Shown one piece after another: positions 1-64,000 of a stretch of DNA of 64,000 nucleotides. The DNA lies in assembly GCA_016872645.1 (NCBI GenBank), contig VGZH01000022.1, positions 1-64,000 on the forward strand, written 5' to 3'. Numbering within the stretch: position 1 is the stretch's first letter; every line of letters starts with the position of its first letter. This DNA is from Planctomycetota bacterium. Lineage in GTDB: Bacteria > Planctomycetota > Planctomycetia > Planctomycetales > Planctomycetaceae. The position numbers and the translations under genes are program-made. The notes below the pieces were generated by a model. The model searched no databases, had not been told where the DNA came from, and was given only the letters and a program-made list of their open reading frames with translations.

Positions 1-315
1 GTGCTGCTCCAGTCCGGGCAGGTGACCGAGGCGCTCGCGGCCTATCAGAAGGGTCTGGAGATCAGTCAGAAGTTGGCGGCGGCCGATCCGAGCGACGCCC
101 AGGCGCAGCGGGATTTGGTGTTTTCCCACGCCAAGCTGGGGCTGGCTTATCGAGCCGCGAAAGAGCCGGCGAAGTCGGTGGCGGCCTTTGATCAGGCCCT
201 CGCGATCGCCCGACGTCTGAAGGCCGAAGGCAAGCTGGCTGGAGCCATTGACGGGCTGATCGCGGCTCTGGGAAGCGACCGAAAAAAGTCGGCGGACCTG
301 GACCAGCCCAAGTAG
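1..315 (+). CDS. TPR-repeat protein, C-terminal part (5' end outside window)
   Basis: The frame is open from base 1 to a TAG at 313-315. It encodes about 104 residues of helical TPR repeats, with segments such as EALAAYQKGLEISQKLAAAD and SVAAFDQALAIARRL. The GTG at base 1 is simply the window edge, so the protein probably starts upstream. In planctomycetes, TPR tails like this often follow a Ser/Thr kinase or WD40 region, but no such part is visible here. TPRs mediate protein-protein contacts; no enzymatic function can be assigned. The frame continues with TPR-like sequence beyond the stop (see next entry), so the natural end may have been lost by a nonsense change. Confidence 0.75.
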   Translation: MLLQSGQVTEALAAYQKGLEISQKLAAADPSDAQAQRDLVFSHAKLGLAYRAAKEPAKSVAAFDQALAIARRLKAEGKLAGAIDGLIAALGSDRKKSADLDQPK

Positions 316-465
316 GGCCTAGGATGGCAGGGGCAGTACGAGCAGGCGCTGACGTGGCACCAGAAGGCACTGACGATACTGGAAGGCTTGGAGAATGCCG
401 GACGGTTGCCGGTGTCGCCGAAGAAATGCGTCATGATTGTGAGGAATGCGATTCCGGATTGCTAG
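316..465 (+). pseudogene. In-frame TPR remnant after a stop codon
   Basis: Directly after the TAG at 313-315, the same reading frame continues for about 49 codons to a second TAG at 463-465. It has a clear TPR signature (GQYEQALTWHQKALTILEGL, then NAGRLPVSPK). This matches the usual C-terminal end of planctomycete TPR proteins. Either the upstream gene has gained a nonsense codon, or a duplicated repeat was left behind after truncation. There is no start codon or ribosome-binding site of its own. Confidence 0.5.
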
Positions 466-985
466 AAATTGCTGATGAATCCGTAGGCTTGATTGATGAC
501 CCGGATGTGATGGCTTGTGAACTCGCCGAAATGGGCGGCGCATTGCAAGAAACGGCTGCTGAATCCTGAGATGCGGGACCGGTCGTAAGAAACTGCGGCG
601 GCTTGTTGCCCATCGGCAACGTCTCGCGGAGCACGGCTCGCGCGTCGACTTGCGCAACATCCGCACCAAGGAACTCAAGTAGTTCCCGGAGGCGATCGCC
701 ACGCCCCAGTTTTCGGTGATCCGGAGAGTCGCGATGCGGAATGCCGGCCGTGATGTCACCGAATGGCCGAATGTACTGTCCGCTCGACGATTTCTTGACA
801 CGCGGCCCCGATGGGAGCATTCGGGCGCTGACTCGAGGTCCTACAATCATGATCAACCGGGAGCGGCGTCAGCGATCATTCATGTCCGTGGACGAGTATT
901 CGTGTTCTCATGCTCGCCGCAACATCAATTCGATGTCGATGTCGTTGTCGGCTTGCTGCAAGGCCACGGAACCCGCAGCGTTTGA
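466..985. other. Gene-poor stretch, no supported gene
   Basis: Short open frames occur on both strands, the longest being about 140 codons on the minus strand (431-856). None has a ribosome-binding site, recognisable domain or convincing composition. The stretch lies between the broken TPR gene and the end of a minus-strand gene. It may be decayed coding sequence. Confidence 0.4.
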
Positions 986-2332
986 TTATTGCCCGTTGAT
1001 CGGCCGGTCCGGCGGCGGTGGCGGTGGCTGACTCCAGTTCCAGTCCGTGCGGTACTCGATGTTCAAATGCGGCGTGTCGACAACTCGACCGCCGTCGCGA
1101 TTGGAAACGAGCAGCGCGTCCAGAAGGCCGGTGGTGAGCAGCGTCCGTTGGACCGGCCAGGGACGAGTGCCGTCGCGAAAAAATGGCTCGAGCGGCTTCA
1201 TCAGGTAGGTGAAGTGCATGAACGGCCGAGCCTCCTGGGTCCAGAACACGGCCGCGTCGCGCCGCCCATCGGTGTAGCTCCACGCGGCCGTCCAGTCGAT
1301 GTACAGTTGATCGAGCGTGAGCACGTTCACTCGCAATCCGTCGCGATAGTCGATCACGAACAGATGCGGATGCTTGATCAGCTCGGATAACTTCTTGTCC
1401 TTACGGATCGGTCGGTCCTTGGCCTGGGCCGTGGCCAGCTCGAGCAGCTTGGCGTCGACCACACCCTCATCGATCGCTCGCCACACGGCATCGTCCTTCA
1501 ACGTGCGCACGCTCTTCACGCCCGTCTCGCCGCCGCGCCGCCGTTCAGCCAGCGCCTGGCCAATCTCGAGGGCATGGAAGCCATACGAGTCGAGCCGATG
1601 GTAGGACAGGACCAGGACCTCTCGCAGCGCGGCATCGCGCTGGACATCCCGCGGCGGATAGCGCCACAGCACGGGCAGCGACGAGCCTGCCATGAGCGGG
1701 ATCTTCAGCCGTTGAGCCTCGTCGTAGATCCACTTGGCGTCGCGCCAGTTGTCGGCCAGGTGCTTGTCGAGGAACACCGGCACGACTCGGCCGCTGCGTT
1801 CAAACTCCGCCACGATCTGCGCGAACATGGCCCGCTTTGGATAGAGGAATTGCCCCGTATCGGACTCCGGGTACTTGCCGTGCTCGCAAATCAAGAACAC
1901 CCCGTCGACCGCCAGCTTGTCGCCCCCCAGTGTCAGCGCCTGGCGAGGCATCGCGAACATTGGCACGCCGTGCGCGGCGGCCAACTTGCGGCTCATGTCG
2001 TTGTCCGGGAACTGTTCGACGTGCAGCGATGCCAGCTTCCACGGCGGGAACTCCCCTTGGCCGTCGAGCGTGTAGCCGGTGAGCATCCGGCTCAAAAACA
2101 TGTCGGCGTGCGCGTTGGGATAATAGACCGTCGCGAGGCCCGCCATGCGCGGCGCAGGACGATCCTGCGCGCACGTGGCGATGGCCGTCAGGCAGACAAG
2201 CAACCCGATCGCGATACTCGTGACGGCCTGATTCTGGGAACGTCGCCCGCAGCGGCGGCCAGGGACGATTCCCCCAGATCGCAGAGTCCCTCGCTGTCGC
2301 TTCGATCCAGGAATGCTGGTACTTCCTTGCAT
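986..2332 (-). CDS. Conserved secreted protein of unknown function
   Basis: A 448-residue protein. The N-terminus is Arg-rich (GRRCGRR), followed by a hydrophobic segment around residues 37-55 (SIAIGLLVCLTAIATCAQ). This looks like a signal peptide cleaved near CAQ, so the product is probably exported. The body (VYYPNAHADMFLSRMLTGYT, VDGVFLICEHGKYP, VPVFLDKHLADNW, MAGSSLPVLWR, RRRGGETGVKSV) resembles an uncharacterised family that I recall from planctomycetes and acidobacteria near Gfo/Idh/MocA oxidoreductases. No catalytic motif is recognised. It ends in a run of prolines. No closer in-frame start codon precedes the signal peptide, so the ATG at 2332 is used, although the first ~20 codons overlap a short intergenic-type repeat. 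The 2397-3803 gene lies upstream on the same strand. Confidence 0.75.
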   Translation of the reverse strand: MQGSTSIPGSKRQRGTLRSGGIVPGRRCGRRSQNQAVTSIAIGLLVCLTAIATCAQDRPAPRMAGLATVYYPNAHADMFLSRMLTGYTLDGQGEFPPWKLASLHVEQFPDNDMSRKLAAAHGVPMFAMPRQALTLGGDKLAVDGVFLICEHGKYPESDTGQFLYPKRAMFAQIVAEFERSGRVVPVFLDKHLADNWRDAKWIYDEAQRLKIPLMAGSSLPVLWRYPPRDVQRDAALREVLVLSYHRLDSYGFHALEIGQALAERRRGGETGVKSVRTLKDDAVWRAIDEGVVDAKLLELATAQAKDRPIRKDKKLSELIKHPHLFVIDYRDGLRVNVLTLDQLYIDWTAAWSYTDGRRDAAVFWTQEARPFMHFTYLMKPLEPFFRDGTRPWPVQRTLLTTGLLDALLVSNRDGGRVVDTPHLNIEYRTDWNWSQPPPPPPDRPINGQ

Positions 2333-2357
2333 CGGAGTCCCTCGTTGGCGCTTCGGG
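2283..2357. repeat. Two copies of a short planctomycete-type repeat
   Basis: AGAGTCCCTCGCTGTCGCTT begins at 2283 and GGAGTCCCTCGTTGGCGCTT begins at 2334, a direct near-repeat 51 bp apart. The motif resembles short dispersed repeats common between planctomycete genes. The first copy lies inside the predicted N-terminal coding region of the 986-2332 gene, and the second straddles its ATG. Confidence 0.55.
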
Positions 2358-2396
2358 CGACAAATGTCGTTGCTTCCTACTCTCAGGCAAGTTCCC

Positions 2397-3803
2397 TCAG
2401 CGCGTGGCCCGCAACGATTCCACTTTCATCAGCGTGAACGGATAGATGGTCGTGGCGTAGATCGTCCCATCGCGAGCGACGATGGCCGACATCACGACGT
2501 GCAGCGGCGTGAGCGTGCCATCGGGCAGCGTGTGATAGCCGTGGATCGGCCGCTCGGTGCCGTCCGGGTTCTTGATCCGCCCGGCCGCGAAATTGAAGAA
2601 TCCGGGATTGGAAATTGTCAGGACCCCTAGGTCTTCCATCGAGTTCTTCGCCGGATCATGACGCACCAGATGATGCAGATAGCCCGTGCCGAACCCGGTT
2701 TGATTGTCCACTCGCGTGACCGAGTAGACGCGGCCGTCGGGGCCGAGGCAAATTGAGCCCCGTGAGTCGGGATGTTCGCCACGCACTCGATCTCCCAGGT
2801 TCGTCGCCACGATCGGCAGGCCGTCGTCATTTGTCAAATCGATGCGGAACATGCGCAGGTCGTCGAGGAGTTGCAGGTAGGCCGTCTTGCCGTCCGGCGT
2901 AATGCGCCAGTCGGGATGCACTCGATTGGCCCCCAGGAATTCGGCGAACGGCTTGCCATCTACGACCAGCGGCGAGACCGTGACCTTATCGGTCGTCGGG
3001 TTGTAGCGGGCCACTCGATAGTCGGCCGTGATGACGGTGCCTCGTCCTTGAGCATCGATGATCGTGTTGGGTTGATCGCGGACGATGGGACCGAGTTCGC
3101 GGAATTTCCTGGTCTTGACGTCATACAACATCCAGTGCTGTTCCTCGCACGTCACCACATAGATCAATCCGCGTGACTCGTCGGCCGTCACGTCGATCAC
3201 CCCTTCCCCTTCCTTCTTGCCAAGAGCGCGGCGCGCGTCGTTCAGCGGCAGCGGCATTCCCAGGTTCTCGGCCACATCAGTGGCTGGATCGTAGGTCAGG
3301 ACGTAGCCGCCAAGATAAGTCGGAACCTTCTCGCCCCGTTTGACAGCGGCCTGTTCGGCTTGCGACAGATAGCCCTGCTTCGAGCCCACATAGATTTTGC
3401 CCGACGGGCCGACGAAGTTGCGTGTGTGGAGCTTCGACTGGGCCGCGTAGCCGGTCGCCGAAAGCGGCAGACCGACAAGCTTGTGGACATCCAGCACGAT
3501 TCGCATCTTCTCGGTCTTCGGATCGAACTCGACCAGATACGCATTGCGACCATACGCCGCGGTACCGACGTAGATTTTTCCGTTCAGCCCTTCACAGAGC
3601 GAGAAGTAGCCGGACTCCTCGGTGCTCGTCTCGGGGGGCAGGTAGTACGCTTTGGCTTTGACGTAGGGAAACGGCGACGTTGTCGGCTTGGCCTGTTGAG
3701 CCACCGCGAGCGAAGCGCCGCCCGCCATCAGCGCACTCACAACCAGGGCTGAGATCAGTTGCAAGCCGCGTCGAACTGGAACTCTTGAATGTTGGCGATA
3801 CAT
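2397..3803 (-). CDS. Secreted beta-propeller-like protein
   Basis: A 468-residue protein from the ATG at 3803, chosen because a signal peptide follows it: MYRQHSRVPVRRGLQLISAL, then a hydrophobic stretch ending ASLAVAQQ. The open frame extends 59 codons further upstream, but that part is hydrophilic and not signal-like. The mature part has repeated blade-like units (GKIYVGTAAYGRNAYLVEFD, GGYVLTYDPATDVAENLG, RGLIYVVTCEEQHWMLYD, GRVYSVTRVDN, GTIYATTIYPF) typical of YVTN/SMP-30-like beta-propellers. A periplasmic or surface location is inferred. No active-site assignment is possible. The 986-2332 gene is downstream on the same strand after about 64 bp, and the two may be co-transcribed. Confidence 0.75.
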   Translation of the reverse strand: MYRQHSRVPVRRGLQLISALVVSALMAGGASLAVAQQAKPTTSPFPYVKAKAYYLPPETSTEESGYFSLCEGLNGKIYVGTAAYGRNAYLVEFDPKTEKMRIVLDVHKLVGLPLSATGYAAQSKLHTRNFVGPSGKIYVGSKQGYLSQAEQAAVKRGEKVPTYLGGYVLTYDPATDVAENLGMPLPLNDARRALGKKEGEGVIDVTADESRGLIYVVTCEEQHWMLYDVKTRKFRELGPIVRDQPNTIIDAQGRGTVITADYRVARYNPTTDKVTVSPLVVDGKPFAEFLGANRVHPDWRITPDGKTAYLQLLDDLRMFRIDLTNDDGLPIVATNLGDRVRGEHPDSRGSICLGPDGRVYSVTRVDNQTGFGTGYLHHLVRHDPAKNSMEDLGVLTISNPGFFNFAAGRIKNPDGTERPIHGYHTLPDGTLTPLHVVMSAIVARDGTIYATTIYPFTLMKVESLRATR

Positions 3804-4060
3804 GAGTTCGATCCGGGAAGAGGTGTCACATTCGCAGCCGTCAGTCGTGTCCGTGATCTCGTCACCCGTTGATCGCTCTCCTGCGGCGAGCATCGATCTG
3901 GTCGATGATCGCTTGGTGCTTGCTTTTCCACTCTTTGGTCGGGCGTGCGGTTCCTTTTTCGTTTCGCGGAACGGTTCCACGATTCAAACAGGTCTTTCAC
4001 CGCACTGCCGAACGTCGGCAGGTAACGTAACTCGTTTCGGTATCTATCTTCAGAGCTTAT

Positions 4061-4134
4061 TAGCGAGAGTGGGACTCGAACCCACGACCCCAGGCTTATG
4101 AAGCCTGTGCTCTAACCGGCTGAGCTACCTCGCC
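4061..4134 (-). tRNA. tRNA-Met (anticodon CAT)
   Basis: Read on the minus strand, the sequence folds as a complete cloverleaf. The acceptor stem GGCGAGG pairs with TCTCGCT (two G-T wobbles). The D arm contains AGCTCAGCCGGTTAGAGC. The anticodon stem CAGGC/GCCTG carries the loop TTCATAA. The T arm is GTGGG-TTCGAGT-CCCAC, and the discriminator is A. CCA is not encoded. The overall sequence resembles elongator tRNA-Met. A CAT anticodon can also be tRNA-Ile2 (lysidine-modified) or initiator, but the regular G1-T72 pair and D arm favour the elongator. Confidence 0.92.
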
Positions 4135-4316
4135 AAAACCAGCGGCGACCGTGGGGCTGCCGCGAAAGGTTGCGGATTATAGCCGTGGCCTCCCTGATGG
4201 AAAGTGACGAAGAAATACGACGACGGCATGAGTCGTCATCGCTGACGACTCACGAGCTGGCTCCCTACAATCCAACCGCGTCGTCGCGACCGTGTCATCA
4301 CGCAAGGGAGTTCGGC

Positions 4317-7259
4317 ATGTTGTGGGAAGTGGAGATTCATCCGGCCAAAGGGCAAGTCGATCGCGAGGGTGCTCGCGTACTGAGCGAAGCGAAGGCGTTG
4401 CGGCTGGGATCGATCTGTGATGTCCGAGCCGCACGCTCCTTCCTGATTGAGGGAGATGCCGATGCTGCTGTGATTGAACAGCGGGCGTTAAGGCTGCTCG
4501 TTGACTCGGTCGTCGAAACGTGCTCAGTGCGTCCGCTTGGACAACCGCCGCGGACCGACAGCCAACAGCCGCTCTCTCAACTCAACGTCATGCTCAAACC
4601 GGGGGTCACCGACAACGTGGCCCTCAGCGCAAAAGCCGCGTTGACTGATTTAAATGTCCCCGTGACGACCGTCGCGACAATTCGCAAATACTGGCTCAAC
4701 GACGGAGCTTCCGACGCCGAAGTCCAGCGGCTCATCAAGCGTGTGCTGTCCAACGACGCGATCGAGCATGTCGTCGTTGGCCCGCTGGCGATGGAGACCA
4801 TCGGCATCGGCGGCGAGTATCAATTCAAGCTGACGCACGTCGCGATTCGCAGCATGGATGACGACCGCCTGATGCGGCTCAGTCGTGAAGGTCAGCTTTA
4901 TCTGAATCTCGTCGAGATGCAGACGATTCGGCAACACTTCGTCGATCTCGGCCGCGACCCGACCGACGTGGAACTCGAAACTGTTGCGCAAACGTGGTCA
5001 GAACATTGCTCGCACAAGACGCTGGCCGGCCGCATTCATTACCGCGACGGTCGCCACGACATCTATTTTCAGAACATGCTCAAGGAGACGATCTTCGCCG
5101 CGACGGTGGAGATTCGTCGGCGGCTCGGCGATGCCGATTGGTGCGTCAGTGTCTTCAAGGACAACGCCGGCATCGTGAAGTTCGACGAGACCGACAATGT
5201 CTGTATGAAAGTCGAAACGCACAATCACCCGTCGGCTCTCGAACCGTACGGTGGGGCGAACACCGGCATCGGCGGTGTGATCCGTGATCCGCTCGGCACC
5301 GGTCTCGGAGCAAAGCCGATCTGCAACACAGACGTCTTCTGCTTCGCGCCGCCCGACACGCCACACGATTCGCTGCCGCAGGGAACGCTCCATCCGAAGC
5401 TGGTCATGCGGGGTGTCGTCAGCGGCGTCCGTGACTACGGCAATCGCATGGGCATTCCGACGGTCAACGGGGCGATCTATTTCGACGAACGATACCTCGG
5501 CAACCCGCTGGTCTATTGCGGCAACGTCGCAATGATCCCCGTCGACAAGTGCGAGAAGCACGCGCAGCCTGGTGACTACATCGTCGCTGTCGGCGGGCGC
5601 ACCGGCCGTGACGGCATTCACGGCGCGACGTTCTCGTCCGCCGAACTGACTCACGAAAGCGAAACGATCTCTGGCGGAGCGGTTCAAATCGGCAACGCAA
5701 TCACCGAGAAGATGGTGGCCGACGTGATCCTGCAAGCTCGAGATCGCGGCCTGTACTCGGCAATCACCGATTGCGGAGCGGGCGGCTTCTCGTCCGCCGT
5801 CGGCGAGATGGGCGAAGAGATCGGCGCGGAAGTTTGGCTCGAAAAGGCTCCGCTCAAATACAGCGGCCTGAGCTACACCGAGATCTGGATTTCAGAGGCT
5901 CAAGAGCGCATGGTGCTCGCCGTGCCGCCATCATCGTGGACTGAGTTTGAATCGCTGTGCCGATCCGAAGGAGTCGAAGCCGCGATCCTTGGCGAGTTCA
6001 AACCAACCGGCCGGCTCGTACTGAAGTATCACGGCCAGCAAGTCGCCGATCTCGCGATGAGCTTCCTGCACGACGGCCGCCCGCCAATCGTTCGCGAGGC
6101 GGTGTTTACCCCCCCAGTCGACGAGCCACTCCGCAGCTCGGAATCCGGGCCGCGGGATCACGCGACGACGTTCGACACGACGCTCAAGGCGATCCTCGGT
6201 TCGCTCAACGTGTGCAGCAAAGAGTGGGTCATCCGGCAGTACGACCACGAAGTGCAAGCCGGCAGCGTTGTGAAGCCGCTCGTCGGTGTCTGCAACGATG
6301 GCCCGTCGGACGCGGCGGTTGTGCGACCGCATCTGCAATCCAAGCGCGGACTGGCGATTGCATGTGGAATGAATCCGCGATTTGGCGATCTCGATCCGTA
6401 CTGGATGGCCGCGGCAGCGATTGACGAGGCCGTGCGCAACGTTATCGCCGTTGGAGCCGATCCCCGGCGGATCGCAATCCTCGACAATTTCTGTTGGGGC
6501 AACACCGATCGGCCGGAGACGCTTGGCACGCTCGTGCGAGCAGCCCTCGCTTGCAAAGACACGGCGATCGCTTTCGGCACTCCGTTCATCAGCGGCAAGG
6601 ACAGCCTCAACAACGAGTTCTCTTTCGTGGACACAGACGGCCAGAAGCAGACGGTCGCGATTCCCAGTTCGCTGCTGATTTCCGCGCTTGGCCAACTCGA
6701 CGACGTCGAGCAAGCCGTGACGATGGACCTCAAGCAAACTGGCAACGTCCTGCTGCTGATCGGCCCAACCGCCAACGAACTCGGCGGCAGCCACTACGCG
6801 CTGGTCAACGGCCTCGAAGGGGGCACGGTCCCGCACGTCGATCTCGCACTTGCACCGCGCATCTTTGCCGCCGTCCACGAAGCGATTCGGCAAGGGATCG
6901 TGCGTTCCAGTCACGACCTCAGCGAAGGTGGACTGGCCACCGCCGTTTCCGAAATGGCGTTCGCGGGTGGACTGGGTGTGTCGCTGGATTTGCAATCGCT
7001 CGCCAAGTCCACCGGACTGAGCGAAGACGCGGTGCTGCTGTTCTCGGAAAGCAACTCTCGCTTCGTTCTTGAAGTCCCCGCGACGGCGCAAGCGGCAATC
7101 GAAACGCTTTGTCGTTCGTTCAACGTGCCGGCGGTCAAGCTGGGGGAGGTCTCTTCCACCGATCGTGTTCAGATTCGCGGCGCGGCGGGAACCTTGGTCG
7201 TTGACTCCTCGCTGGATGAACTCAAGCAGCGCTGGAAGCAACCGCTCGCTTGGGGGTAG
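4317..7259 (+). CDS. purL: Phosphoribosylformylglycinamidine synthase with fused PurS-like N-terminus
   Basis: A 980-residue FGAM synthase catalytic subunit of de novo purine synthesis (FGAR + ATP + ammonia from glutamine to FGAM). The start at 4317 follows AAGGGAG with 7-nt spacing; upstream in-frame codons are rejected. Residues 1-78 and about 88-170 each look like a PurS domain ([38 protein letters not shown]). The PurL core follows, with the conserved WSEHCSHKT around W227-H233, the ATP-binding region ([20 protein letters not shown] begins one residue earlier with M), and the second half carrying [15 protein letters not shown] and [10 protein letters not shown]. No glutaminase (PurQ) domain is present, so a separate PurQ must exist outside the window. 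No neighbouring purine genes are seen, although purU lies at 38.4 kb. Confidence 0.93.
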
Positions 7260-7328
7260 TCGGTCATCGACCAGCACGGCGTTCAAGCGAGCCGTTACCT
7301 GCGAACGACCACCCGCTTGCACGTCGTA

Positions 7329-9332
7329 CTAAGCGGTTGTCACCGGCAGCGGGTAGAGAACCGCGGTCGGCTTGGGCATTGAGTCGCGCGGGTCTTTTTC
7401 TTGTTCGTCGGCCATGACGGTGTCGACGAGAAAGTACAAGAGCTGACGGATGTCTTCCGATTCGACTTCGTCGGCAAGCAGTTCCGCTCGGTCGCGCGAT
7501 TTTTCGATCAGCCGCTCGGCCTTCTCGAAGACGCCGAGTTCTTCGTACAGGCGGCGAAGGCGAGCGAGGCGGATGGCATCTTGTTCCTCGCGGTCGAAAT
7601 AGCAGCTTTGCATGAGCTGCCGTTGCTCGGCACTCGCAGCTTGCCAAGCAAGCGCCATCATCAGCGTCGGCCGCAGTGCGAGGGCGTCTTGGCCGGCGAC
7701 CATCTTGTTGTCGTTGTCGCCGCGCCAGTCTTTCAGGTCGTTGAGAATCTGAAAGCCGATGCCAACGTGCCGACAGAACGGACCGACCAGCGATTCGTAC
7801 TCCTCGACCGGGCCAGCCATGCGGAGTCCGGCGTACAGCGCGGCCTCGAAGGCGGGGGACGTCTTGAGAGCGTAGATTTGCAGAGCATCCAGCGGCGTGA
7901 AATCGAGGGTTGGGTTCTGCTGCCAGAACATTTCGGCCCCTTGGCCATCGCAGAGCTTGATGTGCGCGGCGGCCATCCGTTCGAGAACGTCGCAGGCGAC
8001 ATCGTGGGGTAGGCTTCCGGCCTGCCGTGCCTGATCTGTAACGGCGGTGTCTTGGGGAACGGCTGGCTGGCAGCCTACCCCGCGAGAAGCGGCAATCAGC
8101 TTGTAGCCGAGCCCGATCAGGTGGTCACCGACGTTGATCGCTGGGCCGAGGCCGTGGGTGCGGTGCAGTGTTTCGCGGCCGTAGCGGAACAGGTCGTCGT
8201 CTTCGATGTCGTCGTGGACCAGCGAGGCTTTGTGGAACGCCTCGATCGACATTGCGACGCGCGCGACCGAGTCAGGGAACTCGAACGGCTGGGTGCTGGA
8301 GTCGAAATTCTTCAGGCACGATCCGCCCGTCGCGGCATCGTAGGCGGCGAGCGTGATGAACGGCCGGAATCGCTTTCCACCGTTGCGAAGCCAGTCGTAG
8401 GAGATGTCTTCGGTCTTGCCGAGCGGCGTCGCGGCGGACTCCGGCGTCTTGCTGCGGACGCGCGGCAGCAACCGATCGAAATGTTCGTCGAACAAGCGAT
8501 TGGCGGCTCGCATCACCGAGACGTAGCCGGTCAGTCGTTGATCCGGCAGCGGTTCGTACTTGTCGAGCACTTCCCAAATCCAAGATTCGTCCAGCGACGT
8601 GTTGTGGCAATCGCCCGAGTGCAGCGGCACCGCGTAGCTCGGCACACCCGCGATCAGGACTTTGTCGATCGCCTTCTCGAGCACGTTTAAGCAGGCGACG
8701 CCGAGGATTCCATCGACGTACCCGCCAACGATGATCTTCAGCACGATCGGCGAGCCCTCTGCCACCAGCACCTTGTAGCCAAGTTGTTCGGCCCGCACTT
8801 TGTAGTCAGCGATCGTGCAGGCTCCGCAACGTTCGCAGTCGAGCCCGAATTCGGTGTACTCGGCCGGGCAGCCTTCGGCATGCTTCAGGCAGTGAGGCAG
8901 CAGAAGCATCCGCCGCTCGAACGGCGTCGCGAGGAATTGCCGACGCCAAAAGTAGTTGCCGATCATCACCGCCGCGAAGCCGCTGTATTTCTCCGGCAGC
9001 GACATCTCGGCGAGCAACTGCATCGACCACGCCGTCAACTGCGTCTTGTTGAACGGCTTCGAATGATCCAGCTTCTCGGAGAACTGCTGAGCCTTCGCCT
9101 TGACGAGTTCCCGCAACTCCAGCGTCTCCGGCACAATCTTCAGGTGCGAGGTGCTGGAGCGAATTTTCTTCCGCTTGGGCATCGGCTCGTCGTCATCGTC
9201 CTGGATGTCCGAGACTCTCCGACGCGCCACAGCGTCCCCATTCCTCCGTTCCGGCAGAGGTGCGTCCTGATCGACGGCGTGTGACTGCTCAACCCGATCA
9301 TCCGGTTCTCGCAATTGCGAAGCGATGGACAT
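7329..9332 (-). CDS. DUF116-polyprenyl synthase fusion
   Basis: A 667-residue two-domain protein. The ATG at 9332 is supported by GAGGAAA about 7 nt upstream. Residues ~55-290 form a DUF116-like region with five close cysteines (C148, C155, C166, C169, C172; segment [14 protein letters not shown]), suggesting a metal site. Residues ~300-660 are a trans-isoprenyl diphosphate synthase: GGKRFRP substrate loop, first Asp-rich motif DDIED at D374-D378, second motif NDLKD at 531-535. In the second motif the first Asp is replaced by Asn. Such enzymes condense IPP with allylic diphosphates, but product length cannot be read from sequence. Residues ~418-443 are encoded by a palindromic repeat inserted in frame. 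The gene lies 34 bp after a small membrane-protein gene and downstream of a terpene cyclase, so a role in polycyclic terpenoid synthesis is inferred. Confidence 0.85.
8006..8081. repeat. Palindromic repeat inserted in frame in the polyprenyl synthase gene
   Basis: The left arm at 8006-8026 begins GGGGTAGGCTTCCGGCC. The reverse complement of the right arm at 8061-8081 begins GGGGTAGGCTGCCAGCC. The 21-nt arms match at 18 positions, separated by 34 nt. The element sits wholly within the coding sequence without breaking the frame. It encodes a Gly/Ala/Gln-rich segment between [12 protein letters not shown] and [13 protein letters not shown], where prenyl synthases normally have a short loop. Confidence 0.7.
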
Positions 9333-9366
9333 TATTGATTTCCTCGAACAGTGGCGAAGACGCTGG

Positions 9367-9621
9367 TCATTTTGCCAAATCGACGGTGTAACCGCGGCTT
9401 CGTTGTTCGGCCTTCCAAGATTCGATGTGCTTCTTCTCGTCGTAGTTTACCGGCACTTTGAACCAGATTTCGTTGAACATCTCAACTTGCTCGCCGGTCG
9501 CCGGATTCTGCAGGACAGAAATGACTTTCGGCTTGGCGTTCCATCCGGCTGCAATCGCCGCAACACCAAGCCCCAGAAGGACAATTCCGATCGCAGACAG
9601 CGCGATAATTCCTTTCTTCAG
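9367..9621 (-). CDS. Small single-pass membrane protein with probable CTG start
   Basis: An 84-residue open frame with no ATG, GTG or TTG near its beginning. The only plausible start is CTG at 9621-9619, preceded by GGGGAGAG about 6 nt upstream. It overlaps the cyclase stop in the form CTGA, the usual arrangement of translational coupling. From that start the product begins (M)[18 protein letters not shown], a classic positively charged N-terminus plus a transmembrane helix (residues ~4-26). A soluble tail follows, containing [20 protein letters not shown] and a basic C-terminus ending RGYTVDLAK. The stop is TGA at 9369-9367, 34 bp before the prenyl synthase start. The family is not recognised. 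A role alongside the cyclase or prenyl synthase at the membrane is inferred from position only. The first conventional start (ATG, residue 48) would remove the membrane helix. Confidence 0.7.
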
Positions 9622-11780
9622 GGCTCTCTCCCCTCAACTTCAACCGCTTTGCGGAGCGCCGCGACGGTGAAGATCAGCGGATACAGGGCCTCAAAATACC
9701 ATAACTTGGCGAAATAGAAACCGATGGGGGACGGATCACGGAATCGACCGTCTTCCACGCGGGGGATTAACCAAGATAGTCCGGCATCGGTTGCGAGGCT
9801 GAGTGGCGAGGGCTGAGACGCAAAGGCCGCGGCATTTCGGCGTTCGACCTCTTCATTCCGCATTCCCAGCAAGGCCTCCAGCGCCAGGGCCGTTTCCTCG
9901 ACGCTCGACGGCGTTCCCGGTCCCGCGCCCCACCCGCCGTCGGGATTTTGGTTCTCGACGAGCCACCTCACGCCGCGAACGGCCGAGTCGTCTGACATCC
10001 GCCCCAACGCCTGAAACGCCGCCAACACCTTGGCCGTCCCGTACGTCGGGTTCTCGTCATTCGGAGCGTGCTGATTCCCAAACCACAACGGCAGCCACGA
10101 TCCATCGGGACGCTGAGTGCGTTCAAAGTAATTCGAGATGACGAACCGCTGAAAAGCACAACGACCTCGCCAGTATCGTTTGAACTTACGGCGAAACTTC
10201 GCGTCGATCTGACTTTGTCGCGACCTTGGCTCGGCGGAACGCAACGCTTCGATCGGTGGCGACGGCTCTAAATCGTCACCATCGTCCCCATCGGCATCAC
10301 CGAAAAGAACTTTGTCCAATGCGCGAATCGAGTGCGCGCTGATATCCGGGGCGCTACGGTCGAACGGCAACGTCCCCCAGCCGCGACAGAAGGTTGGCCA
10401 TCCACCGTCGCGATTCTGAAGACCGCACAGCCACACCATCGCGTCGTCCACGGCTTCATCCCAATCTGGGAAGTCGAGCAATCGCTGATTCTGCGATTGA
10501 GGAATCGTACTATTAGCGGCGGCATTGCGGATCGAGGAGTCTTCAAAACCGAGATTCATAAGCGCGAGTATCGCCCCTGGCGTATCGTCGGCGTCGGGGA
10601 CTCCGCCGGGGAGGTCGGTCCAGGCCCAGCCGCCGGGGGCGGCGTTGGTGTAGGGATGTACGACTCGATATTGCTGCCGCAGCAACCACGCTCGCAGCCC
10701 CGGCCGAGCCTCCCGCGGCACGTCGTCTCCCAACGCATTGATCGACAACGTCGTCACCCACGTCGCCAGGTTTGTATCAATCGGCCAGGAGCAGACGGGT
10801 TGGGGGTTGGAGGACAAAGGCTGCATTTCTTTCTGCCCCCTGACCCCTGACCCCTGACCCCTCTCGTCCCACCGCGCCGACTTCACGATGAACTCAATCC
10901 CACGCTGCGCGACCGGGTGATCGTGCAGGCCCATCGCGGCGAGGCTCATGGTGACGAAGCTGGTCAGCGGGGTCGCTTCCAAGAAGCCGCCGTTCGTCGG
11001 TTGAATCCGCTCGAGCACGCGCAAGCTGGCGGGCTTCGCCCAACGTTGCAGCCATCGCCGCAGCGGATTTCTCGACGGCCGAAAATGGAATCGCACCTGC
11101 CCAATCGCGATGAGCGCGGGGAGTGCGTAGCTCACGACCGGCAGCCGCACCGCCGCATAAAACTTTGCGGGAATGCAGGCCAATTCAAACGGCAGGGAGA
11201 TGACCTCGGCCCAATCGACAAGTCCCGCGAGCGCGCAGTGCGTGAGGATCGGCACCGAAAACGTGCGGTCTTTGCCGTAGCGGGCGATGACTGCGGACAC
11301 GCCGCCTGCGCAGTCGATGTAGCCGGCTGCTGAGTCAAGAGTGGGGACTGACGAGTGGGGAGTCATATCTTCCGAATTTCCCATTCTCGACTCTCCACTC
11401 TCCACCGCCTTCAGCGTCGCCCGGCACAGCATCGTCGTCGAGATGTTGCTGAGACTCTTGACCGTGTCACCCCAGCCGCCGTCGGCGTTTTGATGAACGA
11501 TCAGCCATTCGACGCCGCCGCGAATCAGCGTGAGCCATTCCGCCGGCACTTCGCGACCGATGGCGACGTATTGCCGCCGCATTTGCTCGAGCGCCATGAT
11601 GGCTGTCGCTGTTGCGAGTGCCGAGGTCGAAAGCTCGCCGACCCAATGTCGCATTTCGCTGACCGGCACATCGAGCAACCTCTGAACGGGATCGTCTGCC
11701 GAGACCGGCTCGCCCACCATCTCTGCCAACAGCGCGGCCTTCGCGGTTTCGCAGGCAGAGCGGATGCGGGCGGGAGTCAT
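9618..11780 (-). CDS. Class II terpene cyclase (squalene/hopene cyclase-like)
   Basis: A 720-residue prenyltransferase/squalene-oxidase-repeat protein. The start ATG at 11780 (MTPARIRSACETAKAAL) is preferred because the 32 upstream codons include a dispersed repeat. The catalytic acid motif is DADDTP at 396-401, corresponding to DXDD of squalene-hopene cyclases, which protonate the polyene and start cyclisation. QW-type repeats include QNADGGWGDT, QNRDGGWPTFCRGWG and QNPDGGWGAGPGTPSS. The length exceeds the ~630 residues I recall for bacterial hopene cyclases, partly because of three low-complexity stretches that resemble translated intergenic repeats. The enzyme is probably a monotopic membrane protein. 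Its substrate could be squalene or another polyprenyl chain; no squalene synthase is present in the window. The stop overlaps the small membrane-protein gene. Confidence 0.85.
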   Translation of the reverse strand: MTPARIRSACETAKAALLAEMVGEPVSADDPVQRLLDVPVSEMRHWVGELSTSALATATAIMALEQMRRQYVAIGREVPAEWLTLIRGGVEWLIVHQNADGGWGDTVKSLSNISTTMLCRATLKAVESGESRMGNSEDMTPHSSVPTLDSAAGYIDCAGGVSAVIARYGKDRTFSVPILTHCALAGLVDWAEVISLPFELACIPAKFYAAVRLPVVSYALPALIAIGQVRFHFRPSRNPLRRWLQRWAKPASLRVLERIQPTNGGFLEATPLTSFVTMSLAAMGLHDHPVAQRGIEFIVKSARWDERGQGSGVRGQKEMQPLSSNPQPVCSWPIDTNLATWVTTLSINALGDDVPREARPGLRAWLLRQQYRVVHPYTNAAPGGWAWTDLPGGVPDADDTPGAILALMNLGFEDSSIRNAAANSTIPQSQNQRLLDFPDWDEAVDDAMVWLCGLQNRDGGWPTFCRGWGTLPFDRSAPDISAHSIRALDKVLFGDADGDDGDDLEPSPPIEALRSAEPRSRQSQIDAKFRRKFKRYWRGRCAFQRFVISNYFERTQRPDGSWLPLWFGNQHAPNDENPTYGTAKVLAAFQALGRMSDDSAVRGVRWLVENQNPDGGWGAGPGTPSSVEETALALEALLGMRNEEVERRNAAAFASQPSPLSLATDAGLSWLIPRVEDGRFRDPSPIGFYFAKLWYFEALYPLIFTVAALRKAVEVEGREP
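10836..10866. repeat. Tandem CCCCTGA repeat inside the cyclase gene
   Basis: Three to four tandem copies of CCCCTGA lie in the cyclase reading frame and encode a Gly/Gln/Arg-rich stretch (RGQGSGVRGQKE). Such tracts are typical of noncoding repeats, and no matching segment is expected in the cyclase fold. Confidence 0.6.
11335..11405. repeat. Imperfect GAGTGGGGA/TCTCCACTC inverted repeats inside the cyclase gene
   Basis: GAGTGGGGACTGACGAGTGG, with the complementary CTCGACTCTCCACTCTCCAC about 30 nt later, forms an imperfect inverted repeat within the coding sequence. The translated piece (ESRMGNSEDMTPHSSVPTLD) is hydrophilic and unlike cyclase sequence. Confidence 0.5.
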
Positions 11781-11786
11781 GATTTT

Positions 11787-11810
11787 GGAGTGCGGCGTAT
11801 CAGCACCGCC
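11787..11810. repeat. Dispersed repeat arm upstream of the cyclase start
   Basis: GGAGTGCGGCGTATCAGCAC plus CGCC lies 7 bp before the chosen cyclase ATG. It matches the left arm of the element at 59696 (GGAGTGCGGTGTATCAGCAC) with one difference in 20. It appears to be a half-copy of the same dispersed family. Confidence 0.65.
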
Positions 11811-11912
11811 TTGAATGATTTGGGATTTTTGATTTGCGATCATCGTTTGAACCACAAATCCAAAATCTGAATTCAAAAATCCAAAGCGAGACTGACATCC
11901 CGCGCTGCAAAA

Positions 11913-13004
11913 TTACAACTCGAGCGCATTCAGAGAATCAATCAGATCATCCAGTTCGTCGCGCGGCTTCTTCGGTTTGTCTTTGAGGCGTTTGGGAATG
12001 CCAATCGTCAGGCCGACGGTGTCGCGGCCATCGCGGACGAGTTCGACGTCACGCTCGCGCGCGGCAAGTTCGACGGCGGACGGGGCGCCGAACAGTTTCG
12101 ACAGATCGATCTTCACGTCGCCGACTTCGCCGTCGGCCCCGGCGATCGCGGGAGTCTTGTGGCCGGGGAAGACGATCGCGTTGGCGGGGCAGACTCGGCT
12201 GCAGGCAGGGCAGCCTTTTTTGCAACTGTCCTGCTGTTCGACCAGGATCGAACCGAGCGGGTCGAGGCCGTAGACGCCGAACAGGCAGAAGTCGATGCAC
12301 TCCATGCAATTCGTGCAGCGGCTGTAGTCGATCACCGGATACCAGCGCCGCCGCACGACCTCGCCGTTGGCGGGAAGGTCGTCATCGTCGTCGAGACTCG
12401 TGGCGGATTTCTGCTCGGCGAGCAATTCCAGCGGTCGCAGGTACTTTTCAAGCCGCTCCGGCTGTGGCTGTGTTTTTAGGAAACCGAACAGATCGACCAG
12501 CGGCATCGACGCCTCGTTGGCAATGCGGCGAATCTCGTCGAGGTACACCTTTGCCTCCGTGTGCTCACGCAGGTCGAGGCAGTAGATTTTGCGATTGGGC
12601 ATCGGCCGCGCATCGGGAACCTCTCCGTGTCCGTTGCCATTGCTGTTTTTCTTGGCGTCGCCAGGGCCCTGCTTGCCGTTGCCGTTGTTGCGAGCGGAGG
12701 ATTCGTCGTCCCTCTCGTCGTCGGAGTTTGACTCCAGCAGCGAGATCCCTTCGTGACCGCGAACGTTTTGGCGATCCAAAATCCAACGGGCGGCTCGCGG
12801 GTACAGCCACGAGAGCACAACCACGTCACCGGGAATCGACCGCAGAAACTGCGTCGCCGAGTGATCGGCCGACAGGTCGTACAAGTGCGGGACCAGTGAA
12901 ACCTTGACGTCCGCCTCCGACGACAGCGCCGCCACCAGCTCGGCTTCGAGCTGCTGCTTGGCGGGGTTCTTGCCCTGCGCTTGGGAGATGACGACGAAAA
13001 TCAT
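11913..13004 (-). CDS. 2x[4Fe-4S] ferredoxin-type protein with extended N-terminus
   Basis: A 363-residue protein. Two iron-sulfur motifs lie in the C-terminal half: C230-x2-C233-x2-C236-x3-C240 (CTNCMECIDFC) and C261-x3-C265-x2-C268-x3-C272 (CKKGCPACSRVCP). The ~220-residue N-terminal part starts MIFVVISQAQGKNPAKQQLE and has a predicted alpha/beta character (VVVLSWLYPRAARWILDR). An Asn/Gly/Lys-rich linker lies at ~95-128. The likely role is cytoplasmic electron transfer or metal-centre chemistry; the partner is unknown. The cyclase start is 132 bp downstream and the lipoyl-domain gene ends 116 bp upstream, all on one strand. Confidence 0.8.
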   Translation of the reverse strand: MIFVVISQAQGKNPAKQQLEAELVAALSSEADVKVSLVPHLYDLSADHSATQFLRSIPGDVVVLSWLYPRAARWILDRQNVRGHEGISLLESNSDDERDDESSARNNGNGKQGPGDAKKNSNGNGHGEVPDARPMPNRKIYCLDLREHTEAKVYLDEIRRIANEASMPLVDLFGFLKTQPQPERLEKYLRPLELLAEQKSATSLDDDDDLPANGEVVRRRWYPVIDYSRCTNCMECIDFCLFGVYGLDPLGSILVEQQDSCKKGCPACSRVCPANAIVFPGHKTPAIAGADGEVGDVKIDLSKLFGAPSAVELAARERDVELVRDGRDTVGLTIGIPKRLKDKPKKPRDELDDLIDSLNALEL

Positions 13005-13070
13005 TAGTCACTCGTCATTGGTCAGCGGTTATTGGCGAAGGCAACGGCCAGACGAGCTTGGTAGTAGCCC

Positions 13071-13112
13071 CAATGACCAAATGACCAACGACCATCAACC
13101 AACGACCAATAA
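13071..13112. repeat. Low-complexity (A)CGACCAAT/ATGACCAA tract
   Basis: Imperfect tandem units of ATGACCAA and ACGACCAA lie in the gap between the lipoyl-protein and ferredoxin genes. This is one of several simple tracts clustered in the 8-13 kb block. Confidence 0.5.
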
Positions 13113-13120
13113 CATCCTCC

Positions 13121-13573
13121 TCAGTTGTATTGTCCCTTGATCAGCTTCTCAGTCTTCTCCCAACCGGCGGCAAGGTGAGCAACGTATTCGTCGGGAGTCA
13201 GAAAGTTCGCGTCGGTTTGTATCCGAAACAAAAATCCTCTGCCGTAGCCGTCGGTGTTGATGGCGGACGGATCGTCCAGCAAACGCTCGTTGAAGTCTAG
13301 GATCGTGCCGTCAGCCGGAGCGTACAGCGTGGAGACGGCCTTGGAACTTTCGATCTCGCCGATCTCCTGTTTCTTGCGGACTGCCGATTGAGCATCGATC
13401 GACCATTCCAGGAAATAAACATCTTGCAACAGTCGCACCGAGTATGCTGTGAAACCCACTCGATAGCGATTGAGTTCACCGTCTGCTTGCAGCCAGAGAT
13501 GGTTGTCCGAATAGACCCGATCGGTTGGGATGCGGGCTTCGTACTTGCCCATCAGGAAGAAGAGGTCAGACAT
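13121..13573 (-). CDS. GcvH-like lipoyl-domain protein
   Basis: A 150-residue biotinyl/lipoyl-type protein resembling glycine cleavage H protein. IPTDRVYSDNHLWL is the H-protein N-terminal motif, and EIGEIESSKAVSTLYAPADG contains the lysine (K78) expected to carry lipoate. Canonical H proteins usually have ESVKA here; this one has ESSKA. No gcvP or gcvT gene is nearby. Instead it heads a minus-strand block with an iron-sulfur protein and terpene-synthesis genes. It may therefore serve as a lipoyl carrier for a dedicated redox reaction, or be an ordinary H protein placed here by chance. The ATG at 13573 lacks a strong ribosome-binding site; M8 is an alternative start. Confidence 0.8.
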   Translation of the reverse strand: MSDLFFLMGKYEARIPTDRVYSDNHLWLQADGELNRYRVGFTAYSVRLLQDVYFLEWSIDAQSAVRKKQEIGEIESSKAVSTLYAPADGTILDFNERLLDDPSAINTDGYGRGFLFRIQTDANFLTPDEYVAHLAAGWEKTEKLIKGQYN

Positions 13574-13742
13574 CGGCGGGGCTGCAAGGAAGGCGGGAGG
13601 TTGGTGCGAACGCGACCAGTAAACCGGGACACGATCTCTCTTGCAAGCGGCTGTCGGCGAACTTGTTCGGCATTCGGCCGGTCGGTATCGTTCCGCTTCC
13701 TACCGATTGTCCCGCCTCGCTGATGCTGTTGAAGGAATTCCC

Positions 13743-15998
13743 ATGATGTTGCGAGCCGCGTTTCGTGTTTGCTTCGCGTTGTTTGTGTCGGTCACGTCGG
13801 TCGCACTCTCGGTCGCCGCCGACGGCAAAAAGGTGGATCCGTTGGACTGGCCGATGTGGCGCGGCCCCGAAGGGACGGGCATCTCGCGCGAGAAGAATTT
13901 GCCTGGCACTTGGTCGACCGAAGGTGAAAACCTGATCTGGAAAAGCGAGGCACTGGGGACACGAGCCACGCCGATCGTCCTCAATGGCAAGCTCTACACC
14001 GTTTGCCGGCACGAACCGGAAACGACCAAAGAAGGTGAGAAAGTCGTCTGTGCCGACATCAACACCGGCAAAATTCTGTGGGAAAACATCCACAACATTT
14101 TTCTGACGGACGCTCCGGCTGAACGCATCGGCTGGTCGAGCGTTGTTGGTGATCCGGCAACCGGAAACATCTTCTTGCAAGGGTTGTGTGGGGTTTGCAA
14201 GTGCATCGACGGCGAGACCGGCAAGACGATCTGGGAACTCTCGCTGATGGAGGAGTACGGCATCCTCAGCACCTACGGCGGCCGAACGAATTATCCGATC
14301 ATTTTCGAAGACCTCGTGATCCTCAGCGGCGTCATGACCGGCTGGGACGAATACGCGATTCCGGCACACCGCTACATCGCCTTCAACAAAGCCACCGGCG
14401 CTGCGGTCTGGATCCAGAGCACCAAGGTGCGTCCCGAAGACACAACCTACAGCACACCATTCGTGACCATCGTGGATGGCCAAGCCGCCCTCATTACAGG
14501 AGCGGGCGACGGTTCGATCTACGCGATCCAGCCACGCACCGGAAAAATCATTTTCCGATTCGATGCCTCGACTCGCGGCATCAACACGCCGCCGATCGTC
14601 GTCGACGGCAATGTCTACTGCGGACACGCCGAACAGATTTTCGATGACACGACAACGCTTGGTGCGGTCTTTTCGTTCAAGGCCACGGGCCAAGGGGACA
14701 TCTCCAAAAAGAATCTCCGCTGGCAACTTCCAGAAAAAGCCGTGGGCAAGAGCGCTCCACTTCTTTTGGACGGCCGCGTGTACTACCTGGAAGATGGCGG
14801 AACCATGTTTGCCATCGATGCCGCCAAGGGAACGATGCTCGGCAAGACGAAGCTGGGCCGTGTGATCACCAGCAGCGCGGTCGCGGGGGATGGAAAGATT
14901 TATGTCAGCGAATACGGTTCATTTTCCATCCTCGAACCAGACCAGACCGCGAAGGCCGATCCAAAATCCAGTAAGTGGAAAGGCCTGAAGTTGCTCAGCA
15001 AGGTGGACCTCGCCGGTGACGAGCTTTGGGGCTCGCCGATCATTTCACACGGCAAGATTTTCATCCCCACACTGGCAAAGATGTACTGCATCGGACTGAA
15101 AGACTCGAAGCCCTCCGCCGATCCGACTCCTCCCCCCGAAAAAGAAGAAGACGTGAAGGCCGATCAAAAGGTGGCGCAGATCCGGGTCTCGCCGGTCGAG
15201 CTGCTCGTCAAGCCGGGCGAGAAGGTGAAGCTCAACATTCATGCCTTCAATGCCAAGGGGCAACTCGTCTCGGCGAATGCCACAGCCAAGTTCACCGTCG
15301 AAGGTGCCGGCTCCGTGAACGATTCCGGCGAGTACGCTGCCCCCACCGCTGCAGCTCAGGTCGTAGCCAAGATCACTGCCGAAGTTGACGGAGTGAAATC
15401 GCCGATCGCTCGCGCGCGTGTCGTCCCGGCTCTTCCCTGGTCCTTCGATATCTCCGACAAGCAAGTCCCCATGACGTGGATCGGCGCTCGGTATCGGCAT
15501 CAGGTCCGCGAAGTGGACGGCAATCCGGCACTCGTGAAGATCACGACGATCCCGAAGGGAACTCGCAGCCAGCTCTGGATGGGACAGCCGAGCCTCCATG
15601 ACTACACGATTCAGGCGGACTTCAAGACCTCGATCAAAGACGGCAAAATTCCCGATGTCGGACTCATCAATCAGCGATACACGCTGGCCCTGATGGGCGC
15701 TCACCAGCAGTTGCAAGTTCGCTCGTGGGTCCCGCGACTGGAACTGCGATTCGCCAAGACCCTCAAGTTCGCCTGGGAGGCGAATAAGTGGTACACGCTC
15801 AAATTTCAATCAGAGAACAAAGACGATCGCGTCGTTCTGCGTGGCAAAGTCTGGCTAAAAGGGACCGACGAACCGAAGGACTGGACGATTGAAGCCGCGG
15901 ATCTGACTCCCAACCGAATCGGCAGCCCCGGCCTGTTCGGCAACGCCAGCGACGCGGAAATCCTCATCGACAACGTTGCCGTGCAAGCGAATCAATGA
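13743..15998 (+). CDS. Secreted PQQ-type beta-propeller protein with C-terminal sugar-binding-like domain
   Basis: A 751-residue exported protein. The start ATG at 13743 has GAAGGA upstream and is followed by a signal peptide (MMLRAAFRVCFALFVSVTSV, cleaved near SVAADG). Residues ~28-450 are PQQ/pyrrolo-quinoline-type beta-propeller blades (WPMWRGPEGTGISREKNLPG, GKIFIPTLAKMYCIGL). A Pro/Glu-rich linker follows, then an Ig-like segment (VSPVELLVKPGEKVKLNIHA). The C-terminus is a LamG/3-keto-disaccharide-hydrolase-like domain (LHDYTIQADFKT, IGSPGLFGNASDAEILIDNV). Tryptophan-docking repeats do not prove PQQ binding. The location is periplasmic or at the surface. The next gene encodes a related lipoprotein, and the two are probably functionally linked. 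Confidence 0.85.
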   Translation: MMLRAAFRVCFALFVSVTSVALSVAADGKKVDPLDWPMWRGPEGTGISREKNLPGTWSTEGENLIWKSEALGTRATPIVLNGKLYTVCRHEPETTKEGEKVVCADINTGKILWENIHNIFLTDAPAERIGWSSVVGDPATGNIFLQGLCGVCKCIDGETGKTIWELSLMEEYGILSTYGGRTNYPIIFEDLVILSGVMTGWDEYAIPAHRYIAFNKATGAAVWIQSTKVRPEDTTYSTPFVTIVDGQAALITGAGDGSIYAIQPRTGKIIFRFDASTRGINTPPIVVDGNVYCGHAEQIFDDTTTLGAVFSFKATGQGDISKKNLRWQLPEKAVGKSAPLLLDGRVYYLEDGGTMFAIDAAKGTMLGKTKLGRVITSSAVAGDGKIYVSEYGSFSILEPDQTAKADPKSSKWKGLKLLSKVDLAGDELWGSPIISHGKIFIPTLAKMYCIGLKDSKPSADPTPPPEKEEDVKADQKVAQIRVSPVELLVKPGEKVKLNIHAFNAKGQLVSANATAKFTVEGAGSVNDSGEYAAPTAAAQVVAKITAEVDGVKSPIARARVVPALPWSFDISDKQVPMTWIGARYRHQVREVDGNPALVKITTIPKGTRSQLWMGQPSLHDYTIQADFKTSIKDGKIPDVGLINQRYTLALMGAHQQLQVRSWVPRLELRFAKTLKFAWEANKWYTLKFQSENKDDRVVLRGKVWLKGTDEPKDWTIEAADLTPNRIGSPGLFGNASDAEILIDNVAVQANQ

Positions 15999-16002
15999 CC
16001 CT

Positions 16003-16066
16003 CGTGGGGCAGGTTTTCAACCTGCCCGGTTTTTAGAACGGGCCGGTTGAAAATACCTGCCCCACG
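16003..16066. repeat. Palindromic repeat between the two beta-propeller genes
   Basis: The left arm begins CGTGGGGCAGGTTTTCAACC. The reverse complement of the right arm begins CGTGGGGCAGGTATTTTCAA. Near-identical arms of ~27 nt flank a ~9-nt centre. The element starts 4 bp after one stop codon and ends 15 bp before the next start. No T-run follows, so it looks like a dispersed palindromic element rather than a standard terminator. Confidence 0.75.
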
Positions 16067-16081
16067 AAAAAAGGATTGATC

Positions 16082-18028
16082 ATGAAATGGTTTTGGAATC
16101 TCTCAGCGTTGGCAGTGCTTGGCGCGTTGCTCATCGGTTGCAGCGAACCTGCCCCGCCAACACCTCCGCCGAGTATCAGTCTCGGCGAAAGCTCAGACAC
16201 GCCTGATGCTCCGGCCGGCAACACCGAACCGGAAACCAAGAAGGAAGAGGCCGAACAGCCCAAGGCTGACGACAAGCCCAAGGACGATGGCGCCGCCAAA
16301 ACCGAACAGCCGAAAGCCGGCGACAATGAAGTCGCATTGGCTGCTGCTCCTAAGGGTGGCGGCAAGTTTGATCCGTCCGCCGAGACACTAAAGGTCATCA
16401 AGTCGATGAAGGTCAAACCAAACGACTGGCCGCAATGGGGCGGCAGCTACTTCCGCAACAATGTCTCCGATGGCAAAGGCATCGCCACCGAGTGGGATGT
16501 CGAAGAAGGGACCAACATCAAGTGGTCGGTCAAACTTGGCTCCGAGACCTACGGCAATCCAATCGTCGCTAATGGCAAGGTCTACGTCGGGACCAACAAT
16601 GGCTCCGGCTACATGAAGCGATATCCGAACAAAGTCGATCTCGGCTGTTTGATTTGCTTCGATGAAGAGACCGGCGAGTTCCTCTGGCAACACTCCAGCG
16701 AGAAGCTGCCGACCGGCCGCGTGCATGACTGGCCGAATCAAGGCATCTGCTCCGCCCCGATGATCGTTGGCGACCGAGTCTGGTTCGTCTCCAGCCGTGG
16801 CGAGGTGATCTGCCTGGACGCCGAAGGATTCCGCGACGGCGAGAACGACGGTCCCTTCAGTGCCGAGAAGCCAGACAAACCCGACGTCGTCTGGGACGAG
16901 CAGCACGAAGCAGACGTCGTCTGGAAACTGGATATGATGGCCAAGCTCGGCGTTTCACAGCACAACATGTGCTCGTGCAGCGTGACGTTCGCTGGTGACA
17001 CGCTCTTCGTGAACACCGCCAACGGCGTCGATGAAGGTCACATCAGTCTTCCGCAACCGAATGCTCCAAGTTTCGTTGCCCTGAACATGAACACCGGCGA
17101 AGTCCTGTGGACGGACAGTTCACCCGGTGAAAACGTGCTGCATGGTCAATGGAGCTCTCCTGGCTACGGCGAGTTTGGCGGCCAGGCCCAAGTTCTGTTC
17201 GCTGGCGGTGACGGATGGCTCTACTCGTTCGACCCCAAGGGAGAGAACGGCAAGTCCAAACTGCTCTGGAAATTCGACTGCAATCCGAAAGACTCGCACT
17301 ACTTCTTGACCGGTCGTTCTACTCGAAACCACCTGATCGCGACACCTGTTGTCTACGACGGATTGGTCTACATCGCGGTTGGCGAAGACCCGGAGCACGG
17401 CGAAGGAATTGGCCATCTCTGGTGCATCGATCCCACCAAGCGTGGTGACGTGAGCCCAACTCAGGTCTTCAATCCGGAACACGACGGCGGCAAAACCCCG
17501 ATTCCCCACAAGCGAATCAAGGCTCTGGATGCCGAAAAAGGAGACATCGAGAAGCCGAATGCAAACTCGGCGGTCGTGTGGCATTACATGGGCAACGATC
17601 CGCCGAAGAAGTTTGAAGCGACGATGCACCGCACCTGCGGCACCGTCGCCATCAAGGACGACCTGCTGTTCGTCGCCGATTTCAGCGGACTGTTGCATTG
17701 CTTGGACGTGAAGACCGGCAAAGCCCATTGGACCTACGACATGCTGGCTGCCTCATGGGCGTCGCCACTGATCGTCGAAAACCGTGTTTACATCGGCGAC
17801 GAGGATGGTGACGTCACCATCTTCGAACTGTCCAAGGACATGAAGATCGTCAGCAAAGAGTCCAACGGGGAACCAGGGCCAATCAGCATGTCGACCGCCG
17901 TCTATACCACACCGGTGGTTGCCAACAACACGCTGTTCATCGCCAACCGCAACCAACTCTTCTGCATCAAGCCCGGCACGAAGAGCAAAGTCGAAAAACC
18001 GATGCCTGTCTCAGCTGAGTCAGACTAA
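16082..18028 (+). CDS. PQQ-type beta-propeller lipoprotein
   Basis: A 648-residue lipoprotein. The ATG at 16082 has AAAAAGGA upstream. The signal sequence MKWFWNLSALAVLGALLIGC ends in the lipobox LIGC. A ~80-residue Pro/Glu/Lys-rich spacer separates the membrane anchor from a beta-propeller (WPQWGGSYFRNNVSDGKGIA; GNPIVANGKVYVGTNNG; SPLIVENRVYIGDEDGDVTI). Many cysteines (CLICFDEETG, MCSCSV, HRTCGTV) could form disulfides. It follows the secreted propeller gene after 83 bp and is followed by a clear terminator. The ligand is unknown. Confidence 0.87.
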   Translation: MKWFWNLSALAVLGALLIGCSEPAPPTPPPSISLGESSDTPDAPAGNTEPETKKEEAEQPKADDKPKDDGAAKTEQPKAGDNEVALAAAPKGGGKFDPSAETLKVIKSMKVKPNDWPQWGGSYFRNNVSDGKGIATEWDVEEGTNIKWSVKLGSETYGNPIVANGKVYVGTNNGSGYMKRYPNKVDLGCLICFDEETGEFLWQHSSEKLPTGRVHDWPNQGICSAPMIVGDRVWFVSSRGEVICLDAEGFRDGENDGPFSAEKPDKPDVVWDEQHEADVVWKLDMMAKLGVSQHNMCSCSVTFAGDTLFVNTANGVDEGHISLPQPNAPSFVALNMNTGEVLWTDSSPGENVLHGQWSSPGYGEFGGQAQVLFAGGDGWLYSFDPKGENGKSKLLWKFDCNPKDSHYFLTGRSTRNHLIATPVVYDGLVYIAVGEDPEHGEGIGHLWCIDPTKRGDVSPTQVFNPEHDGGKTPIPHKRIKALDAEKGDIEKPNANSAVVWHYMGNDPPKKFEATMHRTCGTVAIKDDLLFVADFSGLLHCLDVKTGKAHWTYDMLAASWASPLIVENRVYIGDEDGDVTIFELSKDMKIVSKESNGEPGPISMSTAVYTTPVVANNTLFIANRNQLFCIKPGTKSKVEKPMPVSAESD

Positions 18029-18049
18029 CCGTTGAAAGTCATCATCTCC

Positions 18050-18096
18050 GCAGCCCGACTGCTCTGAGCAGCCGGGCTGCTTTGTTTGTTTTTTGT
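18050..18096 (+). terminator. Rho-independent terminator after the beta-propeller lipoprotein gene
   Basis: GCAGCCCG (18050-18057) pairs with CGGGCTGC (18073-18080). An inner CTGCTCTGAGCAG can extend the fold. The T-rich tract TTTGTTTGTTTTTTG follows. Confidence 0.85.
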
Positions 18097-18166
18097 GTGT
18101 GAATTCTCTGAACAACTTTCCGCATCGTCGCTTGGCGGTGCTGTGAATCATCCCTCATAAAATCGA

Positions 18167-18553
18167 ATGCCTCTCCAACCCACGGACCTTATCGAAGTCC
18201 GCCGCTCCGCAGGTCGCGGTCGCGGCGTGTTTGCCCGCAAATTCATCGCTGCCGGAACCATCATCGAGCGTGTGCCGATGCTGGTCTTTCCAGGCAAAGA
18301 GATCCACATCGACAGTCGACCGACGACGCTCTACCACTATTGCTTCGAGTGGGGCGCGGACACCGTCGCGATCGCGCTCGGCTACGGCTCCATCTACAAC
18401 CATTCGTACTCGCCGAACGCTCGTTACGACGACATCGCCCAGCGCACAAAGATTTTCAGCGCGCTCGTGGACATCCAACCCGGTGAGGAGATCACCATCA
18501 ACTACAACGGCGACCCCGGCAACAACAGCCCGATGGAATTTGAAGTTCTGTAG
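18167..18553 (+). CDS. Small SET-domain protein (putative lysine methyltransferase)
   Basis: A 128-residue protein that is almost entirely a SET domain. GRGRGVFARKFIAAG is the SAM-binding start. GSIYNHSYSPNARY carries the NHS knot motif, and GEEITINYNGD is the C-terminal catalytic segment. The length is typical of stand-alone bacterial SET proteins, with no pre-SET or post-SET region (no cysteine cluster). Protein-lysine methylation is the expected activity; the target is unknown. It lies between a terminator and a DUF1501 gene. Confidence 0.85.
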   Translation: MPLQPTDLIEVRRSAGRGRGVFARKFIAAGTIIERVPMLVFPGKEIHIDSRPTTLYHYCFEWGADTVAIALGYGSIYNHSYSPNARYDDIAQRTKIFSALVDIQPGEEITINYNGDPGNNSPMEFEVL

Positions 18554-18666
18554 CTTGTCTGAGAATTCTCGAATCGTGGTCTTTGCACCAGAACCCCGCC
18601 GGCAAATACGATGTCCTAAGCTCACGGATGATTCGCCGCCTGTACCAATTTTCGAGGGAGACTGTG

Positions 18667-20142
18667 ATGCGTGAACTCGACTCCTTTCTGGCTGGTCCGA
18701 GAAATCGTCGACAACTCCTCGCTCGCTGCGGGGGTGGAGCCGGTCTGCTGGGACTCGCTTCGTTGTTGGCCGACGAAGGTTTGCTGGCTCCGTCCGCTCT
18801 CGCGGCGACCGCGGCATCGGATCGCAAACTCAATCCGCTGGCTCCCGCACAACCGCATTTCACGGCGCGAGCCAAGTCCGTGATCTGGTTGTTCATGAAT
18901 GGCGGGCCCAGCCAAGTCGACACCTGGAACTATCGCCCCACGCTCGCCAAGCTCGATGGAAAAGAACTCGAGGGCTTCGACAAAAACACCGGATTCTTCA
19001 CCGCTCAGGTCGGGCCGCTGATGAAGTCGCCGTTTCAATGGGCTCAACACGGCGAGAGTGGCACCTGGGTCAGCGAGATCTTTCCGAACCTGTCGAAGCA
19101 CGTCGACAAAATGGCGTTCATCCACTCCTGCTGGACCGAGTCCAACAATCACAGCCCTGCCCTGTTCATGATCAACACCGGAATACCCCGCATGGGTTTT
19201 CCATGTGTCGGTTCCTGGGTGACATACGGCTTGGGCTCGGAAAGCCAAAACCTCCCGGCGTTCGTCGTGATGTCTGATCCGCTCGGACGAGGACTGCCCA
19301 AGGGCTACTCACAGAATTGGGGAGCCGGCTTTCTGCCCAGCGTCTTCCAGGGAACATGGCTGAAGCCACAAGGAGAGCCGATCGATAACCTTAAACGCCC
19401 GGCCGAGATGACTGACACGCAGCAGCGAGCACAACTCGACTTGCTCGCGCGACTCAACCAGCAGCAGTTGAAAGCCAAGCCAGAAGAACTCGAACTCGCC
19501 GCACGGATCGAAAGCTTCGAATTGGCCTACCGCATGCAGTCCGCAGCACCGGAGGCCCTCGCGATCGAGAAAGAACCGGAGCACATCCAGAAGCAATACG
19601 GACTCGACAACAAGAAGTGCGAGCACTTCGCCAAGCAATGCCTGATCGCTCGGCGGATGGTCGAGCGTGGCGTCCGGTTCGTTCAGATCTACTCGGGCGG
19701 CATGGAGAACGAACGGAGTTGGGACGGTCACGCTAACATCGCTCAAAATCACACCGGATTCGCCCAGGAAACCGATCAGCCGATCGCCGCGCTGTTGGAT
19801 GACCTCGCACAACGCGGGTTGCTGAACGACACGCTGGTAGTGTGGGGCGGAGAGTTTGGGAGGTTGCCGATCGTGCAAAAAGGAGGCACCGGCCGCGACC
19901 ATAATCCGCACGCCTTTACTTATTGGTTTGCAGGAGGCGGCGTGAAAGGGGGCACCAGCTATGGCGAGACCGACGACGTCGGTTTCAAAGCCGCCATCGA
20001 CAAAGTGCATGTGAATGACTTGCACGCGACGGTCCTGCACCTGCTCGGCCTGGACCATAAGAAGCTCACGTACCGCTACAACGGCCGCGATTTCCGCCTG
20101 ACCGATGTCGCCGGCGAAGTGGTCACAGGCATCCTGGCCTGA
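18667..20142 (+). CDS. DUF1501 exported protein
   Basis: A 491-residue protein. The start ATG at 18667 is preceded by GAGGGA. The N-terminus has NRRQLLARCGGGAGLLGLAS, an RR-containing twin-arginine-like signal. Family motifs include KSVIWLFMNGGPSQVDTWNY, FIHSCWTESNNHSPALFM and TLVVWGGEFGRLPIVQKGG. DUF1501 members belong to the alkaline-phosphatase/sulfatase-like superfamily and are abundant in planctomycetes, usually next to DUF1549/1553 genes. This copy stands alone. Biochemical function is not established. Confidence 0.88.
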   Translation: MRELDSFLAGPRNRRQLLARCGGGAGLLGLASLLADEGLLAPSALAATAASDRKLNPLAPAQPHFTARAKSVIWLFMNGGPSQVDTWNYRPTLAKLDGKELEGFDKNTGFFTAQVGPLMKSPFQWAQHGESGTWVSEIFPNLSKHVDKMAFIHSCWTESNNHSPALFMINTGIPRMGFPCVGSWVTYGLGSESQNLPAFVVMSDPLGRGLPKGYSQNWGAGFLPSVFQGTWLKPQGEPIDNLKRPAEMTDTQQRAQLDLLARLNQQQLKAKPEELELAARIESFELAYRMQSAAPEALAIEKEPEHIQKQYGLDNKKCEHFAKQCLIARRMVERGVRFVQIYSGGMENERSWDGHANIAQNHTGFAQETDQPIAALLDDLAQRGLLNDTLVVWGGEFGRLPIVQKGGTGRDHNPHAFTYWFAGGGVKGGTSYGETDDVGFKAAIDKVHVNDLHATVLHLLGLDHKKLTYRYNGRDFRLTDVAGEVVTGILA

Positions 20143-20206
20143 AAAACAAGCCCGACTCGCCAGCGAAGGTTTGCGAATCGCATTCCTCGGGGGCACGTCG
20201 GGCTTG
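20141..20206 (-). terminator. Hairpin between convergent genes, likely terminator for the minus strand
   Basis: CAAGCCCGAC (20147-20156) pairs perfectly with GTCGGGCTTG (20197-20206) across a 40-nt loop. On the minus strand it is followed by TTTTTC, fitting termination of the TPR/alpha-CTD gene. It also lies just after the plus-strand DUF1501 stop. Confidence 0.65.
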
Positions 20207-20220
20207 TGCTGCCAGTTGAA

Positions 20221-21588
20221 TTATTCGTTGCGGAGCGACATGCCCATGTCGGTCAGCTTTTGTCGAATTTCGTTCAGCGAGGTGACGCCGAAGTTGCGAA
20301 CCGTCAGCAGTTCGTCGGCGGATTTCGAAACCAGTTCGCCCAGGGTCGTGATCCCCAATCGCGAGAGGCACTTTCGCGAACGGACGGTGAGATTGAGATC
20401 GCCGACCGTCAACTCCATCTTCGCTCGAACTTCCGGGGCCAAATCTTCCCGCACGAAAGTCACCGCGGCTGGCTTGGCCGCGCCCAGCGATTGACCAATC
20501 GTCAGCCCCTTGGCAGCCATCACGTCGCGAACTTCTTTCAGCGAGGTCTCGCCGAAATTCTTGTTCGACAGCAATTCGGCCTCGGTCACACGAGTCAAAT
20601 CGCCCAGCGTGTGGATGCCGGCGCGATCGAGACAGTTACGGCTGCGAGCCGACAGCTCAAAGTCCGAGATCGGCACCGTCAAAACGGCTTCCATCTCGCG
20701 ATTGCGGCGAGCGGTGTCTTCATCGAAGAACATGTCGCCGGCGGCTTCGGTGTCCTTCAAATACAGACGAGCACGTTCGTTGTTCGGATCAAATTCCAAC
20801 GCACGGCGGAAACAGAACGCAGCGGCCAGGTACATCTCCTGGTCCTCGTACATCAGACCGAGATTAATGAGTGCCCCCAGGAAGAACGGCGGACGAGACA
20901 GCGATCGCTCAAACAACTTGATCGCATCTTCGTCGTTGCCGAGTTGATTATTCAAATTTGCGAGGCGGAACAACGCGCCGGTGTGATGCGGGTTCATGTC
21001 CACGGCCCGCTCGAAGTATTCGATCGCACCAAACGTGTCACTCCGTTCCGCGAGGATGCAGCCCATTTGGAAGGAGTACTCGGCGCGAGTGGCTCCTTGG
21101 CGTGCGGTGCTGCGAATGATTTGCTCGGCCTCCTCCAATCGGCCAGCCTGTCGAATCGCACCAGCTCGGAGCAGCGTGCAGTCAACCGCGTCCCAACCAA
21201 GATCGGCGGCCTGCTGAAAACTCCCAGCAGCTTCATCAAAACGACCCAACGAGACCAGAGACTGCGCCAGATAGAACGCTCCGGTCGCGTCGCCACTGAC
21301 TTTCGACAGGTACTCGACCGCCTGAACATGGCGAGCCATCAAGTAGCTGGCAATGCCGATCGCGAGATGGTTGCGTTTGGAGGCATCTCCATCCAGCACC
21401 TGATTGAGCAACTCAGCCAGCGTTTGCCGGACATCGCCGACTTGAGCGCCAGCGACTGCTGCGCGCAGTTGCTTGACTTGTTCGGGCCCGAAAGGATTCG
21501 ACTCGACCAAGACTTGGCGAACGTCAATCAACGGTCGTGGAGCCAAAACTTCCGCTCCACGCTTCGGGTTATTCGGCAGTGCAGACAT
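20221..21588 (-). CDS. TPR protein with two RNA polymerase alpha-CTD-like domains
   Basis: A 455-residue protein. Residues ~70-285 are TPR repeats (GAIEYFERAVDMNPHHTGAL; AAFCFRRALEFDPNNERA). Two domains resembling the C-terminal domain of RNA polymerase alpha follow, at ~305-365 (SARSRNCLDRAGIHTLGDL) and ~393-452 (TVRSRKCLSRLGITTLGELV). By comparison with E. coli alpha, the DNA-contacting Arg (R265) is kept in both (R315, R403). Asn268 is kept only in the first (N318; Lys in the second). No alpha N-terminal dimerisation domain is present, so this is not RpoA. It could bind UP-element-like DNA or act as a protein adaptor. It lies downstream of rpsR beyond a terminator. Confidence 0.85.
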   Translation of the reverse strand: MSALPNNPKRGAEVLAPRPLIDVRQVLVESNPFGPEQVKQLRAAVAGAQVGDVRQTLAELLNQVLDGDASKRNHLAIGIASYLMARHVQAVEYLSKVSGDATGAFYLAQSLVSLGRFDEAAGSFQQAADLGWDAVDCTLLRAGAIRQAGRLEEAEQIIRSTARQGATRAEYSFQMGCILAERSDTFGAIEYFERAVDMNPHHTGALFRLANLNNQLGNDEDAIKLFERSLSRPPFFLGALINLGLMYEDQEMYLAAAFCFRRALEFDPNNERARLYLKDTEAAGDMFFDEDTARRNREMEAVLTVPISDFELSARSRNCLDRAGIHTLGDLTRVTEAELLSNKNFGETSLKEVRDVMAAKGLTIGQSLGAAKPAAVTFVREDLAPEVRAKMELTVGDLNLTVRSRKCLSRLGITTLGELVSKSADELLTVRNFGVTSLNEIRQKLTDMGMSLRNE

Positions 21589-21599
21589 GAGTGCTCACC

Positions 21600-21639
21600 A
21601 AAAAAGAAAGTGGGCAAGACAAAAAGAAGTCTTTCCCAC
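21600..21639 (-). terminator. Rho-independent terminator after rpsR
   Basis: On the minus strand GTGGGAAAGAC pairs with GTCTTGCCCAC (one internal mismatch) and is followed by TTTCTTTTTT. It lies between the rpsR stop and the TPR/alpha-CTD start, so the latter is either transcribed by read-through or from its own promoter. Confidence 0.75.
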
Positions 21640-21692
21640 GGGCCACAGACCAGGACCGGCAAAACACGCGAACAAGAAAACCATCGCGATGG

Positions 21693-21977
21693 TTACTCTT
21701 CCGGAACGTACGGCAACAACCCCATGAACCGAGCACGCAGCACCGCTTCCTTGACGGCTCGCTGATACTTCGCACAAGTACCCGTGCGGCGACGCCCGAT
21801 GATCGTGGACGTTCGACTGACCATCAGACGCAGCGTCTTTAAGTCTTTGTAGTCGACATAGATCGGCCGCGGTGGGTTATCACATCCGTCCGGGCAGAAT
21901 CGGCAAACGAGTTTCTTTTTCAGCCGCGCCTTCTTCTTGCGGCGTTTCTTAATATCCGTTGTGCTCATCCTCGTCAT
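21693..21977 (-). CDS. rpsR: 30S ribosomal protein S18
   Basis: About 94 residues. It carries a basic N-terminus ([19 protein letters not shown]), a possible zinc site (CRFCPDGC), then the S18 core ([40 protein letters not shown]). It is part of the small-subunit platform next to S6. The ATG at 21977 has GAGG 8 nt upstream; ATG 21968 and GTG 21986 are alternatives. Usual partners rpsF, ssb and rplI are absent from the window. Confidence 0.93.
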
Positions 21978-22188
21978 CAATCGCACCTCTGCGGGCCAAG
22001 TTCTCGCGACAGTGTTCTGAAGGGAAAGGCGGGAGTATGATGCCGCTCCACTTGAGATTCAACCCATCGGTCCGACCCAGTTTTGTCGCGGATTGACCGT
22101 ACCGCGACCGGCTGAGGAGATCCGATGGAATACTAACACGCCCCGCACCTGGACGGACACAGGTCGGATTCGCTCGCGAGGACACCCC

Positions 22189-23784
22189 GTGTCGAGCCAA
22201 GACTCTGCTTCTGTCGTACCGCTTCGCTTTCAAGCATCTGCAATCGCCAGCCCACCCGGCAACGACGCCTCGATTCTGATTTTTGGAGCATCCGGAGACC
22301 TAACCGCCCGCAAATTGATCCCGGCGGTCTTCATGCTCCAGCGAAAAGAATACCTGCCGGCCAACGTGCCGATCATCGGCGTCGCCCGCCGCGAAAAAAG
22401 CCACGACGCGTTCCGGGCCGAGATGAAGGAATCGCTCTCCAAACACATTCGCGGCGGCATTTCCGACCCGGAATGGGAGGTGTTCTCGCGGCGGCTGTTT
22501 TACGTCTGCTCAAATCTGGACGACGGAGCGGACTTCGGCCCACTCCGGCAGTCGGTCGAGGAAATTGAGCGGCGACAAGGGGTCGCTGGCACGCGAGTCG
22601 TCTATTTGGCCACCGATCCCAAACTGTTCCTGCCCTCGGTCGAAGCACTCGCACGAGCCGACATGATCCCGCCCGCCGAATCGCCCCGCCGACTGCGAGT
22701 CGTTTTTGAAAAACCGTTTGGCCGCGATCTGAATTCGTCGCAAGAACTCAGCCATTCACTCGGCCGGATGCTTCGCGAAGACCAGATCTACCGTATCGAC
22801 CACTATCTGGGCAAAGAAACGGTGCAGAACATCTTGCTGTTCCGCTGCGGCAATACGATCTTCGAACCGCTGCTAAACCGAAATCACGTCGATCATGTGC
22901 AGATCACCGTCGCCGAATCCCAAGGGATTGAAGCCGGACGGGGCGGATACTACGACAAAGCTGGAGCCTTGCGCGACGTCTTGCAAAATCATGTGCTCCA
23001 ACTTCTCTGCCTGATCGCCATGGAACCTCCCGCCCGTTTCGAAGCGGATGCCATTCGCGACGAGAAACTCAAAGTCTTGCAAGCGCTCTCAACCAACGGT
23101 TCGCCGATCAGCGAATGGGCGATCCCTGGCCAATACACCGCTGCGGAAATCGGCGGCAAACGAGTGCCGGGGTATTTGAACGAGGAACGGATCGCGGCCG
23201 ACTCACGCCGCGACACCTACGTCGCCATGCAAGTTCAAGTCGACAATTGGCGCTGGGCCGGAGTGCCGTTTTACCTTCGCACGGGCAAGCGATTTCCAGA
23301 ACGCATTTCCGAGATTGCCATCCAATTCAAGCATCCGCCGATGCACCTCTTCCGCACAGTCGAGTGTGTCGGCGACATGTGCCAATTCGTCGGCGCACAA
23401 TCCAATTCACTGGTCTTTCGGATTCAGCCCAGCGAAGCGATCTTGATGTCGGTTTCCACGAAGCGGCCGGGGATGCAGTACCAGCTGCATTCGGTAACGA
23501 TGGACTTTCAATTCGAGGAAGCCTTCGGCGGCGAACTACCGGAGGCCTACGAACGCCTGCTGCTGGATGTGCTGCGTGGCGATTCAACGCTGTTCACTCG
23601 CAGCGACGAACTCGAAGAGGCGTGGAAGTTCGTCACGCCGGTTTTGGATTTTTGGGAAACGCAAGCGGTGCGTCCCGAACCGTACGCCGCCGGCACCTGG
23701 GGACCAGCCAAAGCCGATCAACTCCTCGCAGCGACTGGACGTCGCTGGCGCAAACCGACCGTCAGCGATGTGCCGAAACACTGA
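22189..23784 (+). CDS. zwf: Glucose-6-phosphate 1-dehydrogenase
   Basis: A 531-residue enzyme oxidising glucose-6-phosphate to 6-phosphogluconolactone with NADP+ (or NAD+), the entry to the oxidative pentose phosphate pathway. The GTG start at 22189 follows GCGAGGA. The nucleotide-binding motif is GASGDLTARKLIPA. The active-site segment is RIDHYLGKETVQN with the catalytic His-Tyr. Further motifs are FYLRTGKRFPERISEI and the C-terminal YERLLLDVLRGDSTLFTRSD. It has an N-terminal extension of ~25 residues. The usual partners (pgl, gnd, opcA) are not adjacent. It is divergent from rpsR and convergent with a small gene 2 bp away. Confidence 0.95.
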   Translation: MSSQDSASVVPLRFQASAIASPPGNDASILIFGASGDLTARKLIPAVFMLQRKEYLPANVPIIGVARREKSHDAFRAEMKESLSKHIRGGISDPEWEVFSRRLFYVCSNLDDGADFGPLRQSVEEIERRQGVAGTRVVYLATDPKLFLPSVEALARADMIPPAESPRRLRVVFEKPFGRDLNSSQELSHSLGRMLREDQIYRIDHYLGKETVQNILLFRCGNTIFEPLLNRNHVDHVQITVAESQGIEAGRGGYYDKAGALRDVLQNHVLQLLCLIAMEPPARFEADAIRDEKLKVLQALSTNGSPISEWAIPGQYTAAEIGGKRVPGYLNEERIAADSRRDTYVAMQVQVDNWRWAGVPFYLRTGKRFPERISEIAIQFKHPPMHLFRTVECVGDMCQFVGAQSNSLVFRIQPSEAILMSVSTKRPGMQYQLHSVTMDFQFEEAFGGELPEAYERLLLDVLRGDSTLFTRSDELEEAWKFVTPVLDFWETQAVRPEPYAAGTWGPAKADQLLAATGRRWRKPTVSDVPKH

Positions 23785-23786
23785 CG

Positions 23787-24032
23787 CTACGCCGCGTGCG
23801 ATGTTTGTGGATGGTCCGTTTCCTCTCGTTCGCACAGTCGCTGGCCTCGGTCCGCCAATTCCTCCCACGACAAACCGGCGCGATTGCAGATGTGCATCAG
23901 GTCGGCGGTAATTGCCACCAGTGCTTCCTCCAACGGAGCACCGCCCAACCCTTCGGCGATCCAGGTGTAGTGCTTCGACCGCAGCACTTGCTCAATGTGG
24001 CGCGACCAACCGGGACGTGCGATGTCGGACAT
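23787..24032 (-). CDS. Small hypothetical protein
   Basis: An 81-residue frame with ATG at 24032 and AAGGA about 7 nt upstream. The product is soluble and amphipathic (RHIEQVLRSKHYTWIAEGLG; EEALVAITADLMHICNRAGL; SWEELADRGQRL). The EALVAITADLMHICNRAGLSW segment looks like a helical region of a small planctomycete family, but no named domain is recognised. It ends 2 bp from the zwf stop in convergent orientation and lies opposite the asnB upstream region. Confidence 0.6.
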   Translation of the reverse strand: MSDIARPGWSRHIEQVLRSKHYTWIAEGLGGAPLEEALVAITADLMHICNRAGLSWEELADRGQRLCEREETDHPQTSHAA

Positions 24033-24195
24033 GAGGCGATCCTTTTTGAAATCAGGCAGCGCGTCTGAAAACCTGGCCGCGAACGGGCCGTTGGAGTTGC
24101 GACCGTGAACTTATCCTCGCAATTCCGATTTGTCACGCACGATTTCACTGTTATCTTCCGCAAAGAACTTCGGACTGGCATCGCGAGGACTCAGC

Positions 24196-26163
24196 ATGTG
24201 CGGAATCGCTGGAGCAGCTTGGATTGCGGATGCTGCTCCACTTTCGCCCGCGACGCTCGAACGAATGATCTCCGCCCTCGCTCACCGCGGCCCGGACGAT
24301 TCGGGAACGTTTTTCAGAGCCGAGGGGCGAGGGGCCGCCCTCGGTTTCCGACGCCTCTCGATCATCGACCTGAGCACTGGCCACCAACCGCTCGCCAACG
24401 AAGACGAGTCGGTGTGGATCGTCTTCAACGGTGAAATTTACAACTACCGCGAACTCCGAACCGACCTCGAAACCCGCGGCCATCGTTTCCGCACGAACAC
24501 GGACACCGAGTGCATTGTCCACCTCTACGAAGAGCTCGGCCCCGACTGCGTGAACCGTCTGCGAGGAATGTTTGCGTTCGCGATTTGGGACGATCGCCAA
24601 CAACGTCTGCTGCTCGCTCGCGACCGAGCCGGCAAGAAGCCATTGATCTATCGGCTCAACCACGGCCAACTGACCTTTGCCAGCGAACTGAAATCACTGC
24701 TGCTGGTTCCCGGTGCTCCACGTCGATTGAATCGCCGGGCAATCGACTCGTACCTCTGCTACCAGTACGTGCCGTATCCCGATTGCATTCTGGAAGGCTA
24801 TCAGAAACTTCCGCCGGCCCACGTCGCGGTCTTTGAGAATGGTCAACTTACTGTCCGCCGCTATTGGCGACCTCCGTACGAGCCGGAAACCGGAAGCTCC
24901 GCTTCTTCAACAAAACCAAGCTTCTCGGCCGATCAGTGGCGGCAGAAACTGCGTCGCACATTGACCGAAGCCGTTCGACTGCGAATGCGCAGCGACGTGC
25001 CACTGGGAGCATTTCTCTCCGGGGGCATCGACTCAACCATTATCACCGGTTTGATGCAGGAACAATCCACCCGGCCGGTCCACACGTTTTCAATCGGCTT
25101 TCCGATCAAGGAATTCGACGAGCGGTCGTATGCCCGTGAGGCTGCGAAACATCTCGGCACCGAGCATCACGAACTGATCGTCACACCCAACGCGCTCGAA
25201 ATCCTGCCGAAGTTGATCTGGCACTACGACGAACCCTTCGCCGACAGCTCGGCAATCCCGACGATGTATCTTTCTGAGATGACTCGTCAGCACGTCACTG
25301 TCGCGCTGTCGGGGGACGGAGGCGACGAACTGTTCGCCGGGTACACGCGGTATTTAGCCGTGAAGCTCGCCTCACGATTCGACCGATTGCCGGGACCGCT
25401 CCGGCGGCTGATCACATCGAAGCTCTGGCAACGCCTCCCCTCGGGTGCGGGACATCGCTCGCTGCTGCGGCGCGGCAAACGGTTTTTGGACGCCCTCGGC
25501 GAATCGCCGGAAAAACGATATCTCCGCTGGACCGGCATCTTTGAGGAATCAAAACGGCGAGAACTTTATCGACCGGAGTTCGCCGCAGAACTCGGGGGGT
25601 TCGACGCCGGCGAATTCCTGACTCAAGCGTATGCCGAATGTCCCAGTCGCGACTTTACCACACGCACGACTTGCACCGATGTGCTGACCTACTTGCCGTG
25701 CGACATTCTCACAAAAGTGGACATCGCCAGCATGGCCTACAGCCTCGAATGCCGCAGCCCGTTTCTCGACCAAGAGGTCATGGAACTCGCCGCGCAAATG
25801 CCCATCGAATTAAAATTGCGCGGCAACCAAGGCAAACAAATCCTGCTCGACACGTTTGCCGATTTGCTGCCGCCGTCCATTCAGCGCCGCCGCAAAATGG
25901 GCTTCGGCGTCCCGTTGGCTAATTGGTTTCGTGGCGAGCTGCAACCGCTCCTCCGCGACGTGCTGTTCGATTCGCGGACACACGCGCGCGGCCTCTTCGA
26001 GCCATCCGCCGTGCAACGGCTGTTCGACGAACATGTTCAATCTAAGAACGACCACTCTCATCGCTTGTGGGCGCTGCTTTGCCTAGAATTCTGGCAGCGC
26101 TTGTTTCTCGATGCCGCCGAACCACCTGCAAGTTGCCCGTCGACCATTCGAACTTCTCCGTGA
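24196..26163 (+). CDS. asnB: Asparagine synthetase (glutamine-hydrolysing)
   Basis: A 655-residue class B asparagine synthetase. The start at 24196 exposes Cys2 (MCGIAG), the glutaminase nucleophile after Met removal. The N-terminal Ntn amidotransferase domain shows HRGPDDSGTF, RRLSIIDLSTGHQPL and FNGEIYNYRELR. The C-terminal ATP-pyrophosphatase domain carries LSGGIDSTIITGLM and LSGDGGDELFAGYTRY. In related proteins the product may be free asparagine or an amidated cell-surface or secondary metabolite. With no biosynthetic cluster around it, asparagine is the default. No regulatory site is seen. Confidence 0.92.
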   Translation: MCGIAGAAWIADAAPLSPATLERMISALAHRGPDDSGTFFRAEGRGAALGFRRLSIIDLSTGHQPLANEDESVWIVFNGEIYNYRELRTDLETRGHRFRTNTDTECIVHLYEELGPDCVNRLRGMFAFAIWDDRQQRLLLARDRAGKKPLIYRLNHGQLTFASELKSLLLVPGAPRRLNRRAIDSYLCYQYVPYPDCILEGYQKLPPAHVAVFENGQLTVRRYWRPPYEPETGSSASSTKPSFSADQWRQKLRRTLTEAVRLRMRSDVPLGAFLSGGIDSTIITGLMQEQSTRPVHTFSIGFPIKEFDERSYAREAAKHLGTEHHELIVTPNALEILPKLIWHYDEPFADSSAIPTMYLSEMTRQHVTVALSGDGGDELFAGYTRYLAVKLASRFDRLPGPLRRLITSKLWQRLPSGAGHRSLLRRGKRFLDALGESPEKRYLRWTGIFEESKRRELYRPEFAAELGGFDAGEFLTQAYAECPSRDFTTRTTCTDVLTYLPCDILTKVDIASMAYSLECRSPFLDQEVMELAAQMPIELKLRGNQGKQILLDTFADLLPPSIQRRRKMGFGVPLANWFRGELQPLLRDVLFDSRTHARGLFEPSAVQRLFDEHVQSKNDHSHRLWALLCLEFWQRLFLDAAEPPASCPSTIRTSP

Positions 26164-26344
26164 AGATCTTCGTCGAAAATGCTTCGTCAGTTCCTGAGGC
26201 CGCGGACTTTTGAAATGCACACACTTCCAAAAGTGACAGCGACACATCGTTCGACTGCGCGAATAGACTCCGAGATCCTGAAATCTCAAACGCATATCAC
26301 GCCGTCGCAGCGCACTAAATCCACCGAGTTGTGAGTGATTTCCA

Positions 26345-28078
26345 ATGAATTGGCGGATTGCATCGAACCCTTGGATCATGATCCTCGCAGTCGTTGTCTC
26401 TGGGGGAGTTGTTTCGATTTGGCTGGCACCTTCGAGCCCTGAAAACCAAGCACGTCCTTTGATTGATTTTCCCGCCGAGTCCACCAACGAGTCCAAGGGC
26501 ACAGGGACACAGTCCGCACGGGGATATCTCGGCCCACAAGCATGTGCTGAGTGTCACTTACCGATTTTTCAGTCGTTCGCCAAAACCGGCCATGCAGCAG
26601 CGTCTTCTGTCGCCAGACCTGAGGAGCTTCAAAAGTCTCTTCCCTCCAATCCTCATCGAGTTGTGTTGACTCCAGATTCGATTAACGTGGATTTGGAGAT
26701 TCGGCCAGAAGGTGCTTTTCAGACCGCCGTGGCGACCAGCGGACAAAGTCGCTTCGAACACACGGAACGGTTCGACATTGTCATCGGCTCGGGAAAGATG
26801 GGCCACACTTTCATGTTTTGGAAAGGCCCACGGCTCTATCAGCTCCCCGTGGGCTATGTCTCGATCACGAACGAATGGTGCTACAGTCCGGGCTTTCCAA
26901 AAGAGCGTGCGTCGTTTTCGCGACCCATTGATGCTCGATGCCTCGAATGTCACATAACCTTCGCTCAAGTGGCAGCGGATGACCCCTATTCGTTCGATCG
27001 CGACAGTCTTATTTACGGGGTCTCGTGCGAGTCGTGCCACGGGCCTGGGCAGCGTCACGTCGAGTACCACAAATCAAATCCTGACTCCGCGTCCGCCCAG
27101 TTTGTGATCAATCCCGCCAAAACTTCACGAGAACGTCAAATCGATGTCTGTTCGTTGTGTCATGCAGGTGGTGGAGTCAAGGATCTCCGCACAAATGCGT
27201 TTTCGTTCTGCCCGGGAGACCCTTTGGAGAACCATCTCCGAACTAAAACGGTCGACAAAATCACGGTGATGGGCCCCCACAGCAACGACCAGTTTCTCAG
27301 ACTTTCGCAGAGCCGCTGTTTTACCGAGAGCGATCGACTTGTCTGCACAACATGCCACAACCCACATTCGTTTGAGCGAAACAACACAGCACATTTTTCC
27401 AAGCGATGTCAGACTTGTCATTCCGCGGAAGCATGCGGCAAATCGTCAGAGCTGGGCACTTTGATTCGCGATAACTGCGTTGACTGTCACATGCGAAAAG
27501 CAGGAATGGAACTTCACGAGATGGGCTTCTTTTCGGAAGGCACCGCGTCAGGCGCGACACTGATGAGAGATCACTGGATCCGCGTGCCTAAGAATGCAAA
27601 CGACGGAGACCATTCGCTATTTGCAATCCTTGCACCTCAAGCCCGCGAGCGTCTCAAACAGCTCCAGATCGAGTTTGCACTGGATTCAGCGGGTGAAGTT
27701 CAGCGACTTCACTGGCCGGCCGGATTACCGACTCAGGAACTGGTGCTTCTGCGAACGTTTAGCAAGCTGCAGGATCTCGATCTCTCCGGGCAATCGCTTG
27801 ACCAAGCGGCTTGGGACATCGTGCTGCAATTGAAACAAGTCCGGCGATTGGGATTATCAAAGACGCGGCTTTCCGATCGGCACATCAAGCAACTCACACG
27901 ATTGATTCGACTCCGGCATTTGGATGTGTCTGCTTGCCCGCAGGTGACCGATGAGTCCATCGCGGATTTGGAATCATTTGTCGTCCTGGAGTCCGTCGAT
28001 TTACGTGAAACCTCCGTGAGCTCGGCAGGCATCGAACGCTTGCGAATCAATCGACCGGGTTGCAACATTCGGCACTAG
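26345..28078 (+). CDS. Heptaheme c-type cytochrome with C-terminal leucine-rich repeats
   Basis: A 577-residue exported protein with an N-terminal membrane anchor or uncleaved signal (IMILAVVVSGGVVSIWLA, residues 11-28). Seven CxxCH motifs begin at C67, C199, C228, C269, C334, C355 and C378 (CAECH, CLECH, CESCH, CSLCH, CTTCH, CQTCH, CVDCH). This suggests seven covalently bound hemes and electron transfer outside the cytoplasm. The spacing resembles multiheme proteins related to cytochrome c554/nitrite-reductase types, but the enzyme class is not identifiable. Residues ~440-577 form leucine-rich repeats (LQDLDLSGQSLDQ; VRRLGLSKTRLSDRHIKQL; LRHLDVSACPQVTDESIADL), suggesting a protein-binding tail. 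It is convergent with a CRTAC1 lipoprotein gene. Confidence 0.88.
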   Translation: MNWRIASNPWIMILAVVVSGGVVSIWLAPSSPENQARPLIDFPAESTNESKGTGTQSARGYLGPQACAECHLPIFQSFAKTGHAAASSVARPEELQKSLPSNPHRVVLTPDSINVDLEIRPEGAFQTAVATSGQSRFEHTERFDIVIGSGKMGHTFMFWKGPRLYQLPVGYVSITNEWCYSPGFPKERASFSRPIDARCLECHITFAQVAADDPYSFDRDSLIYGVSCESCHGPGQRHVEYHKSNPDSASAQFVINPAKTSRERQIDVCSLCHAGGGVKDLRTNAFSFCPGDPLENHLRTKTVDKITVMGPHSNDQFLRLSQSRCFTESDRLVCTTCHNPHSFERNNTAHFSKRCQTCHSAEACGKSSELGTLIRDNCVDCHMRKAGMELHEMGFFSEGTASGATLMRDHWIRVPKNANDGDHSLFAILAPQARERLKQLQIEFALDSAGEVQRLHWPAGLPTQELVLLRTFSKLQDLDLSGQSLDQAAWDIVLQLKQVRRLGLSKTRLSDRHIKQLTRLIRLRHLDVSACPQVTDESIADLESFVVLESVDLRETSVSSAGIERLRINRPGCNIRH

Positions 28079-28086
28079 TGCAGATT

Positions 28087-28104
28087 CACGCTGAATTCAG
28101 CGTG
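28087..28104. terminator. Perfect 18-bp palindrome between convergent genes
   Basis: CACGCTG-AATT-CAGCGTG can form a 7-bp hairpin with a tetraloop. It lies in the 37-bp gap between the cytochrome stop and the CRTAC1 stop, consistent with a shared bidirectional transcription end. There is no T-run. Confidence 0.45.
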
Positions 28105-28115
28105 TCACGACCTCG

Positions 28116-29873
28116 TCAATCGGATGATGGACTGTCCGGTTCCAAAACCGTGAGGATTTGATCGGCGACGACATCACGCAGAACCTGCTCGCGTCCCGAA
28201 GGCCAACGGATCGTGAGCGTCTCCAACTTGCCGCAGCTGCCCAGGCCCCAGTGAATACGCGGGTCTTTCGACGAAAGGTAACTGGAAGCCGGCGAGACTT
28301 CGCTAATCCAGACTTGCTCCGCCGACTTGCCAACCGCACGTGCTCCGTACGCGAACCGATTTGGGGCCGCTCCACGAAGATCTAACTTCAACCAGTGGTT
28401 GTTCGTTTGCGACCGGTTTTGCAAAAGACACACGGGGCCTTCGTAATCAACGACGATCAGGTCGAGGCGGCCGTCGTTGTCAAAATCGAGCGTTGCCGAA
28501 CCACGTCCCACCATCAATCTCCCCACATCCGAGCTGAGATTGGGAACCAGGTCGATGAATTTTTTCCCCTTCAAATTCCGCAACAACAAGATTGGCTGGC
28601 GATACGTTGAGCGTGAATCAATTTCACTGGCATTTTCGTAGACGTGGCCGTTGACGAACGCCAAATCAGGCCAGCCATCATTATCGAAATCCATCCAGTT
28701 AGTTCCAAACCCCAGCCGACTCAGCGTGATTCTTTCGACACCCGTTGGCGCCGTGACGTCGGTGAACGACGAACTCCCCTGATTCCGAAACAAGGCGAAA
28801 CCAAACCAGTCGAAATTGGACACCGCTAAATCCAGCCGACCGTCGCGATCGAAGTCCCCCCAATCGGCCCCCATCGCAGCCATGGCGGACAATTCGCGAC
28901 CGAACGCCAAACCGGACGATACTCCGTGATTCGCGAAATTCATGCCTCCCAAATTGTGAAGCAAATCGGCGTTTTCCCCGTCGTTTCCGATGTAGAAGTC
29001 CATGCGTCCGTCATCGTCCAGGTCTGCGAATGCCAACACTAAACCTGGCCCATTCGTCGACTCCATTCCCTGCTCATGGGGAACAAGCTCGAATCCGCCC
29101 CGTCCGGTGTTGTGCCAGATTTCCCCCTTGTCCGGCAGATATTCTTTCGGCGGACATCCTGATTTGACCCCAGGTCGCATCTCACAATACTGCTTTGATT
29201 CCGGACCGAAAACGACGTAATTCACCACGACCAAATCCAGCCAACCATCACGGTCGAGATCCATGAACGCCGCGCTGGCCCCCCAATGATTGTGGTTGCC
29301 GGGATCCAACCCCGCGAGAACCGTCGTCTCTTCAAAGCGTTGACCCGCCAAATTGCGATACAAGGCCAATCGATGCAGTCCAGTCAGCAAAAGGTCCATC
29401 CATCCGTCGCCGTCGTAGTCTCCGACCGCACAACCGGTCCAATCGTCAGTCCCCGTCCGGATCAACCCCATCGACTCCGTAACGTCCCTGAACTTGACAC
29501 CCTCAAGATTCCGGTACAGCACGGGATGCGGATCGGCGACTAGCAGAATGTCTTGCCAGCCATCGCCATCAAAGTCAAATGCCGCACAGCCACAACCAAA
29601 GGCTTCATTCGTCCGCATGGGCCGCGGCTGCTGAGGCCAAATGTGTGTCAAGTTGACCTTTTGAACCACGTCTTCAAATACGACCTGACGAGACTCGGAA
29701 TTGATTTCGGCCGCAGATTTTTTGGTTGCCACGACCAACTTGGGACTTGCAGCCTCCAGCTCTGGCTTTGCCGATCGATCTTCACACCCCGCAACAATCC
29801 CCGCGATACAGACGAGACTGCATACGGCAGCGCCGAGACGTGGAATCAGAAACCGAATTCGGGCCTTTTTCAT
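28116..29873 (-). CDS. CRTAC1-type lipoprotein (FG-GAP repeats plus ASPIC/UnbV)
   Basis: A 585-residue lipoprotein. The ATG at 29873 gives MKKARIRF and a signal ending in the lipobox VAGC. The TTG at 29897 is less likely. FG-GAP/VCBS repeats with Ca-binding-like loops recur (FDFDGDGWQDILLV; GDYDGDGWMDLLLTG; DLDRDGWLDLVVVN; DFDNDGRLDLIVVD), forming an integrin-like beta-propeller. The C-terminus matches ASPIC/UnbV (GARAVGKSAEQVW; WGLGSCGKLETLTIRWPSG). It is probably surface exposed and adhesive or substrate binding. A paralogue lies at 36453-38300 and a multiheme cytochrome is adjacent. Confidence 0.87.
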   Translation of the reverse strand: MKKARIRFLIPRLGAAVCSLVCIAGIVAGCEDRSAKPELEAASPKLVVATKKSAAEINSESRQVVFEDVVQKVNLTHIWPQQPRPMRTNEAFGCGCAAFDFDGDGWQDILLVADPHPVLYRNLEGVKFRDVTESMGLIRTGTDDWTGCAVGDYDGDGWMDLLLTGLHRLALYRNLAGQRFEETTVLAGLDPGNHNHWGASAAFMDLDRDGWLDLVVVNYVVFGPESKQYCEMRPGVKSGCPPKEYLPDKGEIWHNTGRGGFELVPHEQGMESTNGPGLVLAFADLDDDGRMDFYIGNDGENADLLHNLGGMNFANHGVSSGLAFGRELSAMAAMGADWGDFDRDGRLDLAVSNFDWFGFALFRNQGSSSFTDVTAPTGVERITLSRLGFGTNWMDFDNDGWPDLAFVNGHVYENASEIDSRSTYRQPILLLRNLKGKKFIDLVPNLSSDVGRLMVGRGSATLDFDNDGRLDLIVVDYEGPVCLLQNRSQTNNHWLKLDLRGAAPNRFAYGARAVGKSAEQVWISEVSPASSYLSSKDPRIHWGLGSCGKLETLTIRWPSGREQVLRDVVADQILTVLEPDSPSSD

Positions 29874-30417
29874 CAACTTCAATGTCCACAACCGCAAGTT
29901 AAATCTGCTTGTTTGTCAGATTTGGGAAGTCTTTTAGCGCAGAGAAGTTTTGGCGAACCACGGACAGTTGCTTCGTCGGCATTTCCGGCAATCTTAAAGC
30001 ATCTCCCGAAAAACTGCCTAGCGGGCTGCATACCACCGCAATCTCAGGTGATCGCGATTCTGGAAAATTATTTTTTCTCTTAATCCAATCTTCAGGTTAC
30101 TTGCTCTAGACTCCCTGCGGGATATTCTGGACGGCGGGACGCAGCAGCCGAAATCAAGTCACGACCCCGCCTTGGCTGTCAAAACTTTTAGGCTTCGATT
30201 CTAAAACCAGCTCCTCTTGATGCTGGGAGAAGTTACCGCTTTGAAAGCGTTTTTTGAGTTTCATGGACTTGTTCCGTTGAAAATATAAGTTGCTGTCGAT
30301 CTAATCTTCATTGCTCGGTGTTAATTCACTGGATCGTCTTTTCTGAATCATGTCTTGGTTCGTCCGGTATTCAGCGTAAGTTCGCATTTCTAATCTCAGT
30401 TCAAAAGTGAGGTTTGC
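29874..30417. other. 544-nt intergenic region, probable divergent control region
   Basis: There is no credible gene on either strand. The part nearest the prepilin-like gene is unusually AT-rich for this window, and a possible ribosome-binding site (GTGAGG) lies 2-7 nt before its ATG. A CGCTTTGAAAGCG palindrome followed by TTTTTT occurs near 30238-30256. Promoters for the CRTAC1 gene (minus) and the prepilin-like gene (plus) must lie here, but no unambiguous -35/-10 pair is identified. Confidence 0.5.
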
Positions 30418-31509
30418 ATGTCAGAGCTTCGAAAGGCCTCGTTCCGATGGCGTGGATTCACGCTCATCGAGCTCCTCGTCGTGATTGCGATTATTGCTGT
30501 CCTCATCGCCTTGCTTTTGCCGGCCGTCCAACAGGCTCGCGAAGCCGCGCGTCGCTCGCAGTGCAAAAACAACTTGAAGCAACTCGGGTTGGCCATGCAC
30601 AACTACGAGGAGACGTCAAAGCAATTCCCGATGGCTGGCTCCCACAACTGGCATAGTAATTGGGGCAGCTATGGTGGCAGTGATGGCCTTCTGAGAGGAT
30701 CCGTGTTCGTCTCGATGCTGCCGTACTTGGACCAAACGCCACTTTACAAAGAGATCGACTTTACAACTCCGACGACCGGTTTTGCTTATCACGGCCCACC
30801 GGCCAGTAGGCGTTCGCCACCGCCGTCTCCGGGCGTTGCAGGTGGACGAGACGGGAACGGTTATAGCTTGATTAATTATCAGTTAATTCCAGGGCTGTTG
30901 TGTCCGACGTATGACCAAAGTCCGACCTCTTGGTCGAATACTAAAATCACAACTTACATGCCAAGCGACGGGGCCCAGTACCATTGGGGCAACAACCAGT
31001 GCTACAACGTTGGTGAACCTGGCTCGAGCTCAAACGGACACGAGCAGTACTTCCGAAACGGGATGAATGGTGCCTGGTGGGGTCAGTCGAACGATCCGAA
31101 TGCGATCTCAGGTGTTTTCAGCGCTGGTGGTTGGGCAGCGAAGCTGGGGCAAATTTCAGACGGCACTACGAACACGATCGCGTTTGGAGAGGTTCGTCCA
31201 CAGTGTTCGTCCTGGTACAACGCGGGCTGGGGCTCAATGCTGGGCGTGGTCGCCAGCACAATGCCACCGATCAACTTTGACTCGTGTTCCACTGGTTACG
31301 ATGTGAGCCCGAGTAACCCTGCCTGTGGTGCTGGCGGTAGGTACTATGACAACCACAATACCTCCATGGGGTTCAAGTCCAAGCATGCCGGCGGATCGCA
31401 TTTCGTTATGTGTGACGGTGCGGTGCGATTCGTGGCGGAAAACATCACATACGATCTGTATCAGCGACTCGGCGACCGCAGAGATGGAAGGTCTATCGCC
31501 AACTACTAA
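30418..31509 (+). CDS. DUF1559 prepilin-like protein
   Basis: A 363-residue protein with a type IV prepilin-like N-terminus: [20 protein letters not shown] after a short basic leader, with Glu5 of the mature protein present. The [20 protein letters not shown] continuation is diagnostic of the DUF1559 (SBP_bac_10) family, which is expanded in planctomycetes. The C-terminal H-x9-DG motif ([20 protein letters not shown]) is present. Cleavage by a prepilin peptidase and assembly at or export to the cell surface are expected from the family. A terminator follows, then a small lipoprotein gene commonly paired with this family. Confidence 0.92.
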
Positions 31510-31550
31510 ACTGGTGAATGCGAATTTAAGTCGCGTACTCGGGTCATTTA

Positions 31551-31583
31551 TTGCGGCGTGCTGTTTGCGCGCCGCAATTTTTT
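31551..31583 (+). terminator. Rho-independent terminator after the prepilin-like gene
   Basis: TTGCGGCG (31551-31558) pairs with CGCCGCAA (31570-31577) and is followed by TTTTTT. It separates the prepilin-like gene from the next, same-strand lipoprotein gene and would keep downstream expression lower. Confidence 0.85.
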
Positions 31584-31630
31584 GTGCCGTGAGAACTTTG
31601 AAAATTACCAAATTCAAGGGAGCCAGACCT

Positions 31631-32158
31631 GTGCAACGTGATTTCGGTCAGCGTGGGCGCGTCTTCGGCGTTCTATGTGTATTGGTCGTGAGCCAATTGT
31701 CCGTCGGTTGCGGCGAAAAGGAGCGGCCTGCAGTTGCGCCCGTGAAGGGCGTCGTGACTGTGAAGGGCAAGCCCGTTGAAGGAGTCCAAGTTTCCTTTAG
31801 TCTCAAAGATAGTTTGAGAGTTTCATCTGGCATAACGAATGAGAAGGGAGAATATGTGCTGTCAACGTTCAACACGGATGACGGTGCTATTGTCGGCGAC
31901 AATCTGGTGACCGTCCGCCAGATTCCGAAGGATATGCAGACGGGCGGCCCAACCCAGGGGCCAGAAGCCATGATGAAGGGTACGGGGGCAGCAGAGTTTA
32001 AGAGTCCGACCAAACCTACAGGAAAGTCGATGGGCGGATTCTTTCAGATTCCAAGCGACGTTGTGCCAGCAAAGTACGCCAATGTCGAATCCTCTGGCCT
32101 GAAGCGTTCTGTCGTACTTGGTGATAAGAACGAATTCAACTTTGACTTGAAACCATAA
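31631..32158 (+). CDS. Small carboxypeptidase-regulatory-like lipoprotein
   Basis: A 175-residue lipoprotein. The GTG start at 31631 has AAGGGAG 8 nt upstream. The upstream open frame overlapping the prepilin-like gene is a shadow. The signal (RVFGVLCVLVVSQLSVGCGE) ends in a lipobox VGC. The mature part has VKGVVTVKGKPVEGVQVSF and NEKGEYVLSTFNTDDGAIVG, a transthyretin/carboxypeptidase-regulatory-like beta-sandwich. In planctomycetes this kind of gene commonly follows DUF1559 genes. It probably acts in the periplasm or on the surface; function unknown. Confidence 0.83.
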   Translation: MQRDFGQRGRVFGVLCVLVVSQLSVGCGEKERPAVAPVKGVVTVKGKPVEGVQVSFSLKDSLRVSSGITNEKGEYVLSTFNTDDGAIVGDNLVTVRQIPKDMQTGGPTQGPEAMMKGTGAAEFKSPTKPTGKSMGGFFQIPSDVVPAKYANVESSGLKRSVVLGDKNEFNFDLKP

Positions 32159-32193
32159 CCTGCCGGGGGATCGCCCCTTAGCTCTGATGACTC

Positions 32194-33366
32194 GTGACGC
32201 CTTCCCGTTCGTTTTTCGTTGTCTTTGTGGGCCTGATTTCGGGATGCCTGATTTTTGGCATCGTCGCGACAGCACGGTCAGCCAAGAAATTGTCATTCGA
32301 GACCGCTTGGACTGCGCGTCTGAAATCCGATGATTCGGTGGCTAAGCAATTCGTCAAAACAAGAACTGACGACCCGGAATCTCGCGATCCCCGATTGCTG
32401 CTGCAAGCCGGGCTTTTGGTGAGGAACGGGCGGGCTGTCGATGCCGCCAACGTGCTGCAGAGAGTGAGTTCCGAATGGCGGGAGCGTCCAGAGACGCGGC
32501 AACTTTGGGGTGAAGTTTTTTACAGTTTAGGAAGGTTGCAGGATTCGGAGACGCAATTCCTCTCGCTGCTTTGTGAAGACCCCTCGCGTGCGGACGTGCA
32601 TCTTTGGTTGGGGGTGATTTACTACGATCAAATGCAGCTCGATCGTTGCCTCAGGGAGATGCAGCGTTCAATTCGGTTGGCACCTGACGACTTCCGCCCG
32701 CATCGAGTACTGGGGATGCTGTACCACCGGTTCTACCGGTTCTCAGATTCCGCTCGCTATTTTCAGGAAGCCCTGCGATTGGGCGGCATTTCCGGCCAAA
32801 GTGACATCGTGGGTCACTTAGCTCAAGCGCAGCTCTTCAATCGTGATTATTCTTCAGTGGTTGATCTGATTGCCAAAGTTCCCGAACCCTCTGGAGAGAT
32901 GTGGGCCATGCTTGCCGAGGCCCATTTAAATCTCGGGAGCGACGAGAAGCTGATCGATGACTGCGTTGAAAATGGACTAAAGACTGCGCCCCACGAGCGA
33001 CGGGTGCTGCAAATCGCCAGCCAGATTTACATCGAAAAAGGCCGGGTCGAGGAAGCGATCGCCTTCCTTAATGAGATTCTGACGACCGTTCCACACTATG
33101 AGCGTGCCCACTATTTACTTGCAAGAGCCTATTTAAAAATGGGCCGGCAAGAAGACTACGAACGTTCCATGCAACAATTCAAAGTTGCGGAAGAGATCAA
33201 GAAAGAGCATCGAGATTTGGCGCGACAGATGGCCGAAAACACAGTCGACGACGACTCACTAGAACGAGCCGTGTATCTGGCGGCTGAAATGGGTGAGCCT
33301 GACTTGGTAAAATTGTACTCGATAGCAAAAGCTTCAAGGTCGTCGCAGAAAGCACCGAGTCGCTAA
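32194..33366 (+). CDS. Membrane-anchored TPR protein
   Basis: A 390-residue protein with GTG start and an N-terminal hydrophobic segment (FFVVFVGLISGCLIFGIVAT). The context SGC could be a lipobox or part of an anchor helix. Multiple TPRs follow (AAVDAANVLQRV-type units; QLDRCLREMQRSIRLAPDDF; RVEEAIAFLNEILTTVPHYE). It probably acts in the periplasm as a scaffold. It is the first of two same-strand TPR genes, with a third facing them. Confidence 0.78.
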   Translation: MTPSRSFFVVFVGLISGCLIFGIVATARSAKKLSFETAWTARLKSDDSVAKQFVKTRTDDPESRDPRLLLQAGLLVRNGRAVDAANVLQRVSSEWRERPETRQLWGEVFYSLGRLQDSETQFLSLLCEDPSRADVHLWLGVIYYDQMQLDRCLREMQRSIRLAPDDFRPHRVLGMLYHRFYRFSDSARYFQEALRLGGISGQSDIVGHLAQAQLFNRDYSSVVDLIAKVPEPSGEMWAMLAEAHLNLGSDEKLIDDCVENGLKTAPHERRVLQIASQIYIEKGRVEEAIAFLNEILTTVPHYERAHYLLARAYLKMGRQEDYERSMQQFKVAEEIKKEHRDLARQMAENTVDDDSLERAVYLAAEMGEPDLVKLYSIAKASRSSQKAPSR

Positions 33367-33505
33367 CGGTGATTGCAGAACAAAAAAGAATCCAGAAACG
33401 TGTGCCAGCAAGTCGTGACAATCGAGATAAAATCGGCCGTCACTTGGGCATCACGGCACTTTCGAAAATGGATTCGACGCGGTGACTAGTGCATCAGGAG
33501 ATCTT

Positions 33506-34768
33506 GTGTTGTCGATTGACACTCCACTTCGCACCGAATCGCTCTCCCTTCGCCGACGTCCGTGGATCGTTCGTTGCGGATGGGTGGCCGCGGGCGTTGC
33601 GTCACTGCTGCTGGTAGCGGTGACAATCCAGTGGCAAACCGCAGCGGAACCAAACCCCATCCCAACCGAATTTCCCACGGTCTGGGCGACCATGGATATG
33701 GGACGATTTGAAGAGGCCGAGAAACTTCATGACACCCTCATGCGGCAGAAACAACATGGCCAAGCATATCTCATTCTCGACGCCGCGCTCTGCTTGTCCT
33801 ACAAGGACTTTGAGGCGGCGGAGAGTCGTATTCAAGCGGCGACGTCCAAAGGAGCACTGCGGCCGTATGCCCTGGAAATCCTAGGAAAGAGTTTTCACGG
33901 TCGGCAGCGGTGGTACGACGCCGAACGAGCTTTCGCCACATTAGCACAAGAGAACCCACAGAGCCATGTGGCGCATTTTTGGTTGGCGGTTGTCTACAAC
34001 GATTTGCATATGTTTGGACAAGCCATACGAGAAGTTCGGTTGGCAACCGAACTCCAACCAAATGCCCCCCGCGCACGCGTATTGCTTGGCTCAATCCTTG
34101 TGCGCGCTGGCCGCTACCTTGAGGCCAGTCTTCAATACCAACAGGCGCTGAAATTGGTAGCTTCGGATGCGGCATTACATGTGACTTCGACCGTTTCGTG
34201 GACCGCGGCTCTGGTACGATGCTTATTGCAAGCTGGACAATTCGACGCAGCGATGGCGGCAATCGCAACTGTTGCTGAACCATCCGTAGAATTACAGGTT
34301 CTTCGGGCCGAGTGTTTGCTCGCACTGGGACAACCCGCAGAAGCCGAACGTGAGTGTCGAAGGATTCTAGATCACGACGAAAATCAACTCGCGGCCCTCG
34401 TCACGCTCGTGAAAGCAAGCATGCAGCAAAAAGCGGCCCCGGAATACGCCCAGTTGCTGGAAGCGGAGCTCGCCAAGAATCCCACGAATTCCGAGGTGAT
34501 GTACTTGCTCGCGCAAATTCATGGACAACTTGGAAATCAGCAGCGTCAACAAGAATTACTCACTCAATCAAAGCGTTTGAAGCAATTGCAAATTCGAAGC
34601 ATCGAGTTACTCGACGACGTTTGGTGGCAACCTGATAACGTAGATGGTCGACTCGAATTGGCAGGTATCTTTGACGAATTGGGAGACATAGCGCAAGCAA
34701 AAATGTGGCGTCAAGCCGCAGACGGCTGCCAGCAGCGAATCAAAGCGCTACAGGACAATAGACCCTGA
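33506..34768 (+). CDS. Membrane-anchored TPR protein
   Basis: A 420-residue protein. The GTG at 33506 is chosen because AGGAG lies 5 nt upstream; a GTG at 33482 is possible. The cytoplasmic N-terminus (LRTESLSLRRRPWIVRC) precedes one membrane helix (WVAAGVASLLLVAVTIQW). A TPR domain follows (MGRFEEAEKLHDTLMRQ; GQAIREVRLATELQPNAPRA; ELAKNPTNSEVMYLLAQIHG). The architecture matches the preceding gene, suggesting a paired scaffold. Confidence 0.78.
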   Translation: MLSIDTPLRTESLSLRRRPWIVRCGWVAAGVASLLLVAVTIQWQTAAEPNPIPTEFPTVWATMDMGRFEEAEKLHDTLMRQKQHGQAYLILDAALCLSYKDFEAAESRIQAATSKGALRPYALEILGKSFHGRQRWYDAERAFATLAQENPQSHVAHFWLAVVYNDLHMFGQAIREVRLATELQPNAPRARVLLGSILVRAGRYLEASLQYQQALKLVASDAALHVTSTVSWTAALVRCLLQAGQFDAAMAAIATVAEPSVELQVLRAECLLALGQPAEAERECRRILDHDENQLAALVTLVKASMQQKAAPEYAQLLEAELAKNPTNSEVMYLLAQIHGQLGNQQRQQELLTQSKRLKQLQIRSIELLDDVWWQPDNVDGRLELAGIFDELGDIAQAKMWRQAADGCQQRIKALQDNRP

Positions 34769-34864
34769 AACAGGTCACACATCTAAAAACCGGTGATGCA
34801 CTTTTGCTCGCCGCGACAACACCATTTGGCTCTGTACAACTACTTCGAAAACGGATTCCTGCGA

Positions 34865-36118
34865 CTACTCCGATTCCGCGAGTTGCCTGTGCTTTTCCGA
34901 CTCTTCCAGCTTACCCAGTGCGGAGAAACATTTGGCGAGTTCTGCGTGCGCTGCTTTGTGTTTTGGCTCCAACTCTACAATGCTGCGCAGCCACAGCAAT
35001 CGTTCTCGAGGTTCACCCGTATCACGCATCAATTCTGCGATTTCAAATCGTGACTCGACGTCTTTGTCGTCGTCTCTCACTTTTCCCAACAGTTTCTGGA
35101 GGCGCTGACCAGTTTCATTACTCTTAGTGACAAACTCAAAATGCTGCTGCGCTTCGTTCGTACGTCCGACCCTCTGCAGTGCGGCTCCGAGCGCGTAACG
35201 AGCTTTTGTGTCGGTGCTTCTGATCGCCACAGCTTTCTCTAAGACTTGAAGTGCCTCCAAGTAATTTTCGGCAGATGAGTGAATCTCCCCGAGAATTCTT
35301 AAGGCTACATCGTTGTTCGGTTCAGACAGCAAAATGCGTTCAAGCGTTGCTCTCGCCTGTTCATCCTCGCCTCGCTCGAGGAGAATTTGTGCCCAACCCA
35401 AGAGAACTTCTGGGTTGTTGGGGCGGTTGCGCTGAGCCTGCTCGAGGAGCTTCGCGGCCTCATCCATCTCTCGCGTGATCAGTAGAACCGCCGCCAAACT
35501 GAGCTGAATGTCAATTCGTTTCGGTGCCAAATCGAATGCCTTGCGGAATTGCGTTGCTGCCGCGCCCCAACTGTTCAACTTGCTGCTGAACGTCCCGCGA
35601 AATACGTGGGGTTGAGCGTCAGACGGATAATCTTTCTCCCAAGCATCCAGGAGCTGGAATGCGTCCGCCAACTGATAAGTCAAAAAGTAGCCGTTGACAT
35701 ACGCTTCACAGATTTCCGGTCCATCGTCACCGGGATTGATTAACAGTTCGCTTAAGTGTGGTCGGGCTTCCTTCATTTGACCCGCTTGAGCCATTGCCAG
35801 CCACTCTTCACGCCGGATGCGGTTGCGAGGCACACCGAGTGTGACCGCCTTTTTCAAAGAAGCATGGACTTTGTCCAAATGCCCCTGCCGACGAAACACG
35901 CGAGCCATCGTGAAATGAACCTCGCCACTGTATGGATTCAGCCGCTCCGCTTCGCGAACCGCGTTCAAGGCCTTATCCGCATCCCGTTCTCGGAGTGCTT
36001 GTCGAGCAATCGCCAATTGAATCGAGGACCGACAAGTATCGAGAAATAGGACAACGAACCCCAGAAACACCAGGATCAAAATAAATAGCGAAGTCTTGAA
36101 CTTACGAGTGACCGGCAT
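34865..36118 (-). CDS. Membrane-anchored TPR protein
   Basis: A 417-residue protein from ATG 36118 (MPVTRKFKTSLFILILVFLG); ATG 36127 is an alternative. One N-terminal membrane helix is followed by TPRs through the whole length (ADKALNAVREAERLNPYSGE; EAAKLLEQAQRNRPNNPEVL; YLEALQVLEKAVAIRSTDTK). It faces the two plus-strand TPR genes and shares their design. It is divergent from a CRTAC1 lipoprotein gene. Confidence 0.78.
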   Translation of the reverse strand: MPVTRKFKTSLFILILVFLGFVVLFLDTCRSSIQLAIARQALRERDADKALNAVREAERLNPYSGEVHFTMARVFRRQGHLDKVHASLKKAVTLGVPRNRIRREEWLAMAQAGQMKEARPHLSELLINPGDDGPEICEAYVNGYFLTYQLADAFQLLDAWEKDYPSDAQPHVFRGTFSSKLNSWGAAATQFRKAFDLAPKRIDIQLSLAAVLLITREMDEAAKLLEQAQRNRPNNPEVLLGWAQILLERGEDEQARATLERILLSEPNNDVALRILGEIHSSAENYLEALQVLEKAVAIRSTDTKARYALGAALQRVGRTNEAQQHFEFVTKSNETGQRLQKLLGKVRDDDKDVESRFEIAELMRDTGEPRERLLWLRSIVELEPKHKAAHAELAKCFSALGKLEESEKHRQLAESE

Positions 36119-36452
36119 ACAACACATAACTCTGCAGTTTAGGAGGAAATGGCTTGTGCCTCGCGTGCCGGGATGCAACGCGTGGATCCAGGCCGTGAGC
36201 CGAACACTCGCCTTTGCAATCGTCTTTCACCATCGGCCGGCGACATGATTCGGTCAACCATGCTGAGTATGATTAATAGAATGAGACGAAAGGAAAAGCC
36301 GAGGTGGCTCGGGATGTCGCCCGTCGAGCAGAAGAAATAGATGTTGGGACGCGAGACTCGTCCCTCGTTTGTGGCAATTATCGAGAGCATGAGCCACCGA
36401 ATCGCAAAACCTCTTTCAGCCGTCCGCTGCGTTTTTAACGAAAGTCATCCTG
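36119..36452. other. 334-nt divergent intergenic region
   Basis: It separates the minus-strand TPR gene from the plus-strand CRTAC1 gene. A 63-codon plus-strand frame begins at 36149 with AGGAGG only 2 nt upstream; the spacing is too short and the product unremarkable, so it is not called. No promoter or RNA motif is recognised. Confidence 0.45.
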
Positions 36453-38300
36453 ATGAACGTCATTCTTGAGACTACAGCGCGGCTTGAGCCAGATTCGTGT
36501 GTGGCAGACCGTGAAACCAGACGACTCCAGACCGGCCGACTGACCAAGCAGTGTGCATGGACGATTTCACGAATTTTGTCTTGGTTTTTGCTCGCCGGCA
36601 TCGGTTGTTCGGTTGGATCGTCACCGAGCAGTCCACCTGAGGCTAGCCCTGCTTCTTCGGAAAAACCATCTGCAACCAGTGGCGCCGCAGCGGTATCAAC
36701 TGCTATTCGATTTGAGAACGCCACGGAACATTCGGGAGTGAATTTCACCTATCGCAACGGCAACGAGTCCGGTGAGGTTGCTATTTTGGAATCGCTCGGC
36801 GGTGGGGTCGGTTTATTCGATTTCGACAACGATGGCGATCTGGATTTGTGCATTCCCGGCGGCGGACACTACAGCGAAAAGTTCGGGAACGTGCGCAACG
36901 TGCTCGGCTGGCCCCATGCGATCTATCGGAATGATGGCGATTGGCATTTCACGGAGGTCACAACAGAAGCTGGAGCCCTGATGACTACGTATTACAGCCA
37001 CGGGGCGGCGGCGGCGGACTTTGACAACGACGGTTTCTGCGATGTCTTGATTACCGGGTATGGCGGGCTGTTGTTGCTGCACAATCGAGGCGACGGCACG
37101 TTTGAAGAGGCCGCGAAGTCGACCGGACTGACCGATGCGATGTGGAGTTCCGCCGCAGCCTGGGGTGATTTCAACAAGGATGGCGTGTTGGATGTCTACG
37201 TGTCTCGTTATGCCGATTGGTCATTCCAAAAGCACCCATTCTGCGCGGGTCCCAAACCGGGGACTCGCGAATCGTGTCCGCCGCGTGAATTCAACGGGTT
37301 GCCCCACTCAATTTATTTCAGCACAGGTGACGGATCGTTTAAGGATGCCACTAAGGAGTGCGGCCTAGTGCCAGGTGGCAAAGGCCTGGGAGTGCTGACC
37401 GCCGACCTGGACCTCGATGGTGATGTCGATGTGTATGTGGGCAACGACACCGTTCCGAATTTTCTCTATCGGAATGACGGCACCGGAAAATTCGAGGAAG
37501 TGGGATTGATCAGCGGTACGGCGCTGAGCCAAACAGGGACACCCGACGGCAGCATGGGAGTCGATCTTGGCGATCTCAATTTGGACGGCCTGCCCGACTT
37601 GTGGGTCGTCAACTTTGAACGGGAGAGCAATGCGCTGTACCGAAACGATGGCAAGTGTTTCTTTCAGCATGTCAGCCAGGGAACAGGAATCACCGCCGTC
37701 GGGGCATTGTACGTGGGTTGGGGGACCGCCTTTGCCGACTTTGATCAGGACGGCGACGAAGATCCGTTCGTGTCGAACGGCCATGTCATTCGCTACCCCG
37801 AAAACTCGCCAGTCAAACAAAACCCGCTGTTATTTGAAAATCAAAATGGCAAACGATTTGTCAACGTGGCTCCGGGCGTCGGTCCATACTTCCGAGAAGC
37901 TCACGAGGGACGAGGATCCGCGGCGGGAGATATCGACGGCGATGGTGACGTGGATTTAGTGATCTCTCGTCTGAACCAACCGGTTGTGCTGCTGAGTAAC
38001 ACGACGAAAACCTCGCATCACTGGCTGTCACTGCTGCTGATCGGCGGCGAAAGTCCGCGACTGCCAATCGGTGCCATCGTAAGACTGACTTGCGGTTCCA
38101 AGACCCAAGTCCATCACGTCAAAGGGGGCTCCAGCTTTGCATCGACCATCGATCCTCGATTGTTCTTCGGACTCGGAGACGCAGATTCAATTCCGTCCGC
38201 TGAAATCGTTTGGCCATCAGGTCGGGTTCAACAGGTAGCCGCATTGACGATGGACCGGCGGTGGGTGGTTCGCGAGGGACTCGAACCAGTTCCGGAATGA
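36453..38300 (+). CDS. CRTAC1-type lipoprotein (FG-GAP repeats plus ASPIC/UnbV)
   Basis: A 615-residue protein. The long (~38 residue) polar N-terminus precedes a hydrophobic segment with lipobox LAGIGC (Cys52), so the true start may lie further in, although no better codon is seen. FG-GAP loops recur (FDFDNDGDLDLCIPG; AADFDNDGFCDVLITG; DLDLDGDVDVYVGND; DIDGDGDVDLVIS), with an ASPIC/UnbV end (GLGDADSIPSAEIVWPSG). Extracellular calcium-stabilised beta-propeller and adhesion functions are inferred. It is a paralogue of the 28116-29873 product. Confidence 0.86.
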   Translation: MNVILETTARLEPDSCVADRETRRLQTGRLTKQCAWTISRILSWFLLAGIGCSVGSSPSSPPEASPASSEKPSATSGAAAVSTAIRFENATEHSGVNFTYRNGNESGEVAILESLGGGVGLFDFDNDGDLDLCIPGGGHYSEKFGNVRNVLGWPHAIYRNDGDWHFTEVTTEAGALMTTYYSHGAAAADFDNDGFCDVLITGYGGLLLLHNRGDGTFEEAAKSTGLTDAMWSSAAAWGDFNKDGVLDVYVSRYADWSFQKHPFCAGPKPGTRESCPPREFNGLPHSIYFSTGDGSFKDATKECGLVPGGKGLGVLTADLDLDGDVDVYVGNDTVPNFLYRNDGTGKFEEVGLISGTALSQTGTPDGSMGVDLGDLNLDGLPDLWVVNFERESNALYRNDGKCFFQHVSQGTGITAVGALYVGWGTAFADFDQDGDEDPFVSNGHVIRYPENSPVKQNPLLFENQNGKRFVNVAPGVGPYFREAHEGRGSAAGDIDGDGDVDLVISRLNQPVVLLSNTTKTSHHWLSLLLIGGESPRLPIGAIVRLTCGSKTQVHHVKGGSSFASTIDPRLFFGLGDADSIPSAEIVWPSGRVQQVAALTMDRRWVVREGLEPVPE

Positions 38301-38358
38301 CCGGCTGTTGCGTCTTGGGAGTAAACGACTCATCGCATACCCCGCACTGCAATCGAGA

Positions 38359-39216
38359 TTATCGCCGCACAACACGGTGAAAATGCAATTCGACTTCCCG
38401 GTCCACGACGCGCCGGACGCCTTCGACAAGGCACGACGGTTCGTGATCCCCTTCTCCCTGTCGTTTGATTGCCTCCAGCGGAGTTCCTGGCGTCACGGTA
38501 AAAGTACTTTGATGAATGATTTGGTTGCCCGCATCAAGCTCCGGGACAATGAAGTGAATCGTCGCCCCAAAAGTCAACATGTTGCGAGCGTAGGCATCCT
38601 CGTACGGGTGAAATCCGGGGAACGGTGGCAGTAGTCCGTGATGCAAATTGATAATTCGACCACCGGCGAAACGCCAACATGTGCTTGGCGGCAGGATGCG
38701 CATGTAGCGGGCCAGCAGGATGTAATCGACGTTGTACTGGTCGAAGAGTTCAACCATCCGCGCATTGTCGGGATTGCCCTTGGAGTCTCCGACATCGTGC
38801 CAGTCGATACCGAATTGCTCGGCGACGCCGCGGCATGCGGGGCGGTTGCCAATCATCACAGCCGGGGTGGCCTTTAGCCGTCCGTCACGAATGGATCGCA
38901 GCACCGCCAGAGCCGGTTCCGGCCGATAGGTCGCACAGATGGCGAGTCGAGGGGGGCGATCGTGCTCGTCGAGCGACCACGTTCGGATCGACAAGCCTTT
39001 CATTTCGCCGATTTGATTCATTCGCGTCCGCAGTGTCCCGATCGGCTCTTGATCCGCGGGCCAGTCTACGCGAGTGAACATCGCGAAAAGTTTTTCGGTG
39101 TCATGGTCGTACATCTGAATTTCATGAATGTTCGCCCCCGCCGAGGCGAGGTAGTGAATAATCGGGTCGGCCAAACCGCGATTATCCGGACCGACGGCGG
39201 TGATCGTGACATGCAT
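38359..39216 (-). CDS. purU: Formyltetrahydrofolate deformylase-like protein
   Basis: A 285-residue protein. The ATG at 39216 has AAAGGA upstream. An N-terminal ACT domain (MHVTITAVGPDNRGLADPII, HEIQMYDHDTEKLFAMFTRV) is followed by a formyltransferase-fold catalytic domain with INLHHGLLPPFPGFHPYEDA (Asn and His of the catalytic triad) and the Asp in VPELDAGNQIIHQ. It hydrolyses 10-formyl-THF to formate and THF, balancing one-carbon pools. The segment after INLHH differs from the usual SFLPSFKGA-type sequence, so a diverged substrate preference is possible. Confidence 0.87.
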   Translation of the reverse strand: MHVTITAVGPDNRGLADPIIHYLASAGANIHEIQMYDHDTEKLFAMFTRVDWPADQEPIGTLRTRMNQIGEMKGLSIRTWSLDEHDRPPRLAICATYRPEPALAVLRSIRDGRLKATPAVMIGNRPACRGVAEQFGIDWHDVGDSKGNPDNARMVELFDQYNVDYILLARYMRILPPSTCWRFAGGRIINLHHGLLPPFPGFHPYEDAYARNMLTFGATIHFIVPELDAGNQIIHQSTFTVTPGTPLEAIKRQGEGDHEPSCLVEGVRRVVDREVELHFHRVVRR

Positions 39217-39325
39217 GAGCAGAATCCTTTCGTGTTTCGTGAGGCGACAGGATGATTGCCGCCGGTAGATTTGCCAAGAGGATGCCGCCTGGAACACGAT
39301 GTCGCATCCCAAAAGAGGAAGACTC

Positions 39326-40195
39326 ATGCTCAACGAACAGATTTTTCATCTCCGCGGTTTGAACCTGAATTTCGCAACCGGCCCCCGCAACGGGCCGGCA
39401 CTCGTGTTCTTTCACGGCGTTACCAGACGCTGGCAGAGTTTTGTGCCGTTGATTCCGGCATTGAGTACACGCTGGCACATCCACGCACTGGATCATCGCG
39501 GTCATGGTCAATCATCACGAGCCAAATTCGGATACCTCGTGCGAGATTACGTCCACGACGCGGTCGCCTTCGTGCAGGAGCAAGTACAAGGTCCGGTCGT
39601 GTTGTATGGCCACTCGTTAGGCGCGATGGTCGCGGCTGCTGTTGCGGCGGAGTTGCCTCAACAGGTGCAGGCCGCTGTTCTGGAAGATCCGCCGTTTGAG
39701 ACGATGGGTCTACACATCAGCCAGTCCGGGCTGCTCAGTTATTTTGCGGGAGTTCAGCCTTTCGCGGAATCCACTTTGCCCGTCGGGACTCTCGCGCGAC
39801 AACTGGCGGAGATTCCGTTGACCACTCCGGGCAAGCCTGGCTCGATTCGTCTGGGAGACACACGCGATATGGCCTCACTACGGTTCACGGCAAAATGCCT
39901 GAAGCAGGTTCATCGGGATGTCCTCTCGCCAATCGTTGCCGGCCGATGGCTGGAGGGTTTCGATTGGGGGGCGGTTTCTCAAAAAATCACTTGCCCAGTC
40001 CTGCTGATGCAAGCCGATCTGTCGGCAGGTGGCATGTTGACCGATGACGACGCGGCCGAGGCCGAACGACTGATGCCTGATTGCATACGCGTTCGCCTGC
40101 CGAAAGCCGGACATCTGATTCACTGGCTGCAAACTGACACCTGTCTGCGTTTGATCAACAGCTTTTTGGAATCGTTGGAAATCCCCTCGAGTTGA
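39326..40195 (+). CDS. Alpha/beta hydrolase
   Basis: A 289-residue cytoplasmic alpha/beta hydrolase. The ATG at 39326 has AGAGGAA 5 nt upstream (39299 is an alternative). The oxyanion region is FFHGVTRRWQSF. The nucleophile elbow is GHSLGAM with Ser. The acid is likely in LLMQADLSAGG, and the catalytic His in KAGHLIHW. HALDHRGHGQSS is typical of the epoxide hydrolase/haloperoxidase-like branch. The substrate is unknown. It is divergent from purU. Confidence 0.85.
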   Translation: MLNEQIFHLRGLNLNFATGPRNGPALVFFHGVTRRWQSFVPLIPALSTRWHIHALDHRGHGQSSRAKFGYLVRDYVHDAVAFVQEQVQGPVVLYGHSLGAMVAAAVAAELPQQVQAAVLEDPPFETMGLHISQSGLLSYFAGVQPFAESTLPVGTLARQLAEIPLTTPGKPGSIRLGDTRDMASLRFTAKCLKQVHRDVLSPIVAGRWLEGFDWGAVSQKITCPVLLMQADLSAGGMLTDDDAAEAERLMPDCIRVRLPKAGHLIHWLQTDTCLRLINSFLESLEIPSS

Positions 40196-40372
40196 CCCCA
40201 TCCGGTCCCTCCCGGGAAAGGGTGTCTAAAAGCCGGGTGACGGCCAAGCGGCGTTCAACCGACTCACGCGGTGGACGTTGTATCGCGAACAACGTCTTGC
40301 AATGCTGTGTCCTTCACCCCAAGCCTCTGCCAAAGACGTGGGGGCGGGACGCGCCGGCTACGGAGACCGACC

Positions 40373-42355
40373 TTGAGCACGAAATGGATGACTTGGACAG
40401 ATCTGCCGTGGGTGGCTCGCGGCGAAATGGGCACAGCGGTGCAACTGTGCGATCGCCTGTTGCAAGCGGCATTGAAACAGGATTCCGTAGCGGATTACTT
40501 GCGATCGGCGCTACCGGAACTCACCACAGAATTTCCCGCGCAGTGGGTCGGTGTCTGGAAGCGAACTCCACAATGGGAGCTTGTCGCCGAGCATGGCAGG
40601 CACACTTGGCCGCAACCGCCACTGCGATTCTTCGACGACGTGATCGAACGTGAAGCTGGTGGCTGTTGGCCGAACGTTTTTGAGTTGGACAGTTGGACGC
40701 TGATCGGTCTGTCTCTTCCCACATCGTCCGAAGGGCAACCCCGACTTCTCGTCTTGGCGGGACGACGGCTTACTGCCGAAGAATTGCCGACCATCCTGGC
40801 GATCGGGCGAGTGCTCGGCTACGGGTTGTCACTGTGCGAGCGTTTGTCTCGATACGCTCGCCGATCCGACAAGTTGCAGAACACGCTGGCCGTCGCGGCG
40901 ACATTTGCCGGTGCGCCGGACACAACGACGCTGCTCGAAGCGATCGCGAACGCCGCGACGAAACTGCTTGATTGCGATCGTTCCAGCATTTTCATTTGGG
41001 ATCGCGAACGACACGAAGTCTTGGCCTGCCCGGCACTCGGAGTCGAAGGTGGCTCGCTGCGGATTCCGGACAATATCGGTATCGTCGGGCAGGTCATCCA
41101 CACGGGCGACGCAATTCGCGTTGACGAAGCGTACTCGGATGCACGATTCAGCAAGACGGTCGACAAGGCAACTGGCTACCGCACACAGACGTTGCTGGCC
41201 GTGCCATTGCTCGACGCCGACGGCAAGCGAATCGGAGCGTTTGAGGGGATCAATAAGAATCATGGGACATTTGATTCTGACGACGAAGAGTCACTGACTC
41301 AGCTTGGCATCCAAGCCGCCGTTGCGTTGGCGAGCACTCGCGAGCGAGACAACCTGCTCCGAAGTCATCGGCAGCTGACCGAACAAGCGGCGTCGCAGGC
41401 GCAGATCATCGGCAACAGCGTTAAGATGCAGCAGTTGAGATCGACCGTTCAACGACTCGCGCAAACCGACTTACCAGTCCTGATCCTTGGCGAGAGCGGC
41501 ACGGGAAAAGAAGTCTTCACGCAGGCATTGCACTACCACGGCACGCGAGCCAAGCAGCCCTTCATCGCAGTCAATTGCGCGGCGCTGACCGAAACGCTGC
41601 TCGAGAGCGAACTCTTCGGACACGAAAAGGGAGCCTTCACTGACGCTCACTCGGCTCGCCAGGGGAAGTTCGAACTCGCAGAGGGGGGAACGATCTTACT
41701 CGACGAGATCGGAGACATGAGCCCCAACGGGCAAGCCAAACTACTCCGTGTGCTCGAGCAGAAAGTGATCACACGTGTCGGCGGCTCGCTGACGATCCCG
41801 ATTGACGTGCGCGTCGTTGCGGCGACGAACGCGCAACTCGTGCAACTTGTCCGCGAAAAGCGATTCCGAGAAGACCTGTATTATCGGCTGAGCGTTGTCA
41901 CCATAGAGCTTCCGCCACTCCGCGATCGTTCGGATGACGTAATTCCGCTCGCCGAGTTCTTCCTCGAGAAGTTCAGCCTACAGGCGAAGCGGCCGGCACT
42001 CAGCCTATCCGCCGAGGCCAAGAAACGGATGCAAGCACATGGCTGGCCCGGAAACGTTCGTGAGCTTCGCAACTTGATGGAGCGCGTCGCGTTTCTCGCC
42101 CCCGGCCCGGCAGTCCAAGCGGAAGACATCGCCTTCATTCTGACACCGGAGAAAGACTCGTTAGATTTCGGACTCGCCGACGCGACCAACAAATTCCAAC
42201 AGGAGTACATTCGTCGCGCGATCAAGCGGGTGAGAGGAAACATGTCCGAAGCGGCCCGCCTGCTCGGCCTGCATCGCACAAACCTGTACCGCAAGATGAG
42301 CCAGCTAGGTATGCAAGAAGGTCGGCTCGACATCCTCAGCGATTCCCACGAATGA
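40373..42355 (+). CDS. GAF-domain sigma-54-type transcriptional activator (GAFTDA variant)
   Basis: About 660 residues from TTG 40373 (CGGAG upstream); ATG 40388 is an alternative. Residues ~165-330 include a GAF sensor domain (LDCDRSSIFIWDRERHEVLA; VGQVIHTGDAIRVDEAYSD). The AAA+ domain follows: Walker A GESGTGKE at 373-380, the loop normally GAFTGA here reads GAFTDA (420-425), Walker B ILLDEIGDM, arginine finger region FREDLYYRL. The C-terminal Fis-type helix-turn-helix is NMSEAARLLGLHRTNLYRKM. Regulates sigma-54 promoters or, given the loop change, possibly other promoters. Its stop overlaps the start of the M20 gene (ATGA), so the two are co-translated. Confidence 0.88.
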   Translation: MSTKWMTWTDLPWVARGEMGTAVQLCDRLLQAALKQDSVADYLRSALPELTTEFPAQWVGVWKRTPQWELVAEHGRHTWPQPPLRFFDDVIEREAGGCWPNVFELDSWTLIGLSLPTSSEGQPRLLVLAGRRLTAEELPTILAIGRVLGYGLSLCERLSRYARRSDKLQNTLAVAATFAGAPDTTTLLEAIANAATKLLDCDRSSIFIWDRERHEVLACPALGVEGGSLRIPDNIGIVGQVIHTGDAIRVDEAYSDARFSKTVDKATGYRTQTLLAVPLLDADGKRIGAFEGINKNHGTFDSDDEESLTQLGIQAAVALASTRERDNLLRSHRQLTEQAASQAQIIGNSVKMQQLRSTVQRLAQTDLPVLILGESGTGKEVFTQALHYHGTRAKQPFIAVNCAALTETLLESELFGHEKGAFTDAHSARQGKFELAEGGTILLDEIGDMSPNGQAKLLRVLEQKVITRVGGSLTIPIDVRVVAATNAQLVQLVREKRFREDLYYRLSVVTIELPPLRDRSDDVIPLAEFFLEKFSLQAKRPALSLSAEAKKRMQAHGWPGNVRELRNLMERVAFLAPGPAVQAEDIAFILTPEKDSLDFGLADATNKFQQEYIRRAIKRVRGNMSEAARLLGLHRTNLYRKMSQLGMQEGRLDILSDSHE

Positions 42356-43542
42356 ATTCGGAGCACCACATGGACCCTGTCGATCTGCTGACAGATTTAG
42401 TTTCGATCCCCAGTGTAAATCCGATGGGCCGAGACTTGTCTGGCCCGGAATTCCTGGAGGGCCGCGTCAGTGATTACCTCGAAGGGCTCTTTCGAAAGCT
42501 CGGCGTGCGATATCAACGCATCGAAGTCGCTCCCGGCCGAGCCAACTTGATCGCGCGGTTCGATTCGCCCAACGCGAAAACGACAGTGCTGCTGGATGCG
42601 CACCAAGACACCGTCCCGACGGATGGTTTCCCCGATCCATTCAACCCGGTTATTCGTGATGGCAAACTCTTCGGTCGAGGAAGCTGCGATGTAAAAGGGG
42701 GCATGGCCGCGATGCTCTCGGCATTCGCTCGGCTGGTCCGCGAGAAACCGACCGTCGCGCCGAACGTCCTCATGTCTTGCACCTGCGATGAAGAAGCCAC
42801 GTCGCTGGGTGTGAATGACCTCACAACACTGTGGACCGATCCGAACCGAACTGGATCGATTATTGACCGGAAACCAGATATGGCGATCGTCGCCGAGCCG
42901 ACGCAACTGGACGTCGTGGTTGCGCACCGTGGTGCGACACGCTGGAAAATTCGAACGACTGGCCGAGCCTGTCATAGTTCCGCACCGCACGAAGGAGTCA
43001 ATGCGATCTACAAAATGGGCCGAGTGCTGACCGCCCTCGAAGAATTCGCCGCCAAGTTGCCGAACATGATCCCCGCTCACCCGCTATGCGGCCCTGCGAC
43101 ATTGAGTGTCGGACGCATCTGGGGCGGCATTAGCGTCAACACCGTGCCGGACAGTTGCGAAATCGAGATCGACCGCCGAGTCATCCCCGGCGAGGACGGT
43201 TGGGACGCGATTAGGCAGGTGCAGCAGCACTTCGCCTCGCGATTGGACTGCGAGGTTGAGCACTTGCCTCCGTGGCTGGTCGGAGTCTCACTGTCCGACG
43301 AACACAATGGCCCGCTCGGTGACCGCCTCATCAACTGCATCACGAAGATCGCCGGACCACACCAGAAAGTGGGCGTCCCCTACGGAACGCACGCTTCGCG
43401 CATCGCTTCGGCCGGAGTTCCTTCCGTCGTCTTCGGCCCCGGCGACATCGCGCAAGCTCACACGGTCAACGAGTGGATCGACATCGGCCAGCTCCGCCAG
43501 GCAGCGGAGGTGTATTTCGCGTTCTGCACAGACGCAGCCTGA
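42352..43542 (+). CDS. M20 family metallopeptidase (ArgE/DapE-like)
   Basis: A 396-residue enzyme. Metal ligand motifs are LDAHQDTVP (H84), GSCDVKGG (D113), CDEEAT (E147/E148) and AEPTQLD, with a C-terminal His in QAHTVNEW. A dimerisation (lid) domain lies between. Family members hydrolyse N-acyl amino acids or dipeptides, such as acetylornithine or succinyl-diaminopimelate; the substrate cannot be chosen here. Its ATG overlaps the stop of the upstream activator gene by ATGA, tying its expression to that regulator. Confidence 0.87.
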   Translation: MNSEHHMDPVDLLTDLVSIPSVNPMGRDLSGPEFLEGRVSDYLEGLFRKLGVRYQRIEVAPGRANLIARFDSPNAKTTVLLDAHQDTVPTDGFPDPFNPVIRDGKLFGRGSCDVKGGMAAMLSAFARLVREKPTVAPNVLMSCTCDEEATSLGVNDLTTLWTDPNRTGSIIDRKPDMAIVAEPTQLDVVVAHRGATRWKIRTTGRACHSSAPHEGVNAIYKMGRVLTALEEFAAKLPNMIPAHPLCGPATLSVGRIWGGISVNTVPDSCEIEIDRRVIPGEDGWDAIRQVQQHFASRLDCEVEHLPPWLVGVSLSDEHNGPLGDRLINCITKIAGPHQKVGVPYGTHASRIASAGVPSVVFGPGDIAQAHTVNEWIDIGQLRQAAEVYFAFCTDAA

Positions 43543-43549
43543 TGCCGTG

Positions 43550-44665
43550 CTACTCCGTCAGTCGCGATTGTCGGTCGCGCCACTCATAGAAGGGGCCTTT
43601 GAGGGATTTTACATGGTCTTCTAGAAATCCGATCATCGCCCCTTCAATCTTGAGTGGCGTACCGAGCAAGTCCGTGCCACGCAGTTTGACCCCTTTGAGC
43701 TCGCCGTAGAAGAACCGCTCCTCGTTCTTCTTCTTCTCCGCTCCCTTTTCAGTGTCTTTCTCTTTCTCCGCCTTCTTGGAATCCGTTTTCGGCTCGGCTT
43801 TCTTTTTGGGAGTCTCCGTTTTCGCCGGATCGCCACCGAGCATTTGGAATAATTTTTTGGCTTGGTCTTTGTCTTGCGTGTCACTCCCGCCGACGACAAC
43901 GAAGGCCGCCATCGGAGTGGATTTCAACTGCCCCGCAATCTGGTGACCAGGGACGTTGGGCAGCGTGATTTCCGGAGATAGAAAGATCATCGCCTGAATA
44001 TCCTGGCCACGCGGAGTTTTCGCGGCCAAATTCGGAGCATCGTCCCATGGAGCCTTGGCCCAATCCGACGCGGCGAACGCGATAGCAATGGCCGCACTCA
44101 TCGTCGGAGCCACGATCGCCGTCTTCCGCATGTTAAGATTTCCCTTTTGATGTTCCTCGAAGATGAACTTCTTGACGGCTTCCATGTCGCGAACCATCAA
44201 GGGATAGTCTGTCGGCTTGAGATCGCTTCCGCCGGATGATTTCTTCGCTTTGTCCTTTTCCGGCGCGGCTGCCTTCTTCGGTTCTTCGTCCTCTGCACCC
44301 GGCTTACTCTGCCCGTGTTTTCGAAGATCCACGGCGACGACCGCAAAGCCCTTCGCATTCAGCTGCTCGGCGAAACCCTTCGGAGCAGTCCAAGTCAATC
44401 GGCTTTCATTCTTCATATGCAGCAGCACGACAACAGATGCATCTTTGCCATCGGTCGATCGGTAATACGTCAGCTTCAGCGGCCAGCCATCTACAGGCGA
44501 CTGCAGCGTCTTGTCATCGACTGGTTTCTCTTTTTCTTTTTTGTCCTGCGCCGCAGCCAGCGAACCGAAACAGATGATCCAAAGGACCAACAGTCCACAC
44601 CACCGCACCGTCATTGTCGCAACTTCTGATACGCATCTTTTACGCACTGATCGAGAAACATTCAT
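43550..44665 (-). CDS. Exported alpha/beta-hydrolase-like protein lacking the normal nucleophile motif
   Basis: About 371 residues. The start at ATG 44665 has AAAGG 10 nt upstream; ATG 44614 is an alternative with a more compact signal (TVRWCGLLVLWIICFGSLAA). The fold markers are alpha/beta hydrolase-like (DASVVVLLHMKNESRLTW; KGFAVVAVDLRKHGQSK). At the nucleophile elbow position the sequence is IVAPTMSAAIA rather than GxSxG. Two Lys/Glu-rich low-complexity inserts are present (about residues 125-150 and ~285-320). It is probably a non-catalytic or atypical exported member. Convergent with the M20 gene. Confidence 0.7.
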   Translation of the reverse strand: MNVSRSVRKRCVSEVATMTVRWCGLLVLWIICFGSLAAAQDKKEKEKPVDDKTLQSPVDGWPLKLTYYRSTDGKDASVVVLLHMKNESRLTWTAPKGFAEQLNAKGFAVVAVDLRKHGQSKPGAEDEEPKKAAAPEKDKAKKSSGGSDLKPTDYPLMVRDMEAVKKFIFEEHQKGNLNMRKTAIVAPTMSAAIAIAFAASDWAKAPWDDAPNLAAKTPRGQDIQAMIFLSPEITLPNVPGHQIAGQLKSTPMAAFVVVGGSDTQDKDQAKKLFQMLGGDPAKTETPKKKAEPKTDSKKAEKEKDTEKGAEKKKNEERFFYGELKGVKLRGTDLLGTPLKIEGAMIGFLEDHVKSLKGPFYEWRDRQSRLTE

Positions 44666-44893
44666 GTTGTCGAGACCTTTCAAGGCTGAAAACCAATGTC
44701 ACTCATGACACGGCCAGACACTCTTTCAACGACTGCCAGTTTAGAACTGAGTCCGAACCCTTTCAATTCGCTTCTGAAACCGCCATGTTTTCGCCGCCAA
44801 AGGGTGTGGGACGTGTCGTGAGCGGACGGCCGAGAAGCCGCACCTTTCCGAAACCAACGCCTCTGGTGAAATTGCCGAGAAAGGTTGACACTC

Positions 44894-45877
44894 ATGTCTC
44901 CAAAAGTTGTGGTGACTTCGTTGCTCGGTGATGTCGGACCGCATTTTGAGCTCTTGGGAAATGCCGGCCTCGAGACAGAGGTCGTGGACCGCAAACTCGA
45001 TCTAAATGTCGAGGACAACATGATCCTCGCGTTGCGAGGCGCCGATGCCTGCATCGCCGGTTCCGAGCCGATCACTGCGCGAGTCATCTCGTCGTGCCCG
45101 AAGTTGCGAGTCATCGCTCGTACAGGCGTCGGCTTCGATGCGGTTCACCTTCCCACCTGCGATCAAAAGCGGATCGTCGTCGCGACCACGCCCGGCGTGA
45201 ACCATCACGCCGTCGCCGAACACACAATCGCGATGCTGATGTCGCTGGCTCGCAACCTGCCACAACGCGACCGCGAGGTCCGCCGCGGCAATTGGCAGAA
45301 GATTTCCTCCCCGCGAGTGATGGGACGCACGCTGGGCTTGGTCGGACTCGGCCGTATCGGCCGCGCCGTCGCGACACGCGCACGCGGACTAGGACTCAAC
45401 GTGCTCGCATTCGATCCCTTTCCCAACCGCGAGTTCGCCGAGCAATGGCAGGTCGAATTCACGTCGCTACACGACCTCTTGTCACGCTCGGACTTCGTGT
45501 CGTTACACTTACCGATGGATCAGTCGTCGCGGCATCTTATCAACGCCGACTCGTTGCGGAGGATGAAGCGAGGATCAATCATCATCAACACCGCTCGCGG
45601 GCCGCTGATTGACGAGGTCGCGTTGTGCGATGCGCTCAAGTCCGGGCACCTGCGTGCCGCTGGGCTCGACGTCTTCGAGACAGAACCACTGCCACTTGAG
45701 AGCCCACTGCTCAATCTCTCCAACGTTTTAACGTGCGGTCACCTCGGCGGACTGGATGTGGAATCTCAACTCGGGACGTTGAGCATGGCCGCACAAATCA
45801 TCATCGACCTACACCAAGGCCGATGGCCAGCTGAGTGTATCCAAAATCTGTCTGGCGTAAGAGACTGGCGTTGGTGA
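44894..45877 (+). CDS. D-2-hydroxyacid dehydrogenase (phosphoglycerate dehydrogenase-like)
   Basis: A 327-residue NAD-dependent dehydrogenase. The ATG at 44894 has AAAGG upstream. The Rossmann motif is GLVGLGRIGRAVATRARGLG. The catalytic Arg lies in NTARGPLIDE, the Glu in AGLDVFETEPLP, and the catalytic His in LTCGHLGGLD. It lacks the C-terminal ACT domain of many SerA enzymes. 3-phosphoglycerate is a likely substrate, but another hydroxyacid is possible. There is no serine-pathway neighbour. Confidence 0.85.
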   Translation: MSPKVVVTSLLGDVGPHFELLGNAGLETEVVDRKLDLNVEDNMILALRGADACIAGSEPITARVISSCPKLRVIARTGVGFDAVHLPTCDQKRIVVATTPGVNHHAVAEHTIAMLMSLARNLPQRDREVRRGNWQKISSPRVMGRTLGLVGLGRIGRAVATRARGLGLNVLAFDPFPNREFAEQWQVEFTSLHDLLSRSDFVSLHLPMDQSSRHLINADSLRRMKRGSIIINTARGPLIDEVALCDALKSGHLRAAGLDVFETEPLPLESPLLNLSNVLTCGHLGGLDVESQLGTLSMAAQIIIDLHQGRWPAECIQNLSGVRDWRW

Positions 45878-45931
45878 GGTGACGGCAGCTTCTCCCGGAC
45901 ATCGAACGCGTGAATCGTCGAAAACGTCGAC

Positions 45932-48094
45932 TCAATGCACCAGCACGAACTCGCTCGAATTCAAATACGCCCACATGGCATCCTGCCAACCGGCCGGATT
46001 CGAGCGTAACGTGGCTCCCTCGTGAACAAACCGCCGCAGCGACTGCAACTCTTTTGGCGTCGGATATCGAGTCAGCGTCGCAAGACACAATCGTCGGATC
46101 TTCTCGGCCTCGGGATCACGGCTGTTAACGAGTTTTTCGAGGAACGTCCCGCGGTCTGTGCTCAAAGCCTGTTGCGTGAGATCACTGTTCATCATCAGCA
46201 ATGCTTGAGTAATGCTGCTCTCGAAAGTGATCGACTCATCGTTCTCATCTGTCTGAAAGGCGTGGACGAACTGCTGCAACCACTCGTGTCGGCGGCGGTC
46301 ATGATCGCCAGTCGCCAAGGGTGTCTTGTCCGCTCCGGTGGCAACTAACAACGAATCGTACAACTGCTCGGCAGTCATCCCTTTGACGTAGACCCGACTG
46401 AACAGCGGCGACGCGCCGGTTTCGGGATTGTCCTGCTCATTCGATTTTCCGAAACGGCTACTGCGTTGATACGCGTCGCTCAAGCAAATCCAGCGAATCA
46501 ATTGCTTGCAGTCATAGCCACTGGCTACGAACTCACGGGCGAGATGATCCAATAATTCCGGATGGCTCGGCGGATTGTGTGGCCCCATATCGTCGACAGG
46601 ACGAGTGAACCCGCAACCAAAGAAGTGATCCCATATTCGGTTCACGAATGACTCTGCCACCAGCGGCTTTTCGCCTAACGTCATCAGCTTGGCCAGTTCA
46701 TTGCGGCGATTCGTGTCCGCGTCGTCGTTGATCGAGGTCCCTTCAAACTTCGGGTAGGTCACCTGCATCAACCCGCGCCGAGTCTCGAAATGAGTCGGGC
46801 CGCCGACATGTTTCGTCTCCAACGCGGAGGCTTGCGACTTCATCTTACCCGTGGTGTCGCTGCGATCCACGCGAGCAACCTTCGTCTGCTGGAAAAAGCT
46901 GTTGAAGGACCAGAAGGCGTCTTGCTTCCAATCATTGAATGGGTGGTCGTGACACTGTGTACAACCAATCTGACGTCCCAGAAAAATCTTCGCTGTGATT
47001 GCCGTGGCCGGGACCGCTTGGTTGTTTAGGTGGGCCAGCAAAAAGTTGGTCGCCCCATTCTGATCGAATGACCCTTCCGCCGAGATGAATTCGGCAACCA
47101 TTTCGTTCCACGGCCGATTCTTCGCAAAGCTTTCTCGCAGAAACTTCTGAAGAGCGGCGCGATTCACGTCACGTGAGTCCGATCGGCCAATCAGCAGATT
47201 GGTCCACACAACTGTCCAATTACGAATGTAAGCCGGATCATCAAGTAACGTGTCCAGCAGCTTCTCTCGTTTGCGGAGATCACGGTCAGCCAGGAACTTC
47301 TCCGCGACTTCGACCGCAGGAATGTGTCCAACCACGTCGAGATAAACTCGCCGCAACCATTCGGGGTCGTCCGCCAGCGGCGACGGATCGACTCCCTGCA
47401 CCTTCCAACCGGCGGCAAGGTGTTCGTTGATGACGGCGACGATACCCTGCACCGAACCGTCCGCTTTGGCTACCGTATTGCTGCTGGCAAGCCTTTGAGC
47501 AGTCGCATCACTCGCCAGGGTCTTCGGCTTGTCTGTGACATTCAGATCGCGCGGACCATCTTCCGTCTCCCCCGTCGAACTCTCCGACTTCGGACGCTCT
47601 GTCAGCATGACCGGTTGGCTCGGCGGCGGTTGTTCCTGCTTTCGAGCAACATCCATCGGTTCGGCGTTGTTCGCGGCATGTGGTTGAATCGAGCTTGGTT
47701 TGTCGTCACTGGCAAGCTGCGGAGTGTGGTCATTGTTCGGCACGAACCAGCGGCCAGCAGAGAATGAGAACCCGGCAATCACTGCCACACAAGCCGCCAA
47801 AACGAGCAGGCCACGCATTCCTCGCTTTTCAGCAGGTCGCATGGGGTCTGAATCCGAAGCCAGACGCGGGGCAACCGCCGGCTCAAAATTGGCCCCGTCG
47901 GTTCCGAATGCCGTGTTCCAATGTAGCGTGCCGTGCAAGTCCAAATAGGCGAGATACGCCCGGCGAGCACTGACGTTGCGCAGCACAAAGCGTTCAAGCC
48001 GCTGTGCGCCGGGGTTGTCGAGCCGGTCTTCGCACAGCGCTTCGAGTAGCTCGAAGAACTCTGGCGACAAGTTGGAAATGTCTCGCGGAGTCAT
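45932..48094 (-). CDS. Anti-sigma-like membrane protein fused to DUF1549/DUF1553
   Basis: A 720-residue protein. Its ATG (48094) overlaps the stop of the ECF sigma gene (ATGA). Residues 1-60 (SPEFFELLEALCEDRLDNPG; RRAYLAYLDLHGTLHW) match the cytoplasmic anti-sigma-like region found downstream of many planctomycete ECF genes. One membrane helix lies at ~95-114 (LLVLAACVAVIAGFSFSAG), then a ~100-residue disordered linker. DUF1549 follows with CTQCHDHPFNDW (C378, C381, H382; a heme-c-like CxxCH) and DUF1553 with [20 protein letters not shown]. The extracellular half is a close paralogue of the 50109-51845 product. Predicted: the outside domain senses a signal and controls sigma release. Confidence 0.85.
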   Translation of the reverse strand: MTPRDISNLSPEFFELLEALCEDRLDNPGAQRLERFVLRNVSARRAYLAYLDLHGTLHWNTAFGTDGANFEPAVAPRLASDSDPMRPAEKRGMRGLLVLAACVAVIAGFSFSAGRWFVPNNDHTPQLASDDKPSSIQPHAANNAEPMDVARKQEQPPPSQPVMLTERPKSESSTGETEDGPRDLNVTDKPKTLASDATAQRLASSNTVAKADGSVQGIVAVINEHLAAGWKVQGVDPSPLADDPEWLRRVYLDVVGHIPAVEVAEKFLADRDLRKREKLLDTLLDDPAYIRNWTVVWTNLLIGRSDSRDVNRAALQKFLRESFAKNRPWNEMVAEFISAEGSFDQNGATNFLLAHLNNQAVPATAITAKIFLGRQIGCTQCHDHPFNDWKQDAFWSFNSFFQQTKVARVDRSDTTGKMKSQASALETKHVGGPTHFETRRGLMQVTYPKFEGTSINDDADTNRRNELAKLMTLGEKPLVAESFVNRIWDHFFGCGFTRPVDDMGPHNPPSHPELLDHLAREFVASGYDCKQLIRWICLSDAYQRSSRFGKSNEQDNPETGASPLFSRVYVKGMTAEQLYDSLLVATGADKTPLATGDHDRRRHEWLQQFVHAFQTDENDESITFESSITQALLMMNSDLTQQALSTDRGTFLEKLVNSRDPEAEKIRRLCLATLTRYPTPKELQSLRRFVHEGATLRSNPAGWQDAMWAYLNSSEFVLVH

Positions 48095-48663
48095 GTGGTT
48101 CTCGCAGCGGCCGTAAGGCGGCGCGTGACACAATCGAACAAAACTTTACGGATACGACCTATCGACTGGTAAACCGAATTGGCTGGCCGGCCCAATTGCT
48201 CGGCAACTTTTAAACCGTTCTCACCGGGAGCGTACCGAGCTTGAATCAATTCCAGGTCGTCCGCCTTCAGGCGGCGAAGGCATTCGGATAACGCCTCGCG
48301 CCGCTGTTCAAGTTCATCGTTCAGTTCAATCGCCTCAGCGGCGACCGTCGAAATGAACTCGTCGCTAAATTGCAAACGGCCGGCTCGTTTCTTCTCCCGA
48401 TATTTGAGGATCTCGTAAGTTGCGATTTTTCCGGCCCAGGCAAAGAAGCTTGTGCCGAGTTGGAACTGATGACATTTGCTCCAAATGATGACGTTTGTGT
48501 CTTGCAGAATTTCCTCGGCATCGGTCAGGCTGCTGACTTGAGCCAAGATGAACAAAAACAGTCGTCGCTGGGATTTTGTGAAGAGCTGCACAAACTCCGC
48601 ATTCGGCACTTGATCCAAGGAGCCGATTTCGTCCGCGGATTCTGATAGGTGCGGCTCGGACAT
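48091..48663 (-). CDS. ECF-family RNA polymerase sigma factor
   Basis: A 190-residue sigma-70 family protein. Region 2 contains RRLFLFILAQVSSLTDAEEI and LQDTNVIIWSK (the -10 recognition and melting part). Region 4 contains LSECLRRLKADDLELIQARY and NGLKVAEQLGRPANSVYQSI (helix-turn-helix for -35). It resembles the planctomycete ECF type (also seen in Rhodopirellula/Verrucomicrobium). It is translationally coupled to the downstream anti-sigma-like DUF1549/1553 fusion, and follows a DUF1549/1553-DUF1501 pair after a hairpin. Confidence 0.9.
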   Translation of the reverse strand: MSEPHLSESADEIGSLDQVPNAEFVQLFTKSQRRLFLFILAQVSSLTDAEEILQDTNVIIWSKCHQFQLGTSFFAWAGKIATYEILKYREKKRAGRLQFSDEFISTVAAEAIELNDELEQRREALSECLRRLKADDLELIQARYAPGENGLKVAEQLGRPANSVYQSIGRIRKVLFDCVTRRLTAAARTT

Positions 48664-48699
48664 GTTTTCAAAACAATCAAAAGTCAGATACCGGTTACG

Positions 48700-48727
48700 A
48701 AGACGGGGGCCGCTTGGCCCCCGTCTT
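48700..48727 (-). terminator. Perfect 12-bp GC-rich hairpin between DUF1501 and ECF sigma genes
   Basis: AAGACGGGGGCC (48700-48711), loop GCTT, then GGCCCCCGTCTT (48716-48727). It lies in the 87-bp gap between the DUF1501 stop and the sigma start, all on the minus strand. There is no T-run on the minus strand, so it may be an attenuator, mRNA stabiliser or processing site rather than a full terminator. Confidence 0.6.
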
Positions 48728-48750
48728 GAATCCGTTCAGAGGCCTCTCGA

Positions 48751-50049
48751 TTAGCCGATGAGTTCTGGAATCGGAGCGCCGCCGTTGGCAATCTTCATCG
48801 GACGGCCTCGCTTAGAGGTGTGAACCGTCGTCGTCGGAATGCCGAGGGCATGACACGCCGTGGCCCAAATGTCTCCGGGGAGATACGGCTTCGTCTCGCA
48901 AGTCAGTCCGTCGGCGTCAGTCGCTCCAACACCTAAGCCACCCTTGAGATTTCCGCCACCAATCATATTTGACCAGCTCGCGGCCCAGTGATCGCGACCG
49001 ACATCTTGGTTAATGCGCGGCGTGCGGCCGAACTCGCCCATCCACACCAGCACGACGTCCTTGATCATGCTGCGTTCCTTGAGGTCCGTGACCAACGCAG
49101 AAATCGCAGTATCCATCGCCGGAAGGTTGTTGTTCTTCAACGTATTGAACACGTTCGCGTGCAAGTCCCAGCCACCCATGCCGACTTCGACGAACGGCAC
49201 CCCAGCTTCGACCAAGCGACGAGCCATCAGCAGGCCACGGCCAAACTCGCCGCCGGCACGCATCATTCCCCCCGCGGGGGCTCCGGCGTTGGTGTATCGG
49301 TCGATCGTCTTCGGGTCTTCCTTGTCGATCTTGAAGGCTTCCATCTGCTTCGAAGTCATCAGGTCGATGGCCTTCTTGTAGACGTCCTTGTGAGCCTGCG
49401 GAGCTTCGCCGCGTTTCGACGCAATGAAGCTGTCTTCGATCGTGCCGAGCATCGCAAGGCGGTTACGGAAACGCCCTGCGTCCATACCGCCCATGTCGGC
49501 ATTCTGGATGCGGCCTTGCGTATTGACGACGAACGCCGCGTTGGACATGCCCAGGAAGCCCGGACTGCCAGGATCACCGCCGATCGAGACGAACGAGGGG
49601 ATTTCCAGTTCCTTGCGCTGCGATCCGAGTTCGTGACTGACTACCGAACCAAATGTCGGATGGACGACAGTCGGATTCGGCACGAAGCTAGTGTGCATGT
49701 AGTAACGACCACGTCCGTGATCGGCTTCACGAGTACTCATCGAACGCACGACGTTGAGCACGTCGAATTGAGCAGCTGTCTTCGGCATATGCTCGCTGAT
49801 CTGCGTGCCACCAGCCGTGATCGGCTTGAACTCGCCGCCGTTCTTTGAACCCGGCTTCAAGTCCCAAATGTCGATGGTCGGAGGACCACCGCCCATCCAC
49901 ATCAGGATGCAAGCCTTTTGATTTTTCTTGAGAGTCTCCGCGTGAACCTGCAGGTGCTGCATGAACTGAATCGCGGGGATCGTGGCCGCGCTGGCAGCCA
50001 TGTGACGCATAAAGTGTCGGCGAGTCATGCCGGCGGGAATGAAGCTCAT
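48751..50049 (-). CDS. DUF1501 exported protein
   Basis: A 432-residue protein. The ATG at 50049 has AAAGGA upstream. The twin-arginine signal is [20 protein letters not shown]. Family motifs include [56 protein letters not shown] and [20 protein letters not shown]. It follows the DUF1549/1553 gene by 59 bp, the usual planctomycete pairing. The function of the pair is not established; a surface sulfatase/phosphatase-like role has been suggested from fold only. Confidence 0.9.
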
Positions 50050-50108
50050 GGGATTTCCTTTCAAAAAGTTGGGTTGATCAAAGTTTTCAGATTTTAAATC
50101 TGAGATCT

Positions 50109-51845
50109 CTAGTGGATGAAAATGAACTCATTCGAGTTCAAAAGTGCCCAGAACATGTCTTGGTATGCTGCTAACTTGTCCGGGTTTACTCGAAGCAAGT
50201 CTTGAGCACCCTTGGCTTCCTTAGGACTTGGAGCACGACCGAGCGCCGTCAAGTACAGACGACGAATTCGATCGGTATCTTTCGGAGCCTCGGCGAGGAT
50301 CGTGTTGAGAAAACTCCCCTTTTGAGCACTGATCGCATCCTTCACGAGATCACCATTCATCATCATCAAAGCCTGCGGAATCGAGCCGTTGAAGGTCGTC
50401 GATTCGTCCCCTTCATCGGTCCCGAAGGCAACAACAAACTGCCGCAACCAAACTCGCTTCTTGTCCTCGGCTTGTTCCCAGCTAGAGCGGCCCGATTTGT
50501 GAGCATTTGTCGCCACGATCAGCGAATCGTAAAGCTGTTCCGCCGACATTGACTTCAAATAGACGTGGCTGAACATCGCCGTTGTGCCAGCAGCCGGGTT
50601 GTCCTTCTCTTCGTTAACTTTCGAAGCCTGACTGGTGAGATTGTACGCTTCGGAGTTGCAAATCCAACGGATGAGTTGCTTCACGTCGTAGCGCGACTTG
50701 ACGAACTCATTGCCCAGGCGATCGAGCAAGTCAGGATGCGAGGGCGGATTGTGCGGCCCCATGTCATCGACCGGCTTAGTGATGCCGTAGCCGAAGAATT
50801 GACTCCACATGCGATTGACCATTGCCAAGGCCGCCAGCGGCTTTTCACCGTCGATCATCAACTTTGCAAGCACTTCGCGACGATTGACGTCCCAGCCGTC
50901 TTTGTCCTTTTGAGCCACTTCGTCAATGAGGTCCTTGCCGAAATAGCGAGGGTACGCAGCTTCAATCAAGCCATTACGCTTCTCGTAGGTGACATGATCG
51001 GAGACGCCGTCGCGACGTATCAGTTCAGAATAATCATCGACCATCCGACCTGCTTTCGCGTCGTACTTCCGATGATCTTCCCTCTGCAACTGGCGGAAGA
51101 AGTTATTGAACTCCCAAAACTGCCGCTGCTGCCAATCATTGAACGGATGGTTGTGGCACTGCGTACATTGCACTTGCATACCCAAGAAGAGTCGCGTCGT
51201 CTTGGCTGTCGCGAGCACTCCGTCGTCCGGCATCACCATTTGAGCCAGCAGAAAATTGACCGCGCCGTTTTCCTCGAAATGCCCTTCCGCAGAGACAATG
51301 TCCATCACCACGTCATTCCAGGGGCGATTCTTGGTGAACGCTTCGCGAAGAAATTTCTCCATCCCTTTGCGACTGACTCGCCGGGGAGTATCTTGGCCGA
51401 TCATCAAATTGGCCCAGACGTTCGTCCAATGACGAACATAGCCTGGATCGTCGAGCAGCGTGTCGATCAACTTCGATCGTTTGGCCTTATCCTTGTCGGC
51501 CAGAAACTTTTCGACCTCTTCCATAGGGGGCACATGACCGACGATGTCGAGATACACGCGGCGCACCCACTCACCATCGCCAGCGACTTCCGAAGCTTCG
51601 ATCTCGTTGTCGGTCCAGCCTTGGCGGATTTGTTCGTTGATGAACGAGATGAGCACGTCGGAGGAGCCAGTCGTAAAATCTACACGCTTCTTCGCGACGG
51701 GCTTGGTGTCCGCAGTCGCGACTTTGGACTTCGACTCTTTTGATCCTGATTCCTCCGCTGTAATCGCGACGGAGGCACTAACCGCGATGGCCAGAGCGGC
51801 CACAGCCCAGAGTGCCCACCGACTTCCGCTCCACGTCCGCATCAT
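50109..51845 (-). CDS. DUF1549/DUF1553 exported protein
   Basis: A 578-residue protein with a signal peptide ([19 protein letters not shown]). DUF1549 includes [20 protein letters not shown] and the heme-c-like [12 protein letters not shown] (CxxCH starting at C227). DUF1553 includes [20 protein letters not shown] and [18 protein letters not shown]. It is closely related to the C-terminal half of the 45932-48094 product but lacks the anti-sigma/TM region. It is the first gene of the minus-strand set leading to DUF1501, ECF sigma and the fusion. Confidence 0.9.
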
Positions 51846-52090
51846 TCGAGTTCTCCCCGATCAAGAGCTATTCGCGCCGTTTGCTTGCGATACAGCACAC
51901 AACTAACTTCGAGTCCATCTGATCGTTTCGCAAATTCGTCGCAGGATGATACCTGAAGCAAACCTGTGACGTTCGCCACATTCTGTTTGGATTTGAAAAT
52001 CGACTTTTGGCTGGGCCGCAGTCTATTGGCCTAACCCGTTCTCCGAAAGCCATTTGAGCCCATTTCTACGGGCTACCGAAGGAACCTTCG

Positions 52091-52882
52091 ATGACCTCCC
52101 CAGCAACCCTTTATGGCCGAGTCGCCGTCATCACCGGCGGAGCCAGCGGAATCGGACGAGCCACCGCCCTCCTCTTTGCCCAGCAGGGCGCCCGGGTTTT
52201 CGTGGGAGATTATCGCCTCAAACCGGAGTCTGAACAGGCCTTGGCAGCGCAAGGCATCTGTGCCTCGAACTGTGACGTCCGCAACGTTTGCGAATTGCAA
52301 CGTCTGATCGATCACGCCGCGACGACCTCCGGGAGGCTGGACATCCTCGTCAACAACGCCGGAATCGGCATGGTCAAGCAAATCCACGACGTCTCCGAGG
52401 CCGACTGGGACAACTGCCTCGACACAAATTTCAAAGCAGCCTTCTTCGGCGCCAAGTTTGCCATCCCGCATCTGATCCGCTCCGGCGGCGGCAGCATCGT
52501 GAACACCGCCAGCAACGCCGGTTTGCTGCCCCGAGCACATGATCCCGTCTACTCGATCAGCAAAATGGCTCTGATCGGCCTGACCAAAAGTCTCGCCTTG
52601 TGCCACGCGAAGGACCGCATCCGAGTCAACGCGGTCTGCCCCGGACCGGTCGGTGACACCGGCATGATGAACGCCGATCTGGACGCCTCAATTGATCGCG
52701 CCGCGACCGAACAGCTTTTCATCGCCGCCAGTCCGCTGGCTCAGGCCTTCGGACGCATGAGTCGCCCCAGCGAGATCGCCGCCGCGATTCTATACCTCGT
52801 CAGCGACGCCGCCTGCATGGTGACTGGCACTGCGATCGCGATCGACGGCGGCAAGTCGTTGGGAGTCCCTCCGAACTGTTGA
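52091..52882 (+). CDS. Short-chain dehydrogenase/reductase (SDR)
   Basis: A 263-residue classical SDR. GAAGGA precedes the ATG. The NAD(P)-binding TGGASGIG lies at 15-22, NNAG at 88-91, the catalytic Ser region is VNTASNAG, and Y154-x3-K158 (YSISK) is intact. Asp40 at the end of beta-2 (VFVGDYRL) suggests NAD preference. It oxidises or reduces an unknown alcohol/ketone. It stands alone, upstream of a convergent acyltransferase gene. Confidence 0.9.
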   Translation: MTSPATLYGRVAVITGGASGIGRATALLFAQQGARVFVGDYRLKPESEQALAAQGICASNCDVRNVCELQRLIDHAATTSGRLDILVNNAGIGMVKQIHDVSEADWDNCLDTNFKAAFFGAKFAIPHLIRSGGGSIVNTASNAGLLPRAHDPVYSISKMALIGLTKSLALCHAKDRIRVNAVCPGPVGDTGMMNADLDASIDRAATEQLFIAASPLAQAFGRMSRPSEIAAAILYLVSDAACMVTGTAIAIDGGKSLGVPPNC

Positions 52883-52917
52883 ATGGACCCGTGAAGCTCA
52901 AACTGACGGCTTCGGCT

Positions 52918-54078
52918 TCAACCCGGCCGATGGTTCTTGAGCCACGCCGACCAACGTCCGCTCGGGGCCTCCACGCAGATGTACAGCAAGTGCCCTGCCG
53001 CAATGCTGGCGACGAGGCATGCAAGCAGAATCAGATTCGCCTGAACTGGCGTCGGCGAGTCACCGCACTTTCGCCAGCCGTAAAATGTCACCAGATGACT
53101 CACCGGGTAATGAATCAGATACAGGCTGTACGAAATCCGTCCGAGGTATTGCAGCCAGCGCCAATTCAACCAATCGTGAAGATGATTGGTCCGTCCAGCG
53201 ACGAAAATCGACAGCGCTGCCGTCAGCGCGAGGGCGTTCTCCAGCTTCCACTGAAACGCGAGGTGAGCGGCGACGATGCCGACCGTCGCCCCGAAGACTC
53301 GCGACGAGACAGTTCCGTCGAGCGTCCACCACGTCACCATTCCCAGAAAGAACGCATTCAAAAAATGAATCACCCACGGTTCTGTGGATTCCAACGGGTT
53401 CCAAATATGCAACGACGCCAACGCGAGTGGAGCAAAGACCAGCAACACTCCCCAGCCTGATGGGCCTGGTTGCTGCGGATCGGGCCGGGGAAACAGCCGT
53501 TGAGCCAATCCCCAGCCAACGACGCTCACGACATAGAATTGCATCTCGATGCAGACGGTCCAAATCGCCGCAGTCAGCGGCGCTTCACCAAGGATCTCTT
53601 GCAGGAAGCCCAAGTGCGACAAGACCCGCGAGATCGTCAGCGATCCGCCGACTGGCGGCGGCATGCCCCACCAACTCTCGCACACCGCAAGCAAGAACGC
53701 CGCGCACGCAATCGTCACCGCGTAGGGTGGCCACAATCGGACCACTCGCCGACCGACAAATGACAACACCTCACGTGGGGTGACCCAAGTGTTCCGCAGC
53801 GTGAAGGCGATCACGAATCCGCTGATCACCAGCAGGAATTGGACTCCGATCCACGATTTCCGAAACACGAAGTCCAAGAAATCCGGCATGAGTTCGATCG
53901 CCGGAAATACTTCCGGATCAGACTTCAACGCTGGCTGATACCGCCAGATGTGGTACACCGCGATCCCCAGCGCCGCCAGACCACGGAGCCCATCGACCAT
54001 CACGAATCGAGTCGCCGGTTTGATCGGATCGCCAACCCGTTTGGGTGACTGACACTCCCCTGCGGCTATTGAGGCCAT
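52918..54078 (-). CDS. Acyltransferase 3 family integral membrane protein
   Basis: A 386-residue polytopic membrane protein. The N-terminal MVDGLRGLAALGIAVYHIWR carries the conserved Arg and His. KSWIGVQFLLVISGFVIAFT and RRVVRLWPPYAVTIACAAFL follow, with ~10 hydrophobic helices and a final LGRISYSLYLIHYPVSHLVT motif. Such proteins O-acylate cell-surface sugars, LPS or small molecules across the inner membrane. The acceptor is unknown. An internal ATG (M27, start of the conserved motif) would delete a ~26-residue leader. Confidence 0.88.
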   Translation of the reverse strand: MASIAAGECQSPKRVGDPIKPATRFVMVDGLRGLAALGIAVYHIWRYQPALKSDPEVFPAIELMPDFLDFVFRKSWIGVQFLLVISGFVIAFTLRNTWVTPREVLSFVGRRVVRLWPPYAVTIACAAFLLAVCESWWGMPPPVGGSLTISRVLSHLGFLQEILGEAPLTAAIWTVCIEMQFYVVSVVGWGLAQRLFPRPDPQQPGPSGWGVLLVFAPLALASLHIWNPLESTEPWVIHFLNAFFLGMVTWWTLDGTVSSRVFGATVGIVAAHLAFQWKLENALALTAALSIFVAGRTNHLHDWLNWRWLQYLGRISYSLYLIHYPVSHLVTFYGWRKCGDSPTPVQANLILLACLVASIAAGHLLYICVEAPSGRWSAWLKNHRPG

Positions 54079-54112
54079 GATGTCTCCGGTTGAAACCGTT
54101 CGATCACAATCG

Positions 54113-55285
54113 TCATACCCGTTCGACCAACACGGCGACGGCGTTTCCGCCTCCTAAACAGAGGGCTGCAATCCCCGTGCGAAGCTGCCGCTGCTCGAGC
54201 GCACACAATAACGTCGTCAGCACACGAGCACCGCTCGCCCCGATCGGATGCCCGAGAGCAATCGCTCCGCCATGAACATTGACTCGATCTGTTGGTAAAT
54301 CGAGTTGCCGGATGCAGGCCAGCATCTGGACGGCAAACGCCTCATTGATCTCGAACAGATCAACGTCCACCAACGACCTTCCGGCTCGTTCAAGCACTCG
54401 ACGAATCGCCGCGACCGGAGCGGTAAAAAGATCCTCTGGCGGACCTCCGGCCGTTGCCGATGCGACGATTCGCGCGAGCGGCTTGCGGCCGAGTCGCTCG
54501 GCGACCTCATCAGACGCCACAACAACGGCGGACGCTCCGTCGCTGATCGTCGAGGCGTTGCCGGCCGTCACGCTGCCAACGCTGGCAAATGCGGGGCGCA
54601 GCATCGACAGCCGAGCCAAATCGCAATCCGCTCGCGGACTCTCGTCCGCTGTGACGTTCGTCACATGTCCTCGGCTGGTCACCGACACTGCGACCAGCTC
54701 CGCTTGAAACGCTCCCGCATTCATCGCAGCCACGGCACGGCGGTGACTCTCGGCGGCGTACTGATCCTGAGCCGCGCGCGAGATCCCCGCTCGTACGGCC
54801 AGGTTGTCGGCGATGATTCCCATCGACTGCCCGCTGAAGGCGCATTGCAGACCGTCGTTCATCATGGAATCAATCAGTGTCCGCTCTCCGATCGGCGGAC
54901 CATCGCGCTGCAGCAGCCAGGGTGCCTGGCTCATATTTTCCATGCCACCGGCGACGATGACGTCCGCATCTCGTGCTCGAATCGCCTGATCTGCCAACAT
55001 CACGGCTTTCATTCCGGAGCCGCAAACTTTGTTGATCGTCAGCGCCCCGGCCGTCGCGGGAAGTCCGGCCTTAAAAGCCGCCTGACGAGCCGGAGCCTGT
55101 CCTGCACCGGCGGGCAGAACCATGCCGAAAATGACTTCCTCGACGTCAGCGGGTGAGACACCCGCGCGCACAACGGCTTCATGCACAACGCACGCACCCA
55201 ATTCGGTCGCTGGCACGGAAGACAAGCTGCCACGGAACTTGCCGATTGGAGTGCGGCAGGCGGACAGGATGACGGCCTCGGACAT
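54113..55285 (-). CDS. Thiolase (acetyl-CoA C-acetyltransferase)
   Basis: A 390-residue thiolase. The ATG at 55285 has CGGAG upstream. The acyl-enzyme Cys is C88 in NKVCGSGMKA. The His motif is VHGGAIALGHPIGASG, and the second Cys is in IAALCLGGGNA, so all catalytic residues are present. Length and sequence fit the biosynthetic/degradative acetoacetyl-CoA thiolases. It is divergent from an acyl-CoA ligase gene 119 bp away, suggesting a fatty-acid or ketone-body connection. Confidence 0.92.
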   Translation of the reverse strand: MSEAVILSACRTPIGKFRGSLSSVPATELGACVVHEAVVRAGVSPADVEEVIFGMVLPAGAGQAPARQAAFKAGLPATAGALTINKVCGSGMKAVMLADQAIRARDADVIVAGGMENMSQAPWLLQRDGPPIGERTLIDSMMNDGLQCAFSGQSMGIIADNLAVRAGISRAAQDQYAAESHRRAVAAMNAGAFQAELVAVSVTSRGHVTNVTADESPRADCDLARLSMLRPAFASVGSVTAGNASTISDGASAVVVASDEVAERLGRKPLARIVASATAGGPPEDLFTAPVAAIRRVLERAGRSLVDVDLFEINEAFAVQMLACIRQLDLPTDRVNVHGGAIALGHPIGASGARVLTTLLCALEQRQLRTGIAALCLGGGNAVAVLVERV

Positions 55286-55404
55286 GATTGGGCTCCGACT
55301 TGCTGACGGACTGAGTCGGGCGCATTCTACGAAACGTGCGAGGGGAGGCGAGTCGCACAATAGCCGATAGAATCCCCGCGACGCATCAATCCCGGAGGAC
55401 GGTC

Positions 55405-57084
55405 ATGAGCGACTCAGCGGTCCCGTGGGTGAAAGGTTTGACGATCGGAGCGGCTCTGCGCGAGACCGCTCGGCGACATCCCGAGCAGGATGCGCTCGTA
55501 TTTTGTGCAACCGGCTTCCGCTGCTCTTGGGCCGATTTCGATCGGCGAGTCGACGATGCCGCGCGAGCCCTGCTAGCTCTAGGATTCCAAAAGGGAGACC
55601 ACTTCGGCGTCTGGGCTGGCAACTGCCTGGAGTGGGTCATCCTGCAATTCGCGACAGCGCGGATCGGTGTCGTGCTGGTCACGGTCAACCCCAGCTATCG
55701 AGCCTCTGAACTGCGGTACGCGCTGGCTCAATCCGAAGTGCGTGGCCTCGCGCTGAGCGATCGATTCAAGACAGCGGATTACCGATTGATCCTCCAAGAC
55801 GCTTGCCCGGAATTCGTAAACGCAACGGGCGGAGAACTTCGCAGCCAGCAGTTTCCCAAACTGCAATGGTTGATTTCGCTGCGCGGCGACTTGCCGGGCA
55901 CACTCGCCTGGGATGATCTGCTCGCACTCGGCAAACGCGTGACCGTCGCCGAATTGTCGGAACGAGAAGTGGAACTCACCGCGAGTGACCCGATCAACAT
56001 TCAATACACTTCTGGCACGACCGGTTTTCCGAAAGGAGCCATGCTGTCCCACGCGAACATTCTCGTGAACGGCTTTTATGCCGGAACCAATCAACGATTC
56101 ACGCCGGACGATCGGCTTTGCGTTCCGGTGCCGTTGTATCACTGCTTCGGCTGTGTGTTGGGCACGCTGTGCTGCGTCGCGCTGGGCAGCACGATGGTCT
56201 TTCCAGCAGAGACATTTGATGCCAGCGCGACGCTGGCCGCGATCGAATCGGAACGCTGCACGGCAATCTACGGCGTCCCAACGATGTTCATCGCGATGCT
56301 CGAACATCCCGACTACCCGCAGCGGAATTTGACGTCGCTCCGCACCGGTATCATGGCCGGCAGTCCCTGTCCGATCGAACTGATGAAGCGAGTCACTCAC
56401 GAAATGGGAGCGAGCGAAATCACGATCGGCTACGGCCAAACCGAAGCCTCGCCGCTCGTGACGCAGACGGTCACGGACGATCCGATCGAACTGCGTGTCG
56501 GCACCGTCGGCCGCGCTCTGCCGGGTGTGGAAATCAAAATCATTGACTCTGAATCCGGCCGCGAAATGTCTGACGGCCAATCGGGTGAGCTGTGCAGTCG
56601 CGGGCACGTTGTGATGCTGGGCTACTTCAACATGCCGCAGAAGACCGCCGAAACAATCGACTCCGACGGATGGCTGCATTCCGGCGACCTCGCGCTACGA
56701 ACTCCCGAAGGATACTTCCGCATCACCGGCCGCCTGAAAGACCTCATCATTCGTGGTGGAGAAAACATCTACCCGCGAGAAATCGAAGAGCGGCTTTACC
56801 AGCATCCGGCCGTTCAAGACGCACAGATCGTCGGCGTTCCCGACAAGAAATACGGCGAAGAGGTGCTCGCCTGGATCAGGCTGCGCCCCGGCTGTTCTGT
56901 CACCGAACAAGAGATTCGGGACTTCTGCCGCGCGGGACTGGCCCATTTCAAAGCACCGCGTCACATCAAGTTTGTGGAGAGCTTCCCAACGACCGTGACG
57001 GGCAAGATTCAGAAATTCAAAATCCGCGAACTGGCGATCGAAGAACTCGGCCTGCAAGACGCGGCACAAATCGAGACGGCATGA
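55405..57084 (+). CDS. AMP-forming acyl-CoA synthetase
   Basis: A 559-residue ligase. The ATG at 55405 has CGGAGGA upstream. The ATP motif is YTSGTTGFPKGAMLSHANIL. GYGQTEASPL is the adenylation motif, and GWLHSGDLALR, RLKDLIIRGGENIYPREIEE and the C-terminal Lys (TVTGKIQKFKIRE) complete the family set. It activates a carboxylic acid (probably medium/long chain) to acyl-CoA via acyl-AMP. It is divergently oriented to the thiolase gene. Confidence 0.92.
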   Translation: MSDSAVPWVKGLTIGAALRETARRHPEQDALVFCATGFRCSWADFDRRVDDAARALLALGFQKGDHFGVWAGNCLEWVILQFATARIGVVLVTVNPSYRASELRYALAQSEVRGLALSDRFKTADYRLILQDACPEFVNATGGELRSQQFPKLQWLISLRGDLPGTLAWDDLLALGKRVTVAELSEREVELTASDPINIQYTSGTTGFPKGAMLSHANILVNGFYAGTNQRFTPDDRLCVPVPLYHCFGCVLGTLCCVALGSTMVFPAETFDASATLAAIESERCTAIYGVPTMFIAMLEHPDYPQRNLTSLRTGIMAGSPCPIELMKRVTHEMGASEITIGYGQTEASPLVTQTVTDDPIELRVGTVGRALPGVEIKIIDSESGREMSDGQSGELCSRGHVVMLGYFNMPQKTAETIDSDGWLHSGDLALRTPEGYFRITGRLKDLIIRGGENIYPREIEERLYQHPAVQDAQIVGVPDKKYGEEVLAWIRLRPGCSVTEQEIRDFCRAGLAHFKAPRHIKFVESFPTTVTGKIQKFKIRELAIEELGLQDAAQIETA

Positions 57085-57093
57085 GGCAGACGA

Positions 57094-57345
57094 TCAGTAT
57101 CGGGCTTCAGGTGAACGCGTCTCTGACGCCTGAAGCCGTTCCCCAGACTCTCTGGAAGTGGATGTAAAACCGATTCTGCAGCGAAACTGAGTTGCTCCCC
57201 AACGGGTCAGCCACCGCTGCTTCACAAGCCAATTCGACAGCCCACGCGGCGCGCTGCCAGCGTGCGAGGCATCGCACAGGTCCGACATCTGCTCGCTGCG
57301 GTTCAGACGGGACAGAAACGTCTCCAAGGATTCTGCTGCTGACAT
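57094..57345 (-). pseudogene. Possible truncated N-terminal segment of a planctomycete Ser/Thr-kinase-type protein
   Basis: An 83-codon frame with ATG at 57345 and GAGG 8 nt upstream, so translation is plausible. The sequence SLETFLSRLNRSEQMSDL, then LSNWLVKQRWLTRWGATQF, resembles the short helical region preceding many planctomycete kinase domains (pattern F-L-x2-L-x2-S ... L-x2-W-L-V ... L-T-x-W-Q-x2-Q). No kinase follows. The remaining C-terminus (ending ETRSPEARY) overlaps a palindrome. It may be a decayed kinase gene or a small independent adaptor. Confidence 0.4.
57103..57137. repeat. Inverted repeat after the acyl-CoA ligase gene
   Basis: GGCTTCAGG (57103-57111) pairs with CCTGAAGCC (57129-57137), with a 17-nt loop, 18 bp after the ligase stop. 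It could serve as a transcription end or be a dispersed palindrome. There is no T-run. Confidence 0.5.
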
Positions 57346-57450
57346 TCGTCAAACCTCGGCCGGTGGTCCCGTTGCAACTGATGCGGTAGCGTACTGCCGA
57401 TACAATCGTTTCCAAGTTCGTCTTATTCACAGTTCCGACAGGATCAGCGG

Positions 57451-57702
57451 ATGGCTCGGCAAACTTGGGACGACGAAGAAGACGAGGATTGGGGCGATGA
57501 CGAATCGGACCTCGACGACGAGCCCACGATCACCTGCCCGCATTGCGGCGCCGAAATCTACGAGGACTCGCCGCGCTGTCCGTCCTGTGAGAACTATCTG
57601 TCGCTGGAAGACGCACGGCCAACCGCGACGAGCAAACCGTGGTGGGTGCTGCTCGGAGCGGGACTCGGCCTGTTGGCGTTTCTGCGTTGGTTGTTCGTTT
57701 GA
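57451..57702 (+). CDS. Small zinc-ribbon membrane protein
   Basis: An 83-residue protein. A strongly acidic N-terminus (DDEEDEDWGDDESDLDDE) precedes a zinc ribbon with two CxxC knuckles (CPHCGAEIYEDSPRCPSC). A C-terminal membrane helix (WWVLLGAGLGLLAFLRWLFV) anchors it. It ends 43 bp before the S9 peptidase start on the same strand. Function unknown; zinc ribbons of this size often mediate protein contacts. Confidence 0.78.
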   Translation: MARQTWDDEEDEDWGDDESDLDDEPTITCPHCGAEIYEDSPRCPSCENYLSLEDARPTATSKPWWVLLGAGLGLLAFLRWLFV

Positions 57703-57745
57703 ACCGACGGCGATAAATCGTGCGATATCTTTGCTGGAGACGAAC

Positions 57746-59692
<1,947 letters not shown>

Positions 59693-59695
59693 TTG

Positions 59696-59795
59696 GGAGT
59701 GCGGTGTATCAGCACCGCTTTGGTTGGACTTCTGTTTCCTCGATCAAAAGCGGCTCCGCCGCGAAGGGAACGCGGCGATGCATCGCCGTACTCCA
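59696..59795. repeat. Dispersed inverted-repeat element upstream of the MoaD-like gene
   Basis: The left end GGAGTGCGGTGTATCAGCAC and the right end, reverse complemented as GGAGTACGGCGATGCATCGC, form imperfect terminal inverted repeats about 100 bp apart. There is no transposase. The left end matches the element at 11787-11810. The element stops 3 bp before the MoaD-like ATG and so supplies its upstream region. Confidence 0.65.
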
Positions 59796-59798
59796 AAT

Positions 59799-60062
59799 AT
59801 GGCCCGCATCTTCATTCCACCGCTGCTGCGTCCTGTCACGGGTGGCCGAGACATCATCGACGTCGCCGGCCAAACGGTGGCTGAAATCGTTGCCGAACTC
59901 GATCGGCAGTTTCCCGGTATCCAGTCGCGATTGGTCGAAGGAGATCGCATCAAGCCGGGCTTGAGCGTCGGCATCGGAAGTCGAGTTTCCGCTCGCGGCT
60001 TGACGTCAAAGGTCGGCCCCGATGACGAAGTTCATTTCCTGCCGGCTATCGGCGGCGGTTAG
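59799..60062 (+). CDS. MoaD/ThiS-family sulfur-carrier-like protein
   Basis: An 87-residue ubiquitin-like protein. The ATG at 59799 (MARIFIPPLLRPVTGGRDII) is preferred over the upstream TTG/ATG frames, which are repeat sequence. TVAEIVAELDRQFPGIQSRL is the helix, and VHFLPAIGGG ends in the Gly-Gly needed for adenylation and thiocarboxylation. It may supply sulfur for molybdopterin or another cofactor. No moaE, thiF or thiG gene is nearby. Confidence 0.82.
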   Translation: MARIFIPPLLRPVTGGRDIIDVAGQTVAEIVAELDRQFPGIQSRLVEGDRIKPGLSVGIGSRVSARGLTSKVGPDDEVHFLPAIGGG

Positions 60063-60127
60063 AATCCGTACACGGATCAGGTTTTCTTGCCTGACCCAAA
60101 TGGCAATGTCGCGTCAACCATTGACCG

Positions 60128-60149
60128 GGTCAGCCCGGAAAGGCTGACC
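60128..60149. repeat. Short perfect hairpin
   Basis: GGTCAGCC-CGGAAA-GGCTGACC (8-bp stem, 6-nt loop) lies just before the esterase gene. An imperfect TCAGG/CCTGA hairpin lies ~40 bp before it. Possibly the tail of the MoaD-like transcript or another dispersed palindrome. Confidence 0.45.
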
Positions 60150-60165
60150 AACTTTGGAGTGCATC

Positions 60166-62724
60166 ATGTGTCGGCGGTGGGTGAGTAGAATTCGGTGGCT
60201 AGCGTCCTCGGCAGGATTTCTCCTTGTGATCGGACAGGTCTTCGCGGCCGATGACGGCAAGCGAGGCTTCGTCGAAAAGGTCTACAAAGACGAAGCGGGC
60301 GAGCACAAATACGTCGTGTTCGTACCGCCGAGTTATTCGCCGAGCAAACCTGTTCCTGGCATTTTGTTCCTGCACGGTGCCGGTGAGCGAGGTAACGATG
60401 GTCGACTGCATCTCAACATCGGCCTGGGTGGGATGGTGAAAGCTCGCGAAGCCACATTCCCGGCGATCGTCGTTTTTCCGCAGTGCGAAGACACTCGGGG
60501 CCGAGTGTTGCAAGGTTGGCTGGCCGGAACTCCCGATGCCGATCGAGCACTCCGAATTCTGGAACAGGTCGAGAAGGATTACCGCGTCGATCCCAAGCGG
60601 CGGATTCTGACCGGCTGGTCGATGGGTGGCTTCGGGACTTGGTCGATCGCGGCGGCCGATCCGTCTCGTTGGAGCGCGATCGCCCCGATCGCCGGCGGCG
60701 GTCAGGCCAAGTGGGCCGAGAAACTCAAAGACCTCCCAATCTGGGCGTGGCATGGTGACGACGATCATGCGGTGCTGGTGAATCGCTCGCGCGAAATGAT
60801 CGAGGCGTTGAAGGGAGCTGGGGCCGCGCCGCGATTCAACGAGATCGTCGGCGGCGATCATGAATCGTGGCGAGTGGCATATGCCGATGATCGTCTGATC
60901 GCCTGGATGCTCGACCCCGCCAATGTCGATCCCGACAAACTGCCGGCTCCCAAGGAGAAACTCGCACCGACACCGGTCTACACGGAACAGTTCGTCCCGG
61001 CACTGGAAATCCTTGGTGCGATGTACGCTCGTCTCGGAAATCAGATGCTCGAAGCTTTGGCGTATTCGGCTCCGAAACAGATCCCCGCAGATCTGCTCAA
61101 GGGGCGAATCAATGACATCGTCGAATTCACCAATGTCGAAGGCTACGGTTTCCGCGTACAGTTTTCCGGCATCTCGTACAACAGTCAGTTGGACCAAGTG
61201 CGAGTGAAGGCAATTACGAAGGACCGCTTGAACCTGCAAGTCGGTCTGTCGAACGCGGTGCTGAATATCGGCGGCACTTGGGTCACGGGTGAAGATCATT
61301 CGGCGTCGGCGGGACCAATACAGGTCGTCATCGGTCATCGACGGCCCGTCTGGCTGGACATCGACGTGAAGCCGTATGTCGAGAACCGCCGCATTCGATT
61401 AAATCCAATCGCGTCGCGATTCGACATCCCCAATGACAACTGGTATGTGACCTCACCCGCCGGCGTGTCGGTCAGTGGCTTCGGTATGTCGCGTCAGAAG
61501 GTTTCCAGCGGACTCGTCAGCGGGTTGTACGGACAGAAGCAGCGCATCCAGCAGGAGGTGCAGAGTACCATTCCCAAGATGATCGAAACGGTCGAAAACA
61601 AAATCGCCGAGTTCAGCGAAGCGGGAACGTTTACCGATCGCTTCTGGCCGATCCCCGTCTACAAGCCGCGCACACGCGTTTTCCCCCAGGCGATCAGCAC
61701 CGACGAGAACGGCATCACCCTTATCCTGGGTCTGACGGCCGCGTCGATGGATCTCCGCAATCCGCCGTCAAAGCCTGAAATCGTCGATCTCAAGACATCG
61801 CTGCCGGACGATTTGACTAAGCTGAGAAGCCTGCAATTCGGACTCGCCCCCGGAGTGCTCGAACCGCTGAGCGAGCTGTTGGTCAAAGCGGACGTGGGCC
61901 GCATCCATCTGCTCGACATTCCAGAGAATACATTCGCCAAGCTGGCCGATCGAGCCGCGCTGACTGCGGCGATTCCCGAATTGAAACGGCATGCGGACGT
62001 CGAGCTTTGGACGGAACTGTCGCTCGCCAGAGGTATCAGCACGAAAGACCAAATCGAAAAAGAAGGCCAGACGCGAGTCCAATTCCACACGCCGAAGCTG
62101 CTCATCACGATCTCGTTGAGGAAGGGGACGAAGAACTTCGAGTTAGCTCCCATCGTCGTGTTCGAGATCGACCTCAAACAAAACGGCTTCGCGGAACTGG
62201 TGAAACCCGATTCGCAATCGCGAGGCATCCGCTTCGGCTGGGACGGCGAGCCTCAGATCACCATCAATTGCCATTTTGCCAAGGGCTATCAAGCGGAAAA
62301 CCAAACGATCGACAGCAACCAGATTGAAAGCTGGGTGAAAGACTGCTGGCAAGCCTGGACCAGCCTGTCTCCCATCGCGACTGCCAATGTGCCCGACATC
62401 GACTTCGGAATTTCGAAGCTCCGCCTCTCGAATGCCGGCTGGGCCTCGCCGCATCTCTTCGCGACCTTCGCTCCCCCCGGAGTCAAAGTCACCAACCTCA
62501 CCGACGTCGATTTCATTTACGAAACCAAAGGCCCCTATTCGGACTGGAGCAACGCAAAATACAAACTCGAACCGGGCAAGACGCACGATTTCGAGATCTC
62601 CTACCCGCTGACCTACCGCCGCAACGGCGAGATCTACACGCTGGCCCCTGGCTCGCACTCCGAATTCCGCGTGCCGCTCAAAGGTGGTCCGCCAAGTTTG
62701 TTCCAAGCCCGTGAAAACCCATAG
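60166..62724 (+). CDS. Exported esterase fused to a large C-terminal region of unknown function
   Basis: An 852-residue protein. The ATG at 60166 has TTGGAG upstream. The signal peptide is WVSRIRWLASSAGFLLVIGQ, cleaved near VFAADD. Residues ~25-265 are a PHB-depolymerase/dienelactone-hydrolase-like alpha/beta hydrolase: LFLHGAGERGNDG, nucleophile GWSMGGFG, acid in AWHGDDDHAV, His in GGDHESWR. The remaining ~590 residues include beta-rich segments (LDQVRVKAITKDRLNLQVGL; SNAVLNIGGTWV) and no recognised domain. It is probably a periplasmic or outer-membrane carbohydrate or polyester esterase; substrate unknown. Confidence 0.8.
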   Translation: MCRRWVSRIRWLASSAGFLLVIGQVFAADDGKRGFVEKVYKDEAGEHKYVVFVPPSYSPSKPVPGILFLHGAGERGNDGRLHLNIGLGGMVKAREATFPAIVVFPQCEDTRGRVLQGWLAGTPDADRALRILEQVEKDYRVDPKRRILTGWSMGGFGTWSIAAADPSRWSAIAPIAGGGQAKWAEKLKDLPIWAWHGDDDHAVLVNRSREMIEALKGAGAAPRFNEIVGGDHESWRVAYADDRLIAWMLDPANVDPDKLPAPKEKLAPTPVYTEQFVPALEILGAMYARLGNQMLEALAYSAPKQIPADLLKGRINDIVEFTNVEGYGFRVQFSGISYNSQLDQVRVKAITKDRLNLQVGLSNAVLNIGGTWVTGEDHSASAGPIQVVIGHRRPVWLDIDVKPYVENRRIRLNPIASRFDIPNDNWYVTSPAGVSVSGFGMSRQKVSSGLVSGLYGQKQRIQQEVQSTIPKMIETVENKIAEFSEAGTFTDRFWPIPVYKPRTRVFPQAISTDENGITLILGLTAASMDLRNPPSKPEIVDLKTSLPDDLTKLRSLQFGLAPGVLEPLSELLVKADVGRIHLLDIPENTFAKLADRAALTAAIPELKRHADVELWTELSLARGISTKDQIEKEGQTRVQFHTPKLLITISLRKGTKNFELAPIVVFEIDLKQNGFAELVKPDSQSRGIRFGWDGEPQITINCHFAKGYQAENQTIDSNQIESWVKDCWQAWTSLSPIATANVPDIDFGISKLRLSNAGWASPHLFATFAPPGVKVTNLTDVDFIYETKGPYSDWSNAKYKLEPGKTHDFEISYPLTYRRNGEIYTLAPGSHSEFRVPLKGGPPSLFQARENP

Positions 62725-62904
62725 CACCGGATTCAAAACGGATTCCTCGCACCTGCGTCGTGCCGATTCTGAAACTGCCGGCTGGTCATGCTTCCGCTGC
62801 AGATCTTCGCCACCCAGAGCCGGGTGCGTCTTCCAAAAGCACTGGCAGACGAGGCCGTTCAATCATGCGATCAATGCTTCCGGAAACCGTCGACGTTGGG
62901 ACAC

Positions 62905-64000
62905 TCAAGCCTGCGACGCGATTCGATGGACCATTCCATCCAACGGACTGCGCACAGCGATCCCCGGTCGGTTCATGACATGCGTGTAGATCATCGTCGT
63001 GGAAACGTCGGCGTGACCCAACAACTCCTGAACCGTGCGAATGTCATGGCCGTCTTCCAACAAGTGCGTCGCGAAGGAATGTCGGAGTGTGTGCAGACTC
63101 GCCAGTTTAGACAGGCGGGCGGTTCGCACAGCTTTTTTGAACGCCTTTTGAATGGCCGATTCGTGAGCGTGATGGCGGCGCACGGCTCCGCTCCGCGGGT
63201 CGATGGAAAATCCCGCCGCGGGAAACACGAATTGCCAACTCCACGACCGATTCGCAGTCGGATGCTTCTCGGCCAAGGCGTATGGCAAAAACACATCGCC
63301 GTGCCCGCTGGCCAAATCCGCGTCGTGCAGCGATTTCACACGCTGCAAGTGCGCCTGCAACGGAGCCTCCAGCGGACGGGGCAGAACGGTCACGCGATCC
63401 TTTTCCCCTTTTCCGTCCCGAACTGTGATCTGCCGATACTCAAAGTCGATGTCTTTGACTCGAAGACTTAGGCACTCGCTCAGACGCAAACCGCTGCCGT
63501 AAATCAACCAGGCCATGAGTTGGTACGTTCCGCTCAATTCCGCGAGGACGCGGCGAACTTCGTCGCGCGTCAGCACCACGGGCAAACGCCTCGGACGTTC
63601 CGCTCGCAAGACCTGACCAAGATCGCCCAGCGGACGCTGCAAAATCTCCTTGAAGACAAACACCAACGCATTCAACGCTTGGTTTTGAGTGCTGGCCGAC
63701 ACCTTGCGTTCCACCGCCAGTAATTCCAGGAACGCTCGAACCTCCGCCTCGCCACGTTGCTCCTCGTCCACGTTCGCGCAATGCGCCGCGAAACGCTGCC
63801 ACCATTGAGCATAAGCCTTTTCCGTTCGCGGCGAGTAATGCAAGACCCTCAATCGCCGGTGCAATCGCCCCACAACGGTTGATTCATCCAAACCAAAGGC
63901 TGTCGCCTCCGTGAGCTTGGCCGCGACCACGCCTTCACGCTGACCGCGCTGTTCCAACCATTTCTCACGCAACGCTGGAAAGCGGAATTCCTTGATGCCG
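62905..64000 (-). CDS. Integron-type tyrosine recombinase (IntI-like), 5' end outside window
   Basis: At least 355 residues. The frame is open to the window edge with no convincing start, and TTG 63972 is only the first possible codon. The N-terminal SAM-like domain has [20 protein letters not shown]. Catalytic residues are present: Arg in [13 protein letters not shown], HxxR in [14 protein letters not shown], His in [10 protein letters not shown] and Tyr in IYTHVMNR. The extra IntI segment is visible ([20 protein letters not shown], then [14 protein letters not shown]), as is the C-terminal VRSPLD. It catalyses attI/attC recombination in integrons. No cassette or attC site is visible in the window; attI would lie beyond the right edge. 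Confidence 0.87.

Follow-up and report, generated by a model that had tools for sequence, protein, structure and literature searches.

A predicted autoregulated ECF sigma/anti-sigma operon in planctomycetes with a sensor that appears to be a duplicate of its effector

A planctomycete locus in the window (the whole 64,000-nucleotide stretch of DNA analysed here) probably encodes an autoregulated ECF/anti-sigma operon in which the sensor is a duplicate of the effector. Its four genes, all on the minus strand, encode a predicted secreted DUF1549/DUF1553 protein (the effector paralogue, PSC), a DUF1501 protein that is probably Tat-exported, an ECF sigma factor, and a membrane protein in which an anti-sigma domain is fused to a second DUF1549/DUF1553 module (Table 1). 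In profile searches, fusion and paralogue lie far above the cut-offs for both PSCyt2 (DUF1549; 153 and 161 bits, respectively) and PSD1 (DUF1553; 152 and 137 bits), the DUF1501 protein scores 308 bits against the DUF1501 model, and the sigma factor scores 147.2 bits against TIGR02989 (curated cut-off 124.55) over profile positions 2–158 of 158. The preliminary description had listed the same genes on one strand, and the coordinates and domains confirm it; also as described there, the stop codon of sigma overlaps the start codon of the fusion in an ATGA, at 48094–48091, and DUF1501 and a close paralogue, 51% identical to its counterpart in the fusion, lie upstream. An alternative 733-aa reading frame for the fusion begins at TTG 48133, but this longer start is not needed. 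The structure model of the fusion has helices at residues 4–59, the membrane helix at 92–112, disorder at 114–207, and order from about residue 210.

Table 1. Features of the operon and of the fusion protein, in window coordinates.
Feature	Position	Strand	Details
Effector paralogue (PSC)	50109..51845	-	578 aa; DUF1549 (PSCyt2) + DUF1553 (PSD1); signal peptide by inspection
DUF1501 protein	48751..50064	-	437 aa; TRRHF twin-arginine motif at N-terminus, by inspection
ECF sigma factor	48091..48663	-	190 aa; TIGR02989 (Sig-70_gvs1) family
Membrane anti-sigma/sensor fusion	45932..48094	-	720 aa
Predicted -35 element CGAAC, operon promoter	51971..51975	-	dyad found in relatives
Predicted -10 element GGTAT	51949..51953	-	spacer 17; 103 nt 5' of paralogue ATG
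Hairpin, DUF1501/sigma gap	48700..48727	-	12 bp perfect, dG -25.3
Cytoplasmic anti-sigma domain	47915..48094	-	residues 1-60, four helices, motif YxxYxDLHGxLHW
Single membrane helix	47759..47821	-	residues 92-112; hydropathy + structure model
Disordered linker	47474..47755	-	residues 114-207; pLDDT under 50
DUF1549 (PSCyt2) sensor domain	46880..47431	-	residues 222-405; profile match
CTQCH (CxxCH)	46949..46963	-	residues 378-382 of fusion
DUF1553 (PSD1) part of sensor	45935..46708	-	from residue 463; profile match

No Pfam or NCBIfam model matches the N-terminus of the fusion. We assign it as an anti-sigma domain because it is conserved beside an ECF gene, with the sigma gene directly upstream of the fusion in 60/60 loci examined, a pattern that upholds the association on which the earlier proposal depended. 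The assignment also rests on the match of the same N-terminal profile to a FecR/LamG protein (E 7e-12), the gene for which adjoins a second TIGR02989 sigma gene. This is the only other full TIGR02989 sigma factor of the genome (C122, L159); the two systems are alike in pairing such a sigma factor with a detectably related anti-sigma domain, and differ in the part outside the membrane, which is FecR plus LamG in one and DUF1549/1553 in the other. Finally, the predicted four-helix fold weakly matches known anti-sigma domains: RsiW, MucA, ChrR and RslA were among 36 weak Foldseek matches with E above 1, and MucA, ChrR and RslA, at such E values, superpose with an rmsd of 1.7–2.4 A over about 50 residues. 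The segment may thus be a class I anti-sigma domain (ASDI), a class marked by a small helical N-terminal domain with an RseA/RsrA-like fold and by a gene beside that of the cognate ECF factor.

The arrangement is widespread in relatives. In 109/150 genomes of the same family, the anti-sigma domain belongs to an open frame that is 680 aa or longer, and most of the 60 loci have the full order PSC-DUF1501-sigma-fusion; these counts come from related genomes and are not independent samples. The sigma and fusion reading frames overlap in about two thirds of the related loci, and DUF1501 sits between PSC and sigma in most of them. In most loci PSC and DUF1501 are neighbours, also where the sigma pair is lacking; therefore, these two proteins probably work together.

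Sequence comparison supports an origin of the sensor by duplication of the effector that it controls. The genome contains 89 DUF1549 matches. The sensor and the upstream PSC form one clade (SH-aLRT 100) relative to the 28 other DUF1549 proteins of the same genome that were placed, and in a careful tree they are sister clades with support of 100/98. The preliminary description had made this suggestion, and the sister clades, which exclude the other genomic proteins placed in the tree, bear it out; its second element, that the effector is under sigma control, is supported by a promoter-like dyad that is conserved 5' of the effector gene but lacking 5' of sigma. Sensors of the window family keep 71 of the 123 columns conserved in PSC, and only 7/123 are lost in most members, so that the sensor may still be active. 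Such retention would also be expected if the fusion were a membrane-anchored effector, with a sigma-binding tail that couples its own amount to transcription in the absence of any external signal. We consider this decidedly improbable, as the operon already encodes a separate full effector, and the degenerate Pirellulaceae versions discussed below are unlikely to be active.

The dyad, CGAAC-N17-GGT(T/A), lies 5' of the first gene of the operon in relatives, and its EM total of 390 compares with 303 +/- 11 for shuffled sequences. When whole genera were left out in turn, 16/25 held-out relatives scored at p <= 0.05 and 11/25 at p <= 0.01, and the held-out score for the window gave p 0.005; a recognisable dyad is missing in 9/25 of the held-out sigma-bearing relatives. 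It is conserved in all nine (9/9) members of the genus whose contig reaches that far. Scores are high upstream of PSC (median 16.3) compared with random windows (mean 4.7) and DUF1501-sigma gaps (median 1.7), and as these gaps lack the dyad we reject a direct auto-promoter 5' of sigma. In several loci without PSC, the dyad is found upstream of DUF1501 instead. In an independent set, loci with the sigma factor have a median score of 11.7, versus 4.8 for those without (p 0.012).

The dyad could also serve a different sigma factor as its promoter, or be a conserved regulator site, with the ECF factor controlling genes elsewhere and the neighbourhood being kept for co-expression. This reading draws on the imperfect correspondence between the dyad and the sigma pair. 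Two genomes without the fusion still carry the dyad (L177, L187); that of L177 is complete, and has a different sigma factor with a shorter, related anti-sigma protein. Among PSC genes that have truly relocated, the dyad is kept in one genus (L190, L191) and degenerate in another (L192, L193). We nevertheless hold such a separation of dyad and ECF factor to be decidedly unlikely, as the spacing is that of ECF -35 and -10 elements, the dyad type changes with the sigma type of the operon, the dyad moves with the first gene, and in the genome of the window the predicted operon promoter is the only non-genic perfect match to the core pattern. From this one pattern search of one genome, by which regulon size was judged, we do not claim a wider regulon, because there were seven matches versus six for the reversed control, and the sole other one that is perfect falls within a different gene, on the opposite strand.

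A second element lies within the operon. The DUF1501-sigma gap contains a hairpin, probably an attenuator or leaky terminator, and stems of at least 8 bp are present in 31/52 related gaps compared with 0/52 shuffled ones. A T-rich stretch follows the hairpin in many relatives, but is absent in the window. Across relatives, a strong hairpin often parts the effector genes from the regulator genes.

In the Pirellulaceae, the same gene order is seen with a distant ECF factor, unlike that of the window and with only 22–29% identity to its type. Here the sensor is sister to the Pirellulaceae PSC, and a single ancestral fusion clade for both families is rejected by the AU test (p 3.6e-5). Common ancestry of the two cytoplasmic segments was also considered and rejected, as similarity was found nowhere outside the membrane helix. 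The CGAAC-type dyad is found in 1/13 and 0/19 Pirellulaceae PSC upstreams; a different dyad, GAGTAC-N-CGTT, is present in 11/13 loci with the sigma factor versus 2/19 without (p 3.9e-5). A candidate third type of fusion, in Pirellulaceae loci that lack sigma, was discarded, as the helix-bearing proteins that follow DUF1501 there are MATE transporters. Taken at the level of sequence, these patterns suggest two independent origins of the design in planctomycetes, each with its own sigma factor and predicted promoter, although gene conversion between sensor and PSC inside each family could mimic two duplications.

The Pirellulaceae sensors are degenerate, with only 36/123 PSC-conserved columns kept, and yet CxxCH is retained in 12/12 of them. 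This bears on the possibility that the periplasmic part is a docking or titration device for free DUF1501 or another partner, with induction when effector complexes are incomplete. The proximity of PSC and DUF1501 with or without the sigma pair, and the many PSC-conserved columns retained in the window family, would fit such a device, but loss of most of the conserved surface with CxxCH kept points to the CxxCH site and not to a shared protein interface, and we regard docking as unlikely.

The CxxCH motif, noted earlier in the extracellular DUF1549/1553 region of the fusion and present there as CTQCH, is general to DUF1549 and not peculiar to the fusion; both Cys and the His are invariant in 69 aligned relatives. 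Among possible functional centres of the sensor we infer this motif to be the strongest candidate, and heme c would be its most likely cofactor. The earlier idea of sensing through this heme-like site gains indirect support from the survival of CxxCH in the degenerate Pirellulaceae sensors and from the heme c synthase of the genome. The motif is placed outside the cytoplasm and the genome has a synthase of the heme c type (ResB/CcsA), with ResB and Cytochrom_C_asm fused in one 1338-aa frame, the combination looked for in c-type cytochromes. Alternatively, CxxCH may bind a metal or act through its thiols, with the system sensing disulfide or metal state. In line with this, the DUF1549 part matched no c-type fold among solved structures and no known fold in PDB or viral models, and we found no distal heme ligand conserved across all sensors. 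Invariance of the whole motif outside the cytoplasmic membrane and presence of the fused synthase speak against a thiol or metal site, which we view as possible but doubtful.

Under the autoregulatory reading that we favour, the N-terminal domain of the fusion would hold sigma at the membrane in the resting state, as its fold, its neighbourhood and the module shared with the second sigma system suggest. Whatever ligand, partner or redox state the secreted effector sees would most likely be seen by the periplasmic sensor too. Upon signal, sigma would be released and would transcribe PSC, DUF1501, sigma and sensor from the predicted CGAAC-N17-GGTAT promoter, while the hairpin 5' of sigma may hold the regulators at lower levels than the two effectors. 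In the Pirellulaceae, the same design would have been built a second time from another ECF factor, cytoplasmic segment and promoter.

Sensors related to effectors occur in other systems. In BlaR1/MecR1, the sensor domain is related to beta-lactamase, the effector enzyme that is induced, but these systems have a protease-coupled repressor and lack a sigma factor. The membrane anti-sigma factor RsgI6-GH10 of Clostridium thermocellum has an outside module 57% identical to an effector that it controls, Xyn10D, and its sigma factor, sigma-I6, is autoregulated (PMC4711584). It resembles the window system in having an outside module like the controlled effector, and differs in being of sigma-I type rather than ECF, with a sugar-binding module that shares no ancestry with DUF1549/1553, and with effectors elsewhere in the genome. 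Closer in content is Rhodopirellula baltica, where the ECF factor RB10049, induced by heat, cold and salt, was proposed as the regulator of the neighbouring RB10051 (PSD1 plus PSC2; Studholme et al. 2004, via PMC2754498). A link between an ECF factor and PSD1/PSC2 is already published in this organism. The likeness is that of an ECF gene beside a DUF1549/1553 protein, as in the Pirellulaceae loci analysed, and RB10049 would appear to be of their type (L264/L267/L276); the account in PMC2754498 does not describe the anti-sigma part, the duplication, the paired effector operon or the promoter.

We tentatively propose, as quite possible, that a duplicate became a sensor on two independent occasions, with unrelated segments, ECF factors and promoters, and that decay in the Pirellulaceae has left little more than CxxCH, which, if true, would make these proteins heme c-dependent anti-sigma factors. 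Such a double origin would be a natural replicate of a regulator built from the protein that it regulates, and would provide two predicted promoter types, each open to simple reporters. The retained CxxCH suggests which residues deserve the first tests. Few planctomycete families are as multiplied, and as poorly understood, as the DUF1549/1553 and DUF1501 proteins, and a sensor that copies an effector under shared control would offer a direct genetic handle on what these proteins recognise.

All four genes are encoded on the minus strand, at the coordinates of the preliminary description, as confirmed from the sequence, and the sigma and fusion genes overlap in the ATGA reported there, at the sigma stop codon. 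The first gene encodes a secreted DUF1549/DUF1553 protein (PSC), regarded as the effector, and the last a fusion of anti-sigma domain, membrane helix, linker and DUF1549/DUF1553, regarded as the sensor. The signal peptide and twin-arginine motif were identified by visual inspection of the translated sequences.

Features of the operon and of its predicted regulatory elements
Feature	Position	Strand	Remarks
PSC (DUF1549/DUF1553)	50109-51845	-	first gene; N-terminal signal peptide
DUF1501 protein	48751-50064	-	second gene; twin-arginine motif
ECF sigma factor	48091-48663	-	TIGR02989 family; 147 bits, cut-off 124.55
Fusion	45932-48094	-	720 aa; C-terminal DUF1549 and DUF1553, from profile matches
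Perfect hairpin stem	48700-48727		12 bp; dG -25.3; gap between DUF1501 and sigma genes
Predicted -35 element	51971-51975		
Predicted -10 element	51949-51953		103 nt 5' of start codon

In the AlphaFold model of the fusion, four helices at the N-terminus (residues 4-59) are followed by a membrane helix at 92-112 and then by a linker that is disordered from 114 to 207; the outside part is ordered, with a mean pLDDT of 80.9. The C-terminal part of DUF1553 (residues 574-720; window 45935-46375) shows a middling likeness to the phycobilisome linker domain PF00427 (Z 7.4), which may reflect only a common helical arrangement.

The N-terminus of the fusion matches no Pfam model. It is very likely an anti-sigma domain, because linkage, profile and predicted fold together point that way. 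In loci from this bacterial family, 60/60 have the sigma gene immediately upstream of the fusion, and in about two thirds of them the two reading frames overlap; these loci were picked for match coverage of the N-terminus, and the count thus shows linkage rather than frequency. A lack of conservation of the segment beside ECF genes, which the preliminary description named as refuting, was not seen. With the domain alone as query, 109/150 family genomes showed it within an open frame that is 680 aa or longer. Among the loci read in the same assembly, the only other match to the anti-sigma profile is a FecR/LamG protein (E 7e-12), whose gene adjoins the only other full TIGR02989 sigma gene of the genome. 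Folded alone, the domain gave 36 weak matches, including RsiW, MucA, ChrR and RslA, the remainder being mostly ribosomal proteins. At the FecR/LamG locus (L159, contig C122, 8103-10291), where the sigma gene is followed by the related N-terminal domain, FecR and LamG, further DUF1549 and DUF1501-like genes flank the pair. In one relative (L123, genome G009) an in-frame TAG, real or due to a sequence error, divides the fusion into anti-sigma plus membrane part (9194-9559) and outside part (9650-11329); in another (G007:C1:2915993-2916532) the sigma gene carries an in-frame TAA and the rest of the operon is present.

The proposal that the sensor was duplicated from the effector is supported by phylogeny. 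The assembly contains 89 DUF1549 matches, and in a tree with 28 other paralogues from it, fusions and PSCs form one clade (SH-aLRT 100), within which they are two sister groups (support 89 and 87). No anti-sigma domain was found in the other DUF1549 proteins of the assembly that were read; thus, its gain on the fusion branch would be the simplest explanation.

The sigma factor may control the operon from a predicted promoter 5' of PSC. An unbiased count of dyads (paired -35/-10-like elements) 5' of PSC found CGAA-N19-GTTA in 9/25 representatives, versus at most 5 in shuffled sets, and expectation maximisation gave CGAAC-N17-GGT(T/A) (total 390 versus 303 +/- 11 for shuffles). When whole genera were excluded from training, held-out sequences scored at p <= 0.05 in 16/25 cases and p <= 0.01 in 11/25. 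The gap 5' of the sigma gene lacks the dyad (median score 1.7), which precedes DUF1501 in several loci without PSC. In an independent set the median score was 11.7 in genomes with the sigma pair versus 4.8 in those without (p 0.012), both exceptions being among the latter. Outside genes, a core pattern of the dyad matches perfectly nowhere in the genome except at this operon, and therefore the regulon may, at its smallest, be this operon alone. A complete genome without the fusion (G018, locus L177) still has a dyad-like site before PSC; elsewhere (G018:C1:6101390-6102099) it encodes a distant TIGR02989-like sigma factor adjoining a frame of 476 aa that includes a related anti-sigma domain, possibly a rewired system.

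Between the DUF1501 and sigma genes, 31/52 related gaps contain stems of 8 bp or more, versus 0/52 shuffled ones. The stem sequences vary from genus to genus, and in many relatives a T run follows 3'. The hairpin probably keeps expression of sigma factor and sensor below that of the two exported proteins.

When named genomes were scanned, this operon type turned up under the names Schlesneria, Fuerstiella and Planctomicrobium, among others. Rhodopirellula, Rubripirellula, Pirellula and relatives have a second type with the same gene order (PSC-DUF1501-ECF-fusion). The ECF factor of this Pirellulaceae type is 22-29% identical to the window-type sigma and scores 80-88 bits with TIGR02989, under the cut-off. 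Its sensor carries a different cytoplasmic motif, DPLLDxxLxELLGGxxPPDLSxRIL, and comparison of the two cytoplasmic segments found no similarity except the membrane helix. The CGAAC dyad occurs in 1/13 of these operons. A different dyad, GAGTAC-N-CGTT, lies mostly 40-75 nt 5' of PSC (expectation maximisation total 228 versus 168-177 for shuffles; background 1.3% of windows). It is found in 11/13 loci with the sigma gene, from which it was derived, versus 2/19 control PSC loci without an adjoining sigma gene (p 3.9e-5), one of these two being on a contig that stops just past PSC. In a careful tree, Pirellulaceae sensors are sister to Pirellulaceae PSCs (100/99) and window-type sensors to window-type PSCs (100/98); a single clade of all sensors was rejected (AU p 3.6e-5). 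Gene conversion between sensor and PSC inside each family could yield the same tree. The simplest reading would be that the duplication happened twice independently, with a separate sigma factor and predicted promoter in each case.

In six Pirellulaceae-type loci that lack the sigma gene (L266, L268, L269, L270, L284, L294), a MATE-transporter-like gene, confirmed by Pfam in three, directly follows DUF1501 on the same strand; in the absence of the sigma pair, PSC and DUF1501 here have a different partner.

Window-type sensors retain 71/123 conserved PSC columns at 90% or more, and Pirellulaceae sensors only 36/123 at 60% or more; several of the latter are barely detected by Pfam. CxxCH is nonetheless retained in 12/12 Pirellulaceae sensors, as are two tryptophans (11 aligned), and all 69 aligned relatives have it without exception. 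Because of this retention, and of the fused ResB/CcsA heme c synthase encoded in the same genome, CxxCH is the strongest candidate for the site at which the sensor works, and its likeliest cofactor would be heme c. No distal ligand conserved across all sensors was found, and fold searches with the DUF1549 part matched no solved structure.

The principle of a sensor homologous to the effector under its control is that of BlaR1. As proposed for the fusion, the outside module of the C. thermocellum anti-sigma factor RsgI6-GH10 is a homologue of the effector that it controls, being 57% identical to Xyn10D (PMC4711584). In R. baltica, Studholme et al. 2004, as cited in PMC2754498, proposed an association between the ECF factor RB10049 and the PSD1/PSC2 protein RB10051, and heat, cold and salt induce RB10049 (PMC2754498); we infer that this pair is of the Pirellulaceae type. 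As far as the literature searched shows, it is new for an ECF system to have a sensor derived from an effector that its own operon encodes; new too are both predicted promoters, the hairpin, the proposed double origin and the retention of CxxCH.
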